64,000 nt of DNA from contig NZ_CP104043.1 of assembly GCF_025152745.1 (NCBI RefSeq), positions 248,001 to 312,000 on the forward strand. The letters run 5' to 3'. This document shows positions 1 through 64,000 of this stretch, piece after piece; within the stretch, counting starts at the first letter, position 1; every line of letters starts with the position of its first letter. The notes under the pieces were generated by a model. The model saw only the letters and a program-made list of their open reading frames with translations, did no database searches and had not been told where the DNA came from. A program made the position numbers and the translations under genes. This stretch comes from Rhizobium sp. WSM4643. GTDB lineage: Bacteria; Pseudomonadota; Alphaproteobacteria; Rhizobiales; Rhizobiaceae.

Positions 1-471
1 TGTGCCTCCGAGGGCATCCGTCTCGACATCGGCCATGGCGGCGCCTCCTTCTCCTTCAAGGTCGCCGAGGCGGCGATCGCACGCGGGCTTCTGCCGTTCT
101 CGATTTCGACCGACCTGCACGGCCACTCGATGAATTTCCCGGTCTGGGACCTGGCGACCACGATGTCGAAGCTGCTCAGCGTCGGCATGCCTTTCGACAA
201 GGTGGTGGAAGCCGTCACCCATGCGCCGGCATCCGTCATCAAGCTGTCGATGGAGAACGGGCTTTCGGTCGGCTCGCAAGCGGAGTTCACCATTTTCGAC
301 CTGGTCGATTCCGATCTTGAGGCGACGGATTCCAACGGCGACGTGTCGGTCCTCAACAAGCTGTTCGAGCCGCGCTATGCGGTGATGGGCGCGGATGCCT
401 TTACCGCCAGCCGCTATGTGCCGCGGGCGCGCAAGCTGGTGCGGCACAGCCACGGCTATTCCTATAGGTAG
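1..471 (+). CDS. amidohydrolase/deacetylase family metallohydrolase (3' part)
   Basis: The reading frame is open from the first base, so the N-terminus lies outside the window; 156 residues are visible. The visible part contains a segment DIGHGGASFSF, then an STDLHG stretch, the usual late metal/active-site region of the dihydroorotase-like amidohydrolase superfamily, and ends with the small beta-sandwich tail (sequence around AEFTIFDL). This matches the amidohydrolase/deacetylase group related to EF_0837-type proteins, which probably hydrolyse an N-acyl or cyclic amide bond. The substrate cannot be read from this fragment. An IclR-type gene follows in convergent orientation, 22 bp away. Confidence 0.8.
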   Translation, partial: CASEGIRLDIGHGGASFSFKVAEAAIARGLLPFSISTDLHGHSMNFPVWDLATTMSKLLSVGMPFDKVVEAVTHAPASVIKLSMENGLSVGSQAEFTIFDLVDSDLEATDSNGDVSVLNKLFEPRYAVMGADAFTASRYVPRARKLVRHSHGYSYR

Positions 472-493
472 GATCCACCGAAGGGCGCAATGC

Positions 494-1342
494 TCAGCGG
501 TTGCGCCAGCCCATCAGCTTTTCGATCCGTTCCGCTGAACTGCGGACATGGGCGGTATAGTGGTTTTCGTCGGAAAAGGCCTTCTGTTCCGGCAGCACGA
601 TGGAAATGGTGGCGACGCACTGGCCGTCGCGATCGCAGATCGGCGAGGCGATGCAGGCAACCGCATAATCGGATTCCCCCGCCTGGATCGACAGGCGAGA
701 CTCGAAGGCCTTGCCGGCGGCTTCCGACAACGTGCCCGGATCGATCTCGGCGCGGCCGGTCGGTGAAGAGCGGGCGCAGCGCTTGAACAGTTCGATGCGC
801 TCCTCCTCCGCCAGGTGGCCGACGAGCAGGCGGCCGGAGGCCGTCCAGTTCAGCGGCACCCTTGTGCCGACGCGGGACGCCACCTGAAAATGGCTCGGGC
901 CGTCGGCCATGGCCAGCACCAGCATATAGTCGCCGTCGCGGCCGCAGACCTGCACGGTTTCGCCGGCCTGGCGGCAGAGATCGTGCATTTCGTGGGTGGC
1001 GATGCTCATGAAATCCAGCGACCTGGCATACGCAAGGCCGTAATGGTAGAGCCGCGCGCCGAGCCAGATCGAGCCGTCCGCCTGACGTGTCAGCATGTTC
1101 TTCTCGACGAGATCGTCAACGATGACGTAAACGGTCGATAGCGGCGCCTTCACCGCCTTGGCGATGGCATAGACGCCGGCAGGCGATCCGGTCTCGTAAA
1201 GATGGTCGATCACTTGAAGCGCCCGGTCGATACCGCTGACACGCGCGCGGCGCGCGCCCTTGCCAGCAGCCTCGTCGGCAACGCCCTCATCTTCGGAGTA
1301 AACCGGGGGGGATGTCTTTCCGTCCAATTCCACGCACCTCAT
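494..1342 (-). CDS. IclR family transcriptional regulator
   Basis: A 282-residue protein with an N-terminal winged helix-turn-helix (about residues 36-90, sequence GIDRALQVIDHL then APLSTVYVIVDDLVEK) and a C-terminal IclR effector domain (about 105-275). It is likely a ligand-responsive repressor or activator of a nearby catabolic function; the convergent amidohydrolase is the obvious neighbour but not a proven target. The N-terminal 30 residues are low-complexity and acidic/basic and no good ribosome-binding site precedes the ATG, so the true start may lie some 30 codons further in. Upstream, CTATGGCA occurs twice 17 bp apart. Confidence 0.85.
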   Translation of the reverse strand: MRCVELDGKTSPPVYSEDEGVADEAAGKGARRARVSGIDRALQVIDHLYETGSPAGVYAIAKAVKAPLSTVYVIVDDLVEKNMLTRQADGSIWLGARLYHYGLAYARSLDFMSIATHEMHDLCRQAGETVQVCGRDGDYMLVLAMADGPSHFQVASRVGTRVPLNWTASGRLLVGHLAEEERIELFKRCARSSPTGRAEIDPGTLSEAAGKAFESRLSIQAGESDYAVACIASPICDRDGQCVATISIVLPEQKAFSDENHYTAHVRSSAERIEKLMGWRNR

Positions 1343-1366
1343 GAAAAACGCCGTTATGTTACATTA

Positions 1367-1391
1367 CTATGGCATAGCGGTGGCTATGGCA
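1367..1391. promoter_or_regulatory. candidate operator upstream of the IclR gene
   Basis: CTATGgCATAG is an inverted repeat at 1367-1377 and CTATGGCA recurs at 1384-1391, 17 bp downstream of its first copy. It sits 25-50 bp upstream of the IclR start, where autoregulatory IclR sites are usually found. No footprint or conservation data are available, so this is a suggestion only. Confidence 0.3.
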
Positions 1392-1494
1392 AATCGCAAC
1401 ATCTTGTAGGTTGATCGTGTGGGCAGATGCGACAGCTCGGCGTGGAACAACAAGCCGCAGTCCGAGTTTGACCCCCTCAACCCAGGAGGTCATG

Positions 1495-2352
1495 ATGCCA
1501 AATTATCCCACACCACCTTTTCCCTCTCAGAAACAGCCGATGCCGGGTTTCACGGCACAGATGGACCCCGTTCCCGATCATGGCGAAAAAAGTTATCGCG
1601 GTTCCGAGCGGCTGAAGGGCAAGCGTGCGATTATCACCGGCGGCGATAGCGGCATCGGCCGGGCCGTGGCGATCGCTTATGCCCGTGAAGGGGCCGATCT
1701 GGTGATCTCCTACCTCGACGAGGACGAGGATGCCGACGAGACCAAGCGGCTCGTCGAGCAGGCTGGGCGCAAGGCCATTCTCGTCAGCGGCGACATCCAG
1801 GATCCCGCCCACTGCAGGCAGATCGTCGAGACGGCGGTCAAGGAGCTCGGCGGCATTGACATTCTCGTCAACAACGCCGCGCATCAGGCAAGCTTCAAGA
1901 GCATCGACGAAATCAGCGACGAGGAATGGGAATTGACTTTCAAGGTCAATATTCATTCGATGTTCTACCTGACCAAGGCAGCCGTCGCCCATATGAAGCC
2001 CGGCAGCGCCATCATCAATACGGCTTCGATCAATTCGGACAATCCGAACCCGACGCTGCTTGCCTATGCGACGACCAAGGGTGCGATCCAGAATTTCACC
2101 GCCGGCCTTGCTCAGCTTCTGGCCGAGAAAGGCATTCGCGCCAATGCGGTGGCGCCCGGGCCAATCTGGACGCCGCTCATCCCTTCGACACTGCCTGAAG
2201 AAAGCGTCAGCAATTTCGGCAAGCAAGTGCCGATGAAACGGCCGGGACAGCCGGCCGAGCTTGCGACAGCCTATGTGATGCTGGCCGATCCCTTGTCGAG
2301 CTATATCTCCGGCACGACGATCGCGGTCACCGGCGGCAAGCCGATCCTCTAA
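1495..2352 (+). CDS. SDR family oxidoreductase (YghA/YhdF-like, stress type)
   Basis: A 285-residue short-chain dehydrogenase. An N-terminal extension of about 40 residues rich in proline (PNYPTPPFPSQ) precedes the Rossmann nucleotide-binding motif TGGDSGIG (about residues 48-55). NNAAH marks the core and YATTK the catalytic Tyr/Lys. This long-N-terminus form is typical of the general-stress SDRs YghA/YhdF, NAD(P)-dependent alcohol/aldehyde reductases of poorly known substrate. The start at 1495 is chosen because AGGAGG ends 5 bp upstream; ATG 1492 is too close to that site. The stop codon overlaps a palindromic intergenic repeat. Confidence 0.88.
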   Translation: MPNYPTPPFPSQKQPMPGFTAQMDPVPDHGEKSYRGSERLKGKRAIITGGDSGIGRAVAIAYAREGADLVISYLDEDEDADETKRLVEQAGRKAILVSGDIQDPAHCRQIVETAVKELGGIDILVNNAAHQASFKSIDEISDEEWELTFKVNIHSMFYLTKAAVAHMKPGSAIINTASINSDNPNPTLLAYATTKGAIQNFTAGLAQLLAEKGIRANAVAPGPIWTPLIPSTLPEESVSNFGKQVPMKRPGQPAELATAYVMLADPLSSYISGTTIAVTGGKPIL

Positions 2353-2388
2353 AGCGCGTCGCGATCCTTGCGCTGCGCGACATGCTTT
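2351..2388. repeat. rhizobial intergenic palindromic repeat
   Basis: AAAGCGCGTCGCG at 2351-2363 is matched by CGCGACATGCTTT at 2376-2388 as an imperfect inverted repeat with two mismatches. This form (AGCGCGTCGCGATC) is common between genes in Rhizobium and Agrobacterium genomes. It begins on the stop codon of the preceding SDR gene. Confidence 0.5.
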
Positions 2389-2395
2389 AAAGCGG

Positions 2396-2430
2396 CAAGG
2401 GCCGCCGTCTGGTTGTGACGGCAGCCCTTG
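2396..2430. terminator. bidirectional hairpin between convergent genes
   Basis: A 14-bp stem (CAAGGGCCGCCGTC at 2396-2409 against GACGGCAGCCCTTG at 2417-2430, one mismatch or wobble) lies between the ends of the convergent SDR and 71-aa genes. There is no T-run, so it is at best a weak or Rho-assisted terminator, or a 3'-end-stabilising hairpin. Confidence 0.4.
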
Positions 2431-2472
2431 ACGGGGGCAGGGAGAGATCCCCAAGCTGTTCAGGCGGCTTCT

Positions 2473-2688
2473 TCAGCCGAAGCAGGGCATTGCCGGCAGA
2501 TTGGCGCGACTTGCAAGCGCTCCAATCATATTGCCCACCGAAGTCGAGCGCGGTTCGCGTTTGCGGGCGGCCGTCTCCAGGAGTTGCTTGAAGTCTTCAA
2601 GCTTCACGCCGTCAGCGTGCAACACCATGGCGATCAGGGGGTCGCGAAGGGCTTCGGATATCGTCAGGTCGTCTCTGGTCTTTGTCAT
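2473..2688 (-). CDS. conserved small hypothetical protein (71 aa)
   Basis: The start at 2688 is set by a full AGGAGG a few bases upstream, giving a 71-residue protein beginning MTKTRDDLTISEALRD. It is mainly helical and charged, ends in an alanine-rich segment, and has no signal peptide or membrane segment. It is divergent from the TetR gene, and the 127-bp region between them holds two palindromes, so it is a likely target of that regulator. No function recognised. Confidence 0.6.
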   Translation of the reverse strand: MTKTRDDLTISEALRDPLIAMVLHADGVKLEDFKQLLETAARKREPRSTSVGNMIGALASRANLPAMPCFG

Positions 2689-2770
2689 GGTTGTCCTCCT
2701 TTCGTGGGCGGTCGCCCGTGTTCCACTTTCCGCTGTCATGCCCTCGGCATTGACTTTCGCGTTTTGTGGT

Positions 2771-2808
2771 GTTACCGGTAAGTAACAATGCATTTGTTAC
2801 CGATCGGT
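2771..2808. promoter_or_regulatory. double palindromic operator of the TetR regulator
   Basis: Two adjacent palindromes lie between the divergent 71-aa gene and the TetR gene. GTTAC-6 nt-GTAAC spans 2771-2786 and ACCGATCGGT spans 2799-2808. A further inverted repeat, GTAACAA/TTGTTAC, with a 5-bp spacer (2782-2800) joins them. Their position 8-45 bp before the regulator start fits an autoregulatory TetR-family operator that also controls the divergent gene. Confidence 0.55.
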
Positions 2809-2815
2809 CACATTG

Positions 2816-3439
2816 ATGTCAAGGACTACGTCCGCAAAAAAATCAGAAACTTCGAATGAAATCTCCGCAGCCGTTCCAGAAGATCGCATCCCGCCGCGGG
2901 AACGTATTGTGTCGACCGCCTCGGAGCTTTTCCGCGAGCGCGGCATCCGCGGCATCGGCGTCGATGCCATTGCCGACGCGGCTCTGACCAACAAGATGAC
3001 GCTCTACCGGCATTTCGGCTCGAAGGACGAGCTCGTCTGTGAGACACTTCGCCGAGCCTCCGAAAAGGCGGGTACCATCTGGCGTGATCTGGAAGCGGCC
3101 TATCCCGGCAATCCGCGCGCCCAGCTGGACGCCTGGGTTGAGTTGCGGGCGCAATGTCTGAACGGCGAGCCCGCCGGTTGCGATCTCGCCAACGCCGCCA
3201 TCGAGCTGAAGGGCGAGGGCCATCCCGCCCACGAAATGATCGAGCGGCACAAGGCCGAACAGCGTGATCGCCTGGCCGCGCTCTGTTCGGCGGCCGGCGC
3301 GCGCGAACCCCAGCTTCTTGCCGATACGTTGACGCTGCTGCTCGAAGGCGCGCGTGTCAGCCGCCAGGCTATGGGTGCTGCCGGCTGCTGCGGCCATTTC
3401 GCCAAGGCCTGCCATGCGGCAATCGCTTCTTTCGCCTGA
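2816..3439 (+). CDS. TetR/AcrR family transcriptional regulator
   Basis: A 207-residue regulator. The TetR helix-turn-helix lies at about residues 27-75 (RERIVSTASELFRERG then LTNKMTLYRHFGSKDEL). The rest is an all-helical ligand/dimer domain with a Cys-rich stretch near the C-terminus (GAAGCCGHFAKACH). ATG 2816 is preferred over the adjacent TTG. It probably represses itself and the divergent 71-aa gene through the palindromes immediately upstream. The inducer is unknown. Confidence 0.88.
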   Translation: MSRTTSAKKSETSNEISAAVPEDRIPPRERIVSTASELFRERGIRGIGVDAIADAALTNKMTLYRHFGSKDELVCETLRRASEKAGTIWRDLEAAYPGNPRAQLDAWVELRAQCLNGEPAGCDLANAAIELKGEGHPAHEMIERHKAEQRDRLAALCSAAGAREPQLLADTLTLLLEGARVSRQAMGAAGCCGHFAKACHAAIASFA

Positions 3440-3519
3440 CCACCGCAAGTGTGGGAGGGGAACCTTACTGCTTCCATGCCGTTTTCACACTAACCCGAGA
3501 GCGATGTGGAGGCAGGGAG

Positions 3520-3708
3520 ATGAACTACGTCTATCTCAAACGCCTGTATGCCAAACGCGCGGAACTCGAAGCCAAGCTGGAGCTTCATGATGCGCGTTAT
3601 TGTTTCGGCGACGAAGAGGTCGATGATGGCACCGACAGCGATCTGCGTCAGCGGTTGAGCGAGATCTCCGAGGAAATCGCTACGCTGGAAAGCAGGCCGG
3701 GCCGCTAA
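3520..3708 (+). CDS. small charged coiled-coil hypothetical protein (62 aa)
   Basis: GGAGG 7 bp upstream of ATG 3520 sets the start. The 62-residue product is almost entirely helical and charged, with heptad-like regions (RAELEAKLELHDAR and RQRLSEISEEIATLES), suggesting a short coiled coil or partner-binding protein. It lies 80 bp downstream of the TetR gene and could be co-transcribed. No family recognised. Confidence 0.5.
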   Translation: MNYVYLKRLYAKRAELEAKLELHDARYCFGDEEVDDGTDSDLRQRLSEISEEIATLESRPGR

Positions 3709-3727
3709 CTGTTTCATTTGGGAACGT

Positions 3728-3760
3728 GTTCAGATTCCAGGCCGGCCTGGCCTAAAATCA
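3728..3760. repeat. rhizobial intergenic repeat module (copy of 7214-7265 type)
   Basis: The segment containing CAGATTCCAGGCC and GGCCTAAAATCAT is a diverged copy of the second half of the repeat at 7214-7265. Its end overlaps the stop codon of the minus-strand DUF1810 gene, exactly as the other copy overlaps the stop codon of betC. Confidence 0.5.
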
Positions 3761-4198
3761 TCCTGTGCTGGCGCTAAGGATTTCCATCGTCCGAGCGTCG
3801 AATTTTCCCTGATAGAAATGCTCGATCACCCGGTGGAAGGGCGAACCATGGTCGCTGATCGCGGCAAACAAGGTCATCGACGAGCGCAGCTTGAGGTCGT
3901 CGGGTGAGCCCAAGATTTCGTGCGCCGATCGGCCGTTCACGGACAGGATCGCCTCGACGCAGCGCAGCAGCCGGCTTGAGAGAATGGGATCGGCGAGATA
4001 GGCGGCGGCTTCCTCGGCCGAGCGGATCGCATATTTTTCGGCCATCGCCGACGTGCCGAGACCGGCGATCTGCGGGAAGATGAACCACATCCAGTGGGAT
4101 GTCTTGAGTCCGGCTTTCAGCTCTAAAAGCGCCTGTTCGTAGATGCCGTTCTGGGCATCGATGAACCGATCGAGATTATAGTCGATTTCACCGGCCAT
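3758..4198 (-). CDS. DUF1810 family protein
   Basis: A 146-residue cytoplasmic protein of normal DUF1810 length, starting MAGEIDYNLDRFIDAQNGIY. Family features seen are the HWMWFIFPQI segment, followed by GLGTSAMAEKYAI, and a C-terminal DDLKLRSSMTLFA stretch. The start at 4198 is preferred to the ATG 51 bp upstream because it follows a purine-rich AAAAGGA and matches the family N-terminus. The biochemical role of DUF1810 is not established to my knowledge. The stop codon is embedded in an intergenic repeat. Confidence 0.85.
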   Translation of the reverse strand: MAGEIDYNLDRFIDAQNGIYEQALLELKAGLKTSHWMWFIFPQIAGLGTSAMAEKYAIRSAEEAAAYLADPILSSRLLRCVEAILSVNGRSAHEILGSPDDLKLRSSMTLFAAISDHGSPFHRVIEHFYQGKFDARTMEILSASTG

Positions 4199-4271
4199 GG
4201 TCCTTTTCCCTTTTCCTGCTGTCGATGCAGCCTGGGCCAAGGTCTCCATGCCCGGCGAGCTAGCTTTCCTG

Positions 4272-4586
4272 TTAGCAGACCCTCTCAGCGTAGGGGCTGC
4301 TGTCGCGGCAATGGCCGTAAGCCGGATGCGGCGGCGTGTTATCGCTCACGGGGGCGACAATGGCCGATGTCGTCATCGGGTCCGTATCGCCGGAAGAATA
4401 GGCGGCAAAACCCGCAAAGCTCAAGAGAACCAGCGCTCCGACCACGACAATGCGCTCGAAGGCCGAAAGTTTCTGGGCGCTGACATGGTCTACATAATCA
4501 CGCTCGCCTAAACCGGCTGTTTCGTCTTCTTTTACATGAAGGGTCACCATATCCTGGCGACGGGTCAAAGTTTCACAATCTGTCAT
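4272..4586 (-). CDS. small single-span membrane protein, hypothetical
   Basis: A 104-residue protein with a cytoplasmic-looking charged N-terminus (about 44 residues) and one hydrophobic segment (about 45-63, IVVVGALVLLSFAGFAAY). The outer tail is Pro/Ser/Thr-rich and ends in a Cys residue. GGAG about 10 bp upstream of ATG 4586 supports the start. It is divergent from the amidase gene. No family recognised. Confidence 0.55.
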   Translation of the reverse strand: MTDCETLTRRQDMVTLHVKEDETAGLGERDYVDHVSAQKLSAFERIVVVGALVLLSFAGFAAYSSGDTDPMTTSAIVAPVSDNTPPHPAYGHCRDSSPYAERVC

Positions 4587-4826
4587 TTTTAATTACTCCT
4601 GCAACACATGCGGAGCCGGTCTCTTAAGAGCAAACTCTCACCCTCGCGCCAAACCGCTTCCGCATGCGTGCAGCATGTGTGTCTTCGATCGTGGTAATTG
4701 AAGGGGCGATCTTCAAACTCAGTGTTCAAAAAATCGTACCAATAAATGCAAAATATCGTGAAGCTCTGGTTCACCGGAATGATCCGGGGTAGTCCAGAGA
4801 GGAACATCTTTTTTCTGGATAGCCCC

Positions 4827-6197
4827 ATGAGCAAATCCTTCGGCGCGATGTCGGTCGCGCAGCTTTCCGTCCTCATTCAAGCTGGCGCGGCCGATCCGGT
4901 CGAGGTGGCGGAGGCGGTCTTCGATTCCATCGCGCATTATGCCGACAAGGCCGTCTTCACCACACTGCTCGAAAGCCGGGCGATGGCGGAGGCACGCGCT
5001 TCGTCCCGACGTCTGCGGGAGGGGCGCTCGCTTGGATTGCTGGACGGCATTCCGATTGCCTGGAAGGATCTTTTCGACATGGAAGGCTTGCCGACGACGG
5101 CCGGTTCCGTCGTACTGGCAAAGGATATGCCGGCCAAGCGCGATGCGGCTGTCGTCGTTTTGCTCAGGCAGGCGGGCATGGTCGCCGTCGGACGCACCAA
5201 TATGAGCGAATTCGCCTTTTCCGGCCTCGGCATCAATCCGCATTACGGCACGCCGGTAAATCCGCGCGGCACAGATCTCCCGCGCATTCCGGGTGGCTCG
5301 TCCTCGGGCGCTGGTGTCGTCGTCGCGGCCGGATTGGTTCCGGTCGCCATGGGCACCGATACTGGCGGCTCGGTGCGTATCCCCGCCGCTTTCAACGGCA
5401 TCGTCGGTTATAAAGCAACACGCGGCCGCCACGCGATGGCAGGCGTCTATCCGTTGGCAAAGAGCCTGGATTCGCTAGGACCGCTCTGCCGCAGCGTCAC
5501 GGACGCGGTCTGGATCGATGCGGCGATGCGTGGCCTGACCGCGCCCGATGTCGTTGCGCATCCCCTGCAAGGTCTGGAACTCGTCGTGCCTGAAAATGTC
5601 GTCTTCGACAAAGCGGAACCCGGCGTCGTCGCCGCGTTCGAGGCGGCTTTGGAACGTCTTCAAAGGGCGGGCGCCCATGTTGCCCGCACCGTTATCCCCG
5701 CCTTCGACGAGATATTCGAGCTGATGACGAAATATGGTCCGCTGGTCACGGCGGAGGCTTTCGCACTTCATCAGGAACGCTTGGCCGGACCGGACGCGGA
5801 CAGGATGGATCACCGTGTCGTCATGCGTACCCGTCTCGGAAGCAAGACGACGCTGCCCGATTACCTCAGAATCCTCGAGGCGCGCAGCCGCCTGATCGCC
5901 GATGTCGAACGCCTTGTCGGCGACCGGCTGCTCGCCTTTCCCACTGTCGCCCATGTCGCGCCGCCGATCGGGCCGCTGGCGCAGGATGACGAGTTGTTCT
6001 TCGCGACGAACAACAAGACGTTGCGCAACACCGCGCTCGGCAATTTCCTCAACTGGTGCGGCGTTTCCATTCCCTGCGGCGCCGGCGAGGCTGGCATGCC
6101 TGTTGGACTGCTGCTTTCCGCCACGGCCCATCGCGATGAGGCGCTGCTGGGGATCGCCCTTGCCGCCGAGCCGGTCATCCGCGACGACTTTGCCTGA
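4827..6197 (+). CDS. amidase (amidase-signature family)
   Basis: A 456-residue amidase-signature enzyme. The Ser-cisSer-Lys triad is visible: Lys80 in IAWKDLFD, the cis-Ser in GGSSSG (158-160) and nucleophile Ser182 in TDTGGSVRIP. It hydrolyses a C-N amide bond in the cytoplasm. The family includes GatA, allophanate hydrolase and aryl or aliphatic amidases, and the substrate cannot be fixed. A longer version starting at 4746 is possible, but MSKSFGAMSVAQL aligns best with family N-termini. A TIM-barrel isomerase follows after 66 bp in the same direction, suggesting a two-gene operon. Confidence 0.87.
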   Translation: MSKSFGAMSVAQLSVLIQAGAADPVEVAEAVFDSIAHYADKAVFTTLLESRAMAEARASSRRLREGRSLGLLDGIPIAWKDLFDMEGLPTTAGSVVLAKDMPAKRDAAVVVLLRQAGMVAVGRTNMSEFAFSGLGINPHYGTPVNPRGTDLPRIPGGSSSGAGVVVAAGLVPVAMGTDTGGSVRIPAAFNGIVGYKATRGRHAMAGVYPLAKSLDSLGPLCRSVTDAVWIDAAMRGLTAPDVVAHPLQGLELVVPENVVFDKAEPGVVAAFEAALERLQRAGAHVARTVIPAFDEIFELMTKYGPLVTAEAFALHQERLAGPDADRMDHRVVMRTRLGSKTTLPDYLRILEARSRLIADVERLVGDRLLAFPTVAHVAPPIGPLAQDDELFFATNNKTLRNTALGNFLNWCGVSIPCGAGEAGMPVGLLLSATAHRDEALLGIALAAEPVIRDDFA

Positions 6198-6263
6198 ATT
6201 GGCAATTGAACCGCCGGGAATTAGTTGCCATTGATGGCGTGAGGAGATCCCGGAGGAAAGCAA

Positions 6264-7124
6264 GTGCAGGTTTTGCAAAACGGACGTTTCGCGGTTTCGA
6301 CATGGTCGCTGCATCGGCTGCTTGGCGCCGTTCACGCCTATAGTCCCGATCCCGACAAAAGCGCTGCGCCGAAAGAGCCCTATGGCCCAGGCGGCGCGGT
6401 GCTGATCGACGTGCCCGCGGCTCTTTCGGCACGTGGCGTCAACCGGCTGGAGGTCTGTTCCTTCCATCTGCCGAGCCTCGACGCCGCCTATATAAGCGAA
6501 TTGCGCGAGGCGATGGCGGCCTCGAACGTGTTGTTCCAGACGCTGCTCGTCGAGGACGGTGATCCGAGCCATCCGGAGACTGCCGAACGCGACGTCAGAT
6601 GGATGGCGGAGTGGATCGACATTGCCGCAGCCCTCGGGGCTGAGAGGATGCGCGTCATAGCCGGCAAGCAGAAGCCGACGGAAGAAAACCTCGCCCGCGC
6701 CGACCGCCATCTGAACTGGCTGGCCGAAAAGGCGGAAGGCAGCGGCGTGCGTGTCGTCGTCGAGAACTGGTTCGACCTGCTGCCGTCCCCCGTCGAGATG
6801 AACTGGCTGCTGGACCGGCTGGATGGCAGGGTCGGCCTCAACGGTGACCTTGGCAATTGGGCGGCGCCGGCGAAATATCAGGGCCTTGCCGATATCATGG
6901 GCCGGGCGGAAATCTGCCATGCCAAGGCCGATTACGGCGTTAGCGGCCTCGACGCCGAGGACTACCGCACGTGCCTGGAGATGTGCGAGAGGGCCGGTTA
7001 TGCCGGTCCCTTCACGCTGATCTACGACTCGTCCTTCTTCCCGGATGAATGGGACGGCATCCTGCTGCAAAAGACGTTCATCGAGGATTTCCTGCGCGAG
7101 TCGCCGGCGCGCAGGACGGCTTAA
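6264..7124 (+). CDS. sugar phosphate isomerase/epimerase-like TIM barrel protein
   Basis: A 286-residue protein of the AP-endonuclease-2/xylose-isomerase-like TIM-barrel superfamily. Metal-ligand-type acidic and histidine residues occur at VVVENWFD, GLNGDLGNW, ICHAKADY and the late TLIYDSS strand. Such proteins isomerise or epimerise sugars or keto-acids. The start is GTG, preceded by GGAGGAAAG with good spacing. It follows the amidase by 66 bp, so the two may process one amide-linked compound; this is inference. Confidence 0.75.
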   Translation: MQVLQNGRFAVSTWSLHRLLGAVHAYSPDPDKSAAPKEPYGPGGAVLIDVPAALSARGVNRLEVCSFHLPSLDAAYISELREAMAASNVLFQTLLVEDGDPSHPETAERDVRWMAEWIDIAAALGAERMRVIAGKQKPTEENLARADRHLNWLAEKAEGSGVRVVVENWFDLLPSPVEMNWLLDRLDGRVGLNGDLGNWAAPAKYQGLADIMGRAEICHAKADYGVSGLDAEDYRTCLEMCERAGYAGPFTLIYDSSFFPDEWDGILLQKTFIEDFLRESPARRTA

Positions 7125-7150
7125 ATCAGAAGCACTTCTCGCTCATCCCT

Positions 7151-7265
7151 AGAGCATGATGCCGAAAAAGTATGAGCGGTTTTCGGACGACATCATGCGC
7201 TAACGACAAAATGTAGAACAGGATTCAGATTTTAGGCCAACCCGGCCTAAAATCATGCTGTTCTA
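7151..7265. repeat. two-module rhizobial intergenic palindromic element
   Basis: Module one (7151-7201) is an inverted repeat with arms AGCATGATGCCGAAAA and TTTTCGGACGACATCATG. Module two (7214-7265) has arms TAGAACA...GATTTTAGGCC and GGCCTAAAATC...TGTTCTA. The arrangement resembles RIME-type mosaic repeats of Rhizobium. The last arm supplies the betC stop codon (7263-7265). It may act as a 3'-end hairpin for the flanking convergent genes. Confidence 0.65.
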
Positions 7266-8771
7266 GCGCGGGAACCTTTGGTTTTCCTCCAGCACGTTCA
7301 GATCCATGTGATTGCGCATGTAGCGTTCCGAGGCTTTCTGCAGCGGCTGATAGTCCCATGGATAATAGGCCCCATTGCGCAGCGCCGCATAAACTACCCA
7401 GCGGCGCGCCTGGCTTTCGCGCACGGCTGCGTCGAAATCGGCAAGGTTCCAGCGCCGGCCGGCCTGTTCGACAAGTCTTGCCAAGATCTCGGCATGCGCC
7501 GGATCGGGCGCCAGATTGTCGAGCTCCTGCGGATCGGTCTCGAGATTAAACAGCATCGGCGGGTCCTTCTCGCAAAGCGAGAGTTTGTATCGTCCGTCCC
7601 GGATACAGACGAGCGGCGCCTCGGAACCCTCTGCGGCATATTCCATCGGGACCGGGCCGCGGCTGCCGGTGCCTTGGGCAAGCGCTGCGAGATTCTCGCC
7701 CTCGGTCCATGGCTTCAGCGAGGCGATATCGATCCCGGCAAGTCCTGCCAGCGTCGGCGTCACGTCGAGCGTGGAGACGGGCTGGTCGATCCGTCTGGGC
7801 TTCCAGCCGGGTGCCGCAATCATCAGCGGAACGCGGGCCGATCCTTCGAAGAAGTTCATCTTGAACCAGAGGCCGCGATCGCCAAGCATGTCGCCATGGT
7901 CGGAGGCGAAGAGGACGATGGTGTTTTCGGCCATGCGGCTCCGCTCGAGGACGCCGAGAATGTCGCCGATCTTGTCGTCGACATAGGAGATATTGGCGAA
8001 ATAGCCGCGCCTTGCCCGCCTGATCTGCTCATCGCTGATGTCGAAAGCATCGTGATCGCAGGCTTTCATCAACCGCTGAGAGTGCGGGTCCTGGCGCTCG
8101 AAGGCAATCGGCGCTACCGCCGGATCAAGTGCCGGGCAATCCTCATAGAGGTCCCAGAATTTGCGGCGCGCGACATAGGGGTCGTGCGGATGGGTGAAGC
8201 TGACGGTCAGGCACCAGGGACGCTCGTCGTGTCCGCGCGAGAGATCGAACAGCTTGCGGGCGGCGTGGTAGGCGACCTCGTCGTCATACTCCATCTGGTT
8301 GGTGATCTCGGCAATGCCGGCGCCGGTGACCGAACCCAGATTGTGATACCACCAGTCTATGCGTTCGCCGGGCTTGCTATAATCCGGCGTCCAGCCGAAG
8401 TCGGCCGGGTAGATGTCCGTCGTCAAGCGCTCCTCGAAACCATGCAACTGGTCGGGGCCGACGAAATGCATCTTGCCGGAAAGTGCGGTCTGGTATCCGG
8501 CCGCGCGCAGATGATGCGCATAGGTCGGAATGTCAGAGGCAAATTCCGCCGCATTGTCATAGACGCGGGTTCGGCTCGGCAATTGTCCGGACATGAAGGA
8601 GGCCCGCGCCGGTGCGCAGAGCGGGCTTGCGGTATAGGCGTTGGTGAAACGCAGGGAACGCTCCGCCAATGATTTCAGATGCGGCGCATGCAGAAAATCG
8701 GCCGGGCCATCGGGAAAGAAAGTGCCATTCAACTGATCGACCATCAGGATGAGAATATTCGGACGCGCCAT
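7263..8771 (-). CDS. betC: choline-sulfatase
   Basis: A 502-residue cytoplasmic sulfatase that hydrolyses choline-O-sulfate to choline and sulfate, feeding glycine betaine synthesis and sulfur supply. The sulfatase signature SPLCAPARAS carries the Cys converted to formylglycine. Metal-binding Asp residues are at LMVDQLN and ASDHGDM. Overall wording (NGTFFPDGPADFLHAPHL, ALSGKMHFVGPDQLHGFEER) matches rhizobial BetC closely. AGGAGA precedes the ATG. The divergent LysR gene is of the choline-sulfate-utilisation type. betA, betB and betI are not in this window, and the choline product would be oxidised by enzymes encoded elsewhere. Confidence 0.93.
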   Translation of the reverse strand: MARPNILILMVDQLNGTFFPDGPADFLHAPHLKSLAERSLRFTNAYTASPLCAPARASFMSGQLPSRTRVYDNAAEFASDIPTYAHHLRAAGYQTALSGKMHFVGPDQLHGFEERLTTDIYPADFGWTPDYSKPGERIDWWYHNLGSVTGAGIAEITNQMEYDDEVAYHAARKLFDLSRGHDERPWCLTVSFTHPHDPYVARRKFWDLYEDCPALDPAVAPIAFERQDPHSQRLMKACDHDAFDISDEQIRRARRGYFANISYVDDKIGDILGVLERSRMAENTIVLFASDHGDMLGDRGLWFKMNFFEGSARVPLMIAAPGWKPRRIDQPVSTLDVTPTLAGLAGIDIASLKPWTEGENLAALAQGTGSRGPVPMEYAAEGSEAPLVCIRDGRYKLSLCEKDPPMLFNLETDPQELDNLAPDPAHAEILARLVEQAGRRWNLADFDAAVRESQARRWVVYAALRNGAYYPWDYQPLQKASERYMRNHMDLNVLEENQRFPR

Positions 8772-8853
8772 GTGAAATTGTCTCCTGTGGTCTCAAAGGC
8801 CGGGAAGGTCCCGCTGAGGCGCACGTCGCCCCTTGCTATTTGCAGATCTTATC

Positions 8854-8888
8854 AAAGCCAGTATTGTCATGCCTGTAAAGCTGGCTTT
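8854..8888. promoter_or_regulatory. dyad between betC and its LysR regulator
   Basis: AAAGCCAG (8854-8861) and CTGGCTTT (8881-8888) form an 8-bp inverted repeat with a 19-bp interval in the divergent betC/lysR region, about 30 bp upstream of the regulator start. It is plausibly the LysR-type binding site. The T-run after the right arm also makes it look like a leader hairpin on the plus strand, and the two readings cannot be separated by eye. Confidence 0.35.
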
Positions 8889-8915
8889 TTTCGATAGTTG
8901 CCAAAAGGAATTTTT

Positions 8916-9818
8916 ATGCGAGATCGCCCGCCTGAGCTGGGATCGATGCGCATCTTTACGGAGGTCGCAAGGCTCGGCAGCTTTTCGGCCGCAGCGGCAG
9001 GTCTCGGCCTTACGCAGCCGGCCGTCAGCTATCAGATTCGGCGGCTGGAAGAGCAGTTCGGCGTTGCCCTGCTGCGCCGCCAACACCGCGGCGTCGAGTT
9101 GACCGCGGAGGGGGAGCGGCTTTTCCAGGTCGCGGCCAAGGCGGTCGGTGACATCGATGCCCTGGCGCGCAGTTTCCGCACTGAGGCTCAAAGGCCGGTC
9201 GTCAGACTGAGAACCGACTATGCTTTTTCAGCGCTTTGGCTGATCCCGCGCATGCACGGCTTTCGCCTGCTTCACCCCGAAACGGATATACAGATCGTCG
9301 CCACCCAGAGGCTTGAGCCCGGCCTTCGTGACGACGCCGATGTGGTGGTGGTTTTCGGGACGCGGGCGGAATTCGGCGCTATCGGATCGCTTCTGCTGCA
9401 GGAAAAGGTCGTGCCGGTCTGCACGCGAGGCTTTCTCGATCGCAACGGCCCGTTCGACGATCCGCGGCAGCTTGCCAAAGCGATCCTGATCCATCTCGAC
9501 TCGCCAATGCCATCGCCCTGGTTCGACTGGCGGAGCTATTTTGCTGAATTCTCCGTCATTCGCGATCTCCATGCCGGCCGCGGCGATGTCAGTTTCAACA
9601 CCTACTCGCTGGTCGTCCAAGCGGCTCTCAGCGAACAGGGCGTGGCGATCGGCTGGATGGGACTGGTCGATGCGCTTCTCTCCACACATATGCTGGTGGA
9701 AGCCGGGCCGCCGCTCGAGGCACCCGACCGCGGATACTGGCTGATACGGCCGCGATCGGCAAATATTCACAGCGAGAGGCTCAGCACGTGGCTTGTGGAT
9801 GAAGTCGGCAGGACATGA
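8916..9818 (+). CDS. LysR-type regulator of choline sulfate utilisation
   Basis: A 300-residue LysR-family protein. An N-terminal winged HTH (about residues 5-65, LGSMRIFTEVARLGSFSAAAAGLGLTQ... split here by position) is followed by a periplasmic-binding-like effector domain. It is divergent from betC, the arrangement of the putative choline-sulfate-utilisation transcription factor. It probably activates betC in the presence of choline-O-sulfate or choline. ATG 8916 with AAGGA upstream is preferred to a TTG 18 bp earlier. Confidence 0.87.
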   Translation: MRDRPPELGSMRIFTEVARLGSFSAAAAGLGLTQPAVSYQIRRLEEQFGVALLRRQHRGVELTAEGERLFQVAAKAVGDIDALARSFRTEAQRPVVRLRTDYAFSALWLIPRMHGFRLLHPETDIQIVATQRLEPGLRDDADVVVVFGTRAEFGAIGSLLLQEKVVPVCTRGFLDRNGPFDDPRQLAKAILIHLDSPMPSPWFDWRSYFAEFSVIRDLHAGRGDVSFNTYSLVVQAALSEQGVAIGWMGLVDALLSTHMLVEAGPPLEAPDRGYWLIRPRSANIHSERLSTWLVDEVGRT

Positions 9819-9939
9819 TATTCGGACCGAGGCCGGCGCGTCATTGCATCGCGAATATGCTAGCGCTCAGGAGAGAAGCCTTGTCATGACGGGCGTCGAT
9901 CGACATTGTGGCATCGATTCATAAGGAAGGGCCCGAAGC

Positions 9940-10143
9940 ATGTCGCGAACCATCGGATACGTTATTGGATTGCTTATGATCCTCCTGGGACTGATCTGGA
10001 TCGCCCAGGGAAGCGGCTATTTTCCCTATCCCGCGTCCAGTTTCATGATCAACCAAAGCATCTGGGTTCTCTGGGGAAGCATCATGGTCGTCGCCGGGCT
10101 CGCTGTGACAATTATTATTTCACGGCTGCGCCGGAGAGGATGA
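9940..10143 (+). CDS. small two-span membrane protein (67 aa)
   Basis: A 67-residue hydrophobic protein with two predicted membrane helices (about 5-24 and 40-60), separated by a short polar loop, and a basic C-terminus (SRLRRRG) that should be cytoplasmic. A GAAGGG element lies about 10 bp upstream of the ATG. No named family recognised; similar short proteins are widespread in rhizobia. Confidence 0.65.
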   Translation: MSRTIGYVIGLLMILLGLIWIAQGSGYFPYPASSFMINQSIWVLWGSIMVVAGLAVTIIISRLRRRG

Positions 10144-10243
10144 GCCGGCAACCCGTGCACGGCTTTGAGGGAATTCGACATCGACGAGTTCCTCGAGGTG
10201 AAATATCTGGCCGCTGGCGGCCTGTCGAATTGAGGAGAATGGC

Positions 10244-11035
10244 ATGAGCGCAGCTGATATCGACGGATTTGCGGACAGGATCAGGCAGCACCGGGGCGGC
10301 ATGATCTCCGCCTGGATCGGTATTCCCGACGCTACGCTCGCCAATCACCTGGCGCAGGAGGCCTTCGACACCATCGTGCTGGATATGCAGCACGGCATGT
10401 GGGACATGCCCTCGGCAGCGAACGCCGTTGCCCAGGTGCGCCTTGCCGGCAAGCCGGCGCTGGCGCGCATTCCGGTCGGTGATTTCGCGTCCGCCTCGCG
10501 CCTTCTCGATGCCGGCGCCTCTGGCATCATCGCGCCAATGATCAATTCGGCCGAAGACGCGCAAGCCTTCGTCAAGACCACCAAATACCCACCTCTCGGC
10601 GAACGCAGTTGGGGACCGTCGCTGGCGCTCAACCATACAGGCCTGTCGGCCGATGATTATCTGAAGAACGCCAATGCGCTCACCGTCGCCGTCGCCATGA
10701 TCGAGACCCGGGCGGCACTCGAGGCGATCGACGGCATCCTCGGCGTTGCCGGCATCGATGGCATTTTCATCGGCCCTTCCGACCTTTCGATCGCGCTGTC
10801 GAACGGCGATCAGGTGGCGCCGAACGCCGCCGAGATCGACAGCGCCATGCAGCATGCGGTTTCGCGCTGCCGTGCCCATGGCAAATTCGCCTGCGCCTTC
10901 GCCGGCGACGGCGAGCGGGCCGGTGAACTGCTGAAGTTCGGTTTCGATCTGGTCATTGCCGGTGCCGAGACCGCGCAACTGCGCTCCGGCGCCCGCCGCG
11001 CCATCAATGCCGCCCGCAGGATCGCTTCTGCTTGA
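10244..11035 (+). CDS. HpcH/HpaI family aldolase
   Basis: A 263-residue class II pyruvate aldolase-type protein, the family of 4-hydroxy-2-oxoheptanedioate aldolase and 2-dehydro-3-deoxyglucarate aldolase. Visible motifs are VLDMQHG near the N-terminus, AGASGIIAPM, the metal-ligand Glu in AMIETRAAL, and IDGIFIGPSDLS. It likely cleaves a 2-keto-4-hydroxy acid to pyruvate and an aldehyde. GAGGAGAATGGC precedes the ATG. No clear pathway partner is adjacent, so the substrate remains open. Confidence 0.88.
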   Translation: MSAADIDGFADRIRQHRGGMISAWIGIPDATLANHLAQEAFDTIVLDMQHGMWDMPSAANAVAQVRLAGKPALARIPVGDFASASRLLDAGASGIIAPMINSAEDAQAFVKTTKYPPLGERSWGPSLALNHTGLSADDYLKNANALTVAVAMIETRAALEAIDGILGVAGIDGIFIGPSDLSIALSNGDQVAPNAAEIDSAMQHAVSRCRAHGKFACAFAGDGERAGELLKFGFDLVIAGAETAQLRSGARRAINAARRIASA

Positions 11036-11038
11036 GCG

Positions 11039-11718
11039 TCATTTCACCGATTTGACGGCCAGCCAGATGACGTGACGGGCGCCGCCGCGTTTGCCGTTGG
11101 CGCGCGTGTTGACCGCATCGACGGCAAACCCGCTGCCCTTGAGACGCCGCGTGAAATCAGGGTCCGGACCGGACGACCAGACGGCGAGCACGCCGCCGGG
11201 ACGCAGCGCGTCGCGGCGGCGCGAAGGCCGGTGAAATCATAAAGCCGGTCGTTGGATTTGCGGGTCAGGCCGTCAGGGCCGTTATCGACATCGAGCAGGA
11301 TCGCATCATAAGCAGCCGCGTCGGCGCGGATCGCCTCGCCGACATCGCCCTGGTGGATACCGACGCGCGGATCGTCGAGACAGCCCTGGAAGACTTCGGC
11401 CATCGGTCCGCGCGCCCAAACGATCACGGCCGGCACCAGTTCAGCGACGGTGACGCCGGCATCTTTCGGGAGGATGGCAAGAGCGGCGCGCAGGGTGAAA
11501 CCCATGCCGAGCCCGCCGATGAGCATCCTTGGCTTTGGGTGCGACTTGATCCGATCCCAGGAAAGGGTCGCCAGTGCCTCCTCCGAGCCGCTGAGACGGC
11601 TGTTCATCAGCTCGTTGGCGCCGAGCATGATCGAGAACTCGCTGCCGCGCCGCTTCAGCCGCAATTCGCCGTTTTCACCGGGAATGGTCGCGGAATCGAG
11701 CTGGATCCATGGCAGCAT
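11039..11718 (-). pseudogene. spermidine synthase-like methyltransferase, frameshifted
   Basis: The N-terminal 150 or so residues read as a spermidine-synthase-like Rossmann protein (GGLGMGFTLRAAL, then VAELVPAV and YDAILLDVDNGPD). After LYDFTGLRAA near 11218-11222 the frame is lost. A shift of one base restores a sensible tail: RDALRPGGVLAVWSS, DFTRRL and a C-terminus HVIWLAVKSVK ending at 11039. The total length of 680 bp is one short of a multiple of three, consistent with a single-base deletion. Either the gene is recently inactivated or the base was lost in sequencing; without the shift it encodes a 224-aa protein with an aberrant tail. Confidence 0.75.
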
Positions 11719-11880
11719 GACGGCTTCGCCTCTTATGAAAGGGACTGTCCCCTAGCATAGGGCAGGCGACGAGGCCAGCAAGCCGGCTTCAGATCATCCG
11801 CACCGACGGGTCCGCCCAGCTCTTGTAAAGCTCGCCCAACGGCCGGCCGTTTCAGTCGGCATGTTTGGTTGAGCGAGTGC

Positions 11881-12690
11881 CTATTCGCCGCCTTTCCAGA
11901 GTGCATGAAAGTGCTGCACCGGTCCATGGCCGGAGCCGACGGTGAGGTTGCCGGCAGCCGCGACCGCGCCGGCGAGGTAATCCTTGGCGATGGCGACGGC
12001 CTCCCGCGCCGAGGCGCCCTTGGCGAGCTCGGCCGCCAGCGCGCTGGAGAGCGTGCAGCCGGTGCCGTGGGTGTTCTTGGTCGGCACGCGCCTGGCTTCG
12101 AACCAGTGCAGGCCGGCAGCGGTGGCAAGCACGTCGGGGCTCTCGTCGCTGTCGAGATGGCCGCCCTTGACCAGCACCGCGGCCGGGCCAAGCGCCAGCA
12201 GGCGCTCGGCCTGCGCCGCCATGTCAGCGCGGTTTGTCGCGACCGGCTGGTGCAGCAGGGCGGCGGCTTCCGGCAGGTTCGGGGTCAGAAGCGTGGCAAG
12301 CGGCAGCAGCCGGCGGGTCAGCACGTCGACCGCCTCGGGCGCCAGCAGGGCGGCTCCCCCCTTGGCGATCATGACCGGGTCGATGACGATCGGAATGTCG
12401 CGGTGGTCGGTCAGCGCACCGGCAACGGCGTCGGCGATGCCGGCATTGGCGATCATGCCGATCTTGACGGCATCGACGCGCACATCGGCAAAGACGGCAT
12501 TGATCTGATCGGCGACGAATTGCGGCGGCACCAGATGCACGCCGCTCACCCCTTGCGTGTTCTGTGCCGTCAGCGCGGTCAGCACCGCCATGCCGTAGAC
12601 GCCGCGGGCGGAAAAGGCCTTGAGGTCGGCCTGGATGCCGGCGCCGCCGGAGGGATCGGAGCCGGCGATCGAGAGAACGTTGCGGATCAT
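11881..12690 (-). CDS. thiD: hydroxymethylpyrimidine/phosphomethylpyrimidine kinase
   Basis: A 269-residue ribokinase-fold enzyme that phosphorylates HMP and HMP-P to HMP-PP in thiamine synthesis and salvage. Motifs are SIAGSDPSGGAGIQAD at the N-terminus, DPVM in the middle, and the ATP/anion-hole motif NTHGTGCTLSSA near residue 215. It is the last gene of thiM-thiE-thiD; its ATG overlaps the thiE stop codon by 4 bp, indicating translational coupling. The whole unit is behind a TPP riboswitch. Confidence 0.95.
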   Translation of the reverse strand: MIRNVLSIAGSDPSGGAGIQADLKAFSARGVYGMAVLTALTAQNTQGVSGVHLVPPQFVADQINAVFADVRVDAVKIGMIANAGIADAVAGALTDHRDIPIVIDPVMIAKGGAALLAPEAVDVLTRRLLPLATLLTPNLPEAAALLHQPVATNRADMAAQAERLLALGPAAVLVKGGHLDSDESPDVLATAAGLHWFEARRVPTKNTHGTGCTLSSALAAELAKGASAREAVAIAKDYLAGAVAAAGNLTVGSGHGPVQHFHALWKGGE

Positions 12691-13322
12691 GCGCGGGCCT
12701 TTCGAATTTCTGCGGCGATGCGGCGGGTGGCCGCTTCGGGGTCGGGCGAACCGCAGATGGCGGAGACGACGGCAAGCCCCCGGGCGCCGGCGGCGAACAC
12801 CTGGCCGACATGATCCGCCTTGAGCCCGCCGATCGCGACGGATGGCACCGGCGAGGCCTTGACCAGCCTTGCAAGGCCGTCAAAGCCGATCGGCTGCTTG
12901 TGATCGGCCTTGGTCGGTGTCGCAAACACCGGCCCGACGCCGGTATAGTCGACCAAGCCAGGATCGACGGCGTTCGCAAGCGCCTCGCTCTCGACCGACA
13001 GGCCAAGGATCATCTCGGCACCGACCATGGCCCGCGCTCTGCGCGCATCCATATCCTCCTGGCCGATGTGCAGGCCATCGGCGCCAATGGCGATGGCCGC
13101 CTCGACGTCATCGTTGACGATGAGAAGCGCGCCCGTCCCATCCAGCGCCTGTTTCAAGGCGCGGCCGGTCTCGATCATCCTGATGGTGCCGGCATTTTTG
13201 TCACGCAACTGCACCATGGTGGCGCCGCCGGCAACGGCAAGGCGCGCGGTTTCGACCATGCCGATCCCGGCGCAGAGGTCGGGGTCGAGGACGAGATAGA
13301 GCGAAAGGTCGAAAGCCTTCAT
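12687..13322 (-). CDS. thiE: thiamine-phosphate synthase
   Basis: A 211-residue TIM-barrel enzyme joining HMP-PP and thiazole phosphate to give thiamine phosphate. Visible family motifs are VQLRDK, LIVNDDVEAAI, GADGLHIGQED, YTGVGPVFATPTK and AIGGL. The start at 13322 overlaps the thiM stop by 4 bp (ATGA) and the stop overlaps the thiD start in the same way. A 456-codon open frame covers this gene plus thiM out of phase; only the ThiE part of it is real. Confidence 0.95.
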   Translation of the reverse strand: MKAFDLSLYLVLDPDLCAGIGMVETARLAVAGGATMVQLRDKNAGTIRMIETGRALKQALDGTGALLIVNDDVEAAIAIGADGLHIGQEDMDARRARAMVGAEMILGLSVESEALANAVDPGLVDYTGVGPVFATPTKADHKQPIGFDGLARLVKASPVPSVAIGGLKADHVGQVFAAGARGLAVVSAICGSPDPEAATRRIAAEIRKARA

Positions 13323-14122
13323 GCGGCTGATATCCTTGCCCGGGCATCCAGCGTTTCGGCGTCGAGCGCGGCCAGCGCATCGAGGAAGCGCCAGGAGAAG
13401 GAGCCGGGGCCGGCCGCCCCAAGGGCGGCCTCCTCGCCGGCGATGGCGAAGGTTGCAAGGGCTGCGACCGTCGCGCCGAAGATATCCTGAGGTGCCGTCG
13501 CGGCAAAGGCGCCGACGAGGCAGGTGAGCGAGCAGCCGAGTGCCGTGACCTGCGGCATCAGGACCGATCCGCCTTCGATGCGCACGGCCCGCTCGCCGTC
13601 GGTGACGAAATCGACGGCACCGGTTACGCTGACGACCGCCCGCTGCCGCTCGGCAAGCCATCGCGCCGAACCTTCCGCCTGCTCGACCGGGTCGCGGCTG
13701 TCGACCCCCTGGCCGCGGCTTTCTCCGCCGGCAAGCGCGATGATCTCGGATGCGTTGCCGCGGATGATGGTTGGGCGCAGCGCCAGCAGTTCGGCGACCG
13801 CATTGCGGCGGAAGGCGGTGGCATAATGGGCGACCGGATCGAGCACCCAGGGTTTGCCGGCTGATGTCGCCGCCTTCGCAGCCGCCCGCATGCCGTCGAT
13901 CCATTGCGTCGACAGCGTGCCGATATTGATTGTCACAGCGCTGGCGATCGCGGCGAATTCGCCGGCTTCTTCGGCGGCATGCACCATGGCGGGCGAGGCG
14001 CCTGATGCAAGCAGGACATTCGCGGCGATGTTCATGGCGACGTAATTGGTGATGCACTGAACGAGCGGCGGCTTCTCGCGCATCGCCTTCAGCATCGCTC
14101 CTGGTGTGGTCCTGGTCTGCAT
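13319..14122 (-). CDS. thiM: hydroxyethylthiazole kinase
   Basis: A 267-residue ribokinase-fold enzyme that phosphorylates 4-methyl-5-(2-hydroxyethyl)thiazole for salvage. It shows VQCITNYVAMNIAAN near the N-terminus, VLDPVAHYAT, RGNASEI and VTGAVDFVTDGERA, and a late ALGCSLTCLVGA nucleotide-binding segment. Note that the usual G-x-G-C near the catalytic site reads ALGCSL. It is the first gene after the TPP riboswitch, with a purine-rich AAAAGGGG just before the ATG. thiC, thiG and the oxidase are not in this window, so the unit by itself encodes salvage steps. Confidence 0.93.
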   Translation of the reverse strand: MQTRTTPGAMLKAMREKPPLVQCITNYVAMNIAANVLLASGASPAMVHAAEEAGEFAAIASAVTINIGTLSTQWIDGMRAAAKAATSAGKPWVLDPVAHYATAFRRNAVAELLALRPTIIRGNASEIIALAGGESRGQGVDSRDPVEQAEGSARWLAERQRAVVSVTGAVDFVTDGERAVRIEGGSVLMPQVTALGCSLTCLVGAFAATAPQDIFGATVAALATFAIAGEEAALGAAGPGSFSWRFLDALAALDAETLDARARISAA

Positions 14123-14182
14123 ATGGCCCCTTTTCAGGCGGGGGCGCGCACGGGGCGGTTCGTGCGGACGGTGCCGCGGCCC

Positions 14183-14272
14183 CGAGCGACTCCCTCCGCC
14201 GGCATTACCCGGTTCAGGTTCGAAGGGTGCTTCTCAGCCCGTCTTCCGACGGGCGCCCCTGTCTCTCATCAC
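14183..14272 (-). promoter_or_regulatory. TPP riboswitch (THI element)
   Basis: Read on the minus strand, the leader contains the conserved THI-box blocks in order: GGGGCGCCC, a variable hairpin, GGGCTGAGA, ACCC, GAACCTGAACCGGGTAAT and GCCGGCGGAGGGA. It ends about 60 bp before the thiM start codon. It should bind thiamine pyrophosphate and lower expression of thiMED. No terminator hairpin with a U-run follows, so control is more likely at translation initiation, the usual mode in Proteobacteria. Confidence 0.93.
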
Positions 14273-14367
14273 GCCCTTTTTCGCAGAGAATGGGTCGGAT
14301 GTCATCTCGAAAATGACGGTCCTGCGACCGGCGCGGCGCGATGACGATGAACGATTTTAAGAGATGC

Positions 14368-14397
14368 GCACCCCGCGGATAATCTCTGCCGGGGTGC
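14368..14397 (-). terminator. hairpin downstream of the DUF1349 gene
   Basis: GCACCCCG and CGGGGTGC form an 8-bp GC-rich stem about 60 bp beyond the minus-strand DUF1349 stop codon and upstream of the thi promoter region. Only a short mixed T/A stretch follows, so it is a weak intrinsic terminator candidate. Confidence 0.4.
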
Positions 14398-14457
14398 CTC
14401 TTGGACTCCACTATCTGGATTCGTATATTGCCGTCGAGAATACGACATCGAAATCCC

Positions 14458-15042
14458 CTAGCTCAAGGCATGCAGATTCGTCGTAATCGCCAGCCCAATC
14501 GAAAACTCCGAAAACCGCACCGTCAACCCACTCCGCTCTGGCGTGCAAGCAGTCGGCCCCACCTCATAGAGCTCGGCAGCCGGGAAGGGCGCTAACCGCA
14601 GCAGCGGCCAAAAACTGCCATCGCGCGAAGCCTGGATGCGCATCGCGCCGTTGGCGACGGTGACGCGGATGCGGAAATCTTCCAATTCCCGGAAGGGCTG
14701 AGCGACGGACCAGTCGGATTTGCCGTCGGTGACGACGGTGCTGAGGAAGGCTTCGCCGTCGGTGAACTCGACGCCTGTTTTCATCCAGCGTTTCTCGTCG
14801 ATGCGCACCATCAGGCCGGCCTGGTCGTAGAGGGTGCGGAATTCGCCCTGGACGCGGATCTGCGCGGTGAAGCCGTCGGTGGTGGGAAAGGCGAGGAAAT
14901 GGCCGCTGTCGCGGGTGAAGCCGTAATGGGTTTCTCGCCAGAAATCGGTTTTCTCATCGGTGGTCAAGGTAAGGCCGGCTTCGTTCGCCTGCCAGTGTGC
15001 GGGCTCGTTCAGCCATTTGCCGTCATTGAAGTCGATGCTCAT
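14458..15042 (-). CDS. DUF1349 domain-containing protein
   Basis: A 194-residue beta-sandwich (concanavalin-like) protein of the DUF1349 family. It shows the family core TDFWRETHYGF, FTAQIRVQGEF, DQAGLMVRIDE and TGVEFTDGEAFLS, followed by SRDGSFWPLLRLAPFP. The start at 15042 follows GGGAGAACAGG. There is no signal peptide. The family is related to yeast regucalcin-like carbohydrate-binding folds and has no assigned reaction. It is divergent from the dipeptide-type ABC operon. Confidence 0.85.
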   Translation of the reverse strand: MSIDFNDGKWLNEPAHWQANEAGLTLTTDEKTDFWRETHYGFTRDSGHFLAFPTTDGFTAQIRVQGEFRTLYDQAGLMVRIDEKRWMKTGVEFTDGEAFLSTVVTDGKSDWSVAQPFRELEDFRIRVTVANGAMRIQASRDGSFWPLLRLAPFPAAELYEVGPTACTPERSGLTVRFSEFSIGLAITTNLHALS

Positions 15043-15268
15043 CCTGTTCTCCCGTTCCGTTGAAGCCTCACCGCAGGGCGATCGCCTCACCTTGGCATAA
15101 TGCGCGGCCGTGGTGCAGGCCGGCGCAGCCGAAGATTGTGTGTTTTTCCGGCGTCCGGCTATCCGCCCTAGCATAATCCGTCGCTCGTGCTTGACAGGAT
15201 CGATCCATCTCCTATTCTGTTACAAAAAGATGAATTACATAATTGTGGAACTAAACGGGAGCTCTCAC

Positions 15269-16795
15269 ATGAAAACACTGGTCGCATTCCTTGTCGGCAC
15301 TGCGCTCGTCGCCCTGCCTTCGACACTCCTTGCCCAGGAAAAGGGTGGCGTCATTAACGTCGCGACGATTGGCGAACCGCCGACGCTCGATCCGATGTCG
15401 TCGACGGCCGATCTGGTCGGCATCGTCACGCAGCACATTTTCGAAACGCTCTACACCTTCGACAAGAGCTGGAACGTCACGCCGCTTCTGGCCGAAAGCC
15501 TGCCTGAGATCAGCGCCGACGGCAAAACCTATACGATCAAGCTCAGAACCGGCATCAAGTTCCACGACAATACCGATATGACCTCGGAAGATGTCGTCGC
15601 CTCGCTTGGCCGCTGGATGAAGATCGCTTCGCGCGGCAAGCAGGTGGCCGGCTTCATCGAGTCCGTCACCGCCGTCGATCCGGCGACCGTCAAGATTGCG
15701 CTGAAGCAGCCCTATGCGCCGCTGACCTCGCTGCTTGCCTTCAACAATTCGGCCGCGATCATCATCCCGTCGGAAAAGCAGGACGAGCCGATGAAGGACT
15801 TCATCGGCACCGGTCCCTACATGCTGAAGGAGCGCAAGGCCGACCAGTATATCCAGCTCGTCCGTTTCGATGGCTATAAGTCACGCGAAGGCGACAGCAA
15901 TGGTTATGGCGGCGCCCGTCATCAATATCTAGATGAGATCCGCTTCGTGCCGGTGCCGGATCCGAACACCCGCGTCGAAGCCGCTGTTTCCGGCCAGTAT
16001 GATTATGTCGACTCGATCCCCGTCGAATCCTACGACAAGCTGAAGGCTTCGACCGCCTCGCAGCCGATCATCCTCAAGCCCTTCGGTTATCCGGTCTTCG
16101 TCTTCAACACGAAGGAAGGTATTGCCGGGAATGTCGAGGTCCGCAAGGCGATCCGCCAGGCGCTCAGCATGGAAGACATGCTTGCCGCCGCCTTCGGCAG
16201 CAAGGATTTCTATGCGCTCGACGGCGCGATCTATCCGAAGACCTTTGCCTGGTCGACCGATGCCGGCGTCGAAGGCGCTTATAATGTCGCCGATCCGGAA
16301 GGGGCGGCGGCCGCCGCCAAGAAGGCCGGCTACAACGGCGAACCGATCCGTATCCTGACCAGCCGCCAGTACGAATTCCACTACAAGATGGCGCAGGTCG
16401 CCGCCGAATATCTGAAGCTTGCCGGCTTCACCGTCGATATGCAGGTTGTGGACTGGGCGACGCTGACCCAGCGCCGCACCGATCCGAAGCTCTGGGATAT
16501 CTACATCACCCATAGCCCCTTCCTGCCGGAGCCGGCGCTGATCGGCTCGCTCTCGACCAGTTCGCCGGGCTGGTGGGATACGCCGGCCCGCAGGGCCGCC
16601 GTCGATGCCTTTACATCGGAAGTCGATCCGAAGAAGCGCGTGGCGCTCTGGGCCGATGTCCAGAAGGCGATCTATGCCGATGCACCCTTCATGAAGATCG
16701 GCGACTTCAACGCGGTTTCGGCGGAATCGACCAAGCTCGAAGGCGTCGATCCGGCTCCGTGGCCGTATTTTTGGAATGCTTCGATCAAGAAGTAA
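15269..16795 (+). CDS. ABC transporter substrate-binding protein (SBP family 5)
   Basis: A 508-residue periplasmic binding protein of the peptide/nickel/opine class. A Sec signal peptide (about residues 1-24, KTLVAFLVGTALVALPSTLLAQ) is followed by the family start GGVINVATIGEPPTLDPM. It captures a peptide-like or amine-containing ligand for the two permeases downstream. CGGGA lies about 9 bp before ATG 15269. It is first in the operon with two permeases, RidA, a SelA-fold enzyme and a fused ATPase. The RidA and PLP enzyme suggest the ligand is an amino-acid or amino-sugar derivative; that is inference. Confidence 0.93.
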   Translation: MKTLVAFLVGTALVALPSTLLAQEKGGVINVATIGEPPTLDPMSSTADLVGIVTQHIFETLYTFDKSWNVTPLLAESLPEISADGKTYTIKLRTGIKFHDNTDMTSEDVVASLGRWMKIASRGKQVAGFIESVTAVDPATVKIALKQPYAPLTSLLAFNNSAAIIIPSEKQDEPMKDFIGTGPYMLKERKADQYIQLVRFDGYKSREGDSNGYGGARHQYLDEIRFVPVPDPNTRVEAAVSGQYDYVDSIPVESYDKLKASTASQPIILKPFGYPVFVFNTKEGIAGNVEVRKAIRQALSMEDMLAAAFGSKDFYALDGAIYPKTFAWSTDAGVEGAYNVADPEGAAAAAKKAGYNGEPIRILTSRQYEFHYKMAQVAAEYLKLAGFTVDMQVVDWATLTQRRTDPKLWDIYITHSPFLPEPALIGSLSTSSPGWWDTPARRAAVDAFTSEVDPKKRVALWADVQKAIYADAPFMKIGDFNAVSAESTKLEGVDPAPWPYFWNASIKK

Positions 16796-16875
16796 ACATC
16801 GCCAGCGATACCGGCCCGTCGTGGCCGGTGTCAGTCTTCTTTTTTGCAGAATCTGCAAGGGTTTGCCAGACATTC

Positions 16876-17817
16876 ATGATACGCTACATCCTCCAGCGCC
16901 TGTTCGGCATGATCGTCGTGATGTTTCTCGTTGTCACGATCGTCTTCGTCATCGTGCGTGTGACCCCGGGAGATCCGGCCGCCGTCATGCTCGGGCCGGA
17001 TGCGACGCCGCAGGATATTGCCGACCTCAGGTCCCGGCTCGGCCTCGATCAGTCGCTCGGCCTGCAATATGTCTATTATATCGGCCAGATGCTGAGAGGT
17101 GATCTCGGCCAGTCGATCTTCCTCAACATGCCCGTCACCTCGGCCTTGCTCGACCGGGCGGAGCCGACCTTCTTCCTGACGTTGTTTTCGCTCGCAATCG
17201 CCAGCATCATCGCCCTGCCGATCGGCATCTATGCCGCCTATCGGCGCGGTTCCTTCATCGATCAGGCGGCAACGACGCTCGCGATGTTTGCCGCCAGTAT
17301 TCCGAGCTTCTGGCTCGGCTTGATACTGATGCAGTTCTTCGCCGTCAGGCTCAACCTCTTCCCGGTCTCGGGTTATGGCGGTCCGGGCTCGACCTTTCTC
17401 GATCGGATGTATCATCTGACGCTGCCTGCCTTCGCGCTCGGCATCGTCTCCTCGGCGCTGATCCTGCGCTTCACCCGCGCGTCGATGCTCGATGTGCTCG
17501 GCGACGATTATATCCGCACCGCCCGCGCCAAAGGGCTGATCGAGCGCCGGGTAATCCTCAAGCACGCGCTGAAGAATGCGCTGATCCCGATCCTGACGGT
17601 GATCGGCCTGACGGCAGCCGTGCTGATTTCAGGCGCCGTCGTCACCGAGACTGTCTTCGGCCTGCCGGGTGTCGGCAATCTTGTCGTCTCGGCGGTGCTG
17701 CGCCGCGACTATCCCGTCATCCAGGGGGCTCTGCTCGTCATCGCCGCCCTCTACGTGCTGATCAATTTTGCGATTGACATGCTCTATCTGCTGATCGATC
17801 CGAGGGTGCGCTACTGA
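16876..17817 (+). CDS. dipeptide-type ABC transporter permease (DppB-like)
   Basis: A 313-residue inner-membrane permease with about six transmembrane segments. It starts MIRYILQRLFGMIVVMF, typical of DppB, and carries the EAA loop region (DYIRTARAKGLIERRVILKHALKNALIP) that contacts the ATPase. It pairs with the next gene, whose ATG overlaps its stop by one base (TGATG). Start chosen at the family N-terminus; an upstream extension in frame is not coding. Confidence 0.93.
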   Translation: MIRYILQRLFGMIVVMFLVVTIVFVIVRVTPGDPAAVMLGPDATPQDIADLRSRLGLDQSLGLQYVYYIGQMLRGDLGQSIFLNMPVTSALLDRAEPTFFLTLFSLAIASIIALPIGIYAAYRRGSFIDQAATTLAMFAASIPSFWLGLILMQFFAVRLNLFPVSGYGGPGSTFLDRMYHLTLPAFALGIVSSALILRFTRASMLDVLGDDYIRTARAKGLIERRVILKHALKNALIPILTVIGLTAAVLISGAVVTETVFGLPGVGNLVVSAVLRRDYPVIQGALLVIAALYVLINFAIDMLYLLIDPRVRY

Positions 17818-18686
17818 TGGCCGATATCGCAATTAAATCAGTCGAAGGCGAGGGCAGCAAATTCGCCAGGCGCCTGCTGAAGCGCAAGACGGTCGCCCTG
17901 GGTCTGTTGATCCTGACGATCTTCGTGCTTCTGGCGGTCCTCGCACCTCTTGTCGCGCCCTATTCGCCGTCGAAGCTCTCCATCGTCAATCGGCTGAAGC
18001 CGCCGAGCGGCACCTTTGTCTTTGGCACCGACGAATTCGGCCGCGACGTCTTCTCACGGACGATCTTCGCCGGCCGCCTGTCGCTGCTCGTCGGTGTTGC
18101 GGTCGTGACCTTGTCGGCCGTGATCGGCGTGACGCTCGGTCTGCTTGCCGGCTTCTTCCAGAAGCTTGATACGCCGATCGCCCGGCTGATCGATGCGATG
18201 ATGGCATTCCCCGATATTCTGCTGGCGATCGCGCTCGTCGCCGCCCTCGGCCCGTCGTTGACGACGGTGATCATCGCGCTGTCGATCGTCTATGCGCCGC
18301 GCCTTGCCCGCATCGTCCGCGCTTCGACGCTGGTCATTCGCGAACTGCCCTATGTCGAGGCGGCGAGGGCGCTTGGCATTTCGACCTTCCATATCATGAC
18401 CCGGCATGTCCTGCGCAATCTGCTGTCGCCGATCCTGGTGCAGGCGACGTTCCTTTTCGCCAGCGCCATGCTTGCCGAAGCCGGCCTGTCTTTCCTCGGC
18501 CTCGGCGTCAGCCCCGAAATCCCGACCTGGGGAACGATGATCGCCGCCGGCCGCCAGTATATCGGCCAGGCCGACTGGATGACGCTGTTTCCGGGCGTCG
18601 CCATCATCCTCTCCGTCCTGTCGCTGCAGATGGTCGGCGACGGCCTCAGGGACATGCTCGATCCGAGACTTCGCAAGGATCTTTAA
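17817..18686 (+). CDS. dipeptide-type ABC transporter permease (DppC-like)
   Basis: A 289-residue inner-membrane permease with an N-terminal helix and a BPD-transport domain. The DppC-type motif FGTDEFGRDVFSRTIFAGR and the EAA loop YVEAARALGISTFHIMTRHVLRN are visible. It forms a heterodimer with the preceding permease, to which it is translationally coupled by a one-base overlap. Confidence 0.93.
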   Translation: MADIAIKSVEGEGSKFARRLLKRKTVALGLLILTIFVLLAVLAPLVAPYSPSKLSIVNRLKPPSGTFVFGTDEFGRDVFSRTIFAGRLSLLVGVAVVTLSAVIGVTLGLLAGFFQKLDTPIARLIDAMMAFPDILLAIALVAALGPSLTTVIIALSIVYAPRLARIVRASTLVIRELPYVEAARALGISTFHIMTRHVLRNLLSPILVQATFLFASAMLAEAGLSFLGLGVSPEIPTWGTMIAAGRQYIGQADWMTLFPGVAIILSVLSLQMVGDGLRDMLDPRLRKDL

Positions 18687-18751
18687 TCCGCCGATCAGGC
18701 GTCGGCCCAATCGAAATTCGTCAAATCGAAAATTGCATGACAGGAGTTTGC

Positions 18752-19249
18752 GTGAATCAGTTTCCCACCGCCGCCGGCAAGGTCGAGAACTCGCCTTACG
18801 AACGGCTTGCTGCCCTCGGCATAACGCTTCCGCCGCCGCCGCCGCCGATCGCCAATTTCGTCACGCACGTGATCGAAGGCAATATGCTCTACCTCTCCGG
18901 CCAGGGCCCGCGCGAGGCCGACGGCTTCCTGCATGCCGGCAAGGTCGGCGGTGGCATCAGTGTCGAGGGGGCCTATGGCCATGCGCGGCTGACCGGCATC
19001 AACCTGCTTGCCGTCATGCAGGATGCGCTCGGCGATCTCTCCCGGGTCAAGCGGGTGGTCAAGCTGCTCGGCATGGTCAATGCCGTGCCTGATTTCGAGG
19101 ATCATCCGAGCGTCATCAACGGCTGCTCGGATCTGCTGATCGCAGTCTTCGGGCCCGCCGGCGAACATGCCCGCTCGGCCGTCGGCTTCGGCTCGCTGCC
19201 CGGCAACATCACCGTCGAGATCGAGGCGATCGTCGCCTTGCACGGCTGA
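18752..19249 (+). CDS. RidA family protein
   Basis: A RidA/YjgF-fold protein of 165 residues. RidA proteins deaminate reactive 2-aminoacrylate or enamine intermediates released by PLP enzymes. A GTG start at 18752 is favoured because AGGAG lies 5 bp upstream; ATG 18737 would add five residues. A run of six prolines follows residue 26 or so. The core has YLSGQGPRE and a late VEIEAIVAL strand. Its place between ABC transporter genes and a SelA-fold PLP enzyme suggests it detoxifies that enzyme's enamine product. Confidence 0.85.
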   Translation: MNQFPTAAGKVENSPYERLAALGITLPPPPPPIANFVTHVIEGNMLYLSGQGPREADGFLHAGKVGGGISVEGAYGHARLTGINLLAVMQDALGDLSRVKRVVKLLGMVNAVPDFEDHPSVINGCSDLLIAVFGPAGEHARSAVGFGSLPGNITVEIEAIVALHG

Positions 19250-19317
19250 TGGAAGCTCGACACATTTGATCGACCGCCCCATGTTTCGTTTTTCGACCCA
19301 GAATCCTGGAGACCTCC

Positions 19318-20514
19318 ATGTCCACTGATATCCGCCCGTCGCTTGGCCTCCGCCCTGTCATCAATGTATCGGGCACGATGACCAGCCTCGGCGCCTCGAT
19401 TGTCGTTCCTGAAGCGATCAGCGCGATGGCATCGATCCTGCCGCACTTCGTCGAGATCAACGACCTGCAGCGCAAGGCAAGCGCCGTCATCGCAAGGCTG
19501 ACCGGCGGCGAGGCGGGCTTCGTCACCGCCTCCTGCTCGGCCGGCATTTCGCTGGCTGTCGCCGGCGCGATTACCGGCAATAACCTGCTGGCGATCGAGA
19601 AGCTGCCGGATGTCGTGCCGGAGAAGAACGAAGTGCTGGTGCAGATGGGCCATGTGGTCAGCTACGGCGCCCCGGTCGACCAGGCGATCCGGCTTACCGG
19701 CGGCAAGGTCGTGCTTGTCGGGCAGGCGACCTCGACGCATCGCTTCCACATGGAAAACGCCATCACCGACAAGACCGCCGCTGCCGTCTATGTCGTCTCC
19801 CACCATGTCGTCGATTACGGCCTGCTGAATCTCAAGGAATTCGTCGAGATTGCCCATGCCAAGGGCGTGCCCGTCATCGTCGATGCCGCCTCGGAATATG
19901 ATCTCAGGATTTTCCTGGAGCAGGGGGCCGACATCGCCCTTTACTCCGGCCACAAATTCCTCGGCGGCCCGACCTCGGGCATCGTTGCCGGCAGAAAGGA
20001 GCTGGTGCGCCACGCCTTCCTGCAGAACATGGGCATCGGCCGCGGCATGAAGGTCGGCAAGGAGAGCATCTTCGGCGTCATGGCAGCACTCGAGGCCTGG
20101 GAAAACCGCGACCATGCCGGCATCCGGGAACGCGAGACCGGCTATCTCAACCTGTGGAAGCGCACGCTCGACGGTCGCCCGGGCGTCACCGCGCTGATCG
20201 AGCCCGACCCGACCAACAATCCGCTCGATCGGCTGCGCCTGATCGTCGATCCTGAGCAAGCTCACATCACCGCCTGGGATCTGGCCGATGCGCTTGCCAA
20301 GGGCAGCCCGCCGATCATCGTGCGCGATCACGAGGTGGAGCACCGCTATTTCTATCTCGACCCGTGCAATCTGCACCCGGGCGAGGAGACGGTCGTCGCG
20401 GAGCGCCTGGCGCAGGAACTCGACAAGGCGCGCGCCTCCAACGAGATCATCGCAACGGCGATCGAGAACCGCAGCAGACACCGCTTCGACGGTGTGCTGC
20501 GCTGGCCGGATTGA
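19318..20514 (+). CDS. SelA-like PLP-dependent enzyme (D-glucosaminate-6-phosphate ammonia-lyase/DgaE group)
   Basis: A 398-residue fold-type I PLP enzyme of the SelA/DgaE group. The Schiff-base lysine is in [13 protein letters not shown] (about residue 213), and [10 protein letters not shown] supplies the acidic ring-nitrogen partner. Relatives include selenocysteine synthase and D-glucosaminate-6-phosphate ammonia-lyase. Given its place in a transporter operon, an ammonia-lyase or beta-elimination on an amino acid or amino sugar is the most likely reaction. It is followed after 32 bp by the transporter ATPase. Confidence 0.8.
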
Positions 20515-20546
20515 TCCGCCGCTTACCCGTCGCAAGAGGAACCACC

Positions 20547-22382
20547 ATGGCCAGCGCCCAAATGCAACCGATCCAGACGACCACCGACGTTCTTTCCGTC
20601 GAAGGGCTGACGACATCCTTCCTGGTGGACGGCGTCTGGAAACCGGTCGTGCGCGATGTTTCCTTCACGGTGGCGCCAGCGGAGACTGTGGCGATTGTTG
20701 GCGAATCCGGCTCGGGCAAGAGCGTCACATCGCTCTCGATCATGCGGCTGCTGCAGGCGGATACGAGCCGTGTCGAGGGCCGCGTCATGCTCGGCGGACG
20801 CGACCTTCTTGCCCTACCGGAAAATGCCATGCGGCAGGTGCGCGGCAACGAGGTGGCGATGATCTTCCAGGAGCCGATGACATCGCTCAATCCGCTCTTC
20901 ACCATCGGTGACCAGATATCCGAAGCGCTGCTCTGCCATTCCGATATGAGCAGCGCCGATGCCAAAGCCGAGACGATCCGGCTGCTGGAAAAGGTCCGCA
21001 TCCCCTCGGCTGCCTCGCGCTTCGGCGAATATCCGCATCGTTTTTCCGGCGGCATGCGCCAGCGGGTGATGATCGCCATGGCGCTCGCCAGCCGGCCGAA
21101 ACTGTTGATCGCCGACGAGCCGACGACGGCACTCGACGTGACGATCCAGGGCCAGATCCTCGATCTCATCAAGATGCTGCAGGACGAGGAGGGAACCTCC
21201 GTTCTGTTCATCACCCATGATATGGGCGTCGTTGCCGAGATCGCTGACCGGACGGTGGTGATGTATCGCGGCGAACAGGTGGAAAGCGGCGCCACCGCCG
21301 ATATCTTCCACCGCGGCAAACATCCCTATACGAGAGCGCTACTGTCAGCCGTGCCGGTGCTCGGCTCGATGCAGGGCAGGCAACGGCCGCTGCGCTTTCC
21401 CGTGGTCAATACCGCAACGGGTGAATCAGACATTCCCGCCGAGGTCACCGATACGGTGGCAGTGACGCCCGTCCTGCAGGTGAAGAACCTCACCAAGCGC
21501 TTCGACATTCATTCCGGCCTGTTCGGCCGGCTGACCAGCCGGGTGCATGCCGTCGAAAACGTCTCCTTCGATCTTCATGCCGGCGAGACGCTGTCGCTCG
21601 TCGGCGAATCCGGCTGCGGCAAATCGACGACCGGCCGCGCCATCATGCGGCTGATCGAGCCGCAGGCCGGTTCCGTTCTCGTCGAGGGCAGGGAGGTGCT
21701 CGGCCTCGACAGGAAGGATCTGCGCGAGATGCGCAAATCCGTACAGATGATCTTCCAGGATCCGTTTGCCAGCCTCAATCCGCGCATGACGGTCGGCGCA
21801 GCTATCGCCGAACCCTATCTCGAGCACAGGATGGGCAACGCGAAACAGGCAAAGGATGTCGTCGCCGATCTGCTGGTGAAGGTCGGTCTGTCCTCGGATA
21901 TGGCCGCCCGTTATCCGCATGAGTTTTCCGGCGGCCAGCGCCAACGCATCTGCATCGCCCGCGCGCTCGCCTTGCAGCCGAAGGTCATTGTCGCCGACGA
22001 AAGCGTCTCGGCGCTCGACGTCTCGATCAAGGCGCAGGTCATCAACCTGATGCTCGACCTGCAGCAGAGCCTCAACCTCGCCTTCCTGTTCATCTCGCAC
22101 GACATGGCGGTGGTCGAGCGCGTCAGCCATCGCGTAGCGGTGATGTATCTCGGCGAGATCGTCGAGATCGGCCCGCGATCCGCGGTCTTCGAAAATCCGC
22201 AGCATCCCTATACGAAAAAACTCATCGCGGCAGTGCCGGTGCCGGATCCCGACCGTCGCCACGAAAAGCGGATGGTGGCGAATGACGAGATCAAGAGCCC
22301 AATGCGCCCGGTCGACTATCAGCCTGCAAGCACGTCTTATCGCGAAGTCGGGCCGGGCCACCTTGTCATGGCGGATCGCTAA
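20547..22382 (+). CDS. fused dipeptide-type ABC transporter ATPase (DppD-DppF)
   Basis: A 611-residue protein with two complete ABC ATPase domains in one chain. The first has Walker A GESGSGKS and signature SGGMRQRV; the second has GESGCGKS and SGGQRQRI, each with its Walker B DEP or DES and a switch His (FITHDMG, FISHDMA). Each half ends with the oligopeptide-type HPYT tail (KHPYTRALLSAVPV, QHPYTKKLIAAVPV). It should energise the two permeases as an internal heterodimer. AAGAGGA precedes the ATG. It is the last gene of the operon. Confidence 0.93.
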   Translation: MASAQMQPIQTTTDVLSVEGLTTSFLVDGVWKPVVRDVSFTVAPAETVAIVGESGSGKSVTSLSIMRLLQADTSRVEGRVMLGGRDLLALPENAMRQVRGNEVAMIFQEPMTSLNPLFTIGDQISEALLCHSDMSSADAKAETIRLLEKVRIPSAASRFGEYPHRFSGGMRQRVMIAMALASRPKLLIADEPTTALDVTIQGQILDLIKMLQDEEGTSVLFITHDMGVVAEIADRTVVMYRGEQVESGATADIFHRGKHPYTRALLSAVPVLGSMQGRQRPLRFPVVNTATGESDIPAEVTDTVAVTPVLQVKNLTKRFDIHSGLFGRLTSRVHAVENVSFDLHAGETLSLVGESGCGKSTTGRAIMRLIEPQAGSVLVEGREVLGLDRKDLREMRKSVQMIFQDPFASLNPRMTVGAAIAEPYLEHRMGNAKQAKDVVADLLVKVGLSSDMAARYPHEFSGGQRQRICIARALALQPKVIVADESVSALDVSIKAQVINLMLDLQQSLNLAFLFISHDMAVVERVSHRVAVMYLGEIVEIGPRSAVFENPQHPYTKKLIAAVPVPDPDRRHEKRMVANDEIKSPMRPVDYQPASTSYREVGPGHLVMADR

Positions 22383-22414
22383 GACTTGCCATCGCGTTTC
22401 GGATCTGACGGGCG

Positions 22415-23629
22415 CTATTCCATCGCCAGGATCATGTTGCGCACGACGGGGTAGATTTCCCCCTCCCAGCGGCGGCCGCTGAAGACGCCGTAATGCCCGA
22501 CATTGGCCTGAAGATGATGGCGCTTCAGATGCGGGCGCAACGCACGACAGAGATCGTGCGCGGCCGAGGTCTGGCCGAGCGCGCAGATATCGTCGCGCCC
22601 GCCCTCGACGGTCAAAAGCGCCGTGTTGCGGATCTGGCCGGGATCGACCTTGCGGCCATGATGGGTCAGGTCGCCGGTCGCGATTTCCGCCTTCTGGAAG
22701 ACGCGTTCGATGGTTTCGATGTAGAATTCTTCGGTGAGGTCGAGCACGGCGAAATATTCGTCGTAGAAATTCTTGATCTTGCTGGCCTCGGCCGTCTCGC
22801 CCTTCGCCAGATGGTCGTAGAGCTTGCGATGGGCGTCCTGGTGGCGCTGCATGTTCATCGACATGAAGGCGACAAGCTGGAGGAAACCGGGATAGACGCG
22901 CCGTCCCGCACCCCGATAACGCCAGGGAACGCCCGTGATCAGCGAGTTCTCGAACCAGGCGAGCGATTGCGATACGGCAAGCTCGTTGACCTTCGTCGGG
23001 CTCTCGCGCGGATCGATCGGACCGGCCATCAGCGTCATGGTCCGCGGGGTGGCCGGATGCCGCTCTTCCGACATCACGGCGACGGCGGCAAGCGCCTGCA
23101 CGCAGGGTTGGCAGACGGCAAGGATATGAGCGCCCGGACCGATCTCCTCCAGGAAATGCATAATATAGTCCACATAGTCGTCCATGCCGAAGCGTCCGGC
23201 CGACAGCGGCACGTCACGGGCGTTGGCCCAGTCGGTGATATAGACGTCGTGGTCGCGCAGCAGGGTCTGCACGGTGCCACGCAGCAGCGTGGAAAAATGG
23301 CCGGACAGCGGTGCGACGACCAGCACCCGCGGCCGCTTTGCATCGGTGTCCGTTGCAAAGCGCAGCAGCGTGCCGAAGGGCATGTCGAGCACGGTCTCGA
23401 CAGTGACGGGCATCACGCGATTGCCGATCATGACCGACGTAATAGCGAAATCCGGACGTTGGTGAGTGATCTCGAAGCGTGAGATCATCTCCAGCGCGGC
23501 GGCGAAGTGCCGTCCCATTTCGCTGCCGGATCCCCAGAGCGCTGTCGCGGAGAAGATCTGCAGGCGGCGCGCCAGATCGCGGAGCGGCGCGATGATATCA
23601 TCCTGGAACTGATAGGCCTGGTAGAGCAT
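22415..23629 (-). CDS. phaZ: intracellular polyhydroxyalkanoate depolymerase
   Basis: A 404-residue alpha/beta-hydrolase-like PHB depolymerase that mobilises stored poly-3-hydroxybutyrate granules. It begins MLYQAYQFQDDIIAPLRDLA, typical for rhizobial PhaZ. The nucleophile in this family is a cysteine in a lipase-like box, seen here as LAVCQPCVQAL. Late Asp and His belong to VEGGRDDICALGQTSAAH and NVGHYGVFSG. The start at 23629 is preferred over 23671 because GGGAG lies just upstream. A perfect palindrome lies in its leader next to that site. Confidence 0.93.
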   Translation of the reverse strand: MLYQAYQFQDDIIAPLRDLARRLQIFSATALWGSGSEMGRHFAAALEMISRFEITHQRPDFAITSVMIGNRVMPVTVETVLDMPFGTLLRFATDTDAKRPRVLVVAPLSGHFSTLLRGTVQTLLRDHDVYITDWANARDVPLSAGRFGMDDYVDYIMHFLEEIGPGAHILAVCQPCVQALAAVAVMSEERHPATPRTMTLMAGPIDPRESPTKVNELAVSQSLAWFENSLITGVPWRYRGAGRRVYPGFLQLVAFMSMNMQRHQDAHRKLYDHLAKGETAEASKIKNFYDEYFAVLDLTEEFYIETIERVFQKAEIATGDLTHHGRKVDPGQIRNTALLTVEGGRDDICALGQTSAAHDLCRALRPHLKRHHLQANVGHYGVFSGRRWEGEIYPVVRNMILAME

Positions 23630-23643
23630 GGCCGAAATCTCCC

Positions 23644-23669
23644 GCACTGCCGCATCGATGCGGCAGTGC
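23644..23669 (-). promoter_or_regulatory. perfect 26-bp palindrome in the phaZ leader
   Basis: GCACTGCCGCATC followed directly by GATGCGGCAGTGC forms a perfect palindrome. Read on the minus strand it is preceded by a T-run and followed directly by the GGGAG of phaZ. It could be a repressor operator or, in RNA, a hairpin next to the ribosome-binding site. It is not an intrinsic terminator for either strand because no T-run follows it. Confidence 0.5.
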
Positions 23670-23752
23670 AAAAAATGCTAGTGGAATATCTCCTGCCATG
23701 CGAGAAGATTATCGAGGAAGAAGCAACATTGTCCGACAAGGATACAAGCCCG

Positions 23753-24406
23753 ATGTCGCAGGCGGCACTGACGATTTCCTCGAAAAACTACTCATCATGG
23801 TCTCTGCGCGGCTGGCTGCTGTGCCGGATGGCCGGGCTGGACTTCGCCGAAGTCCTTGTGGAACTGGATGACGAGGCGCGCCAGGAACTGCTTCTGCTTT
23901 CACCGTCGGTTCTGGTGCCGAGGCTGACCCATGACGATGTGACGGTCTGGGACACGTTGGCGATCGCCGAATATCTCTATGAGGTCGCGCCCACTGCCGG
24001 GCTCTGGCCCACCGAGCGCGCGGCGCGCGCCCGCTGCCGGTCGGTTTCGGGCGAGATGCATTCGGGTTTCCACAATCTGCGCTCGGCATTGCCGATGAAC
24101 CTCAAGGCGCGGCATGCGAGCTTCAAGATATTTTCGGGCGCGCGGCCCGATGTCGAGCGTGTCAAGGCGATCTGGACCGAATGCCTCGAGGCAAGCGGCG
24201 GCCCGTGGCTGTTCGGGATCACGCCGACCGTGGCCGATGCGATGTATGCGCCGGTCTGCACCCGATTCCGCACCTACGCGGTGGAACTCGAACCGCAGCT
24301 CGAAGCCTATGTCGAGACGGTGCTGTCCTGGCCGCTGATGGGTGAATGGACGGAGGGAGCGATGGTCGAGCCGGATGAGATCGTCGAGTTGGAAGTCGAG
24401 TTCTGA
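23753..24406 (+). CDS. glutathione S-transferase family protein
   Basis: A 217-residue protein with an N-terminal thioredoxin-like domain (ALTISSKNYSSWSLRGWLL, carrying the active-site Ser cluster) and a C-terminal helical domain. The cis-proline is in SVLVPRLTHDD. It probably conjugates or reduces small electrophiles with glutathione. Either ATG 23753 (AAGGA 10 bp upstream) or TTG 23729 (GAGGAAGAAG upstream) may be the start. Divergent from phaZ. Confidence 0.85.
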   Translation: MSQAALTISSKNYSSWSLRGWLLCRMAGLDFAEVLVELDDEARQELLLLSPSVLVPRLTHDDVTVWDTLAIAEYLYEVAPTAGLWPTERAARARCRSVSGEMHSGFHNLRSALPMNLKARHASFKIFSGARPDVERVKAIWTECLEASGGPWLFGITPTVADAMYAPVCTRFRTYAVELEPQLEAYVETVLSWPLMGEWTEGAMVEPDEIVELEVEF

Positions 24407-24521
24407 CCGGAACGCGGCGGTGCGGCTCCGCATCGACTTTCACGCGACGAATTAAGAGTTGCCTGCAAGGTGAGCGGCGCATAAATCAGATGCAGTGCTA
24501 CATGCCGCGAAATCTGGACCA

Positions 24522-25340
24522 ATGAACAGAGATTATTATTCCAAACTCGGCGGACTGCCGCCGCAAACCGAGCTGCTTTCCAGCAAAGCCGTTTTCACCA
24601 CAGCCTACGCGGTCATCCCGCGCAGCGTCATGACCGATATCGTCACCAGCGTCCTTCCTCACTGGACGGGAACGCGGGCTTGGGTTCTCTCCCGGCCGCT
24701 CTCCGGTTTCTCCGAGACCTTCTCGCAATATGTGATGGAGGTCCAGCCCGGCGGCGGAAGCGACCGGCCGGAGCCCAACAAACGGGCCGAAGCGGTCCTG
24801 TTCGTCGTCGAAGGCGAGATGACGGTGGAGCTCGACGGCAACAGCCATGCGCTGCGCGCCGGTTCGTTCGCCTATCTTCCGGCGGGCTCGGTCTGGCGCC
24901 TGAAAAATAGCGGCTCGACGGCGGCAAAATTCCACTGGATTCGAAAGGCCTTTCAGGAGGTCGAGGGGCTGGAGCCGCCGCCGGCTATCTTCACGCATGA
25001 GGACCAGCACCCCATCTCGGCAATGCCCGATACCGATGGACGCTGGGGGACGACCCGGTTCATCGATCCAGCCGATGTCCGCTACGACATGCACGTGAAT
25101 ATCGTGACTCTGGAGCCGGGCGCCGTGATCCCCTTCATGGAAACCCATGTCATGGAGCATGGTCTCTATGTGCTGGAGGGCAAGGCGGTCTATCGGCTGA
25201 ACCAGGATTGGGTCGAGGTCGAGGCCGGCGACTTCATGTGGCTGCGCTCCTTCTGCCCGCAGGCATGTTACGCCGGCGGCCCCGGCCGTTTCCGCTACCT
25301 GCTCTACAAGGACGTCAACCGTCACATGACGCTCTGGTAG
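24522..25340 (+). CDS. allE: (S)-ureidoglycine aminohydrolase
   Basis: A 272-residue bicupin of the YlbA/AllE family. It converts (S)-ureidoglycine, from allantoate, to (S)-ureidoglycolate and ammonia using Mn2+. The opening MNRDYYSKLGGLPPQTELLS and the two cupin cores (FVVEGEMTVELDG; then FMETHVMEHGLYVLEGKAVY with metal-ligand His and Glu residues) match the family. Other allantoin genes are not in this window, so the symbol is by family resemblance. Confidence 0.85.
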   Translation: MNRDYYSKLGGLPPQTELLSSKAVFTTAYAVIPRSVMTDIVTSVLPHWTGTRAWVLSRPLSGFSETFSQYVMEVQPGGGSDRPEPNKRAEAVLFVVEGEMTVELDGNSHALRAGSFAYLPAGSVWRLKNSGSTAAKFHWIRKAFQEVEGLEPPPAIFTHEDQHPISAMPDTDGRWGTTRFIDPADVRYDMHVNIVTLEPGAVIPFMETHVMEHGLYVLEGKAVYRLNQDWVEVEAGDFMWLRSFCPQACYAGGPGRFRYLLYKDVNRHMTLW

Positions 25341-25346
25341 GATCTG

Positions 25347-25444
25347 GAGCGGTTCAGCTTTTCATGGAAATGCAGAACCGCTCTAACCTTTTGTTTTATC
25401 GCAATTCCGGACGGAAAACCGCTTTGCACTTTTCCTGGAATTGC
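25347..25444. repeat. rhizobial intergenic repeat with two palindromes
   Basis: First module: GAGCGGTT (25347-25354) with AACCGCTC (25376-25383). Second module: GCAATTCCGG (25401-25410) with CCTGGAATTGC (25434-25444). The wording CAATTCCGGACGGAAAACCGC is a very common intergenic element of Rhizobium and Agrobacterium genomes. It separates allE from the GNAT gene. Confidence 0.65.
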
Positions 25445-25459
25445 TTGGGCGAAGGAACG

Positions 25460-25993
25460 ATGAAGCTCGAAAGCGAACGTCTGATTTTGAGACCCTGGCG
25501 ACAGCAGGATCGCAAACCCTTCGCTGCGATCAATGCCGAGCCCGACGTCGTCAGATATCTCAATCCTCTGACCGACGAACAGTCGAATGCGATGCTCGAC
25601 CGCATCGACCGGCACTTCGAGGACCATGGCTGGGGGTTTTGGGCGCTGGAGGAGAAGGAAAGCGGCGCGTTGATCGGTATGTGCGGCCTCGCCAAGGTTT
25701 CGCCGGCTTTGCCGTTTGCGCCTGCAGTCGAAATCGGTTGGCGGCTTTCAGCGTCGCGGCACGGCGCCGGATATGCGCGCGAGGCCGCGGAACGCTCTCT
25801 CGATTTTGCGTTCAACACGCTGAAGCTTGACCGCATCGTCAGCTTCACGGTGCCCGCAAACAGCAATTCCTGGGGTTTGATGAGACGACTGGGGATGAAT
25901 CGGATCGGTGAGTTCAATCATCCCAGTTTCGCCGAGGGGCATCCGTTGCGCCATCACGTGCTCTATGAACTGCGGTCATCAAACGGTATGTGA
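25460..25993 (+). CDS. GNAT family N-acetyltransferase (RimJ/RimL type)
   Basis: A 177-residue acetyltransferase starting MKLESERLILRPWRQQD, the standard RimJ/L-like opening. The acetyl-CoA-binding segment is EIGWRLSASRHGAGYAREAAE. The RIVSFTVPANSNSWGLMRRLGM segment (split by strand and helix) is the usual late motif. GAAGGAACG precedes the ATG. Target amine unknown. Confidence 0.88.
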   Translation: MKLESERLILRPWRQQDRKPFAAINAEPDVVRYLNPLTDEQSNAMLDRIDRHFEDHGWGFWALEEKESGALIGMCGLAKVSPALPFAPAVEIGWRLSASRHGAGYAREAAERSLDFAFNTLKLDRIVSFTVPANSNSWGLMRRLGMNRIGEFNHPSFAEGHPLRHHVLYELRSSNGM

Positions 25994-26043
25994 CCTCCCA
26001 CGCATCGGCACCAACCGTGAGGGCGCGTTTATAGTCGAGCAAC

Positions 26044-27719
26044 TTGTATGTGGCGGCAGGGTTGGAATGTCCGTTTGTGTGCAAAGTAGAAGTGTCACTT
26101 CGGACGCGTCTTCAGCTATTTAGAAATGCGACACTCGGCATGTCCACTTGCGCTGAGGCAAGCCCCCGACCGGACCGGCTGGACCGGGTTGCAAGGGAAG
26201 GGCGGGGGCGGGTGAGATGCTCCCCTTCGGCTTTAGCTTTGACAATTGGAGCAGCCAGTCATTCCGCCGCATCGAGGTCAGAGAGCGCTTGTCGCCGTCG
26301 GGCAATGACGGCGGGATCGTTCATGAAATCCTTCCGCCGTCCCGGACCGCGAGCACGTCGCACATAGCCGTTCTTCTCGCTGTTGGTCTTTACATCAGGC
26401 TGCGACTGCCGCTCCTGGCGCTCCTTGATATAGGCCAGCACGTCTCCGAGTCGCTTGTTCTCGATGATCGCCGCATGCGTCACCCGCTGGTCCTTGTCGA
26501 ACACCTTGTAGGGCAGGGAGTATCCCTTCCACCGCACATCGAGCCGGCCGTCCGCATAGGCATAGGTCTCGACATAGCGGCCAGCCAATCCACGCGTCAC
26601 CTCGTTCTCCTCGAGCATGATCCGCTTGCGTTCAAACGAAAACGTCAGCTGCGCCCCGACATAGCGCTGCTCGCGCTTGCACAGGATCTCCTTCAACCGA
26701 TCTGGGGCGAGATTCATCGGCCGGTGCAGGTCACCGGATCGGGCAGGGGCGAGCGCAAACCGCGCATTGTAATGCTCTATGAAGTCAGGCAGGTACGCAT
26801 TGCCTGCCTCCATGTCGCAGATATCGGCCAGCCGCAATTCCTTGACCAGCCGATCCTGCAGCGTCCGGTTCATCCGCTCGACGCGGCCCTTGGCCTGACT
26901 GGAATTTGCACAAAGAATCTCGATGTTTAGCTCTGAGAGCGCACGGCCGAACTGGGTCATGCCCTGGCCACCCTTGGCGTCTTTCTTCGCCACCCGGAAC
27001 ACAGAATGCTTGTCCGAGTAGAAGGCCACAGGCGCGCCGTGATCGCGCAGGTAAAGCGCCAGCGCCTCGAAATAGCTGAAGGCGCTTTCCGAGCGCACGA
27101 ACCGCAACTGCATCAGCTTGCCCGTCGCATCATCGACGAACACCAGCAGCGAGCATGGATCACCGCGGTCCTCAAACCAGCGATGTTCGGACCCGTCGAT
27201 CTGTATCAGCTCGCCATAGGCTTCACGCCGCAAGCGCGGCTGATGAAACGTCCGCCGCTGCTTGCGCGAGAGCCACAGGCCCGCATCCACCATCCAGCTG
27301 CGCAACGTCTCGCGCGACACCCGCAACCCATCGCGCTCGGCAAGCTTCTCGGCCGCCAAGGTTGGTCCGAAGTCTGCATAGCGTTCGCCAACCAGCGTCA
27401 CGGCGTAATTCCGAACACCGTCGCTGATCCGGTTGTTCGACGGTCGACCGATCGCCTTGTGCCGGATCGACGCCGCACCACCCGTGTTGATCCGCTCCAG
27501 CAGACGACGCACCTGGCGCGTACTCAGATCAAGCACATGTGCCGCCGACACCATCGTCATCCGGCCGGCGATGACCTTCGATAGAATCTCGATCCGTTGC
27601 AGGTCGCGCTCGCTCATCGCAATCAGTCCCATCCGCAATCTCCACCGTCATCAAACAAGGGGAGAGTGACATTCCAACTTTGCAGAAACAGGACACTTCA
27701 ACTTTGCGGCTACATTGTA
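26044..27719. mobile_element. insertion sequence (ISNCY-like) with 5-bp target-site duplication
   Basis: The element proper runs 26049-27714 (1666 bp), starts TGT and ends ACA, and is flanked on both sides by TTGTA (26044-26048 and 27715-27719), a 5-bp target duplication. The terminal inverted repeats extend about 50 bp and are imperfect. Each end carries two copies of a box like GCAAAGTTGAAGTGTC, one at the tip and one about 30 bp inside, probably paired transposase-binding sites. It contains a single intact transposase gene. The clean duplication and intact gene point to a fairly recent insertion into intergenic DNA. Confidence 0.9.
26259..27632 (-). CDS. ISNCY-type DDE transposase
   Basis: A 457-residue transposase with an N-terminal helix-turn-helix (MTMVSAAHVLDLSTRQVRRL) and an integrase-type catalytic core. 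Candidate DDE residues are Asp in IQIDGSEHRWF, Asp in FYSDKHSVF and Glu in GRVERMNRTLQD. A basic C-terminal tail (RRARGPGRRKDF) follows. The start at ATG 27632 has GGAG 8 bp upstream. It resembles the ISNCY/IS1202-like transposases common in rhizobia; exact family naming needs a database comparison. Confidence 0.9.
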   Translation of the reverse strand: MGLIAMSERDLQRIEILSKVIAGRMTMVSAAHVLDLSTRQVRRLLERINTGGAASIRHKAIGRPSNNRISDGVRNYAVTLVGERYADFGPTLAAEKLAERDGLRVSRETLRSWMVDAGLWLSRKQRRTFHQPRLRREAYGELIQIDGSEHRWFEDRGDPCSLLVFVDDATGKLMQLRFVRSESAFSYFEALALYLRDHGAPVAFYSDKHSVFRVAKKDAKGGQGMTQFGRALSELNIEILCANSSQAKGRVERMNRTLQDRLVKELRLADICDMEAGNAYLPDFIEHYNARFALAPARSGDLHRPMNLAPDRLKEILCKREQRYVGAQLTFSFERKRIMLEENEVTRGLAGRYVETYAYADGRLDVRWKGYSLPYKVFDKDQRVTHAAIIENKRLGDVLAYIKERQERQSQPDVKTNSEKNGYVRRARGPGRRKDFMNDPAVIARRRQALSDLDAAE

Positions 27720-27911
27720 ATGTGGCGTAATCAACATTATGGAACTAAAAGGTGCTTTACAACCACCGAGAACCGCCTCTCTAATAAACCCCGCCAATCA
27801 TTCATGATGGCACGTTGTCTGCAATGATGCCACGCGTTACCGGAGGCGCCCAGACATTCACCGAATTCAGGTGAATCTGCCCCGCGCACCGGTTTCTCGG
27901 AGCTTTCTCGG

Positions 27912-28130
27912 TCAGGTCGTTCGTCCAAGCGTCGAAAGTGCATCCTGCAGTCTGAGTGCCGCCAATGCTTCGGTTGCCTCATCCGAAGACCATCCCGCTT
28001 CCAACGCCGCAGACAGGACCAGCGATTCCGTTTGAAGCTCGAGCTTCTCATAAAGCGGCTCGATGGCTTCGCGCGCTGTTACAACGTGCTGGTCTGGTGG
28101 GGTGATGGGTGTGGCGGCAACCGTAGGCAT
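27912..28130 (-). CDS. small hypothetical protein (72 aa)
   Basis: A 72-residue protein with AGGAGG about 9 bp before its ATG. It is Ala/Glu/Leu-rich and probably all helical, with regions REAIEPLYEKLELQTESL and SSDEATEALAALRLQDALSTL. No signal peptide or membrane segment. It lies next to the insertion sequence but outside its ends. No family recognised. Confidence 0.55.
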   Translation of the reverse strand: MPTVAATPITPPDQHVVTAREAIEPLYEKLELQTESLVLSAALEAGWSSDEATEALAALRLQDALSTLGRTT

Positions 28131-28489
28131 GAAATGCTCCTCCTATTGAACGCTAAGGTTCGAAACCCGTTAGGGGCATCCTTGTTCCATTCATATCGCC
28201 TTTTCGGTCTTCGAGCGGCCAAGCGAATGACGCCACATATATGGCGAAATTTCCTCCATCGCAGGAACGCGCGAATGATAATTGCCGGCGGGATCTTCTT
28301 GTGGTCGCCGACAGTCCCCTGTCTGGTGATAGATGCGTTCGGGTCGAGCAGAAACGCGACCAACGTGCTTGCACTCTGCGCCTCTACTTCGAGCTTGTCA
28401 TCCAATAAATGCAGCCCCTGCTCGCCTCCAAGCCATCACCGCGCCGTGCGTGGTGAGCAAGAATCACCGTCGGCGCGTTCGTCCAGGCA
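28131..28489. other. gap with no convincing gene
   Basis: This 359-bp stretch contains an open minus-strand frame of 108 codons (28079-28405) that overlaps the 72-aa gene and lacks family resemblance or a ribosome-binding site. A short GGTTCGAAACC at about 28158 resembles a tRNA T-arm but no cloverleaf can be built around it. I see no supported feature here. Confidence 0.4.
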
Positions 28490-30250
28490 TTACAAATCAA
28501 TCACGATATCGCCCTCAGGTTTTGCGCAACAGATCAGCACATTGCCATCCGCCGGCGCGTCGACAGGGTCCGGCTGGTAGCCGACACTTCCCTCCACAAG
28601 TCCGGTCTCGCAAGTGTGACAGACGCCGGTTCGGCACGACCATCGCACCGGCACGTCGCAGGCCTCGGCCAGTTCGAGCAAGTTCTGGAATGTCGGCTCC
28701 CAGCGCACATTGAGGCCGGTGCGGGCAAACGACACCAGCGGCCCCGAGCCTGGAAGCCCTGCCGGCAAATGTGGCGGCCGGCGAGGCGAAGCAGCTATGC
28801 CGGGTGTGATCGACGGACCGGCGCCGAACATCTCGGTGTGGATGCGATCCGGCGCGATGCCCAAGGCAGCAAGGCCGACGCTCAGATCGCTCATGAAGCT
28901 CGATGGTCCGCAGACATAGACGTCACAATCGCGCGGCAGGTTAAGCAACTTAAGCGCCTGCGCATCCAGATGGCCGCGAGCGTCGAAATCGATATCAGGC
29001 CGATCCTTAGGGTCGGGAGAGCTGTAGCAAATATGGCTGTGGTGGTGAGGAAGCCTCTTCAGCAGCCCGCGCGCCTCCTCGGCAAACGGATGTTCGCGGC
29101 CATTGCGGGTTCCGTATAACCACCAGACCTCCCGGGGCGATGCTTCGGCCGCCAAGACATGAAGCATCGCCAGCACCGGCGTCACTCCAATCCCGGCACT
29201 CAACAGAACAACCGGTGTATCGCCCGGCCGCAATATGAAACTGCCGCGCGCCGCACTTGCCTGCACGATGTCGCCGACCTGTAGCTCGTCGTCGATGTAG
29301 CCGCTGGCTGCGCCATGGACCTCCCGCTTGACGCTGACGCGATAATGCGTGACGCTGGGCTCGCCCGACAGCGAATAGCTGCGCATCAGCGCAGGCGCCG
29401 GATCCCGTCCGAGCCGCAGCACCACGAACTGCCCGGGGAGTGCGGCGGCAACAGGCTGGCCATCCGCCGGTTCGAGCACGAGGGAAACCACGCTGCCGCT
29501 TTCGCGCACCTTGCGCAACACACGCAGCGGGCGGAACCCGCGCCATGCCGGAGGCAGGCCGGGAGCAGCTGTCAGCCCGGCATTTCCTGTCGTCGCGCCC
29601 TCCTTCCGCTCCTGCTTGAGTATGGCCTCGAAAGAATGACGCCAGCCTGCGCTCAGCGGCGGGATGCGCAACGCGCGCTCCAACTGATCGCGCGGGTGAC
29701 CCGGCATATAAAGCAGCGCGTTGATCTCGAAAACGCTCATGCCCTCGGGCCCGGACGCCACCTTCGTGATCTCGTCGCCGGCCTGCACTTCGCCTTCCTC
29801 CAGCACACGGAAATAGAAACCAGGTCGACCATGTTTGACCACCAGCGCGGCCATCTCTGGCTCGTCCATGCGTATGCCGAACCGGTAGCAGGTGACGCGC
29901 GGTTGCGTCGCCTCGAACAAAGCGCCGCCGATCCTGTAACGGTCTCCAATGCAGACCTCTGCATCCGGCAACCCATCGACGGTGAAATTCTCGCCGAACT
30001 GACCGTAAACGAAGTCGTCTCGGCGCAATTGCTCCTGCCAGTACCGATAGGAATCGATCTGATAGACAAAGACTGCGCGGCGTTCGCCGCCGTGGCCAGC
30101 CAGATCGCCCTGTCCATCGCCGTCGACGTTCAGGCGCCGCACCATGCGCGGGCCGTCGACCGGCGTCTTCCAAATGGCAGTGTTGACGATCTTGCCTTGC
30201 CAGGTGACGTCGCGCGGCAGGCCCACATTGACCGAAAGCAAGCGTACCAT
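28490..30250 (-). CDS. MOSC domain / ferredoxin reductase / 2Fe-2S ferredoxin fusion protein
   Basis: A 586-residue three-part protein. The MOSC domain (about 5-165) has GDGQGDLAGHGGERRAVFVY and QPRVTCYRFG, where a Cys may bind a sulfur or molybdenum-cofactor species. A linker helical region follows, then an FNR-type FAD domain (about 240-340, LMRSYSLSG) and NAD domain (SAGIGVTPVLAML, VYVCGPSSFM). The C-terminal plant-type 2Fe-2S domain has Cys at about 539, 544, 547 and 574. It probably passes electrons from NADH through FAD and the cluster to a MOSC-bound substrate or an external oxygenase. GGGAGAAATGTC precedes ATG 30250. Confidence 0.88.
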   Translation of the reverse strand: MVRLLSVNVGLPRDVTWQGKIVNTAIWKTPVDGPRMVRRLNVDGDGQGDLAGHGGERRAVFVYQIDSYRYWQEQLRRDDFVYGQFGENFTVDGLPDAEVCIGDRYRIGGALFEATQPRVTCYRFGIRMDEPEMAALVVKHGRPGFYFRVLEEGEVQAGDEITKVASGPEGMSVFEINALLYMPGHPRDQLERALRIPPLSAGWRHSFEAILKQERKEGATTGNAGLTAAPGLPPAWRGFRPLRVLRKVRESGSVVSLVLEPADGQPVAAALPGQFVVLRLGRDPAPALMRSYSLSGEPSVTHYRVSVKREVHGAASGYIDDELQVGDIVQASAARGSFILRPGDTPVVLLSAGIGVTPVLAMLHVLAAEASPREVWWLYGTRNGREHPFAEEARGLLKRLPHHHSHICYSSPDPKDRPDIDFDARGHLDAQALKLLNLPRDCDVYVCGPSSFMSDLSVGLAALGIAPDRIHTEMFGAGPSITPGIAASPRRPPHLPAGLPGSGPLVSFARTGLNVRWEPTFQNLLELAEACDVPVRWSCRTGVCHTCETGLVEGSVGYQPDPVDAPADGNVLICCAKPEGDIVIDL

Positions 30251-30302
30251 GACATTTCTCCCGAATGACGATGATCGCAATTTCCAGATCGGCGCAGGAT
30301 GA

Positions 30303-30860
30303 CTACAGCGTCAATCTCAGTTCGAGATAGTGTTCGGTCAAAGTCGTCAAGGTGAAGGCTCTGTTGAGGCCGCTCGGATTTGGCAACAGCCAGACACCTG
30401 CGCCGGCAAATTCCTCCGGCTGCCGACCCCATTCAACATTGGCTCGAAGACTGATAGCCGCGTATGCCGCCTTTCCAAGAAAAGCCAGATTGGCTGGTGC
30501 GAACTTTCGTATCTTGGTTTCCAGGACGGGCGCGGCGCTAAGGTAATCCTGCTTCTTAAGCTCGCTTGCGCTTTTTGTCGGACGTGAAACCGCGGATGTC
30601 AGACCACAGCCATATTGCAACAACGCGCGCTCTTCATCCGCCCGCAGCAGGCGCGGTGTAAATCCGGCCAGATGCAGGACGCGCCAAAAACGGTTGCTCG
30701 GGTTCGAGAAATTATGGCCGTCGCGAACCGCGGACAGAGCAGGATTCAATCCGCAGAATACCACGGAAAGGCCAGGAGTGAGGATTTCCGACAATTCGGC
30801 TCTTGGCATCATGGGGTCGCCTGGGCCGTTGAGGTTTGCGGATGTGGCATCATCTTGCAT
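30303..30860 (-). CDS. mug: G/U mismatch-specific DNA glycosylase
   Basis: A uracil-DNA-glycosylase superfamily member that removes uracil or ethenocytosine opposite guanine. The two key motifs are present: GLNPALS early in the chain and NPSGLN near the C-terminus. Starting at the internal ATG at 30809 would give 168 residues, the E. coli Mug length; the longer ATG 30860 adds 17 residues without a clear ribosome-binding site, so the shorter form is likely. Stands alone, 53 bp from the MOSC gene on the same strand. Confidence 0.88.
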   Translation of the reverse strand: MQDDATSANLNGPGDPMMPRAELSEILTPGLSVVFCGLNPALSAVRDGHNFSNPSNRFWRVLHLAGFTPRLLRADEERALLQYGCGLTSAVSRPTKSASELKKQDYLSAAPVLETKIRKFAPANLAFLGKAAYAAISLRANVEWGRQPEEFAGAGVWLLPNPSGLNRAFTLTTLTEHYLELRLTL

Positions 30861-31011
30861 TATGGGATATCGCTCGAATTAAGCCTGTCAAATATACCAA
30901 CCGTGCGTCGATCGAAACGAGCTTCCTGAACACCGTCAGGAAGAGGCCGGTCTAACAGACACGCAGTGCTAATCATGTTGCTGGAAATGTCGATGAATGG
31001 TCTTACCGGAC

Positions 31012-31043
31012 AATTCCTGAAATCGGAATCGATTTCAGGAATT
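31012..31043. promoter_or_regulatory. perfect 13-bp inverted repeat upstream of the YdcZ pair
   Basis: AATTCCTGAAATC (31012-31024) and GATTTCAGGAATT (31031-31043) are perfect inverted repeats with a 6-bp spacer, 110 bp before the first transporter gene and in the divergent region with mug. It may be an operator or part of a structured leader. Confidence 0.45.
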
Positions 31044-31065
31044 ATGCGGCCATTCAAAGTGCACA

Positions 31066-31092
31066 GCGTCTTTTGCGGCTCTCAAAAGACGC
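31066..31092. promoter_or_regulatory. second perfect inverted repeat upstream of the YdcZ pair
   Basis: GCGTCTTTTG (31066-31075) and CAAAAGACGC (31083-31092) form a perfect 10-bp stem with a 7-nt loop, 60 bp before the first transporter gene and 22 bp after the previous palindrome. No T-run follows. Function unknown. Confidence 0.45.
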
Positions 31093-31151
31093 GCGATGCG
31101 GTAGTGACAATCTGAAATATCCGCTGCAATCGATTCTTTGACGGGATCTTC

Positions 31152-31637
31152 ATGACCATCGAAGCCGCACGAAATCCGCATCCGATCTATTTTGCCGGAG
31201 CTTTTGCCACGGGCGGGCTCCTGACTTTTATGGTGCACCTCAACGGCGAGTTGGCCCGTTATGGGACTCCCCTGTTCTCATCTTGGACCGCCCACGGCAC
31301 GGGCATCATCGCAGCCGTCATTCTTCTTTTGCTGATCCACCGGCGCCGCAGACCTAAGCCGGAACAAACCTTGCGCGCGCCTTTATGGGCCTATTTCGGT
31401 GGGATATCCGGCGCGGCAACGGTCATGCTGACCTCGACCGCGGTCAACTCACCGCTCGGGCTCTCAGGCACCTTGGCTTTGGGTTTGGCAGGCCAGGTCG
31501 CCTTCAGCGTCGCAGCCGACAGTTGGGGATTGTTTGGTCTGCCAAAGCGCCGTCCAGATAGACGAGACATCGTAGCACTCGGCTTGGTCGTCATGGGGGC
31601 TGCGCTGACTATCCTGCTTGGGCGAGGTGCGGCATGA
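31152..31637 (+). CDS. DMT family transporter, YdcZ/DUF606 half (first)
   Basis: A 161-residue inner-membrane protein with about five hydrophobic helices, of the DUF606/YdcZ half-size drug-metabolite transporter type. It shows GAFATGGLLTFMVHLNGELARYGTPLFSSW, given here only as the opening region (first 45 residues), and a late VVMGAALTILLGRG helix. The next gene overlaps its stop by 4 bp and encodes the matching half, so the pair probably works as a heterodimer. Substrate unknown. Confidence 0.82.
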   Translation: MTIEAARNPHPIYFAGAFATGGLLTFMVHLNGELARYGTPLFSSWTAHGTGIIAAVILLLLIHRRRRPKPEQTLRAPLWAYFGGISGAATVMLTSTAVNSPLGLSGTLALGLAGQVAFSVAADSWGLFGLPKRRPDRRDIVALGLVVMGAALTILLGRGAA

Positions 31638-32074
31638 CGGTGTTCATTCTCCTGGCCTGCCTGGGCGGTGTGCTCGTCGGTCTCAGTCGTCAGCTCAATG
31701 GGCGGTTGAGCATATCCACCACACCGCTGATCGCATCCTTCTGGAACCATGCCGTGGGCTTTGCCGTCCTCACCTGCCTTGGTCTCTTTGTCGCGGGCCT
31801 GCTTCCTGCAGGCGCTGCCGATGCGCCTTGGTATGCCTATCTGGGTGGTCCCATCGGCGTCATCTTCGTGGCGGCGGGCAGTTGGGTCATTGCTCGAATA
31901 GGCGCGGTCAATTCGGCTCTGCTGATCATCGGTGGCCAGATGGTGACAGGGGTGGCGTTTGATTATATCAGCGCCGTTCCAGCATCATTTTGGGCGAACG
32001 CGGCCGGAATTGTTCTCATCGTCGGCGGAATGATGGTCAGCCGGGGACGACGCAAAACCGGCCGCTCGCAATAG
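31634..32074 (+). CDS. DMT family transporter, YdcZ/DUF606 half (second)
   Basis: A 146-residue membrane protein of the same DUF606/YdcZ family, with about five helices and the family motif GLSRQLNGRLS near the N-terminus and PWYAYLGGPIGVIFV in the middle. Its ATG overlaps the previous stop codon by 4 bp, indicating coupled translation. Ends in a basic cytoplasmic tail. Confidence 0.85.
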   Translation: MTVFILLACLGGVLVGLSRQLNGRLSISTTPLIASFWNHAVGFAVLTCLGLFVAGLLPAGAADAPWYAYLGGPIGVIFVAAGSWVIARIGAVNSALLIIGGQMVTGVAFDYISAVPASFWANAAGIVLIVGGMMVSRGRRKTGRSQ

Positions 32075-32198
32075 CCATGCGTTGCGCTGCGATTCAGGTG
32101 CCATTGCTGACCGGGCAATTTCATCGGCCGGTCGCAAGGGGACGGATGGACGGTGGGAATGGCTCCCGGCCCGTATCATCGTTCAGGCCGCAGCCTGC

Positions 32199-33086
32199 TC
32201 AGGCGAGGTATTTCGTAAACCAGTCGACCGTTCGCTGCCAGGCGAGCTTGGCCGCTGCTTCGTCGTAGCGGGGCGTGGAATCATTGTGGAAGCCGTGATT
32301 GACGTTAGGGTAGATGTAGGCCTCGAATGTCTTTCCCGCTGACTTCAGTGCAGCTTCATAGGCCGGCCAGCCTTCGTTGATGTCCTTGTCCAGCCCGGCA
32401 TAATGGAGAAGCAGCGGCGCCTTGATCTTCGGCACGTCTTCGGAGCGCGGCTGCCTGCCGTAAAAGGGCACGGCCGCGGCAAGTTCCGGATAGGCCACTG
32501 CCGCCGCGTTGGCCACGCCGCCGCCATAGCAGAAGCCGGTGAGGCCGACCTTGCCGGTGGTGAGATCGCTGTGCATCAAAAATTCGACCGCCGCGAAGAA
32601 ATCGTTCATCAGCTTTTCCGGGTCGACCTTCTGCTGGAGTTCCCGCCCCTTTTCATCGTTGCCGGGGTAGCCTCCGACCGACGTCAGTCCATCCGGCGCA
32701 AGTGCGATGAAACCTGCCTTTGCCACGCGCCGCGCCACATCCTCGATGTAGGGGTTCAGACCTCTATTCTCGTGAACGACCACCACGGCCGCGACTTTGC
32801 CGGCGGCCTTTGCGGGGCGGACGAGATAGCCGCGGACATCTCCATTTCCCTTCGGAGAGGGATAGGTGATGTATTCGGCTGATATATCGGGATCGGTGAA
32901 CTCGACCTGTGTCGCCAGCGCATAATCAGGGCTCAGCGATGAAAGAATGGCGGCTGCCGTCACGCCGCCGACCGCGAATTTGCCGGCTCGGTCGAGAAAC
33001 TCGCGCTTGGTGATTTTCCCGTGCGCGTAATAATCGTAGAGTTCGAGAAGTTCCTGAGGGAAATCCTTGGCTGTCATGCGGGTCAT
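32199..33086 (-). CDS. dienelactone hydrolase family protein (YghX-like)
   Basis: A 295-residue alpha/beta hydrolase. A Tat-like or lipoprotein-free hydrophobic segment ([18 protein letters not shown], residues 33-50) sits behind a basic region with [10 protein letters not shown], suggesting export in the manner of YghX. The catalytic Cys is in GFCYGGG, Asp in [10 protein letters not shown], and His in NVNHGFHND. It opens a lactone or ester ring; the natural substrate is unknown. A GAGGAG site precedes the ATG. Confidence 0.87.
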
Positions 33087-33305
33087 GATGGCTCCTCCTT
33101 GCCTTCCGGTCGCGCACTATCCTACACACGTAAACTCGCGGCTCTTTTCAACATTTCGCGAGTTCTGCGTGAGCTTGCCAGGGCGATCATTGGCTGCGCC
33201 AACAGTCGCTGAATTCGCTGCCCCGGCGTCAAGAGATGCGCCCTATTCGCTTTGGCAATCGGCGCCCGGCCGGTCGCAGCCAGCAATCGACGCCGGCTAC
33301 CGATC

Positions 33306-33324
33306 TATGAAAATTAATTTCATA
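33306..33324. promoter_or_regulatory. palindromic operator candidate before the sugar ABC operon
   Basis: TATGAAA and TTTCATA are perfect inverted repeats with a 5-bp AT spacer, about 90 bp before the first gene of the sugar transport operon. The form TGAAA-N5-TTTCA resembles sites bound by RpiR/HexR-type SIS regulators. The rest of the 328-bp interval (33087-33414) shows nothing further. Confidence 0.45.
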
Positions 33325-33414
33325 CTCGCGCTTTGAGGCCCGTTTTCTATTGACGCCTTCCGATTTTTGTCCCAACTTAAAGAAAATAAATTACTAAATG
33401 GGAACTTGATCGGC

Positions 33415-34572
33415 ATGAAAGTGGGAATCATCGGGCTAGGATTCCGGCTCGGCTATCTCGGCTATGTTTTCAAGGCAATCGATAGCAGCTTCGACATTGT
33501 CGGCTATGTGGATCCGGAACCCGCCGGACTTCCTGGATTGACGGAAAAGGGCATTTCAGTCGGCAAGGCCTATGGTTCGCCGGAAGAATTGCTCGCCTCC
33601 GAAAAGCTCGATCTGCTGATGATCGGCTCCCCCAATCATATGCATCTCGACCATATCAGGCTCGGACTTCAAGCCGGTCTCAAGGTCTTCTGCGAAAAGC
33701 CGATCGTCACCACGATCGCTGAAAGCATCGAACTTGCCCATCTGATGGCAAAATTCGGCCACGAGCGACTGATGGTCGGTCTCGTCTTGCGTTATTCTCC
33801 GCTCTACAAGGATCTGCGCGCCATCCAGGCCGAGGGCAAGCTTGGTCAGATCGTCTCGATCGAGGCCTCCGAACATATCGAGCCTTATCACGGTGCCTTC
33901 TTCATGCGCGACTGGCGCCGCTATGAACGCTATTCCGGCAGCTTCATGCTTGAAAAATGCTGCCACGACCTCGACCTGTATAATGGCGTCGTCGGTGCGC
34001 GGCCGGAGCGGGTCGCAAGTTTCGGCGGCCGCAAGAGCTTCATTCCTGCGAACGATCCAGCACGCGAAGGCATCAACGACCTCGAGCTTTTCCATCGCAA
34101 GCCAAGCGGCTGGATGGGCTCGGACAAGGTGTTCGACAGCGACGCCGATATTATCGATTATCAGGTGGCGATCGTCGAATATGCCAATGGCGTCGGCATG
34201 AACTTCCACACCAATCTGAATGTGCCCGACCAATTCCGTCGCTTCGCCATCATGGGCTCGCGCGGCATGGCCGAAGGCGATTTCGTTCGCGGTTATCTCG
34301 ATGTGCACGAACAACTGACCGGCAGCAAGATTGTCGAAAACAAATATGCCGCCACCGAGCTCTCCCAGCATTACGGCGCCGACGAACAGATGGCGAGCGA
34401 CCTGCTTGAAAGCGTGCGCACCGGGCTCGAACTTCCCGTGTCTACGCTGAATGCGCTCGAAGCCGGCATCCTCGCCTTGGCGATGGACGAAGCGAGGATG
34501 AAGAAGGCGGTCGTCGATCTCAGACCCATCTGGGACCGCTTCGACGAAGCCCTTCACGCAAGAGCGGCTTGA
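33415..34572 (+). CDS. Gfo/Idh/MocA family oxidoreductase
   Basis: A 385-residue NAD(P)-dependent sugar or cyclitol dehydrogenase. It has the N-terminal Rossmann motif VGIIGLGFRLGYLGY, then DLLMIGSPNHMHLDH and the family signature EKP in VFCEKPIVTT. The catalytic Lys is presumably in that EKP; a late CCHDLDLYNGVV segment carries the His/Asp. The start at 33415 fits the family N-terminus. It leads an operon with two sugar permeases, a binding protein and a MalK-type ATPase, so it likely oxidises the transported sugar. Confidence 0.9.
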   Translation: MKVGIIGLGFRLGYLGYVFKAIDSSFDIVGYVDPEPAGLPGLTEKGISVGKAYGSPEELLASEKLDLLMIGSPNHMHLDHIRLGLQAGLKVFCEKPIVTTIAESIELAHLMAKFGHERLMVGLVLRYSPLYKDLRAIQAEGKLGQIVSIEASEHIEPYHGAFFMRDWRRYERYSGSFMLEKCCHDLDLYNGVVGARPERVASFGGRKSFIPANDPAREGINDLELFHRKPSGWMGSDKVFDSDADIIDYQVAIVEYANGVGMNFHTNLNVPDQFRRFAIMGSRGMAEGDFVRGYLDVHEQLTGSKIVENKYAATELSQHYGADEQMASDLLESVRTGLELPVSTLNALEAGILALAMDEARMKKAVVDLRPIWDRFDEALHARAA

Positions 34573-34584
34573 GGGGGCGGCAGG

Positions 34585-35469
34585 ATGAGTGTTCAAAGAA
34601 GCACCTTCATCTTCGCTTGCATCCTTCTTCTTCCGGCTGTGCTCTATGTTCTGGCGATCGTCGCCTATCCGCTGGTCGATACCTTCGTTCTCTCCTTCAC
34701 CGACGCGTCCCTCAGGAAGACCACCAATTGGGTGGGCTGGGTCAATTACGAGAAGATCTTCAACGAGCGGTTTGCTGAAGTCATCATCCGCACCTTCATC
34801 TGGACCTTCTTCTCGGTCGCCCTGAAAATGGTGATCGGCACCTTCGGGGCGACGATGCTGAACGCCGCGGTCCCCGGCCGCTCATTGTTCCGGCTTTTGA
34901 CCATGCCGCCATGGATCGTGCCGATGGCGATCGGCATCTTCATGTGGGGCTGGATGTATAACGGCCAGTTCGGGATGATCTCCGGCATGTTGCAGCGCTT
35001 CGGTCTGGTCGACGGCCCGGTCGCCTTCCTCGCTTATGGAAGCACCGCCTTCTGGGCCACGATCGTCACCGACGTGTGGATCGGCGTGCCGCTGGTGACG
35101 ATCTACTTCCTGGCGGCGATCCAATCCATTCCGAAGGATCTCTACGAGGCCGCCTGGACCGACGGCGCCGGCCGCTGGTACCGCTTCCGCCGCATCACGC
35201 TGCCGCTGATGGTTCCGGCGATCATCACCATGTCGATGCTGTCGCTGATCGCCACCTTCAACTCGTTCGACATCATCTGGATCCTGACGCAGGGCGGACC
35301 GAGCGGCGAGACGACGACGATGATCATCGATACCTACCAGACCGCGATCGGCTCGAAGAAATACGGCGAAGGTGCAGCGCGTGCCGTTTTGATCTGCATC
35401 TTCCTGTCGCTCTTCTGCTTCGCCTATTTCCGCGTCACCCGCCGCCTCAATCCGGAGAAGCGCGCATGA
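34585..35469 (+). CDS. sugar ABC transporter permease (MalF/UgpA type)
   Basis: A 294-residue inner-membrane permease with six predicted helices. The EAA loop (YEAAWTDGAGRWYRFRRITLPLMVP) that docks on the ATPase is present. The ATG follows a GGCGGCAGG site. The stop overlaps the next permease start by 4 bp. Confidence 0.92.
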   Translation: MSVQRSTFIFACILLLPAVLYVLAIVAYPLVDTFVLSFTDASLRKTTNWVGWVNYEKIFNERFAEVIIRTFIWTFFSVALKMVIGTFGATMLNAAVPGRSLFRLLTMPPWIVPMAIGIFMWGWMYNGQFGMISGMLQRFGLVDGPVAFLAYGSTAFWATIVTDVWIGVPLVTIYFLAAIQSIPKDLYEAAWTDGAGRWYRFRRITLPLMVPAIITMSMLSLIATFNSFDIIWILTQGGPSGETTTMIIDTYQTAIGSKKYGEGAARAVLICIFLSLFCFAYFRVTRRLNPEKRA

Positions 35470-36323
35470 GCAATGCAGCCATGATCGACCGTTACCGCTG
35501 GTGGGAAATCATCCTGATCTATTGCGGCATCGCGCTGTTTCTTTTTTTTGTGCTGTCGCCCTTCGTCGAAGGTTTCCTGGTGTCGCTGAAGCCGCTCAGC
35601 CAGCTCTTTTCCTCACCCTACCGCTTCTGGCCGGAGAACGGCTCGTTCGAAGCCTACCGGACGATGTGGATCAGCGTGCCGGGCTTCGGGCGTTATATCT
35701 TCAACTCGTTCTTCATCTCGGTCATCGTCACGCTGATCGTGCTCGGCCTGGTCATTCCGGCGGCCTATGCCTTCGCGAAGTTCGAATTCAAGGGCATGGG
35801 CATCCTGCTCGGCGCCTTCCTGACGGTGAACATGTTCTCCGGCGCGGTGCTGTTGATCCCGCTCTTCCGGCTGATGCGCAGCATCGGCGTGCTCAATACC
35901 TATCTCGCCATGATCGTGCCTGGCGTCGCCTTCCTGATCCCTTCGGCGATCTGGCTGCTGCGCACCTACATGATCCGTATTCCGCAGGAGCTCAACGAAG
36001 CGGCCTACATGGATGGCGCCAGCCACTTCTACACGCTGCGCCGGGTCATCCTGCCGATTGCGATGCCGGGGATTATCGTCGTCGCCATCACCACCTTCAT
36101 CGGCGCCTACGCCCAGCAATTCATCTTCGCGCTGACGTTCAACTCGAAGACCGAATACATGCCCTTGCCGGTGGGGCTCTTTGCTTACTTCGGCAAGCAG
36201 GAGGTCATCTGGAACGAACTGATGGCGGCTTCCTTCGTCGGCATCGCGCCGGCGATGGTCGTCATCTTCTTCCTTCAGCGCTACCTTGTCGGCGGGCTGA
36301 CCGCCGGTGCGGTGAAACAATAA
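35466..36323 (+). CDS. sugar ABC transporter permease (MalG/UgpE type)
   Basis: A 285-residue inner-membrane permease of the MalG type, with the EAA loop NEAAYMDGASHFYTLRRVILP and a C-terminal KYLVGG-like RYLVGGLTAGAVK. It is coupled to the preceding permease by a 4-bp ATGA overlap and forms the transport pore with it. Confidence 0.92.
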   Translation: MSNAAMIDRYRWWEIILIYCGIALFLFFVLSPFVEGFLVSLKPLSQLFSSPYRFWPENGSFEAYRTMWISVPGFGRYIFNSFFISVIVTLIVLGLVIPAAYAFAKFEFKGMGILLGAFLTVNMFSGAVLLIPLFRLMRSIGVLNTYLAMIVPGVAFLIPSAIWLLRTYMIRIPQELNEAAYMDGASHFYTLRRVILPIAMPGIIVVAITTFIGAYAQQFIFALTFNSKTEYMPLPVGLFAYFGKQEVIWNELMAASFVGIAPAMVVIFFLQRYLVGGLTAGAVKQ

Positions 36324-36369
36324 GACCAAAAAACGAGTGAACAGCTAACACAAGAATGGGAGTCACGAC

Positions 36370-37602
36370 GTGAGCATATCAATCAAGACAGGCCTTATGG
36401 CGCTCGCCCTTCTCGGTTCGACGGCACTGACCACGGTCACTGTCCAGGCGGCCGACAAGGAAATCAGCTGGATCTATTGCGGCGACACGATCGACCCGGT
36501 CCACACGAAATATATCAAGCAGTGGGAAGAAAAGAACACAGGCTGGAAGATCACTCCAGAGGTCGTCGGATGGGCACAGTGCCAGGACAAGGCAACGACG
36601 CTCGCCGCCGCCGGCACGCCGGTGGCGATGGCCTATGTCGGCTCGCGCACGCTGAAGGAATTCGCCCAGAACGATCTTATCGTCCCGGTGCCGATGACCG
36701 ATGACGAGAAGAAGACCTATTACCCCCACATCGTCGACACGGTGACCTTCGAGGGCAACCAGTGGGGTGTTCCGATCGCCTTCTCCACCAAGGCGCTCTA
36801 TTGGAACAAGGATCTCTTCAAGCAGGCCGGCCTCGACCCCGAGACGCCGCCGAAGACCTGGGCCGAAGAAATCCAGATGGCAAAGACCATCAAGGAAAAG
36901 ACCGGCATTCCAGGTTTTGGTCTCTCCGCCAAGACCTTCGACAACACCATGCACCAGTTCATGCATTGGGTTTACACCAATAATGGTGCGGTGACCGATG
37001 CCGAAGGCAAGGTCACGCTGGATAGCCCCGAAATCCTCGCTGCGCTGAAGGCCTACAAGGACATCGTCCCCTACTCCGAAGAAGGCCCGACGGCCTATGA
37101 GCAGAACGAAGTCCGCGCCATCTTCCTCGATGGCAAGGTCGCCATGATCCAGGCCGGTTCGGGTGCCGCCGACCGTCTGAAGAAGACGCAGATCAGCTGG
37201 GGTATTACGACGCTGCCGCTCGGTCCGAACGCCAAGGGTCCGGGCACGCTGCTGATCACCGACAGCCTGGCGATCTTCAAGGGTTCGGGCGTCGAGGACA
37301 AGGCGACGGAGTTCGCCAAGTTCATCACCTCTCCGGATGTCCAGTCGGAATACGAACTGCAGGGCGGCGCCGGCCTCACCCCGTTGCGTCCGTCGGCAAA
37401 GGTCGACGAGTTCGTCGCCAAGGATCCTTACTGGAAGCCCTTGATCGACGGCATCAGCTATGGTGGTCCCGAGCCGCTCTTCACCGACTATAAGGGCTTC
37501 CAGAACTCGATGATCGAAATGATCCAGTCGGTTGTAACAGGCAAGGCCGAGCCGGAAGCCGCACTGAAGAAGGCTGCCGGCGAAATCGAGGCCTTCAAGT
37601 AA
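36370..37602 (+). CDS. sugar ABC transporter substrate-binding protein
   Basis: A 410-residue periplasmic family-1 solute-binding protein. A Sec signal peptide (KTGLMALALLGSTALTTVTVQA, about residues 6-27) is cleaved before ADKEISW. Core features include PVAMAYVG, NKDLFKQAGLDPETPPKTW and GKVAMIQAGSG. The start is GTG with GGGAG about 8 bp upstream. It delivers a sugar or sugar derivative to the permeases encoded just before it. Confidence 0.93.
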   Translation: MSISIKTGLMALALLGSTALTTVTVQAADKEISWIYCGDTIDPVHTKYIKQWEEKNTGWKITPEVVGWAQCQDKATTLAAAGTPVAMAYVGSRTLKEFAQNDLIVPVPMTDDEKKTYYPHIVDTVTFEGNQWGVPIAFSTKALYWNKDLFKQAGLDPETPPKTWAEEIQMAKTIKEKTGIPGFGLSAKTFDNTMHQFMHWVYTNNGAVTDAEGKVTLDSPEILAALKAYKDIVPYSEEGPTAYEQNEVRAIFLDGKVAMIQAGSGAADRLKKTQISWGITTLPLGPNAKGPGTLLITDSLAIFKGSGVEDKATEFAKFITSPDVQSEYELQGGAGLTPLRPSAKVDEFVAKDPYWKPLIDGISYGGPEPLFTDYKGFQNSMIEMIQSVVTGKAEPEAALKKAAGEIEAFK

Positions 37603-37619
37603 ACTCTCCCGAGCTCCTT

Positions 37620-37645
37620 GGGGTCGCGGCATCAGCTGCGACCCC
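37620..37645 (+). terminator. hairpin between binding-protein and ATPase genes
   Basis: GGGGTCGC (37620-37627) pairs with GCGACCCC (37638-37645). No T-run follows. Such hairpins after a binding-protein gene often stabilise its mRNA or reduce read-through so that the ATPase is made at a lower level. Confidence 0.55.
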
Positions 37646-37689
37646 TCCCCTCTATCGAATGTGCGAAGACCGCCGGCGGAGACAGATTT

Positions 37690-38823
37690 TTGGGACAGCT
37701 CCTTCTCAACAAAGTTCAGAAATTCTATGGCGACTACGAAGTTCTGAAGGGCGTGCAGCTCGAGGTGAGAAACGGCGAATTCGTCGTCTTCGTCGGCCCG
37801 TCGGGCTGCGGCAAATCCACCCTGCTGCGGATGATCGCCGGTCTCGACGCGACGACCGCCGGCGACATCGTCATTAATGGCGTCAGGGTCAACGACCTAC
37901 CGCCGGTCAAGCGCGGCATCGCCATGGTGTTCCAGTCCTACGCGCTCTACCCGCATATGACGGTCTTCGAGAACATAGCCTTCCCGCTTCGCGTCGAAAA
38001 GATGGAAGAAGAAAAGCTCAAGGCCAAGGTGGAAAATGCAGCGCGCATCCTTCACCTCGAGCAGCGGCTGCAGCAGAAACCAGGCATGCTCTCCGGCGGC
38101 CAGCGCCAGCGCGTCGCGATCGGCCGCGCCATCGTACGCGAACCGAAGATCTTCCTGTTCGACGAGCCGCTCTCCAACCTCGACGCAGCACTGCGCGCCG
38201 ACATGCGCATCGAGCTTGCCAAGCTGCACAGGCAGTTAAAGGCGACGATGATCTATGTGACGCACGACCAGGTCGAGGCAATGACCATGGCCGACCGTAT
38301 CGTCGTGCTTGACGCCGGCGATATCTCCCAGACGGGCGCGCCGCTGGAGCTTTATCATAAGCCCGCGAACCAGTTCGTGGCCGGCTTCATCGGCAATCCG
38401 AAAATGAATTTTCTGCCTGTGACCTGTAAAAGCGTCAGCGCCAATGGCGTCGAGGTGGATTATCAGGGCCAGACAGCCCTCCTGCCCGTGACGCCGCGCG
38501 ACGGCATGGCCGGCAAGGCTTTGACGCTCGGCATCCGGCCGGAGCATATCCAGCTTAACGGCGGCGATATCGTCTTTACCGTGACCCCGACGGTCATCGA
38601 GCGCCTCGGGGCAAATACGGTCGCTTATGCCTCGCTCAACGGAGAGGCCGAGAATTTCTGCGCGATGCTGCCGGGTAGCGTCGGCATCCGCGCGGACGCG
38701 CCAGTCGCGACCGGCATCAACGCCGCAGATTGCCATTTGTTCGACGAGGCCGGCGTTGCCTTCGAGCGGCGCGTGGAACTGACCGAAATCGATATGAACA
38801 TGATCAATCCCACGGCGGTCTGA
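37690..38823 (+). CDS. sugar ABC transporter ATP-binding protein (MalK/UgpC type)
   Basis: A 377-residue ATPase with Walker [10 protein letters not shown]-loop [13 protein letters not shown], signature LSGGQRQRV, Walker [12 protein letters not shown] and switch His in [11 protein letters not shown]-terminal TOBE regulatory region follows ([12 protein letters not shown]). The start is probably TTG 37690, giving [14 protein letters not shown], with GGAG upstream; the codons before it do not belong to the family. It powers the sugar permeases encoded upstream. Confidence 0.92.
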
Positions 38824-38932
38824 AGCGACTGGCTTCGTGTCGGCGGTCCTATTGATGCCGCCACAGGACCCTCTGCCAATCGGACGGCAGTTCTCGCGGC
38901 GTTCGGTCCGCTTTTCTACTGGTGCCCGGAGG

Positions 38933-39305
38933 CTAAACAAGCCTTTTGACCGCGGGCGTTGCGAAGCTGCGGCCAGCAGCATCGAGGCCAAAGTCAGCAT
39001 CGCGTCGGCACTCGCCAGAGCGGGCGAACCTCCGGCCATGACCATGGCAATACCTGGGACCATGAGAGCGACACCGAGGATGGCAAGTCCGGCGTGAACG
39101 TGGGGAAGTATCCCCCGCGCTGCGGTGGGGGTCAGCCGGCAGTACAGGCCAAACAACGCCAGCGTCGTCCATCCCACCAGGTTGAGATGCGCATGGGCCG
39201 CCGCCAGCAAGTAGTCCTCGCTGATTGCCATCTGGATCCCCCAAACCTGCCAGAGGTGACACACACGACCGCCGCGAGAAAAAAGATAAAGGCGATGTCA
39301 CGCAT
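38933..39305 (-). pseudogene. small multi-helix membrane protein, frameshifted (CcoN/NorB-like mini protein)
   Basis: The start MRDIAFIFFLAAVVCVTSG reads well from 39305, then the frame is lost near 39247. In a neighbouring frame the expected continuation appears: VWGIQMAISEDYLLAAAHAH, NLVGWTTLALFGLYCRLTP and GLAILGVALMVPGIAMVM. Inserting one T (giving GGCATGG for GGCAGG on the minus strand) joins the parts. AHAHLNLVGW recalls small haem-copper-oxidase-like membrane proteins of about 120 residues. The end is uncertain; the frame runs on past 38940 into unrelated sequence. Its start lies one base after the stop of the broken cupin gene, so the two formed an operon. Confidence 0.7.
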
Positions 39306-39306
39306 A

Positions 39307-39756
39307 TCAGCCTCTCTGCGCCAGCCCGGGGCCGGTAAACTGCGAGCCATAGCGTGCCGCACATTCGGCAACCGCGGCGATGTCACGCGGTATTTGAAAA
39401 CCGGCTGCGGCGACTTCTTCGAAAAAACCTTCAAAGCCACCCGGCGTCAGCACCGCGATGCAAACAGCCCCGTCGGGACCGGTGCGGAAGCTATGACGCT
39501 TGCCACGTGGGATATGCGCAATCTACATCGGACCGCGCCGAAACACGGTGCCCTCAAGTTCGAAATCAATGACGCCTTCCAGCACAAGGAAAGTTTCGTC
39601 CTCGGCCTCATGGATGTGCGAAGGCGGGCCCTCAAGCGGGCCGGCAACGCCGTGGACGATGGACATGGCGCCTTGCGTTTCGGCAGAGGACAACAGGATG
39701 CGATAGGTGGTGCCATTCCAGCTATGAGACTGCTGTGGCTGGGTATATATGTTCAT
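39307..39756 (-). pseudogene. cupin domain protein with an in-frame stop codon
   Basis: A cupin of about 149 residues starts at 39756 (MNIYTQPQQSHSWNG) and shows the cupin core SHIHEAEDETFLVLEG and DFELEG. A TAG at 39523-39525 interrupts it after FRRGPM. The same frame continues with a typical cupin C-terminal half (IAHIPRGKRHSFRTGPDGAV, then GGFEGFFEEVAAAGF) to a TGA at 39307. The interrupted codon was probably CAG, so a single C-to-T change inactivated it. It is divergent from a LysR gene, its probable regulator. Confidence 0.75.
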
Positions 39757-39856
39757 GATACAGGGACCTTCGTGGTTGGTTGATCGGAAGGCCCCCGAAA
39801 TAGCGCACCGCCGGGCTTGTGATAAATTGGATGATTATATCGACTGAATTGATCCT

Positions 39857-40840
39857 ATGAATTTATCCACGTTCGACCTCAACCTATTGAAAGTGCTGGA
39901 TGCCTTGTTGCGCGAACGGTCTACCGTGCGCGCCGGGGAACGGGTTGGCCTATCGCAGCCGGCCGTGTCGGCGGCCCTTGGGCGGTTGCGCGCCGCCTTC
40001 GGCGATCCACTGCTGATGCGCGATGGCCAGCAAATGCGCCCGACCGAATTTGCACTTGCTTTGGTGTTGCCGTTGACGCAACTGCTTGAGGATTCAAGCC
40101 GCCTCTTAAACCCGGCAAGCTTCGATCCAGTGAGTGCGGTGCAGACTTTCCGCATTGCAGCGTCAGATTTTTTCACCGAGATGATGCTTCCCGGCCTAAT
40201 GGCTAACCTGGAACAGCGGGCACCGGGCATTTCGCTGCGCTATACCGACTCGCTCAATCTTCAGACCATGGACGACCTACGAGAAGCCAGGCTGGATCTG
40301 ATCTTGTTGCCTGCGGGCAATTTTTCGCCCTGGGTCGATTGGCGACCGATCTTTCATGCCAGTTACGTTGTTGTTGCGCGGCAGGATCATCCGGTTCTAC
40401 GCCAGCACGGTGTTACGACGGCGGCGGCGATGCCCGTCGAACTGTATTGCAGTCTGCGCCACGCCGCCTTCCGCGTCATCGAGATGGCGCCCGATCGAGA
40501 AACTGCCGCACTTGCGGCACTGGGCCTGCAACGTGAGGTCGTCCTCTCGGTACCGACCTTTACGGCCGTCTTGCGGTCTGTGGCCGCGACAAACCTTGTC
40601 GGAATTGTACCGCGCCGGATGGCCGTGAAAGTGGCCATCGCAGAGGGGCTTGCCATTTATCCGCTGCCCTTTGCTTTGCCGCCAATACTGTTGGCAATGA
40701 TTTGGCACCGGCGCAATTCCGCCTCCCATGCACACGCTTGGCTGCGCGATCAGGTCTCCGAAATACTCACGCCACTCGATGATCTTGAACAGTCCAGCGT
40801 CGGTAGTTTGGTATTGGGAAGCGCTGCCAATCTCGATTGA
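39857..40840 (+). CDS. LysR family transcriptional regulator
   Basis: A 327-residue regulator. Its N-terminal HTH (STFDLNLLKVLDALLRERST then VGLSQPAVSAALGRLRAAF) is of the NodD/NahR-like LysR branch, followed by a LysR substrate domain (DFFTEMMLPGLMANLEQ). It is divergent from the broken cupin/membrane protein unit and probably controlled it; it appears intact itself. The 269 bp after it (40841-41109) hold no gene I can support. Confidence 0.9.
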   Translation: MNLSTFDLNLLKVLDALLRERSTVRAGERVGLSQPAVSAALGRLRAAFGDPLLMRDGQQMRPTEFALALVLPLTQLLEDSSRLLNPASFDPVSAVQTFRIAASDFFTEMMLPGLMANLEQRAPGISLRYTDSLNLQTMDDLREARLDLILLPAGNFSPWVDWRPIFHASYVVVARQDHPVLRQHGVTTAAAMPVELYCSLRHAAFRVIEMAPDRETAALAALGLQREVVLSVPTFTAVLRSVAATNLVGIVPRRMAVKVAIAEGLAIYPLPFALPPILLAMIWHRRNSASHAHAWLRDQVSEILTPLDDLEQSSVGSLVLGSAANLD

Positions 40841-41109
40841 TTGCGGGCTAGGTTTGGGTCCCGTATCGGGCGCTATGGAACGGCTGCTCTCGATACTTAA
40901 ACGCCGAAAACCGACCGTCAGTTTCCGCCCCAAATCGGTCATCGTCGGTTCTGAACTGATGTCGGTTATTGGCGCAACGAAATCATCCGCCACGCGCATG
41001 TCTTGCGATATCAGCGACTGCATTCTTGCTGATACCGAGACCGCGAGCAATCCACCAATAACTGAGGCGTTCGGCGATCAAGGCCATTTCGCCCTCAACC
41101 GGAACAAGC

Positions 41110-42210
41110 CTACCAGACGAGACCGCGGGCCGCGACGTCCTCGACGCGGGTGACGATGCCGCCCCGATGGAAGACCATCGTGTCGAACAGGTTGGACACT
41201 ACGCAGGTATGGTTCGGGATGATGAAGAGCTTCTGGCCGATCTGCGGCCTGGGGCCGGTGCAGTTCGACAGGTCGATCACGCCATGTTCTTCCGAGAGGC
41301 TGCTGATCCGCGCTTCGGGATAGCCGACGACTAGGCCGTAATCGCTGAAACCCTGAAGATCCGATGTCAGCGCCTTCGAGCCGGCATCGACGACGGCGCG
41401 GTCGGCGTTGGGGCGGGAGACGACGGTTGCCAGCACGTGCATGGCGCAATCGTCCTCGGTGCAATGGCCCATGCGCACCATCTGGCGGTCGTTGTAGATA
41501 TAGGTGCCGGCGCGGTGCTCGGTGGCCGATTTGACGAGATGCGCCTCGAAGAGGCTTGGCGTTCCGCCATTGCTGACGATCGGGCAGCTTATGCCTTCCG
41601 ATGTCAGCTGTGCGAGCGCCTCTGTGATGAAGGCTTCGACGGCGGCGGCCGATTGCGGTTTCGGATAGGTGACGATGCCGCCGAAGGTGAGACCGTCGGC
41701 CGCGGCGATGCGCCTGGCGAGCGAAGCCGCTTCTGCCGGCGTCTGCACGCCGCAGCGGCCGCCGCCGGTGTCGCATTCCACAAGCACGTTCAGCGGCTTG
41801 TGGCCGGAGAAATGTGCCGCGAGCCCGTCGACCGTCACTTCGCTGTCGGCGACGACCTTGAGGGCCGAAATTCTCTCGTTCAATTTGCCCAGCCGCTCGA
41901 GCTTCTGCTGTCCGAGGATATTGAAGGTGATGAGGATGTCCTCGAAGCCGGCTTCAGCAAAGACTTCGGCTTCCGTGACCTTTTGGCAATTGATGCCCTT
42001 GGCGCCGGCGGCAATCTGCGCGACGGCCAAGGCCGGGATCTTGTGCGTCTTGATATGCGGGCGGAAATTCAGCCCGTGCTGATCCATATAGGATTGAACG
42101 CGGTTGATGTTGGCAGCCAGCCTGTCTTCGTCGATCACAGGACGCGGCGTCGAGAGATCGGCGATCCTGTCGCCTGCCTTGGCGATGACGGCGAACCTGT
42201 TGTCATGCAT
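41110..42210 (-). CDS. D-threonine aldolase / D-serine dehydratase-like (DSD1) PLP enzyme
   Basis: A 366-residue fold-type III PLP enzyme. The PLP Lys is in RPHIKTHK, followed by GAKGINCQKVTEAEV; GTYIYNDRQMVRMG lies in the middle. A late PNHTCVVSN segment supplies the His/Cys metal ligands of the D-threonine aldolase/eukaryotic D-serine dehydratase group. It cleaves or deaminates a D-3-hydroxy-amino acid. Its ATG abuts the stop codon of the M81 peptidase gene directly upstream, so both form one operon. Confidence 0.87.
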   Translation of the reverse strand: MHDNRFAVIAKAGDRIADLSTPRPVIDEDRLAANINRVQSYMDQHGLNFRPHIKTHKIPALAVAQIAAGAKGINCQKVTEAEVFAEAGFEDILITFNILGQQKLERLGKLNERISALKVVADSEVTVDGLAAHFSGHKPLNVLVECDTGGGRCGVQTPAEAASLARRIAAADGLTFGGIVTYPKPQSAAAVEAFITEALAQLTSEGISCPIVSNGGTPSLFEAHLVKSATEHRAGTYIYNDRQMVRMGHCTEDDCAMHVLATVVSRPNADRAVVDAGSKALTSDLQGFSDYGLVVGYPEARISSLSEEHGVIDLSNCTGPRPQIGQKLFIIPNHTCVVSNLFDTMVFHRGGIVTRVEDVAARGLVW

Positions 42211-43686
42211 CTAGGCGGCTCCGCGTTCTAACCCGTGTGGATCGGCGACGATCGGCCATATGGTCTTCGGTGCCCGCCGGTACGGCGTCGTCGCCGGATT
42301 ATTGGGATAGGGCGTTCCGGCCGAGCAGTAAAGGATCTCGGCGGCGATCTTCGAGAAGGACGCGAAGAAGTGGTTGGTGGATTTGATCACCAGAATCTTC
42401 TGCCGGGTGGGATCAATGCCCATCACCGAGAAAAGGCTCGGATCGAAGCTTTGGGCGCGTGTCGAATTGAGGATGATGTCGATGCCGTTGAGGACAATAT
42501 GAGCGGCATCGCCGAAAGGTGCCAGGCTCTCGCCGAACTGCATCTCGGCATTCTTGACCAGCTTGGCGATCTTGACGGTGCCGTCGATGGGGTTGCCGGT
42601 GCCGGGGGCCGACTTGGCGCCGAAGCGCAGCGGAATTTCCGCCCCCTCGCCTGCCGCAAAGCAGATCTGCACGGCGACAGGATCCCAAATGGTGCCGATC
42701 GCGGCGCTGGTGACACCGCGGGCCATGAGCTCGGCGAGAATAACCGTCGCATCGCCTGCCGTGCCGCCGCCCGGATTGTCCCAGACATCGGCGATGACGA
42801 CGGGCCATGCGGTGGCGGCCATCGCCTGCGAGACGGCTTGCCTCTCGTCGATCTGCGGCACCATGAAGGTGCCGCGTTTGGAAAACAGCTCGAGGCCGAG
42901 TTCGCGCGCCAAAGCCGCGCCCTTTTCGGGCTTATTATCCGTCACGACAAGCAGCTTCGTTCCCATTTCGGGAACGTCGCCGACCATGAAACCGTGGATC
43001 ACCGAGATCGACAAGACGTCCGGATCATCCTTTTCTATCCGCATGATCTTGTCGACGAAGGAACGCATCGGTTCGCGCGATGTCGGGAAGACGTCGATCA
43101 TCTTGCAGTCGAACACCGACATATCAGGCTTGATGCGGCCTTCGAGCGTCTCGACCGCAATGCGCCAGAGATCCTCGGCGCGGTCGACGAAGTCCGTATG
43201 CGGAAACTCCTTGAAATAGACAGCGAAATCGAGCGCAGCGACGCGTTTTGCGGTGAGATGGCTGTGCGGATCGAGCTCAGCGCAAATGAGAACGTTAGGC
43301 CCGACGATCTCGCGCATGCGCTGGAGAAGATCGCCTTCGGTATCCTCGTATCCGGCAGCCACCATGGCGCCATGCAGGCCCATGACGACGGCGTCGACAG
43401 GCATTGCCCCGCTAAGTTGCTCGAGGATTTCGTCACGTAGCTCCTCGTAAGTTCCCCGGTTGACGAGGCCTGCGGGATCGGCCCACGTGGCCGTTCCTTC
43501 GATCAGTTCCCAGCCCTTTTCCCGGGTGACGCGCCTTCCGACGGTGATCGGCGCGGTGCAGAGCGTCGGTGTTTCGGGATGCTGGCCGGGCGGGGCATAA
43601 AGCGAGGCTTCGAATGCGCGGCGATCCACGCAGATCGGGGAAAAGGTGTTGGTTTCCGTCGCCAGTGCTGCCGTGAAAATGCGCAA
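42211..43686 (-). CDS. M81 family metallopeptidase (MlrC-like)
   Basis: A 491-residue protein of the MlrC/M81 group, named after a microcystin-degradation protein. It opens RIFTAALATETNTFSPICVD and has CAELDPHSHLT and KEFPHTDFVDRAEDL, which carry likely zinc ligands (Asp/His). A MlrC C-terminal domain follows (DVWDNPGGGTAGDA). The start is TTG with GAAGG upstream. It probably cleaves a peptide or cyclic amide with a D-residue, consistent with the coupled D-amino-acid enzyme; this is inference. Confidence 0.87.
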   Translation of the reverse strand: MRIFTAALATETNTFSPICVDRRAFEASLYAPPGQHPETPTLCTAPITVGRRVTREKGWELIEGTATWADPAGLVNRGTYEELRDEILEQLSGAMPVDAVVMGLHGAMVAAGYEDTEGDLLQRMREIVGPNVLICAELDPHSHLTAKRVAALDFAVYFKEFPHTDFVDRAEDLWRIAVETLEGRIKPDMSVFDCKMIDVFPTSREPMRSFVDKIMRIEKDDPDVLSISVIHGFMVGDVPEMGTKLLVVTDNKPEKGAALARELGLELFSKRGTFMVPQIDERQAVSQAMAATAWPVVIADVWDNPGGGTAGDATVILAELMARGVTSAAIGTIWDPVAVQICFAAGEGAEIPLRFGAKSAPGTGNPIDGTVKIAKLVKNAEMQFGESLAPFGDAAHIVLNGIDIILNSTRAQSFDPSLFSVMGIDPTRQKILVIKSTNHFFASFSKIAAEILYCSAGTPYPNNPATTPYRRAPKTIWPIVADPHGLERGAA

Positions 43687-43716
43687 GAAAGTGGCCTTCG
43701 TGTTGTCGGCCCCGCG

Positions 43717-44199
43717 TCAACCCATCGGGTTCGGCAGGTAGCCGGTAAAACCTGAGATTTTCCAGCGTCCCTGGTGAAGCCTGCAATAATAGAGCGTCTG
43801 CCATTGCAGGACATCCCGGGTGCCGTCAGGCTTGGAAATGCTGCCGTCGAATTTCTTGCGAACCAGCGCCATGTCGCCTTCGATTTCGATATCCTCAAGC
43901 GTCGTCGTGGTGAAGATCGCCGTGCGCGCGTCCTCCGCGAAACTCTGCTCGGCGAAATCCTTTGCCTGCCTCAGCCATTCCTGGCGATAGGCCGACAGCG
44001 TCGGAAATGCCAGGCGCCACCTGTCGGGGCTGACCTGCTTCTGGGCATCGATACCGATGAAGCCCTCTTCGACAAAGTCATGCTCCACCTTCGACCAGTC
44101 GGCGGCCAGAAACGCATCGATATCGCGCAGAACGAGCATTTCCCAGATGGCATGCCGGGCGCTGTCTGACGTGAAAGGATTCTGGAAAGGATCGCGCAT
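43717..44199 (-). CDS. NTF2/SnoaL-like fold protein, hypothetical
   Basis: A 160-residue protein with the alpha+beta pattern of NTF2-like proteins: an N-terminal helix (DSARHAIWEMLVLRDIDAFLA), then DWSKVEHDFVEEGFIGIDA and C-terminal strands (LQWQTLYYCRLHQGRWKISGF). Such proteins are often small isomerases or binding proteins. It lies 30 bp upstream of the M81 gene on the same strand and may be in its operon. Substrate unknown. Confidence 0.72.
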   Translation of the reverse strand: MRDPFQNPFTSDSARHAIWEMLVLRDIDAFLAADWSKVEHDFVEEGFIGIDAQKQVSPDRWRLAFPTLSAYRQEWLRQAKDFAEQSFAEDARTAIFTTTTLEDIEIEGDMALVRKKFDGSISKPDGTRDVLQWQTLYYCRLHQGRWKISGFTGYLPNPMG

Positions 44200-44310
44200 A
44201 TCAGCCCCGGATTGAAATTCTTTTCATAAACTGCGTTTTTCACTGGTCAAATTCTGCTTTCTATGGTCACTTGTCAACTTATCAAGAAAATAATTTGCAA
44301 GGACTTCAGC

Positions 44311-44700
44311 ATGCCGATCAAGCGCTATGGCACTGTTCAAACGGGCGCCGGCGGCAAGGCGCTGCCTTTCGCACGTGCGGTCGAGGCCGACGGATGGCTG
44401 TATGTTTCCGGCCAGGTTGCGATGGAAGATGGCGAAATCATCGACGGCAACATCATTGCCCAGACCCACAAGACGATCGCCAATGTCCTTTCGATTCTCG
44501 ATGAGGCCGGATACGGCGTCGAGGATGTGGTGCGCGTCGGCGTCTGGCTCGACGATTCGCGCAACTTCTGGACCTTCAACAAAATCTATCAGGAGTATTT
44601 CGGCGAACATCCGCCGGCACGCGCCTGTGTGCAATCGTCGATGATGGTCGATTGCAAGGTTGAGATCGATTGCGTGGCCTATAAGAAGAAGGACGCATAG
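44311..44700 (+). CDS. RidA family protein
   Basis: A 129-residue RidA/YjgF homologue of normal length, starting MPIKRYGTVQTGAGG. It has the core YVSGQVAMEDGEII and the late CVQSSMMVDCKVEIDCVAY; the usual catalytic Arg is in PPARACVQ. It deaminates reactive enamine/imine intermediates. The gene is divergent from the NTF2/M81/DSD1 operon and 21 bp before the RpiR gene. Its presence next to a D-amino-acid PLP enzyme suggests the same protective role as the RidA gene at 18.8 kb. Confidence 0.92.
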   Translation: MPIKRYGTVQTGAGGKALPFARAVEADGWLYVSGQVAMEDGEIIDGNIIAQTHKTIANVLSILDEAGYGVEDVVRVGVWLDDSRNFWTFNKIYQEYFGEHPPARACVQSSMMVDCKVEIDCVAYKKKDA

Positions 44701-44721
44701 CGAGCCATCGGGGGGACGGGT

Positions 44722-45585
44722 TTGGATATCTTTTCGACGTTGCAGGAAGATAGGGGCCGGCTCTCTCCCTCCGAGAGCCGCATCGCGGAAATCATCGTCA
44801 ACGACTTCGAGTTTGCCGTGAATGCCTCGATCATCGAGCTCGCTGAACGGGCCGAGGTATCGCCGCCGACCGTCACCCGTTTTTGCCGGCGGCTCGGTTG
44901 CGAGAGCTTTTCCGACTTCAAGGTGCAACTCGCCCGCACTGCCCATATCGGCGTGCGTTATCTGAAGCCGGAATCGAAAAGCACCGATCCGGCCGATGTC
45001 GCCCAGGATATCATCACCAAGGCCCAGAACGCGCTCTTCCTGCTGCATCGGTCGCTCGATCTTGCCGCGATCGAAGCTGCCGTTTCGCATATCGCCAAGG
45101 CCGATATGATCTATGCGTTCGGGTCAGGCGGCAATTCGTCGATGATCGCCGACGAGCTCCAGAACCGCCTCTTCCGTCTCGGGCTTCGCATCACGGCAAG
45201 TTCCGACCACAGTATGCAGCTGATGATGGCGGCCGCGGCAAGGCCGGGCGACGTGTTGATCGGTTCGTCCTTCTCCGGGCGCAATACGGAGCTGGTGCGG
45301 GCTTTCGAGCTTGCCCGCCACGCGAAGGTGAAGACGATCGCTTTGACACAGACGGCAAGCCCGGTCGCCAAGGCTGCCGAAATCGTCGTGCCGATCGATC
45401 TACCCGAAGGCAGCAATATCTATCGCCCGACCTCGACGCGCATCGCCTACATCGCCACGGTCGATATCCTGTCGAGCCTGGTCGCCTATGCCGTTCAGCC
45501 GAAGGCGACGACCACGCTTCGGCGCATCAAGCAGCAGCTGGTCATTCACCGCGACGGCGATGACCGGCAATTGCTTGGAGATTGA
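44722..45585 (+). CDS. MurR/RpiR family transcriptional regulator
   Basis: A 287-residue regulator. It has an N-terminal RpiR HTH (LSPSESRIAEIIVNDFE then VSPPTVTRFCRRLGCESFSDFK) and a C-terminal SIS sugar-isomerase domain (YAFGSGGNSSMIADEL; IGSSFSGRNTELV) that senses a phosphosugar or similar effector. The start is TTG with a G-rich site upstream. It probably controls the divergent M81/DSD1 and co-directional RidA/SDR/MFS genes. Confidence 0.9.
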   Translation: MDIFSTLQEDRGRLSPSESRIAEIIVNDFEFAVNASIIELAERAEVSPPTVTRFCRRLGCESFSDFKVQLARTAHIGVRYLKPESKSTDPADVAQDIITKAQNALFLLHRSLDLAAIEAAVSHIAKADMIYAFGSGGNSSMIADELQNRLFRLGLRITASSDHSMQLMMAAAARPGDVLIGSSFSGRNTELVRAFELARHAKVKTIALTQTASPVAKAAEIVVPIDLPEGSNIYRPTSTRIAYIATVDILSSLVAYAVQPKATTTLRRIKQQLVIHRDGDDRQLLGD

Positions 45586-45610
45586 GGTTCATGAATGGGA
45601 GCGACGGAAA

Positions 45611-46387
45611 ATGACGCAGTCGATAGCCATCGTTACCGGCGCTGCAGGTGATATCGGCGCGGCGATCGCCGCACGGCTCGCCGATGACCACGACGTCGTG
45701 TTGCTCGCCGATATCGATGCGAAGGCCGCGGCTGCGGTGGCGTCGAAGCTCGGGCCGGGCAACCGCTTCGTCGCCGTCCAATGCGATGTGACCAGCGAGA
45801 CGAGCATTGCGGCATTGGCAAGACGCGCCGCCGACGTCGGCGTCGTTCGAACCCTGGTCAACAATGCCGGTGCTGCCCGCGCCACCAGCCTGCACGAGAC
45901 GACGCCCGAGATCTGGCGGGCGGACAATGCGCTTAATCTCGAGGCGGCATTCTTATGTTTCCGCGCGTTCGAGCCGATGCTGACGGTTTCGAAGGGGTCC
46001 GTCGTCAACATCGCCTCGGTCAACGGCATGCATGTCTTCGGGCATCCGGCCTATAGCGCCGCCAAGGCCGGCCTTCTGCATTTCACCCGGCTGGTCGCCG
46101 TGGAATACGGCAAGTTCGGCATCCGCTCCAACGCGGTTGCACCCGGCACGGTGAAGACGCAGGCCTGGGAAGCGCGCGCGGCAGCCAATCCCAACGTTTT
46201 CGAGGAAGCATGCCGCTGGTATCCGCTGCAGCGCGTCGTCGATCCGAAAGATGTCGCCAATGCCGTGGCCTTCCTCGCCGGTCCCCAGGCCGCTTCCATC
46301 ACCGGCGTCTGCCTGCCTGTCGACTGCGGCCTCACGGCAGGCCAGGCCGAACTCGCGCGGACCTTCTCCCAATCGGAGCACTACTGA
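45611..46387 (+). CDS. SDR family oxidoreductase
   Basis: A 258-residue short-chain dehydrogenase with TGAAGDIG at the N-terminus, NNAG, the catalytic Ser in NIASVNG and Tyr/Lys in YSAAKAG. The start at 45611 (MTQSIAIVTGAAG) follows GGGAG and lies 25 bp after the RpiR gene. It is likely to oxidise a hydroxy intermediate of this locus. Ends 15 bp before the MFS gene. Confidence 0.9.
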   Translation: MTQSIAIVTGAAGDIGAAIAARLADDHDVVLLADIDAKAAAAVASKLGPGNRFVAVQCDVTSETSIAALARRAADVGVVRTLVNNAGAARATSLHETTPEIWRADNALNLEAAFLCFRAFEPMLTVSKGSVVNIASVNGMHVFGHPAYSAAKAGLLHFTRLVAVEYGKFGIRSNAVAPGTVKTQAWEARAAANPNVFEEACRWYPLQRVVDPKDVANAVAFLAGPQAASITGVCLPVDCGLTAGQAELARTFSQSEHY

Positions 46388-46402
46388 CCTTCAGATGCCC
46401 GC

Positions 46403-47602
46403 ATGAGCCGCCTTTTCCCCGACGTCTTCCGCAATCCGGCGATCCGCGCCAGCATGATCGCCATTTTCACCTTCGGCATGGCGGGGGCGATGACTGCACC
46501 CTATCGTTCGGTCGTGGGTATCCGCGAATTGGGCTTGAGCGATGGCCTCTATTCCTTCCTGAGTTTCCTCTCCGCAGCGGTGAACGTCGTCATCAGCATC
46601 CTGCTCGGCAATCTCGCCGACCGGTTAGGCGAGTACCGGTCGACGATGATCGGCGCCTGCCTGTTCGGCATCGTCGGCTACGGCATGGTCTATGCCTTTC
46701 CCAGCGCGGCCATCTTCGTCATCGCCGGCTTGCTGCCCCTGCCGATCTACGGAGCGCTGAACTCGCTGCTGTTTGCCAATGCGCGCGCGGCGATGCAGGG
46801 CATGAGCCGAAGCGACATGGTGACGGCCAACTCCGGCGTGCGCGCCATGATCTCGCTGTCCTGGGTGCTGATCCCCGGAATCACCGGCCTGCTGCTGTCC
46901 GGCGCATCGAGCATGCTGCCGGCCTACCTCTTTGCCGGCCTCTCATGTCTGCTCTGTCAGGGCATCATCATCTTCGCCCTGCCGAAGCGGGCGGCGACGG
47001 AGATGGCAGCAGTTCATCATCTCACCTATCTCGGCGCGCTTCGCCAGGTGGTTTCGCCGCGGATATCGGCGCATATCTGCGGGGTGGCGCTGATCACCAG
47101 CACGCTGCATCTCAACGACGCCCTTCTGCCATTGATCGCCACCGGTGCAGCGCATGGTTCGCTGAGCGACGTCGGCATTCTTGTCGGCATCGTCGCATTG
47201 CTGGAGGTTGTCTTCATCATCGTCTGGTCTCGGATCGCCCGGAAGACCGGCCAGATGACGGCGCTTGCCGCCGGCACCATCATCTACGCCGTGTTCCTCA
47301 GCCTGCTCGGCTTTGCCTCCGAGCCGTGGCACCTCTATGCCCTCACCATGCTCGCGGGCATCGGTGCGGCGGCGATCATCAGCTTTCCCATCACCTATCT
47401 GCAGGATCTCATCGCCGACCGGCCGGGGCTCGGCAGCGCATTGATCTCCGTCAATATCTTTGCCAGCGCCGGGATCGGCGCGCTGGTCTTTGCCGCCGGC
47501 ACCTATGTGACTGGCTATTCGGGAACCGCGATCCTGAGCGCCGTCACCGGATTGGCGGGCATAACGCTGCTCGGGCTCCTGCAAAAACGCAGCGCCCATT
47601 GA
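46403..47602 (+). CDS. MFS transporter
   Basis: A 399-residue major-facilitator protein with about 12 membrane helices, of the sugar efflux/SetA-like type. It has the loop-2/3 motif GNLADRLGEYRSTMIGA and a cytoplasmic central loop (PKRAATEMAAVHH). As the cluster lacks its own ABC system it could be the uptake or efflux permease for the compound handled here. Confidence 0.87.
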   Translation: MSRLFPDVFRNPAIRASMIAIFTFGMAGAMTAPYRSVVGIRELGLSDGLYSFLSFLSAAVNVVISILLGNLADRLGEYRSTMIGACLFGIVGYGMVYAFPSAAIFVIAGLLPLPIYGALNSLLFANARAAMQGMSRSDMVTANSGVRAMISLSWVLIPGITGLLLSGASSMLPAYLFAGLSCLLCQGIIIFALPKRAATEMAAVHHLTYLGALRQVVSPRISAHICGVALITSTLHLNDALLPLIATGAAHGSLSDVGILVGIVALLEVVFIIVWSRIARKTGQMTALAAGTIIYAVFLSLLGFASEPWHLYALTMLAGIGAAAIISFPITYLQDLIADRPGLGSALISVNIFASAGIGALVFAAGTYVTGYSGTAILSAVTGLAGITLLGLLQKRSAH

Positions 47603-47686
47603 GCAAATAAGACGTTGCGAAGAATGGAGCTTTCATCGGTGTTCGTCTTGTGACAAGGGTGATGGGGCATTTCCCTTGAAGGCGAC

Positions 47687-48889
47687 ATGAAGGCGATCTC
47701 CGGCACGAATCTCGAGCAGGCCAAGTCTCACAACCGGCGTGTGGTGATCGAGGCTGTCCGCACGCACGGTCCCTTGTCGCGCGCGGCGATCGCCCGGATG
47801 ACGGCGCTGACTGCCCAGACCGTATCGAACATCGTCGAGGAGTTGGAGCGATCGCACCTTCTCGTTCCGTCCGAGGCGCAGAAGCTGGCGCGCGGCCAGC
47901 CAATCATCCCTTACACCATCAATCCGCGCGGCGCCTATTCGATAGGCCTCGAACTTGGCCGGCAGCGCGCAAGCGGGGTCTTGACGGATCTCTCCGGCGC
48001 CGTTTGCGCTCGCATCGAGCGCCATGTCGAACATCCCGATCCGCAACAGGCCCTTCCGGCTCTCCAGTCCATCGTGGAGGATCTTCAGCAGGCCTTCACG
48101 TTCGACCGGAACAGGCTGCTCGGCGTCGGCATGGCCCTGCCCGGCCGCTATGCCGATGGCGGCACCACGTCGCTCAGTCCGCTGAACCTGCCCGGCTGGC
48201 AGGGTTTTCCTGTAGGGCATGAGCTGGAACAGCGGGTCAAGGTGCCGGTGCTGGTCGAAAACGACGCGACGGCAGCGGCGATCGGCGAGCGCCTGCATGG
48301 CGTCGCCCGCGGTTTCTCCAGCTTCGTCTATCTGTTTCTCGCCGGCGGCGGTGGCATCGGTGCCGGGATATTCCTCGACGGCCACCTCTACAAGGGCAGC
48401 CGCAACAATGCCGGCGAGATCGGGCATATCATCGTCGAACCGCATGGCAAGCTCTGCAGTTGCGGCAAGCGCGGCTGTCTGGATCGCTACATCTCACCGA
48501 CCGTCGCCTACGAATTCATGGGCATTGCCAATGCCGAGGAGCTGTCGCCTGACGATCTCGACGCGCTGATCGCCAAGGGCGGCGGAGGTCTCGATACCTG
48601 GCTGGATCAGGCCGTCCAGCCGCTGCGACAGACCGTCGATTTTCTGGAACTGGCCTTCGATCCGCAGACCATCGTGCTCGGCGGCAGCATATCGACATCG
48701 CTGATGCTTCGGCTTGCGGAACGGCTGGAGCCGCTGCACGTTCCGATCGACCCCAGCCAGCAGCGCACCATCCCCCGGGTGATGATCGGCATGACCGGCA
48801 AAGATACCGCGATCCTCGGCGCCGCCGCCCTGCCGATCTTTTCGGAAACCAATCCGCGCTTCGACGTCCTGCAAAAGCCGCTCGGCTAA
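47687..48889 (+). CDS. ROK family transcriptional regulator
   Basis: A 400-residue protein with an N-terminal winged HTH (GPLSRAAIARMTALTAQTVSNIVEEL region, residues 25-50) and a ROK sugar-kinase-like domain. The ROK zinc site CSCGKRGCLDRY and the ATP-type DNDATAAAIGE-like VENDATAAAIGERLHG are present. NagC/Mlc-type proteins of this family sense N-acetylglucosamine or glucose derivatives. It is 84 bp after the MFS gene. With a hexosaminidase relic and an intact hexosaminidase nearby, amino-sugar sensing is plausible. Confidence 0.9.
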   Translation: MKAISGTNLEQAKSHNRRVVIEAVRTHGPLSRAAIARMTALTAQTVSNIVEELERSHLLVPSEAQKLARGQPIIPYTINPRGAYSIGLELGRQRASGVLTDLSGAVCARIERHVEHPDPQQALPALQSIVEDLQQAFTFDRNRLLGVGMALPGRYADGGTTSLSPLNLPGWQGFPVGHELEQRVKVPVLVENDATAAAIGERLHGVARGFSSFVYLFLAGGGGIGAGIFLDGHLYKGSRNNAGEIGHIIVEPHGKLCSCGKRGCLDRYISPTVAYEFMGIANAEELSPDDLDALIAKGGGGLDTWLDQAVQPLRQTVDFLELAFDPQTIVLGGSISTSLMLRLAERLEPLHVPIDPSQQRTIPRVMIGMTGKDTAILGAAALPIFSETNPRFDVLQKPLG

Positions 48890-48959
48890 AAGGTTGGCCG
48901 ATAGCTCGACTATTTCCCGCTAACTTACAGCGTCGGTCAACAGTGCGGGAAATTTTGAT

Positions 48960-49334
48960 TTAATGAAAGTATTTCAGAAAAAAAATGATGTAGAGTATCA
49001 TTGGGGAAGAAGCGATTGTAGTTATTATGAGAAATTTACGCCTTAGTGATAGGTACTCCGTGGAAATCTCGGGCGGGCAATCGGGATGACCATAGGCGAT
49101 CCCCGTGAAAATAGTTCCGGCGTGGTAAGTTATATTGGCTATGCGGGCAGCGCGTGCCGCGAGCATTTCGTTACGCACATAAAAGTAAGCGGTCAGCGCG
49201 CAGATGATTACACAGTCAATTCCCAGCGTGACGCGGATCGCAAAGTTGATTTCGCCGTGCGTCATTCCTTGCCCCAGCCGCCAGAAAACAGTCCATTTAT
49301 ACTCCCACCTTCTCGCGAATTTTTCCTCGCGCAA
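48960..49334 (-). CDS. two-span membrane protein, hypothetical, AT-rich
   Basis: An open frame of 124 codons beginning with TTG; an internal ATG at 49265 would leave 101 residues. Two hydrophobic segments are visible (GIDCVIICALTAYFYV and FLIITTIASSPMILYIIFFL). The DNA is clearly less GC-rich than its neighbours, which hints at acquired or weakly constrained sequence. No family recognised. Confidence 0.5.
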   Translation of the reverse strand: MREEKFARRWEYKWTVFWRLGQGMTHGEINFAIRVTLGIDCVIICALTAYFYVRNEMLAARAARIANITYHAGTIFTGIAYGHPDCPPEISTEYLSLRRKFLIITTIASSPMILYIIFFLKYFH

Positions 49335-49420
49335 GTGGAATGAGGCGTTTTCCTTCTACGACATTGAAGGTGGTTAACGGATCGTCGGACCGAAGAGTCT
49401 AGAAGACTCCCACACCAGCG

Positions 49421-49545
49421 TCATCGCCCTCGATACTCCTGCAGCCCTGTGAGCGCTTTGAAGCGTTCCCATGACTTGGCCGACGGCTTCGCCCAGCCGA
49501 TTTCGCCCTGAGACGCGCGGGAAGACGGCGCGATTCCTCTGAAAG
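49421..49545 (-). pseudogene. relic of a GH20 beta-N-acetylhexosaminidase 3' end
   Basis: On the minus strand the last codons read EIGWAKPSAKSWERFKALTG, very close to the C-terminus of the intact hexosaminidase at 53066-55084 (ETGWTKPSSKSWERFRALAG). Slightly upstream a second frame gives RAVFPRVS, matching the RLVFPRLS before that region, but a small deletion shifts the frame between them. Nothing earlier of the gene remains. This is a degraded fragment of a second hexosaminidase copy. Confidence 0.75.
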
Positions 49546-49579
49546 CTCGCGACGCGCTTTAGCACACCTCGTCCGTCCT

Positions 49580-50494
49580 TCAACCGCCTGCCGGCAGCCT
49601 CGCATCTGACTGCGGCGGGCGACGGGCCAGAGGTCGCGCAAAGATGACCACGTTGCCGAGAAGCGTCAGCGCCAGGCCGATCAGGCCCAGACCAGTCCAG
49701 TGGTAGCCCTCGAAGACCGTCGACAGGGACAGCGCGACGATCGGGAACAGGACGGTGGCATAGGCCGCGCGTGAGGAGCCGATGCGCGACACCAGCATGA
49801 GATAGGTGGTGAAGCCGATCACCGATCCGATTGCCGCGAGATAGAGCAGCGCGACAAGATAGGTGATGTTGGGAGGCGCCACGATCGGCGTTTGCGTCAC
49901 GGCAATCAGGAAGAGGAGGATGATCGTGCCATAGATCATGCCCCAGGCATTGGCGGCCAGCGGTGAGATTCCGGCCGCGCTGTTGCGACGCGATGCCATG
50001 TTGCCCAGCGAGAAGAACAGCGTGCCAAGTGCTGCGAGCCCGATCCCTTTCAACGTGCCGATATCGAAATCGACGACAACGTCCTGTCCGAAAAGGAGGA
50101 GGAGCCCGGTTGCTCCGAGCGCCGCTGCGAGAAGCGTGCGGCCTGTAATGCGGTCGCCGAAGAACAGGCGCGCATTGACGGCATTATAGATCGTTGCGAG
50201 CGAGAAGATCACGGAGATCAGCCCGGACGGAATAGAGGCGGCGGCGTTGTAGAAACAGATGAAATTAAGGCTGAACAGGCAGAGCGCTTGCGCAAGGATG
50301 AAAGGTTGATCGCGCAAGGCAGGGAGCTTGAGCCGCCGCATGACAGCCAGGATGGCGACGAGGATCACTGCTGCGACCGCAAATCTGTAGAAGACCGAGA
50401 CCAGGACCGGCACGGGACCGACCTGCATCGCAATGGCGATCCAAGTCGTCCCCCATATGAGGACGGTGGCGATGAAGAGAGCGGCATTTGCCAT
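49580..50494 (-). CDS. EamA/DMT family transporter
   Basis: A 304-residue membrane protein with ten predicted helices in two EamA repeats. It begins MANAALFIATVLIWGTTWIAI and shows repeated RFAVAAVILVAIL and YLMLVSRIGSSRAAYATVLFP elements. It probably exports a metabolite or amino acid. It is divergent from an AraC-type regulator (start-to-start 99 bp), which is its likely controller. Confidence 0.9.
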   Translation of the reverse strand: MANAALFIATVLIWGTTWIAIAMQVGPVPVLVSVFYRFAVAAVILVAILAVMRRLKLPALRDQPFILAQALCLFSLNFICFYNAAASIPSGLISVIFSLATIYNAVNARLFFGDRITGRTLLAAALGATGLLLLFGQDVVVDFDIGTLKGIGLAALGTLFFSLGNMASRRNSAAGISPLAANAWGMIYGTIILLFLIAVTQTPIVAPPNITYLVALLYLAAIGSVIGFTTYLMLVSRIGSSRAAYATVLFPIVALSLSTVFEGYHWTGLGLIGLALTLLGNVVIFARPLARRPPQSDARLPAGG

Positions 50495-50592
50495 GGCGTG
50501 ATCCTCGTTTTCCCGACCGATAGGCGAACCGTGGACAGGTCTCTTGCAGATTCTTGCTATGAAATTGATTTGCCCGGACTTCCCTGCTCGCC

Positions 50593-51513
50593 ATGCGGAC
50601 CACCCACCAGTATTGTTCGCAAGGCTTGGCCAGGTGTGGGGAAGAATTGGTGAAGGATAGCCGCCTTTCGGTTTTCAGATTTTTGTCGGCATCTCCCTCT
50701 GCGCGGATGTCGCAATCCATCGATTTGGGGTTCGGGCGATCTGCGGCCCTCTGGAGCAATGGCAGCGACAGGATGAGCTATGAGCGCCCGGACGGACATA
50801 CGTTCAGCCTTTATCTCAACGGTGGCGCCGGAACCCGCCGCCTGGATGGCAGCCCCACCGCTCAAGGCCGGCCCGGCGCCTTGTGTGTCATGCCGCAGGG
50901 GCACTCGTCCGAATGGGAAATCACCGATCCGTTCGAATTCGTCCATCTCTACGTTCCCGACGACCAGATGCGCCGGATGTTTGCCGAGACGTTCGACCGC
51001 GATTCCAGGCTTATGGCTGTTGCCGAAGCGACTTTCGCCGACGCACCCGTCTTGGCGCATATGCTTCGGCAGCTGACCGAAGCGATGTTAGCGGGTGATC
51101 ATCTGCTGGCTGAAGAAGCCATGACGCAGACGATCGACGATTTCTTCGTGGATCCGCGTTATGGAGGAATGCGTCCCTGTGCGATCAGCGGGGGGCTCGC
51201 TCCTCACGTGCGGCGCCGGATCCTGGAGTATATCGAGGCCAATCTCGGTGAGACAATCCGCTTGCAGGATCTGGCGGCGATCGGGCAGCTCAGCGCCTTT
51301 CATTTTCAGCGGATGTTCCGGGCCAGCTACGGTGTGTCCCCACATGGCTGGGTGGCTCACCGGCGTATCGAGCGCGCCAAATCGATGTTATCCGGCAGGG
51401 ACCCGATCGCGCAGATCGCTTCAGCCTGCGGCTTCAGCAGCCAGAGCCACATGACACGGGCATTTAAATTAGGCACAGGCGTCACACCCTCCGCCTACCG
51501 GCAACGGCAGTGA
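50593..51513 (+). CDS. AraC family transcriptional regulator
   Basis: A 306-residue regulator with a cupin-like N-terminal sensor region and a C-terminal double HTH (ETIRLQDLAAIGQLSAFHFQR; then DPIAQIASACGFSSQSHMTRAF). The GCGFS-type GFSSQSHMTRAFK motif is typical of the family. Starts other than ATG 50593 (TTG 50647, GTG 50650, near GGGGAAG) are possible. It probably regulates the divergent EamA transporter. Confidence 0.88.
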   Translation: MRTTHQYCSQGLARCGEELVKDSRLSVFRFLSASPSARMSQSIDLGFGRSAALWSNGSDRMSYERPDGHTFSLYLNGGAGTRRLDGSPTAQGRPGALCVMPQGHSSEWEITDPFEFVHLYVPDDQMRRMFAETFDRDSRLMAVAEATFADAPVLAHMLRQLTEAMLAGDHLLAEEAMTQTIDDFFVDPRYGGMRPCAISGGLAPHVRRRILEYIEANLGETIRLQDLAAIGQLSAFHFQRMFRASYGVSPHGWVAHRRIERAKSMLSGRDPIAQIASACGFSSQSHMTRAFKLGTGVTPSAYRQRQ

Positions 51514-51597
51514 AGCGCCTTCGCTCGGCACGTGTTTGTTGGCTGTGGGCGGGCGGGACGGCAGCCTTGATCCCTCGCCGATAACACCGGCGCTGGC

Positions 51598-52413
51598 TCA
51601 ACCGGGAAGCTTGTTGAATTTCCGGAGGCTCTTGTCGACGAAGGACTCGGGCAGGAAGCGGCGGATGAAACGGATCTGCCCTGCTGCTTTCCCAGCTGTG
51701 TAACGTCTCTTGGGCGAGGCCGCATTGGCAGCCCGGATGACGGTTGCGGCGACCACCTCGGGCGCATCGCCCGTTGAGATGATCTCGCGCATCAGCTTCT
51801 CCGCGTCGGCGCGCGCCGCATCATAGACGGCAAGCGGCCGGTCCGGCCGCGTGATGTTCTCCTCGAAGGAGGTGCGGGTGATGCCCGGTTCGACGAGCAC
51901 GACACGGATGCCCTGCGTGCGCACCTCATGATCGAGGGATTCCGAATAGCCTTCGATCGCGTGCTTGGTCGCCGCGTAAAGCGCGTTGAAGGGCGCCGGG
52001 ATCAGCCCAAGGATCGAGCTCAGGTTGATGATCCGGCCGCTGCGCTGCCGCCGCATCACTGGCAGCACCGCATTGGTCATTCGCATCGTGCCGAAGACGT
52101 TGACGTCGAACACGGCTTTAGCCTGCGCCGTGGTCGATTCCTCGGCGCCGCCGAGCAGGCCGATCCCGGCATTGTTGACGAGAAGATCGATCCGTCCCGT
52201 GCGTTTCAGAACCTCGTCGACGACGCCCTGCACCGATTGATCGTCGATGACGTCGCAGATCAGCATGGTGATGCCGTCGGCGGTGTCGGCCATTGGCTTT
52301 CGGCTGGTGCCGAACACCTGGTAACCGTCGCGTAGCAAGGCCTTCGCCGTTACCAGCCCGATGCCGGAAGAGGCCCCTGTGACCAGGGCGATGCCGCGTT
52401 CTCTTTTGCTCAT
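51598..52413 (-). CDS. SDR family oxidoreductase
   Basis: A 271-residue short-chain dehydrogenase with TGASSGIG near residue 15, NNAGIG, NLSSILG and YAATKHA, which carry the cofactor and catalytic residues. The long C-terminal tail (RRFLPESFVDKSLRKF) resembles lipid- or retinol-type SDRs. The ATG at 52413 is preferred over an upstream in-frame start. It is divergent from an HxlR regulator 90 bp away, a common pairing for redox enzymes. Confidence 0.9.
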   Translation of the reverse strand: MSKRERGIALVTGASSGIGLVTAKALLRDGYQVFGTSRKPMADTADGITMLICDVIDDQSVQGVVDEVLKRTGRIDLLVNNAGIGLLGGAEESTTAQAKAVFDVNVFGTMRMTNAVLPVMRRQRSGRIINLSSILGLIPAPFNALYAATKHAIEGYSESLDHEVRTQGIRVVLVEPGITRTSFEENITRPDRPLAVYDAARADAEKLMREIISTGDAPEVVAATVIRAANAASPKRRYTAGKAAGQIRFIRRFLPESFVDKSLRKFNKLPG

Positions 52414-52503
52414 CAACGTCTGCCTTCGTTTTTGTCGTGGAATATCCATGCGCATTCTGTTACTATTAAATTGATAGCAAGTCACTACTAAAAAGATATC
52501 GAC

Positions 52504-52980
52504 ATGAAGAATCTTTCGAACCAGCCCTGCCTGATCGCCCGTAGCCTGGCACTCGTCGGCGATGCGTGGAGCATGTTGATCATGCGCGACGCCCATGCGG
52601 GGCTGACCCGCTTCGATGAATTTCGCAAAAGCCTCGGAATCGTCCCGACAATGCTGACGGGGCGGCTGTCATCGCTGACCGAGGAAGGATTGCTGGAAAA
52701 GCGTCGCTATTCCGAGCGTCCGCCGCGCGATGAATATGTGCTGACGGAAGCCGGCCGCGACTTTCTGCCGGTGCTGTTTGCAATCGGCGCCTGGGGCCGC
52801 AAGCATCGCAGCGGCGGTGCAGTCACCCGTTTCTTCGACGCTGAGACCGGTACGGAGATCGAACCCCTCACAATCGACCGCGCGACCGGCGCGGAAATTG
52901 GAACCCGTCCTATTCGTATCGCCGCACCCGAATGTGCGCTGCCCGCGGCAGATGAAGCGGCACCTGACAACGCCCTTTGA
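52504..52980 (+). CDS. HxlR family winged-helix regulator
   Basis: A 158-residue protein beginning MKNLSNQPCLIARSLALVGD, with the HxlR winged helix (RFDEFRKSLGIVPTMLTGRL; then YSERPPRDEYVLTEAGRDFLPVL) and a further 50-residue tail. The N-terminal Cys (residue 9) is at the position used for thiol or aldehyde sensing in several HxlR proteins. It probably represses the divergent SDR gene. Confidence 0.9.
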   Translation: MKNLSNQPCLIARSLALVGDAWSMLIMRDAHAGLTRFDEFRKSLGIVPTMLTGRLSSLTEEGLLEKRRYSERPPRDEYVLTEAGRDFLPVLFAIGAWGRKHRSGGAVTRFFDAETGTEIEPLTIDRATGAEIGTRPIRIAAPECALPAADEAAPDNAL

Positions 52981-53065
52981 AAGCGATGTCAGCATCCCCC
53001 GCCATCACCGCCTCCGGCGATGGCAAGGGGATCCTCGAATCAAAACCCGCGGCCCCAACCGAGCA

Positions 53066-55084
53066 CTATGACTGCTGTAGCCCGTAGAGCAGCGGCATCA
53101 GTCCTGCGAGCGCCCTGAAACGCTCCCACGACTTGGACGAAGGCTTCGTCCAGCCCGTTTCGGCAAGCGCGGAAAGGCGCGGAAAGACGAGGCGGTCGAA
53201 AACGGCCCGATCGGTCATAGGCTCGGACCAGATGCAGGCCTGGATGCCGAGGAGTTTCTGTTTCTGAGCTGCCGTCCAGCCGCCGATGGGATCGAAATTG
53301 TAGAGCTTCTCCGCGTCCGAAGTCCCCGCCCAGCTGGCGCCGGGCTCGTCCCAGTCGGGCCTGAGCGCCATATCGAGGTAGTAGACTTGTCCGGGGCAGA
53401 CGACCATGTCGTAGCCGCGCTCGGCAAGTTCGGCCGAGACCTCGACATTGCGCCAGCTGCAGAGATAGCTCTTCGATTTATCGATGACATCGCCATGGGC
53501 CGCCTCTTCCCAGCCGCCGGTGATGCAGCCCTTGCTGGCAAGGAAGCGCTGGACGCGGCTCAGGAACTCCGCCTGCAGGATGGCGGCGCCCGAGCCGTGG
53601 ATGTCGTCGGCGCCATGGGTATTGGTCACGACGTTCAGCCGCTTGGCATGCGCATCGGCAACCTCGGTTCCCGCCACCCTACGCAGGCGCTCGAGCGCTT
53701 CCGGCGAACCGGACCATGCGCCGAGCGGAACTTCATCGGCGCCGAGATGGATGGTCTTGAACGGAAAGAGCTCGATGAGTTCTAAGAGGATCGTCTCGAC
53801 AATCTCATAGGTCTTCTCGCGGACCGGATTGATGCAATTGTCGGGGAAGCCCTGAACCGAATAATAGCTGCCGACTTCGGCCGGATCGCGCAGCTCCGGG
53901 ATCGCCTGCAGCATGGCGTAGCAATGGCCTGGCATATCGATCTCCGGCACGATCTCCACGCCGAGGCTCTTGGCATGCGCGACGATCTCGCGGATGGCAG
54001 CCTTGGTGTAATAACCGCCGGTGCGGGCCGGGCTCGAACCGAGCAGCGGCGGAACGGCAAGACCGTGACCGCGCCAGGCGCCGACCGCGGTCAAATCAGG
54101 ATAGGCGTCGATCTCGACGCGCCATGCTTCGTCGTCGGAAAGGTGCCAGTGGAAGCGGTTGAGCTTGTTCCAGGCCAGCACCGCCAGCAGCTTCTTGACC
54201 TCGGCCGCGCTATAGAACTGGCGGGCGACGTCGAGATGCAGGCCGCGCCAACCCATCGACGGCTCATCGACGATCTCGCCGGAAGCCGGAAACTGGAAGA
54301 CCTCGGGATGCAGCCTTGCACCGCGCCAGATCTGGCCGAGTGTGACGAGGCCATAGAGGAAGCCGGTCTGGCTGCTGGCCGCGATCGTGATCTCACCCTC
54401 GAAACTCAGCCGATAGGCCTCCGACCCGAGCCCGGCGGCATCCTTCAGGGTGACTGGAACCGCGCCTTCCGCCTCGCTCCGGACGATGCCTTCGACGGCG
54501 AAGAGATGCTCGACCAGCGTTGCGAAACTTCTTGATGCCGCCTCCCCCTCAGCGCTCTGCGCTTGCGGCGCAAAACCGGCCGGCAGCGGACGTCGGGAAG
54601 TGACGGACACATGGTTCGGCCAGGGGATGATCGACACTTGAACAGGCGCATTGACGGGAACCGGATAGATCTCGGCGCCACGCTTCAATGGCGCGTTGCT
54701 GACCGAAGATCGCGTCGGCTCTATGGTGAGCACGATCGTGCTGCCGTCGGAAAGCGCGAGATAGCCGCTGGTTGCGCCGTCCGTCCAGTGACGAAACTGC
54801 CAACTCAACGCATAGACCGCGATCGTCCACGTCTCGCCCGCGCCGAGAACGAAATTGGCAGGTGGCTGGAACTCGGTGAAATTCGACAGCCGCTGCGAAA
54901 CTGTGGCGCCGTCGACGCGCCCGGCCGGATCGACACGACCCGGGCCACTGACGCACAGCGAGAAATTCGAAAGCGACTCGGTGCCGAGGTTCTTGAGGCG
55001 CAGGACGTAGGAAAACTCCTTGCCGTCCGCAGGCGGGTTCCAAAGGGTTTCAAGCCGCAGGGCTTTTGGTCGCGGTATGGACAT
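53066..55084 (-). CDS. beta-N-acetylhexosaminidase (GH20)
   Basis: A 672-residue GH20 enzyme that removes terminal N-acetylglucosamine or N-acetylgalactosamine from chitooligosaccharides or glycoconjugates. An N-terminal beta domain (about 1-130) and a second GH20-associated domain precede the TIM barrel, which starts near MGWRGLHLDVARQFYS. The catalytic Asp-Glu pair is in HLGADEVPLG (near residue 447). No obvious signal peptide is seen, so it may act in the cytoplasm on imported oligosaccharides. A shorter relic of the same gene type is at 49421. Confidence 0.92.
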   Translation of the reverse strand: MSIPRPKALRLETLWNPPADGKEFSYVLRLKNLGTESLSNFSLCVSGPGRVDPAGRVDGATVSQRLSNFTEFQPPANFVLGAGETWTIAVYALSWQFRHWTDGATSGYLALSDGSTIVLTIEPTRSSVSNAPLKRGAEIYPVPVNAPVQVSIIPWPNHVSVTSRRPLPAGFAPQAQSAEGEAASRSFATLVEHLFAVEGIVRSEAEGAVPVTLKDAAGLGSEAYRLSFEGEITIAASSQTGFLYGLVTLGQIWRGARLHPEVFQFPASGEIVDEPSMGWRGLHLDVARQFYSAAEVKKLLAVLAWNKLNRFHWHLSDDEAWRVEIDAYPDLTAVGAWRGHGLAVPPLLGSSPARTGGYYTKAAIREIVAHAKSLGVEIVPEIDMPGHCYAMLQAIPELRDPAEVGSYYSVQGFPDNCINPVREKTYEIVETILLELIELFPFKTIHLGADEVPLGAWSGSPEALERLRRVAGTEVADAHAKRLNVVTNTHGADDIHGSGAAILQAEFLSRVQRFLASKGCITGGWEEAAHGDVIDKSKSYLCSWRNVEVSAELAERGYDMVVCPGQVYYLDMALRPDWDEPGASWAGTSDAEKLYNFDPIGGWTAAQKQKLLGIQACIWSEPMTDRAVFDRLVFPRLSALAETGWTKPSSKSWERFRALAGLMPLLYGLQQS

Positions 55085-55215
55085 GGTCGCTCATTCCTCT
55101 TGGAGATCGGATCACGAGTATCCCGGCGTAATAACCGGGAGCGCAATTTTGGGTAAGCATGGCGCAAACCGCCTTTTGGTCGAAGGCCGCCCGCGATTCC
55201 ATCATTTTTGAAGTC

Positions 55216-55228
55216 AATCAAATTGATT
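55216..55228. promoter_or_regulatory. palindromic operator candidate before the hexosaminidase gene
   Basis: AATCAA and TTGATT are perfect 6-bp inverted repeats around one central A, about 130 bp upstream of the hexosaminidase start. An AT-rich palindrome of this kind is typical of a regulator site. Which regulator binds it is unknown; the ROK protein at 47.7 kb is one candidate. Confidence 0.35.
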
Positions 55229-55353
55229 TAAGAGTGATAGTCAGTTTCCCGCCGGCAGGTCAATTGCCGATTGGAAATTTCTGTAGCGCCCTCCGGATCG
55301 GCTCTCGGCAGACATTAGCTAGGCACGCTCTTCCGGACCAAGTCCTTTGATCA

Positions 55354-55388
55354 CGATCGAGCCTGGCCTTCTCGGTCAGGCTCGATCG
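55354..55388. other. perfect 12-bp hairpin in a 492-bp gene-free interval
   Basis: CGATCGAGCCTG (55354-55365) pairs perfectly with CAGGCTCGATCG (55377-55388). It lies between the divergent hexosaminidase and DHA2 exporter genes (55085-55576). No T-run follows on either strand. Apart from this and the palindrome at 55216, that interval shows nothing supportable. Confidence 0.4.
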
Positions 55389-55576
55389 CGTTCAACTCAC
55401 TCCTGCAAATTTGTGCCGGCGGGTCTCTATCGCTTCCATCCTCATCCGAACTATGGTGTCGCAATCGGCGAAATCGCGGTTCACGTCCGAGCCATGCTGT
55501 CCGTCGTCTCGATCGCAACCACGATCGGCCTTAGTCTTCGCAGCCGAGGCGGAGAACGCAGCGCGCGGGATATCGC

Positions 55577-57118
55577 ATGTCGGAACGACTTGAATCTGCC
55601 CGCCCTGATGAAACGCCCGCCATCGTCTGGCTCGGCTTCATGGCGATGTGCGTCGGCATGTTCATGGCGATCCTCGACGTCCAGGTGGTGGCGACATCGC
55701 TGCCGACCATCCAGTCGGCGCTCGATATCGATCCGGATCAGACGAGCTGGATACAAACGGCCTATCTCATCGCCGAAGTGGTGGCGATTCCGCTCACCGG
55801 CCTCTTGACGCGACTTCTGACGATGCGATGGCTGTTCGTTACCGCCACCAGCCTGTTCGTCGCAGCCTCCGCCGGCTGTGCGGCGAGCGGCAGCTTCGGC
55901 GAGTTGGTGGCCTGGCGGGTGCTGCAAGGTTTTTCCGGCGGGACCCTGATCCCATCGGTGTTTTCAGCCGTGTTCATCCTGTTCCCGAACGAGCGGCAGG
56001 CGCTTGCGACGACGATCGCCGGCGTGCTGGCGGTGCTGGCCCCGACCGTCGGACCGATCGTCGGCGGGTGGTTGACGCAGACCTATTCCTGGCACTGGCT
56101 GTTTCTGATCAACGTCATCCCGGGCATCGTCTCGGCAATCATCGCTGCGCGGTTCCTGCCGCGGCGGGCGCCCGATCCGTCCGAACTCAAGCATCTTGAC
56201 GGGCTGTCGCTTCTGCTGATGGCAACTGCGCTGACGAGCCTGGAACTCAGCCTGAAAGAGGCGCCGACGAGCGGCTGGATCTCGGCCTATGTGCTCAGCC
56301 TGCTAACGGTTTGCCTTGCATCGGGAGGCGTCTTCGTCTGGCGAACGCTTCGCCGCCGCCGGCCCGTCGTCGATCTCGGCAATTTCGGCGACCGGAACTT
56401 TCTCGTCGGCTCGGTTCTGAGCTTTGTCCTTGGCATCGGCCTCTTCGGCTCGGTCTATCTCATGCCGGTCTTTCTCGCTTTCATCAGGGGACACGACGCC
56501 CTCGAAATCGGCATGACGATGCTGGTCACCGGCATCGCGCAGCTGGTCACCGCGCCGATCGCGGTCGCGCTGGAAAAGCGCTTGGATGCTCGCCTGCTGT
56601 CGGCCGTCGGTTTCGCGCTCTTTGCGATCGGTGTCGGAATGAGCGCCTTTCAGGATCCTCGTACGGATTATGACGCGATGTTCTGGCCGCAGGTCGTGCG
56701 CGGCGTCGCCATCATGTTCTGCCTGTTGCCGCCGACGCGGCTGGCGCTCGGCACACTTCCGCCAGAGCGCATTCCCGATGCGAGCGGGCTTTTCAACCTG
56801 ATGCGCAATCTCGGCGGGGCGATCGGCATCGCCCTCATCGATACCATCATCTACACGCGCTCGGAACCGCTTGGACAAACCCTCTGGACCCGCCTTCAAG
56901 CCGGCGACATCGAGGCTGCGACATTCGTCGGCGCCCCTCTTCAAACCATATCGGGGCATAGTGGCGGCTTCGATGCGGATACCACGGCGATGCTCGATCC
57001 GCTGGTCCAGACCGCGGCCAGCGTCCAGGCGATCAACGAAGCCTGGATGATCGTCGCCGCCCTGACCGGCTGCGCCCTGCTCTCAGTGCCCTTCGCCAGG
57101 CGGCCGGCGTCAACGTGA
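55577..57118 (+). CDS. DHA2 family MFS efflux transporter (EmrB/QacA type)
   Basis: A 513-residue, about 14-helix drug:H+ antiporter. The DHA2 motifs are seen: FMAILDVQVVATSLPTIQ in helix 1, the loop-2/3 RLLTMRWLF, and motif C-type GPIVGGWLTQTYSWHWLFLIN. It probably expels a hydrophobic or cationic toxicant. No HlyD/EmrA-type adaptor gene is adjacent. Confidence 0.92.
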   Translation: MSERLESARPDETPAIVWLGFMAMCVGMFMAILDVQVVATSLPTIQSALDIDPDQTSWIQTAYLIAEVVAIPLTGLLTRLLTMRWLFVTATSLFVAASAGCAASGSFGELVAWRVLQGFSGGTLIPSVFSAVFILFPNERQALATTIAGVLAVLAPTVGPIVGGWLTQTYSWHWLFLINVIPGIVSAIIAARFLPRRAPDPSELKHLDGLSLLLMATALTSLELSLKEAPTSGWISAYVLSLLTVCLASGGVFVWRTLRRRRPVVDLGNFGDRNFLVGSVLSFVLGIGLFGSVYLMPVFLAFIRGHDALEIGMTMLVTGIAQLVTAPIAVALEKRLDARLLSAVGFALFAIGVGMSAFQDPRTDYDAMFWPQVVRGVAIMFCLLPPTRLALGTLPPERIPDASGLFNLMRNLGGAIGIALIDTIIYTRSEPLGQTLWTRLQAGDIEAATFVGAPLQTISGHSGGFDADTTAMLDPLVQTAASVQAINEAWMIVAALTGCALLSVPFARRPAST

Positions 57119-57223
57119 AAGCCATGGTGACAAGTTGCCGATCTTCCGGTCGCCGGTAAGATTTCTCTCAATCATTTTGCGTCATCCTCCAGTTCCCCTC
57201 TGAAGCCAATCGACGAGATCTTA

Positions 57224-60200
57224 ATGGCCCCGGTCCTCAAGCGCAGTTTTCAAATGCCACGACGCGAAGAGCTTGGCCTCTTCACCATCAGCAACGGGTC
57301 CGGCCTGTCGATAGCGGCCCTGCCGAACGGCACGCTGTTTGCCATCGAATATGCCGACGACAAGGGATCGGTGCAGATCAACCAGATCCAGGGCTCGCCG
57401 CTCACCGGCGGCGTCAGTCGCCTTTATCTGCGCATCGGCGGTGCGGCACCTGATGTCGTCGAGATCGTCGGGCCTCGTGCCGATGGCAGCTTCGGGCACG
57501 ATGCGACGAGCTTCTCCTGGAGCGGCAAGAGAGGCGATATCGGCTACACCGTCCGCCTCGAGCTTCATCCTTCCGAAACGGCTTGGTTCTGGCGTGCCTC
57601 CATCCGGCATCTGAAGGATGGAACGCTGCCGGTCGATCTGGTGCTGGTCCAGGACGTCGGTCTCGGCGATCGCGGCTTCCTGATGAACAGCGAAGCCTAT
57701 GCCTCGCAATATGTCGACCACCATATCGCCGATCACGGGACATTCGGCCCTGTCGTGATGCACCGTCAAAATCTGAAGCAGTCGGGCGCCCGCAACCTCT
57801 GGCTCGTGCAGGGCTGTCTCGACGGGGCGGCGGCCTATGCCACGGACGCGATCCAACTGGTGCAGGCGAGCGACCGCCTCGACGACCTGCTGGTCGGCGC
57901 TTTCGGCACCAGCCTGCCGAGCAAACGGCGCCAGCAGGAGATGGCATGTCCCGCCATCCAGTCGAGACCGATCTCCGTCCTGGCAAGCGGCGCGACCGCG
58001 ACTTTCTTTGCCGTCTTCGCAGCCGATCATCCCGAAGCGTCGAGCGATGCCGACCTTTCGCGGCTCGACGGGCTGGCAACGATAAAAGGTGCGGCAGCCG
58101 ACATAGCAGAGGCGGCGCCGGTCCGCAGCCTGCTCCAGGATGCCGCCCTGCTGAAGGCCGAGGCGCTGGAAAAGAAGGCGATTGGCAAGCTCTATCCGGA
58201 GCGGAGCCTGGAAGAGCGCGTCGACGGAAAGCTTCTTTCGTTTTTCGTGCCGGACGGCGTTTTGAACCGCCACGTGGTCCTGCGCGACAAGGAGCTCCTG
58301 GTGGCGCGCCGCCACGGCGCGATCGTCAGAAGCGGCGGGAACATGCTGCTTGACGATGCGACGCTTGCCGCGACCTGCTGGATGCAGGGCGTTTTCGCGG
58401 CCCAGCTGACGATCGGCAATACGTCTTTTCACAAGCTCTTTTCCGTCTCCCGTGACCCCTACAATCTGACGCGCGCCAGCGGGCTGCGCATCATGGCGGA
58501 TGTCGGCGCCGGCTGGCAGCTTCTGGCGGTGCCGTCGGCTTTCGAAATGGGGCTCAGCGATTGCCGCTGGATCTATCATTGCGCGGGACGCACGATCATC
58601 GTGTCGGCGGTCGCCTCCGGTGAGGATGCAGCGATGCAGTGGACCGTCTCCGTCGAGGGCAAGCCGTGCCGCTTTCTGGTGTTCGGTCACGTCGTCCTCG
58701 GCGAGCGCGAATATGACGCGGGCGGGCAGATCGAATTCCATCCGTCGGGCAAACGCATGCTTTTCCGGCCGGACCCGGCCTGGCTCTGGGGCGAGCGCTA
58801 TCCCGATGCCGGCTATTGGCTGGTGAGTTCGACGCCCGATGCCATCGATGAGATCGGCGGCGACGAACTGCTCTACAGTGATGGGATAACACGCAACGGC
58901 CCCTTCGTCGCGCTTAGATCCCGCCCGACGCAGGTGCTCTCTTTCGCTGTCGTCGGCTCGATGACCGATGCGGCGGAGGCCGAGCGACTGGCGCAGCGTT
59001 ATGAGGCCGGCGTCACCGATGAAGCCATGCTTGCCCCGGCATCGAAATTCTGGCGGAACGCCGTGCGCGGTCTGACGATCGGCAGCACCTCGCCCGACCT
59101 TGCCGCGCAGACGACCTTGCTGCCGTGGCTGGCGCATGACGCGATCGTGCATCTGAGCGTGCCGCACGGCCTCGAGCAATATACCGGCGCTGCCTGGGGC
59201 ACACGCGACGCCTGCCAGGGGCCCATCGAATTCCTGCTCGCCTATGAGCATGATCGCGAAGCCAAGGAGGTGCTGAAGACCGTCTTCAGCGAACAATACC
59301 TGGAGAAAGGCGATTGGCCGCAATGGTTCATGCTGGAGCCCTACGTCAACATCCGGGCGGGCGATAGTCACGGCGATATCGTCGTCTGGCCGCTGAAGGC
59401 GCTCTGCGACTATATCGAAGCGACCGGCGATCTCGCCATCCTCGACGAGAAGGTCTCCTGGCGCGACGAAAAGACGATGGCCAGGGCGCCGGGGCTCGAC
59501 ACCATCGCGATCCATGTCGAGAAGCTGCTCGAGACCGTTCGCGAAGCTTTCATCCCGGGAACGCATCTGATCCGCTACGGCGAGGGAGACTGGAACGATT
59601 CTCTGCAGCCGGCCGATCCGCATCTGCGCGACTGGATGGTCAGCAGTTGGACCGTTGCCCTGCTCTACGAGCAGATCGTCCGTTATTCCACGATCCTGCG
59701 TCGCCTCGGTCATGGCAACAAGGCCAAGCGCTTGAGGAAGATCGCAACGGCGATGCGCCGGGATTTCAACCGCCATCTCGTGCGTGGCGGCGTCGTTGCC
59801 GGCTACGGTATCTTCGATCCCGGCCATGACGGCGTCGAATTGCTGCTGCACCCGAGCGACCAGCGCACCGGCCTGCATTTTTCGCTGATCTCGATGACGC
59901 AGGCGATGCTTGGCGGGCTGTTCACGCCGGCGCAGAGACGCGATCATATGAAGCTGATTAGAGAGCATCTGCTCTTCCCCGACGGCGTGCGGCTGATGGA
60001 GAAGCCCGCGACCTATGCCGGCGGGCCTGAGACGCTGTTTCGCCGCGCCGAATCCTCCTCCTTCTTCGGCCGCGAGATCGGGCTGATGTATGTGCACGCG
60101 CATCTACGTTATTGCGAGACGTTGGCGCTCCAAGCCGAGGCGGAAGAGCTCTGGAAGGCGATCGCCGTCGTCAATCCGATTTCAGTCACATCAGCGCTGC

Positions 60201-60511
60201 CGCATGCATCGCTGCGCCAGCGCAATACCTATTTCAGCAGCAGCGATGCGGCTTTTCATGACCGTTATCAGGCGGCGGCCGAATGGGAGCACGTCAAGGC
60301 GGGAGAGATCGCCGTCGACGGCGGATGGCGCATCTATTCAAGCGGCCCGGGGCTCTATACCAGAAGCTTCGTCGAAAATATCCTGGGCTTCAAAAGGCGC
60401 TTCGGCCGGCGCAAACACAAACCGCTTCTGCCCGCAATCCATGCCTCGGCCGATCTGCACACCGACCACGCCGCCTGGCGGCGGCTGATGAAGCCGAAAC
60501 CCAAGGCGTAA
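57224..60511 (+). CDS. GH94-type glycoside phosphorylase / GH36-like hydrolase-domain protein (1095 aa)
   Basis: A 1095-residue carbohydrate-active enzyme of the GH94/COG3459 type. After an N-terminal beta-sandwich half, an (alpha/alpha)6 barrel begins near HGLEQYTGAAWGTRDACQGP. The catalytic-acid motif GEGDWND is at about 785-791. GH94 members cleave beta-glucosidic bonds by phosphorolysis. The length and extra N-terminal region are close to 1,2-beta-oligoglucan phosphorylases rather than the shorter cellobiose phosphorylases (about 800 aa). Substrate choice is inference, based on rhizobial production of beta-1,2-glucans. No signal peptide seen. Confidence 0.8.
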   Translation: MAPVLKRSFQMPRREELGLFTISNGSGLSIAALPNGTLFAIEYADDKGSVQINQIQGSPLTGGVSRLYLRIGGAAPDVVEIVGPRADGSFGHDATSFSWSGKRGDIGYTVRLELHPSETAWFWRASIRHLKDGTLPVDLVLVQDVGLGDRGFLMNSEAYASQYVDHHIADHGTFGPVVMHRQNLKQSGARNLWLVQGCLDGAAAYATDAIQLVQASDRLDDLLVGAFGTSLPSKRRQQEMACPAIQSRPISVLASGATATFFAVFAADHPEASSDADLSRLDGLATIKGAAADIAEAAPVRSLLQDAALLKAEALEKKAIGKLYPERSLEERVDGKLLSFFVPDGVLNRHVVLRDKELLVARRHGAIVRSGGNMLLDDATLAATCWMQGVFAAQLTIGNTSFHKLFSVSRDPYNLTRASGLRIMADVGAGWQLLAVPSAFEMGLSDCRWIYHCAGRTIIVSAVASGEDAAMQWTVSVEGKPCRFLVFGHVVLGEREYDAGGQIEFHPSGKRMLFRPDPAWLWGERYPDAGYWLVSSTPDAIDEIGGDELLYSDGITRNGPFVALRSRPTQVLSFAVVGSMTDAAEAERLAQRYEAGVTDEAMLAPASKFWRNAVRGLTIGSTSPDLAAQTTLLPWLAHDAIVHLSVPHGLEQYTGAAWGTRDACQGPIEFLLAYEHDREAKEVLKTVFSEQYLEKGDWPQWFMLEPYVNIRAGDSHGDIVVWPLKALCDYIEATGDLAILDEKVSWRDEKTMARAPGLDTIAIHVEKLLETVREAFIPGTHLIRYGEGDWNDSLQPADPHLRDWMVSSWTVALLYEQIVRYSTILRRLGHGNKAKRLRKIATAMRRDFNRHLVRGGVVAGYGIFDPGHDGVELLLHPSDQRTGLHFSLISMTQAMLGGLFTPAQRRDHMKLIREHLLFPDGVRLMEKPATYAGGPETLFRRAESSSFFGREIGLMYVHAHLRYCETLALQAEAEELWKAIAVVNPISVTSALPHASLRQRNTYFSSSDAAFHDRYQAAAEWEHVKAGEIAVDGGWRIYSSGPGLYTRSFVENILGFKRRFGRRKHKPLLPAIHASADLHTDHAAWRRLMKPKPKA

Positions 60512-60532
60512 CAGTTCAGGACGAGGCGCTGT

Positions 60533-61273
60533 CTATGCAGTAGCGTCGCGCAGCTCCTCGAAGCGCGCGGCGCTCTTCGACAGGTGGCTTCGGATGGCGC
60601 GGCGCGCGGCGGGCTCGTCACGGTCGCGGATCGCCGCGAAGATGGCATGGTGTTCCCTGCGCATGCGCGCCGCATGGCGCTTGCGCTCGGCTGATGTCAT
60701 CTTGTCCAAGCGCGCCCATTGCCGCGGCACCATGATGTTGCCGAACGTATCGAAGAGGCGGCCGTAATAGGAGTTGTGCGTCGCGACCAGAATGGATCTG
60801 TGGAAGGCGTAATCCTCTTGCGCACCGTATCCGCCCTCCTCGAGCGCCTTGTCGAGGGCATCGAGACGGTCCTGCATGCGGTCGATGTCCTCCTGCGTGC
60901 GCCGCAGCGCCGCAAGGCCGGCGGCTTCGTATTCGATCCCCATGCGCAACTCCAGCACGCGCAGAACCTCGTCGATCGACTGCAGGTCGTTTGGAATGAT
61001 GGAGAAGGATCTGGGCGTCGGATCGTTCGAGACGAAAGCTCCAAGGCCTTGCCGCGTGGTGATCAAACCCTTTGCCCGCAGCGCGGCGAGCGCTTCGCGA
61101 ACGATCGTCCGGCTGACGCCGGTCGTTGCCATGATCGCCTGTTCGGTCGGCAGACGCTGGCCGGGCTTCAGGTCGCCGGACTCGATTTGCGCCGTCAACA
61201 TATCGGCAAGGTTGCTGCGCAGGTTCGGCGCCTGCTGAATGGTATTGAAGACTGCGTTGTCCTTATTTTCCAT
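60533..61273 (-). CDS. GntR family (FadR-type) regulator of uronate catabolism
   Basis: A 246-residue GntR protein with an N-terminal winged HTH (LPTEQAIMATTGVSRTIVREAL) and an FCD effector domain (EVLRVLELRMGIEYEAAGLA; then DYAFHRSILVATHN, carrying metal/ligand His residues). The start at 61273 is preferred over 61309. It lies 43 bp after kduD in the same direction and is probably the last gene of kduI-kduD-gntR, autoregulating through the site at 63017. Confidence 0.9.
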   Translation of the reverse strand: MENKDNAVFNTIQQAPNLRSNLADMLTAQIESGDLKPGQRLPTEQAIMATTGVSRTIVREALAALRAKGLITTRQGLGAFVSNDPTPRSFSIIPNDLQSIDEVLRVLELRMGIEYEAAGLAALRRTQEDIDRMQDRLDALDKALEEGGYGAQEDYAFHRSILVATHNSYYGRLFDTFGNIMVPRQWARLDKMTSAERKRHAARMRREHHAIFAAIRDRDEPAARRAIRSHLSKSAARFEELRDATA

Positions 61274-61315
61274 CCTGTTTCGATCCTGGTGTCGAGGCGG
61301 CTGCGCCAAGAGCGA

Positions 61316-62080
61316 TTATCGCGCCAGCCAACCGCCATCGACGGGCAGCACCGTTCCATGCACGTAGTCGGATGCCGATGATGCCAGGAATACGGCCGCG
61401 CCGCCGAGTTCATCAGGCGTTCCCCAGCGACCGGCCGGGATGCGGCCAAGGATGGCGGCATTGCGGTCGGCATCCTCGCGCAGCGCCGTGGTGTTGTTGG
61501 TGACGAAATAACCGGGGGCGATGGCATTGACGTTGACGCCCTTGCCGGCCCATTCGCAAGCAAGCAGCTTCGTCAGTCCCGCGAGGCCGCTTTTCGAGGC
61601 GGTATAGGAGGGAATGCGGATGCCGCCCTGGAAGGAGAGCAGCGAGGCGATGTTGATGATCTTGCCCCTGCCCTTGTCGACCATGTGGCGGCCGGCCGCC
61701 TGCGACAGGAAGAAAGCCGTCTTCAGGTTGACGTCGATCACCGCGTCCCAGTCTTCCTCGGTGAAGTCGAGCGCATCGGCGCGGCGGATGATGCCGGCAT
61801 TGTTGACGAGGATGTCGAGGCCGCCGAAGGTCTGGATGGTCTCAGTGACAATCCGCTTGACCGGTTCGATGCTGGCAAGATCGGCCTTGATGACATGGAA
61901 GCGGCTTCCCGCTTCCTTCACCAGCGCCTCGGTTTCGTCCATCGAGGAGCGTCCGACGGCGACGATCGACGCACCAGCCTCTGCCAGTGCGGCCGCGATG
62001 GCTTGGCCGATACCGGTATTGGCGCCGGTGACGACGGCAACCCGGCCGGAAAGATCGAAGGGATTTGCCACGACGCTCAC
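61316..62080 (-). CDS. kduD: 2-dehydro-3-deoxy-D-gluconate 5-dehydrogenase
   Basis: A 254-residue SDR that reduces 2,5-diketo-3-deoxygluconate to 2-keto-3-deoxygluconate in pectin/uronate degradation. TGANTGIG, NNAGIIRR, NIASLLSF and YTASKSG carry the cofactor and catalytic residues, and the length equals other KduD proteins. The start is GTG, overlapping the kduI stop by 4 bp (GTGA), indicating coupled translation. Confidence 0.92.
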   Translation of the reverse strand: MSVVANPFDLSGRVAVVTGANTGIGQAIAAALAEAGASIVAVGRSSMDETEALVKEAGSRFHVIKADLASIEPVKRIVTETIQTFGGLDILVNNAGIIRRADALDFTEEDWDAVIDVNLKTAFFLSQAAGRHMVDKGRGKIINIASLLSFQGGIRIPSYTASKSGLAGLTKLLACEWAGKGVNVNAIAPGYFVTNNTTALREDADRNAAILGRIPAGRWGTPDELGGAAVFLASSASDYVHGTVLPVDGGWLAR

Positions 62081-62913
62081 CTCAGATCCGCAATGGCGAT
62101 ATGGTCCATGTCGGTGAAGCTCTTATTGTCGCCGGCCATCGCCCAGATGAAGCTGTAATTCTTGGTGCCGGCGCCCGAATGGATCGACCAGGGCGGCGAG
62201 ATGACCGCCTGTTCGTTGGCGACAAGCATATGCCGGGTCTGTTGCGGCTCGCCCATGAAGTGGAACACACGCTGCTCCGCTTCCAGATCGAAATAGAGAT
62301 AGGCTTCCATGCGGCGGTCATGCGTATGGGCAGGCATAGTGTTCCAAACGCTGCCCGGTTCGATCATGGTGAAGCCCAGCGTGAGTTGGCAAGACTGGCA
62401 GACGTCCGGATGGATGAACTGGTAGATCGACCGCTTGTTGGCCGTTGCGGCTTCGCCCGGCGTCAGGTGACGGGCCTTTTCGCGGGTGAGCAACACGGTC
62501 GGGTGCGCTTGATGCGCCGGCGTCGAGACCAGATAGAATTTTGCCGGATTGGCAGCATCCGCGCTCTCGAACCTGATGTCCTTGGCGCCCTTGCCGACAT
62601 AGAGGCAATCATATTTGGCAAGATCGTAATTCGTGCCGTCGACGATGATGCGGCCGGCACCGCCGATGTTCAGGGCGCCGAGTTCACGCTCAGCAAGGAA
62701 GGTTTCCTGTCCGATCGCTGTCGGAGCCGTCAGCGTTAGCCCGGGGCCGAGCGGCGTCGCGCCGCCGATGACCATCCGGTCGTAATGCGAATAGGTGAGC
62801 CGGATCTCGCCACTCGCGAAGACGGTTTCCACCAGAAAATGACGCCGCAGCGTCTCCGTGTCGAAATTGCGCACGGCCTCGGGATGGGAGGCGTGCCTCA
62901 CGTCGATCTGCAT
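62077..62913 (-). CDS. kduI: 5-dehydro-4-deoxy-D-glucuronate isomerase
   Basis: A 278-residue cupin-type isomerase, the same length as E. coli KduI. It converts 5-keto-4-deoxyuronate to 2,5-diketo-3-deoxygluconate. The zinc ligands lie in PAHTHDRRMEAYLYF (two His, one Glu) and in WSIHSGAGTKNYSF (His). It is the first gene of the kdu operon; its promoter region carries a FadR-type operator. Confidence 0.94.
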   Translation of the reverse strand: MQIDVRHASHPEAVRNFDTETLRRHFLVETVFASGEIRLTYSHYDRMVIGGATPLGPGLTLTAPTAIGQETFLAERELGALNIGGAGRIIVDGTNYDLAKYDCLYVGKGAKDIRFESADAANPAKFYLVSTPAHQAHPTVLLTREKARHLTPGEAATANKRSIYQFIHPDVCQSCQLTLGFTMIEPGSVWNTMPAHTHDRRMEAYLYFDLEAEQRVFHFMGEPQQTRHMLVANEQAVISPPWSIHSGAGTKNYSFIWAMAGDNKSFTDMDHIAIADLR

Positions 62914-63016
62914 GTCAATTTTCCTTCCGCTTCATTGTCGCCACGGGTCGTCTCTATCTCGGGAGCCAGTCTTGTCCGGCCGGTCCCGCCGCGGCGGTAT
63001 CCAGTTGGTTACATAG

Positions 63017-63027
63017 TTGTACGACAA
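63017..63027. promoter_or_regulatory. FadR-type GntR operator upstream of kduI
   Basis: TTGTACGACAA fits the TNGTNNNACNA consensus of FadR-branch GntR regulators exactly. It lies about 105 bp upstream of the kduI start and within the only long upstream region of the operon. The GntR protein encoded at the operon end is the natural ligand. Confidence 0.6.
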
Positions 63028-63191
63028 GTTTGCTGTCAACAGGTTTGTCGGTGGGCGCTTGAGGAGACGCAAGGCCCGCAAGAGCACGAAAGAAAATCTG
63101 GGAATAACAGGAGAATTTCTGGAAATGATTACGCCATCATCCAAGCGGTCGTTCTTGGCGCGATCCGGCAGTGCTATTGGCCAAAACGAAA

Positions 63192-63225
63192 AAAGCCTGC
63201 CGCGGGAGGAGGTGCGGCAGGCTTT
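63192..63225 (-). terminator. last anti-SD hairpin, also the Rho-independent terminator
   Basis: A perfect 12-bp stem (AAAGCCTGCCGC with GCGGCAGGCTTT) encloses a 10-nt loop, ACCTCCTCCC on the minus strand. Minus-strand T residues follow directly, interrupted by one CG. It is therefore both the fifth member of the anti-Shine-Dalgarno hairpin series and the transcription end of the DUF1127 unit. Confidence 0.85.
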
Positions 63226-63240
63226 CGTAAAAAACCGAAC

Positions 63241-63265
63241 GACAGCTGGGAGGAGGAGTGCTGTC
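63241..63265 (-). ncRNA. anti-SD hairpin 4 of the cuckoo/CcsR-like array
   Basis: The stem GACAGC/GCTGTC (6 bp) encloses a 13-nt loop containing CCTCCTCCC (minus strand, 63248-63256). It lies 15 bp before the terminating hairpin. Predicted to be processed from the DUF1127 transcript. Confidence 0.7.
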
Positions 63266-63275
63266 ATTCCACAGA

Positions 63276-63299
63276 CGACCCTGGGAGGAGGACGGGGCG
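63276..63299 (-). ncRNA. anti-SD hairpin 3 of the cuckoo/CcsR-like array
   Basis: CCTCCTCCC (minus strand, 63283-63291) sits in the loop of a stem made by a CGCCCC/GGGTCG pairing with one internal mismatch. This is the least stable stem of the set, and the exact ends are uncertain. Confidence 0.6.
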
Positions 63300-63306
63300 C
63301 CTGTAC

Positions 63307-63342
63307 ATCGAAGGGACGCGGGAGGAGGTGCATCGCTTCGAT
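63307..63342 (-). ncRNA. anti-SD hairpin 2 of the cuckoo/CcsR-like array
   Basis: An outer 7-bp stem (ATCGAAG at 63307-63313 with CTTCGAT at 63336-63342) and a short inner pairing hold CCTCCTCCC (minus strand, 63320-63328) in the apical loop. Confidence 0.7.
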
Positions 63343-63465
63343 AGAAATAATCATACTTATTTTCTTGCTCAGTTGATAGGCATTTCTTTGCAGGGCAGCT
63401 ATGCGTTATGCGAAAAGCGGGAGGCTCGATTCACCTGGTCCATCTGCCGGAAGCACAAAAAGCAA

Positions 63466-63493
63466 AGCGCCCGCTCGGGAGGAAGCAGGCGCT
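63466..63493 (-). ncRNA. anti-SD hairpin 1 of the cuckoo/CcsR-like array
   Basis: A 10-bp stem (AGCGCCTGCT and AGCGGGCGCT on the minus strand, with one G-U pair) encloses an 8-nt loop TCCTCCCG, a shortened form of the motif. It lies 35 bp after the DUF1127 stop codon, so it is the first hairpin of the transcript. A weaker CCTCCC with a 4-bp stem at about 63417-63428 may be a degenerate extra copy. Confidence 0.65.
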
Positions 63494-63528
63494 GGCATGG
63501 TCTTGAAGATGCTTGGTCTAAGCTGCCG

Positions 63529-63675
63529 TTAGCGGGCGATGGCTGCGCGGGCGACGTTGCGGATGTCGCCGCGGCCGATGCCGAGGTCGTCCAGTTCGCG
63601 TGCGGACATACGACCCAGTTCAGCGACCGTCTGACGATACTTGCGCCAGTTATTGAAAGAGCGTGCTACGTTCAT
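63529..63675 (-). CDS. DUF1127 domain protein (CcaF1-like)
   Basis: A 48-residue, strongly basic protein, MNVARSFNNWRKYRQTVAEL followed by a region with LDDLGIGRGDIRNVAR. That is the DUF1127 signature (helix, RELDDLGI, helix). GGGG followed by ATCATC precedes the ATG. In Rhodobacter a DUF1127 protein encoded ahead of CCUCCUCCC sRNAs binds RNA and influences their maturation; this gene has the same context. It was found by translating the region, being short. Confidence 0.88.
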   Translation of the reverse strand: MNVARSFNNWRKYRQTVAELGRMSARELDDLGIGRGDIRNVARAAIAR

Positions 63676-63856
63676 GATGATCCCCTTTCGTGGGCTTTCG
63701 AAGCTTAGCTGCCAGTCCTTGGCGCTTCGTTCGCTTCGATGAGGTGTATATAATATGAGACCGCCAATTATTGCAGCGCCAATGCGTCAGTGCACCTATG
63801 CGGCGCTTGCATGGGTCGCGATGTTTTGCAGCGTCAGGATCCGAACCGCTTCGCGG

Positions 63857-64000
63857 TCAGAGTTTGAAACGATCGAAGGCCGTCAGCCGCACCATCGGCG
63901 GCTCCGCCTCGGCCCACCGGTAAATATCCGAGCGCAGATAGGAAAGCTCGTCGCCGAGATCCTCTTCGCCGACTTCGATCCACCAGGACTTCAGGCGACC
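63857..64000 (-). CDS. 3' end of an unidentified minus-strand gene
   Basis: Forty-seven codons and a TGA are open to the window edge, ending EAEPPMVRLTAFDRFKL. The fragment is rich in aromatic and acidic residues (KSWWIEVGEEDLGDELSYLR). Codon use is like the rest of the window. I do not recognise the family. The 181 bp between it and the DUF1127 start hold the likely promoter of the DUF1127 unit, including a TATATA-rich stretch near 63747-63760. Confidence 0.6.
   Translation of the reverse strand, partial: GRLKSWWIEVGEEDLGDELSYLRSDIYRWAEAEPPMVRLTAFDRFKL

Follow-up and report, generated by a model that had tools for sequence, protein, structure and literature searches.

The evidence assembled here points to two adjoining units that are likely transcribed separately under a single LsrB/VtlR activator, namely a DUF1127 mRNA and an alpha-r14 small RNA (sRNA) that would block Shine-Dalgarno (SD) sequences. 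Both lie on the minus strand at the end of the window (i.e., the whole 64-kb stretch of DNA that was analysed), where a 48-aa DUF1127 gene is followed first by a hairpin and its T tract and then, past a spacer, by four hairpins whose loops carry CCTCCTCCC. Judged by its sequence, the RNA is of a known kind, and the two-promoter layout and the common transcript start are useful new details. Two literatures meet at this one locus, that on LsrB control of alpha-r14 sRNAs and that on VtlR control of DUF1127 genes. An assumed common origin, in which the sRNA derives from the DUF1127 mRNA, is thereby replaced by a testable alternative of one regulator and separate promoters, for which the exact boxes and start sites are named below.

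The window is a portion of C4, a 407-kb contig and one of four that make up a genome of 6.44 Mb. A search of plasmid records with the locus found 417 with a match. The best were from Rhizobium. Among the 30 matches listed, R. sp. SRDI969 came first at 99.5%; others, together with R. leguminosarum and relatives, followed at about 95-97.5% identity. The 541-bp locus was matched in 37 of the 37 same-genus genomes searched (own genome counted; some matches partial) and, among other genera, in 3 of 24 genomes, each at an E value of 1e-4 to 1e-3 only. This type of locus occurs on many Rhizobium plasmids. Downstream, the array adjoins a KduI/IolB-family gene (62077-62913, minus strand), and pRL11 of R. 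johnstonii 3841, whose copy of the locus is 96.5% identical, has at the equivalent spot genes for kduI, kduD, a GntR-family regulator and cellobiose phosphorylase.

The DUF1127 gene is on the minus strand, as the preliminary description had it, and occupies 63529-63675. Residues 3-39 of its 48-aa product span the full PF06568 profile at 61.7 bits, against a cut-off of 23.3, so that the protein falls in the short DUF1127 class (47-48 aa, with the domain filling the protein).

Behind this gene, a four-hairpin sRNA of about 158 nt is predicted at 63186-63343 (minus strand), its ends being set by analogy with SmelA099 of Sinorhizobium meliloti. According to the fold, hairpin 1 spans 63306-63343 (loop motif 63320-63328), hairpin 2 63270-63305 (63283-63291), hairpin 3 63237-63269 (63248-63256), and hairpin 4 63186-63228 (63204-63212); the last is followed by a T tract past its stem and is probably also the sRNA terminator. 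For the 160-nt array the predicted fold has an energy of -70 kcal/mol (z -7.7), which none of 200 shuffles matched, and all four motifs sit in open loops. On both strands of the 64-kb window, exact CCTCCTCCC is found only in these four minus-strand loops, the number previously counted. Shuffled windows had a mean of 0.64 matches, and 4 were reached anywhere in the window in 1 of 100 shuffles, versus 4 within 125 bp here. Genome-wide the motif is not enriched (69 matches versus 75 for the reversed control); it is thus the clustering and the hairpin context that constitute the signal, and the count by itself is no evidence. A 140-aa open frame (62932-63354, minus strand) overlaps the array; it is probably spurious, and gene callers could annotate it.

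The covariance-model search that the preliminary description had proposed gave a split answer. The Rfam model ar14 (RF02344) matches 63310-63188 over its full length (1-123) with 102.3 bits, against a gathering cut-off of 58.8, and CcsR1 (RF02791) scores the array at 28.8 bits, under its threshold of 65.3. The ar14 match holds three hairpins with unpaired CCUCCUCCC, and a fourth such hairpin, hairpin 1, lies upstream of the match. On these scores, the array is a copy of the known rhizobial alpha-r14 (ar14) sRNA, not a new kind of RNA, and belongs to the alpha-r14 branch rather than to CcsR1; its four-hairpin form is the homologue of the S. meliloti sRNA SmelA099. Cuckoo RNAs reportedly carry 2 to 4 adjacent CCUCCUCCC hairpins each, and the window has four of them, adjacent and on variable stems, as in the cuckoo RNA and SmelA075-SmelA099 family. 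The assignment to an anti-SD hairpin family made from the letters alone therefore holds, the family being that of the CCUCCUCCC RNAs (ar14; SmelA075/SmelA099; cuckoo). The sole other Rfam match in the 64-kb window is a TPP riboswitch at 14174-14270 (minus strand; RF00059, 67 bits).

The conservation of this fold was assessed on an alignment of 60 distinct four-hairpin arrays, chosen by four motifs spaced 28-60 nt; one row (L117) is a different type of array. On the RNAalifold structure, 98.7% of 2151 cells are paired. Changes on both sides are seen in 23 of 36 pairs, versus 6.9 +/- 1.3 in shuffles, and amount to 123 cells, versus 28.2 +/- 5.6, a value reached by none of 500 shuffles. With the partner slid, both-side changes are confined to 7 pairs and 23 cells or fewer, a comparison that favours the unslid structure because that structure was drawn from the same alignment. 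The pairs with both-side changes are distributed over all four hairpins: none of 5 in the outer stem and 2 of 3 in the inner stem of hairpin 1, 6 of 6 in hairpin 2, 9 of 10 in hairpin 3, and 6 of 12 in hairpin 4, in which 100% of cells are paired. The four loop motifs, in turn, have mean unpaired probabilities of 0.996, 0.98, 0.997 and 0.999, as compared to an average of 0.27 over the remaining positions of the RNA, and are unpaired at 0.8 or above in 60, 59, 60 and 60 of the 60 rows, respectively. The stems thus vary while the loops are kept, as had been proposed from the window itself; absent covariation and loop conservation among relatives had been named as grounds for giving up that proposal, and both are seen across the 60 arrays.

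A fifth hairpin, counted with the other four in the preliminary description, does exist at 63466-63493 (minus strand), but we rejected it as an anti-SD element and regard it as the Rho-independent terminator of the DUF1127 gene, with the loop CCTCCC and then a T-rich tract. The 91-nt stretch around it is of ordinary stability (z -1.1). We surveyed 69 distinct loci with a DUF1127-like ORF and an array, drawn from 110 loci (L021-L130); a terminator-like hairpin lies between the two in 68 of the 69, and in 49 of the 50 loci of the promoter comparison below, although the relatedness of these 50-69 loci means that such counts, here and below, are not of independent events. When 50 loci are aligned, the GC-rich stem and the T tract of this hairpin are kept and the loop changes. 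Its loop carries CTCC or CCTC in only 22 of the 69 loci, 21 of which have a window-like GCGCC stem; even among the loci with that stem the loop drifts (CCTCCC, CTTCA, CCCC, TTCCC), and in many relatives it reads TGATGAC or similar.

The promoters of the two units were compared in 50 loci, i.e., the window and those 49 of the best 80 DUF1127 relatives that have at least three motifs 100-450 nt past the DUF1127 stop. The alignment reveals a conserved block, GCATAGCTGCACTG, together with a TATGAT-like -10, between the terminator and the array, and GCATGGGTG-like and CTATATTC blocks upstream of DUF1127. Both the array and the DUF1127 promoter blocks fit the VtlR box, published as GCAT-N3-TG-N3-T (PMC7486931; PMC8844928). 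In the window, the DUF1127 box, CGCATAGGTGCACTG, is at 63788-63802 and is followed by a probable -10 at 63747-63755, either TATATA (63747-63752), as the aligned relatives suggest, or TATTAT (63750-63755), which overlaps it. The array box, CGCATAGCTGCCCTG, is at 63391-63405, with the GCAT-N3-TG-N3-T part at 63392-63404, and its probable -10, TATGAT (63350-63355), lies 49 nt past the box start; all four elements are on the minus strand.

At nearly fixed positions, the box occurs at the array promoter in 44 of the 50 loci and at the DUF1127 promoter in 38, as compared to 16 matches per 213,472 strand-bases (0.005 per 70 bases) in control stretches of those loci. The 15-base Brucella motif, at 11 or more identities, is found at 46 of 49 arrays, 30 of 49 DUF1127 promoters and 17 of 388 control stretches. 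By both measures, the DUF1127 box is the weaker of the two. The array box stands 74-76 nt ahead of the first loop in 43 of the 44 loci that bear it. A TATAAT-like hexamer (at least 4 of 6) lies 48 nt past the array box start in 39 of 44 loci, with at most 8 of 44 at the other offsets from 36 to 63; past the DUF1127 box start it lies at 49 nt in 36 of 38, the next best offset being 51 nt, with 21. A strict form of the box, YGCATDSSTGCNNTG, which was written after the alignments had been seen, has 13 matches in the own genome, versus 2 for its reversed control; 6 are before ar14 copies, 1 is before the window DUF1127 gene, and 6 are elsewhere. The array box of the window is one of the 13. Of the eight ar14 copies, two (L003 and L008) have no box. 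A VtlR-type box also precedes a 56-aa ORF (MSALRNSIRTGFF...) at C1:3789093 (minus strand; L138), a possible further member of the regulon. This ORF was considered as a DUF1127 gene and rejected, as it has no significant Pfam match.

For the transcript starts we relied on SmelA099, which was sequenced as a 160-nt RNA at pSymA 1328334-1328175 (PMC2873474). That stretch contains four CCTCCTCC loops, begins with AATCGAAGCGATGCACC, and has a box, GCATGGCTGGGTT, at -59; by homology, the start of the window sRNA is placed at about 63343. Relative to this predicted start, the array box (63404-63392) spans -61 to -49, and the LsrB-type motif of the abcR1 promoter is likewise given at -61 to -49 (PMC8844928). 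The array box is thus at the expected distance from its putative start, and the DUF1127 box is at a like distance from its own -10. The first bases of the sRNA, ATCGAAGCGA, recur in the DUF1127 leader at 63731-63740 (minus strand), and the DUF1127 transcript should start at about 63740. The motif AHCGAARCGA (A-A/C/T-CGAA-A/G-CGA), which covers both sites, is found at the array start in 36 of the 50 loci, in the DUF1127 leader in 35, and at both in 26, versus 2 matches per 225,372 strand-bases of control; within the sRNA it contributes to the 5' arm of hairpin 1. We propose, tentatively and with somewhat less than even confidence, that a single promoter was duplicated together with the ten bases at which its transcript begins (AHCGAARCGA), and that the DUF1127 gene and the sRNA in this way became the two arms of a common LsrB/VtlR switch. 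If so, one redox- and nitrogen-linked regulator would set free, at the same time, a small protein that binds a sensor kinase and an anti-SD RNA with four barrels. Rhodobacter has an operon at this place, to which a pair of promoters would be the alternative.

A candidate for this regulator is encoded in the own genome, in the form of a gene on C1 for a 303-aa LysR protein (PF00126, PF03466) followed by two ar15 (AbcR) genes. An ORF for a pyridine-nucleotide-disulphide oxidoreductase precedes the LysR gene, and an arsR-family ORF comes after. The order reported for Agrobacterium is trxB, vtlR, abcR1, abcR2, arsR (PMC7486931), and on the strength of this synteny we take the LysR gene to be the VtlR/LsrB orthologue. 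LsrB is described as binding and activating the alpha-r14 sRNA NfeR1 (PMC10746234). In Brucella, VtlR is an activator of three DUF1127 genes and of AbcR2 (PMC12595884), and in Agrobacterium it activates atu1667, which is orthologous to two of the Brucella DUF1127 genes (PMC7486931). Under the conditions of PMC7486931, the AbcR sRNAs of S. meliloti are reported not to be controlled by LsrB; the regulon thus differs between species and reports.

Taken together, these elements suggest the following sequence of events. A VtlR/LsrB-type LysR regulator would bind GCAT-N3-TG-N3-T about 61 nt before each start. From the first promoter would come a short mRNA for the 48-aa DUF1127 protein, ending at its own terminator, and from the second an alpha-r14 (cuckoo, SmelA099-type) sRNA of about 158 nt, presumably independent of the first, with four CCUCCUCCC loops. 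These loops would pair with the purine-rich SD regions, GGGAGGAGG, of many mRNAs, and the pairing would block translation, as reported for NfeR1 in S. meliloti.

The main alternative is a CcaF1-CcsR-type operon, in which DUF1127 and the hairpins form one transcript that is cut by RNase E, with the DUF1127 protein aiding maturation. The preliminary description had favoured such CcsR-like processing, and in its support the gene order in Rhodobacter is identical (PMC10253847) and the array does give a weak CcsR1 match, the 28.8 bits noted above. A search of genome contigs with the DUF1127 protein, which confirmed at least 205 relatives, is also in its favour, in that 53 of the best 80, which were kept, have two or more CCTCCTCC motifs within 600 nt past the DUF1127 stop, on the same strand. 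Most of these loci have their first loop some 200 nt past the stop. Against this model, two or more motifs lie upstream of DUF1127 in 8 of the best 80 loci (one of which, L124, has one downstream as well). No motif is near DUF1127 in a further 19, including L102, which ends at the stop because the contig does, and 3 loci have antisense motifs. The loci L101, L109, L119, L120, L126 and L127 have two groups of 2-3 motifs upstream of DUF1127 and no single downstream array, the second group in L126 being one motif.

The copies within the own genome bear on the same question. Eight ar14 copies exceed the cut-off, as compared to none in 14 control genomes, and four of them, of which three lie on C3 and one is the window copy, have the fourth, upstream CCTCCTCCC hairpin. 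There are also eight DUF1127 matches, and yet only three ar14 copies (window, C3:205164 and C1:1719203) are within 700 bp of one; the other five have no listed DUF1127 neighbour. SmelA099 itself is on a replicon, pSymA, whose whole record of 1,354,226 bases contains 0 DUF1127 matches. A terminator parts the gene from the array in 68 of 69 loci, and a box and a -10 are kept ahead of the array. The terminator and the conserved array promoter do not support processing from the DUF1127 mRNA, and we consider the operon model unlikely; cleavage of the array out of that mRNA, as in Rhodobacter CcaF1-CcsR, is improbable, and read-through from DUF1127 into the array may still occur.

Two arrangements among these copies are recorded here in their own right. 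At C1:1718218-1719321 (minus strand), an ar14 copy, a DUF1127 gene, an ar14-like match of 27 bits and a second DUF1127 gene are found together (L003, L009, L014, L016), in what looks, from this arrangement, like an old tandem duplication. On C3, two near-identical four-hairpin copies (C3:516268 and C3:336423; L005 and L007) have similar flanks and no DUF1127 match nearby, and by their likeness are a recent duplication.

With separate transcription as the preferred reading, we turn to what the sRNA may act on. Loop complementarity of at least 8 nt ahead of the start was found for 5 of 343 simple ORFs in 399,296 bases of the own replicon. On that replicon, GGGAGGAG gave 4 matches, the top of 28 letter permutations with a range of 0-4, which is a weak result. 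Genome-wide, GGGAGGAG-N2-10-ATG has 60 matches versus 8 for the reversed control, at least one of them antisense within an ar14 copy. Among the first 30 of the 60 in contig order, 20 stand at the start of an ORF that is 100 aa or longer, and ABC-transporter parts are encoded by 6 of the 20, a count on these first 30 from which no enrichment is claimed. A second SD-like word, GGGAAGGA, has 31 matches versus 12 reversed, and 7 of the 30 retrieved stand before an ORF of that length. The likeliest targets may be ABC-transporter and other metabolic genes, for which the evidence is thin.

It has also to be considered that the sRNA might be mainly a protein sponge, i.e., that DUF1127 or another protein binds the repeated CCUCCUCCC loops and that pairing with mRNAs matters little. 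The same loops on differing stems would suit pairing and multivalent protein binding equally well, and CcaF1 is reported to bind RNA (PMC10253847; PMC12501420), a finding treated as a puzzle in PMC12501420. Short DUF1127 proteins are described there as binding PhoR and acting on it through protein-protein contact. That mode of action counts against a sponge, as do the five of eight own ar14 copies that have no listed DUF1127 neighbour and the reporter tests in S. meliloti, in which the loops of NfeR1 pair with mRNAs and repress them (PMC10746234). On balance we regard a sponge as improbable.

The least probable reading, and indeed a very improbable one, is of the array as one of eight ar14 paralogues that has fallen silent or is decaying and is maintained by plasmid spread: genomes do carry several copies, the own genome has a weak ar14-like match (L009, 27 bits), and northern blots reliably showed just one of the six copies in S. 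meliloti (PMC7143759), so that the window copy could be silent, but nothing is missing from its promoter, its stems or its four loops, all of which are conserved across species, with covariation in the stems.

The unit that emerges, a probably independently transcribed alpha-r14 sRNA behind a DUF1127 gene, can be set against several known systems. A DUF1127 gene beside anti-SD RNAs is a known arrangement, as had been stated at the outset, and is named CIN1 in print (PMC10253847). Among the matches listed in our literature searches, none joined DUF1127 with NfeR1, and PMC10253847 was the only one to combine DUF1127 with alpha-r14, SmelA099, SmelA075 or cuckoo RNA. No statement of common LsrB/VtlR promoters for DUF1127 and alpha-r14 was found in the literature searched, outside of which lie the original cuckoo and CcaF1 papers. 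A DUF1127 gene of S. meliloti is reported to have a uORF attenuator (PMC12218461).

In Rhodobacter sphaeroides CcaF1-CcsR1-4, as in the window, anti-SD hairpins come after DUF1127 and share its strand. There, however, RNase E cuts a single transcript driven by RpoHI/RpoHII, whereas in the window a terminator and a second promoter part the two units; CcaF1 is 71 aa long, and the window protein 48 aa. With alpha-r14 (RF02344), of which NfeR1/SmelC397 is an example, the window sRNA shares CCUCCUCCC loops on variable stems, a terminator-like last hairpin, and an LsrB-type motif before the promoter. NfeR1, the alpha-r14 founder, is described as LsrB-activated and NtrC-repressed, and as silencing ntrBC via its aSD loops (PMC10746234). 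Unlike NfeR1/SmelC397, the window sRNA has four hairpins rather than three, is on a 407-kb replicon rather than the chromosome, and has DUF1127 directly upstream.

SmelA099 has been grouped with SmelA075 among three- and four-hairpin CCUCCUCCC sRNAs that occur in several copies per genome and are stress-linked (PMC3927594). It shares with the window sRNA the four loop motifs, a near-identical 5' sequence, ATCGAAGCGATGCACC, and the same last hairpin. Its length is 160 nt and its box is at -59, as compared to about 158 nt and -61 in the window, and it differs in residing on pSymA, the replicon with no DUF1127 match. Finally, the VtlR/LsrB regulon, which comprises AbcR1, VrsA, Atu1667 and the Brucella DUF1127 genes, has the same box that is found at both window promoters, and the own genome has the syntenic LysR gene, whose product is predicted to bind there.
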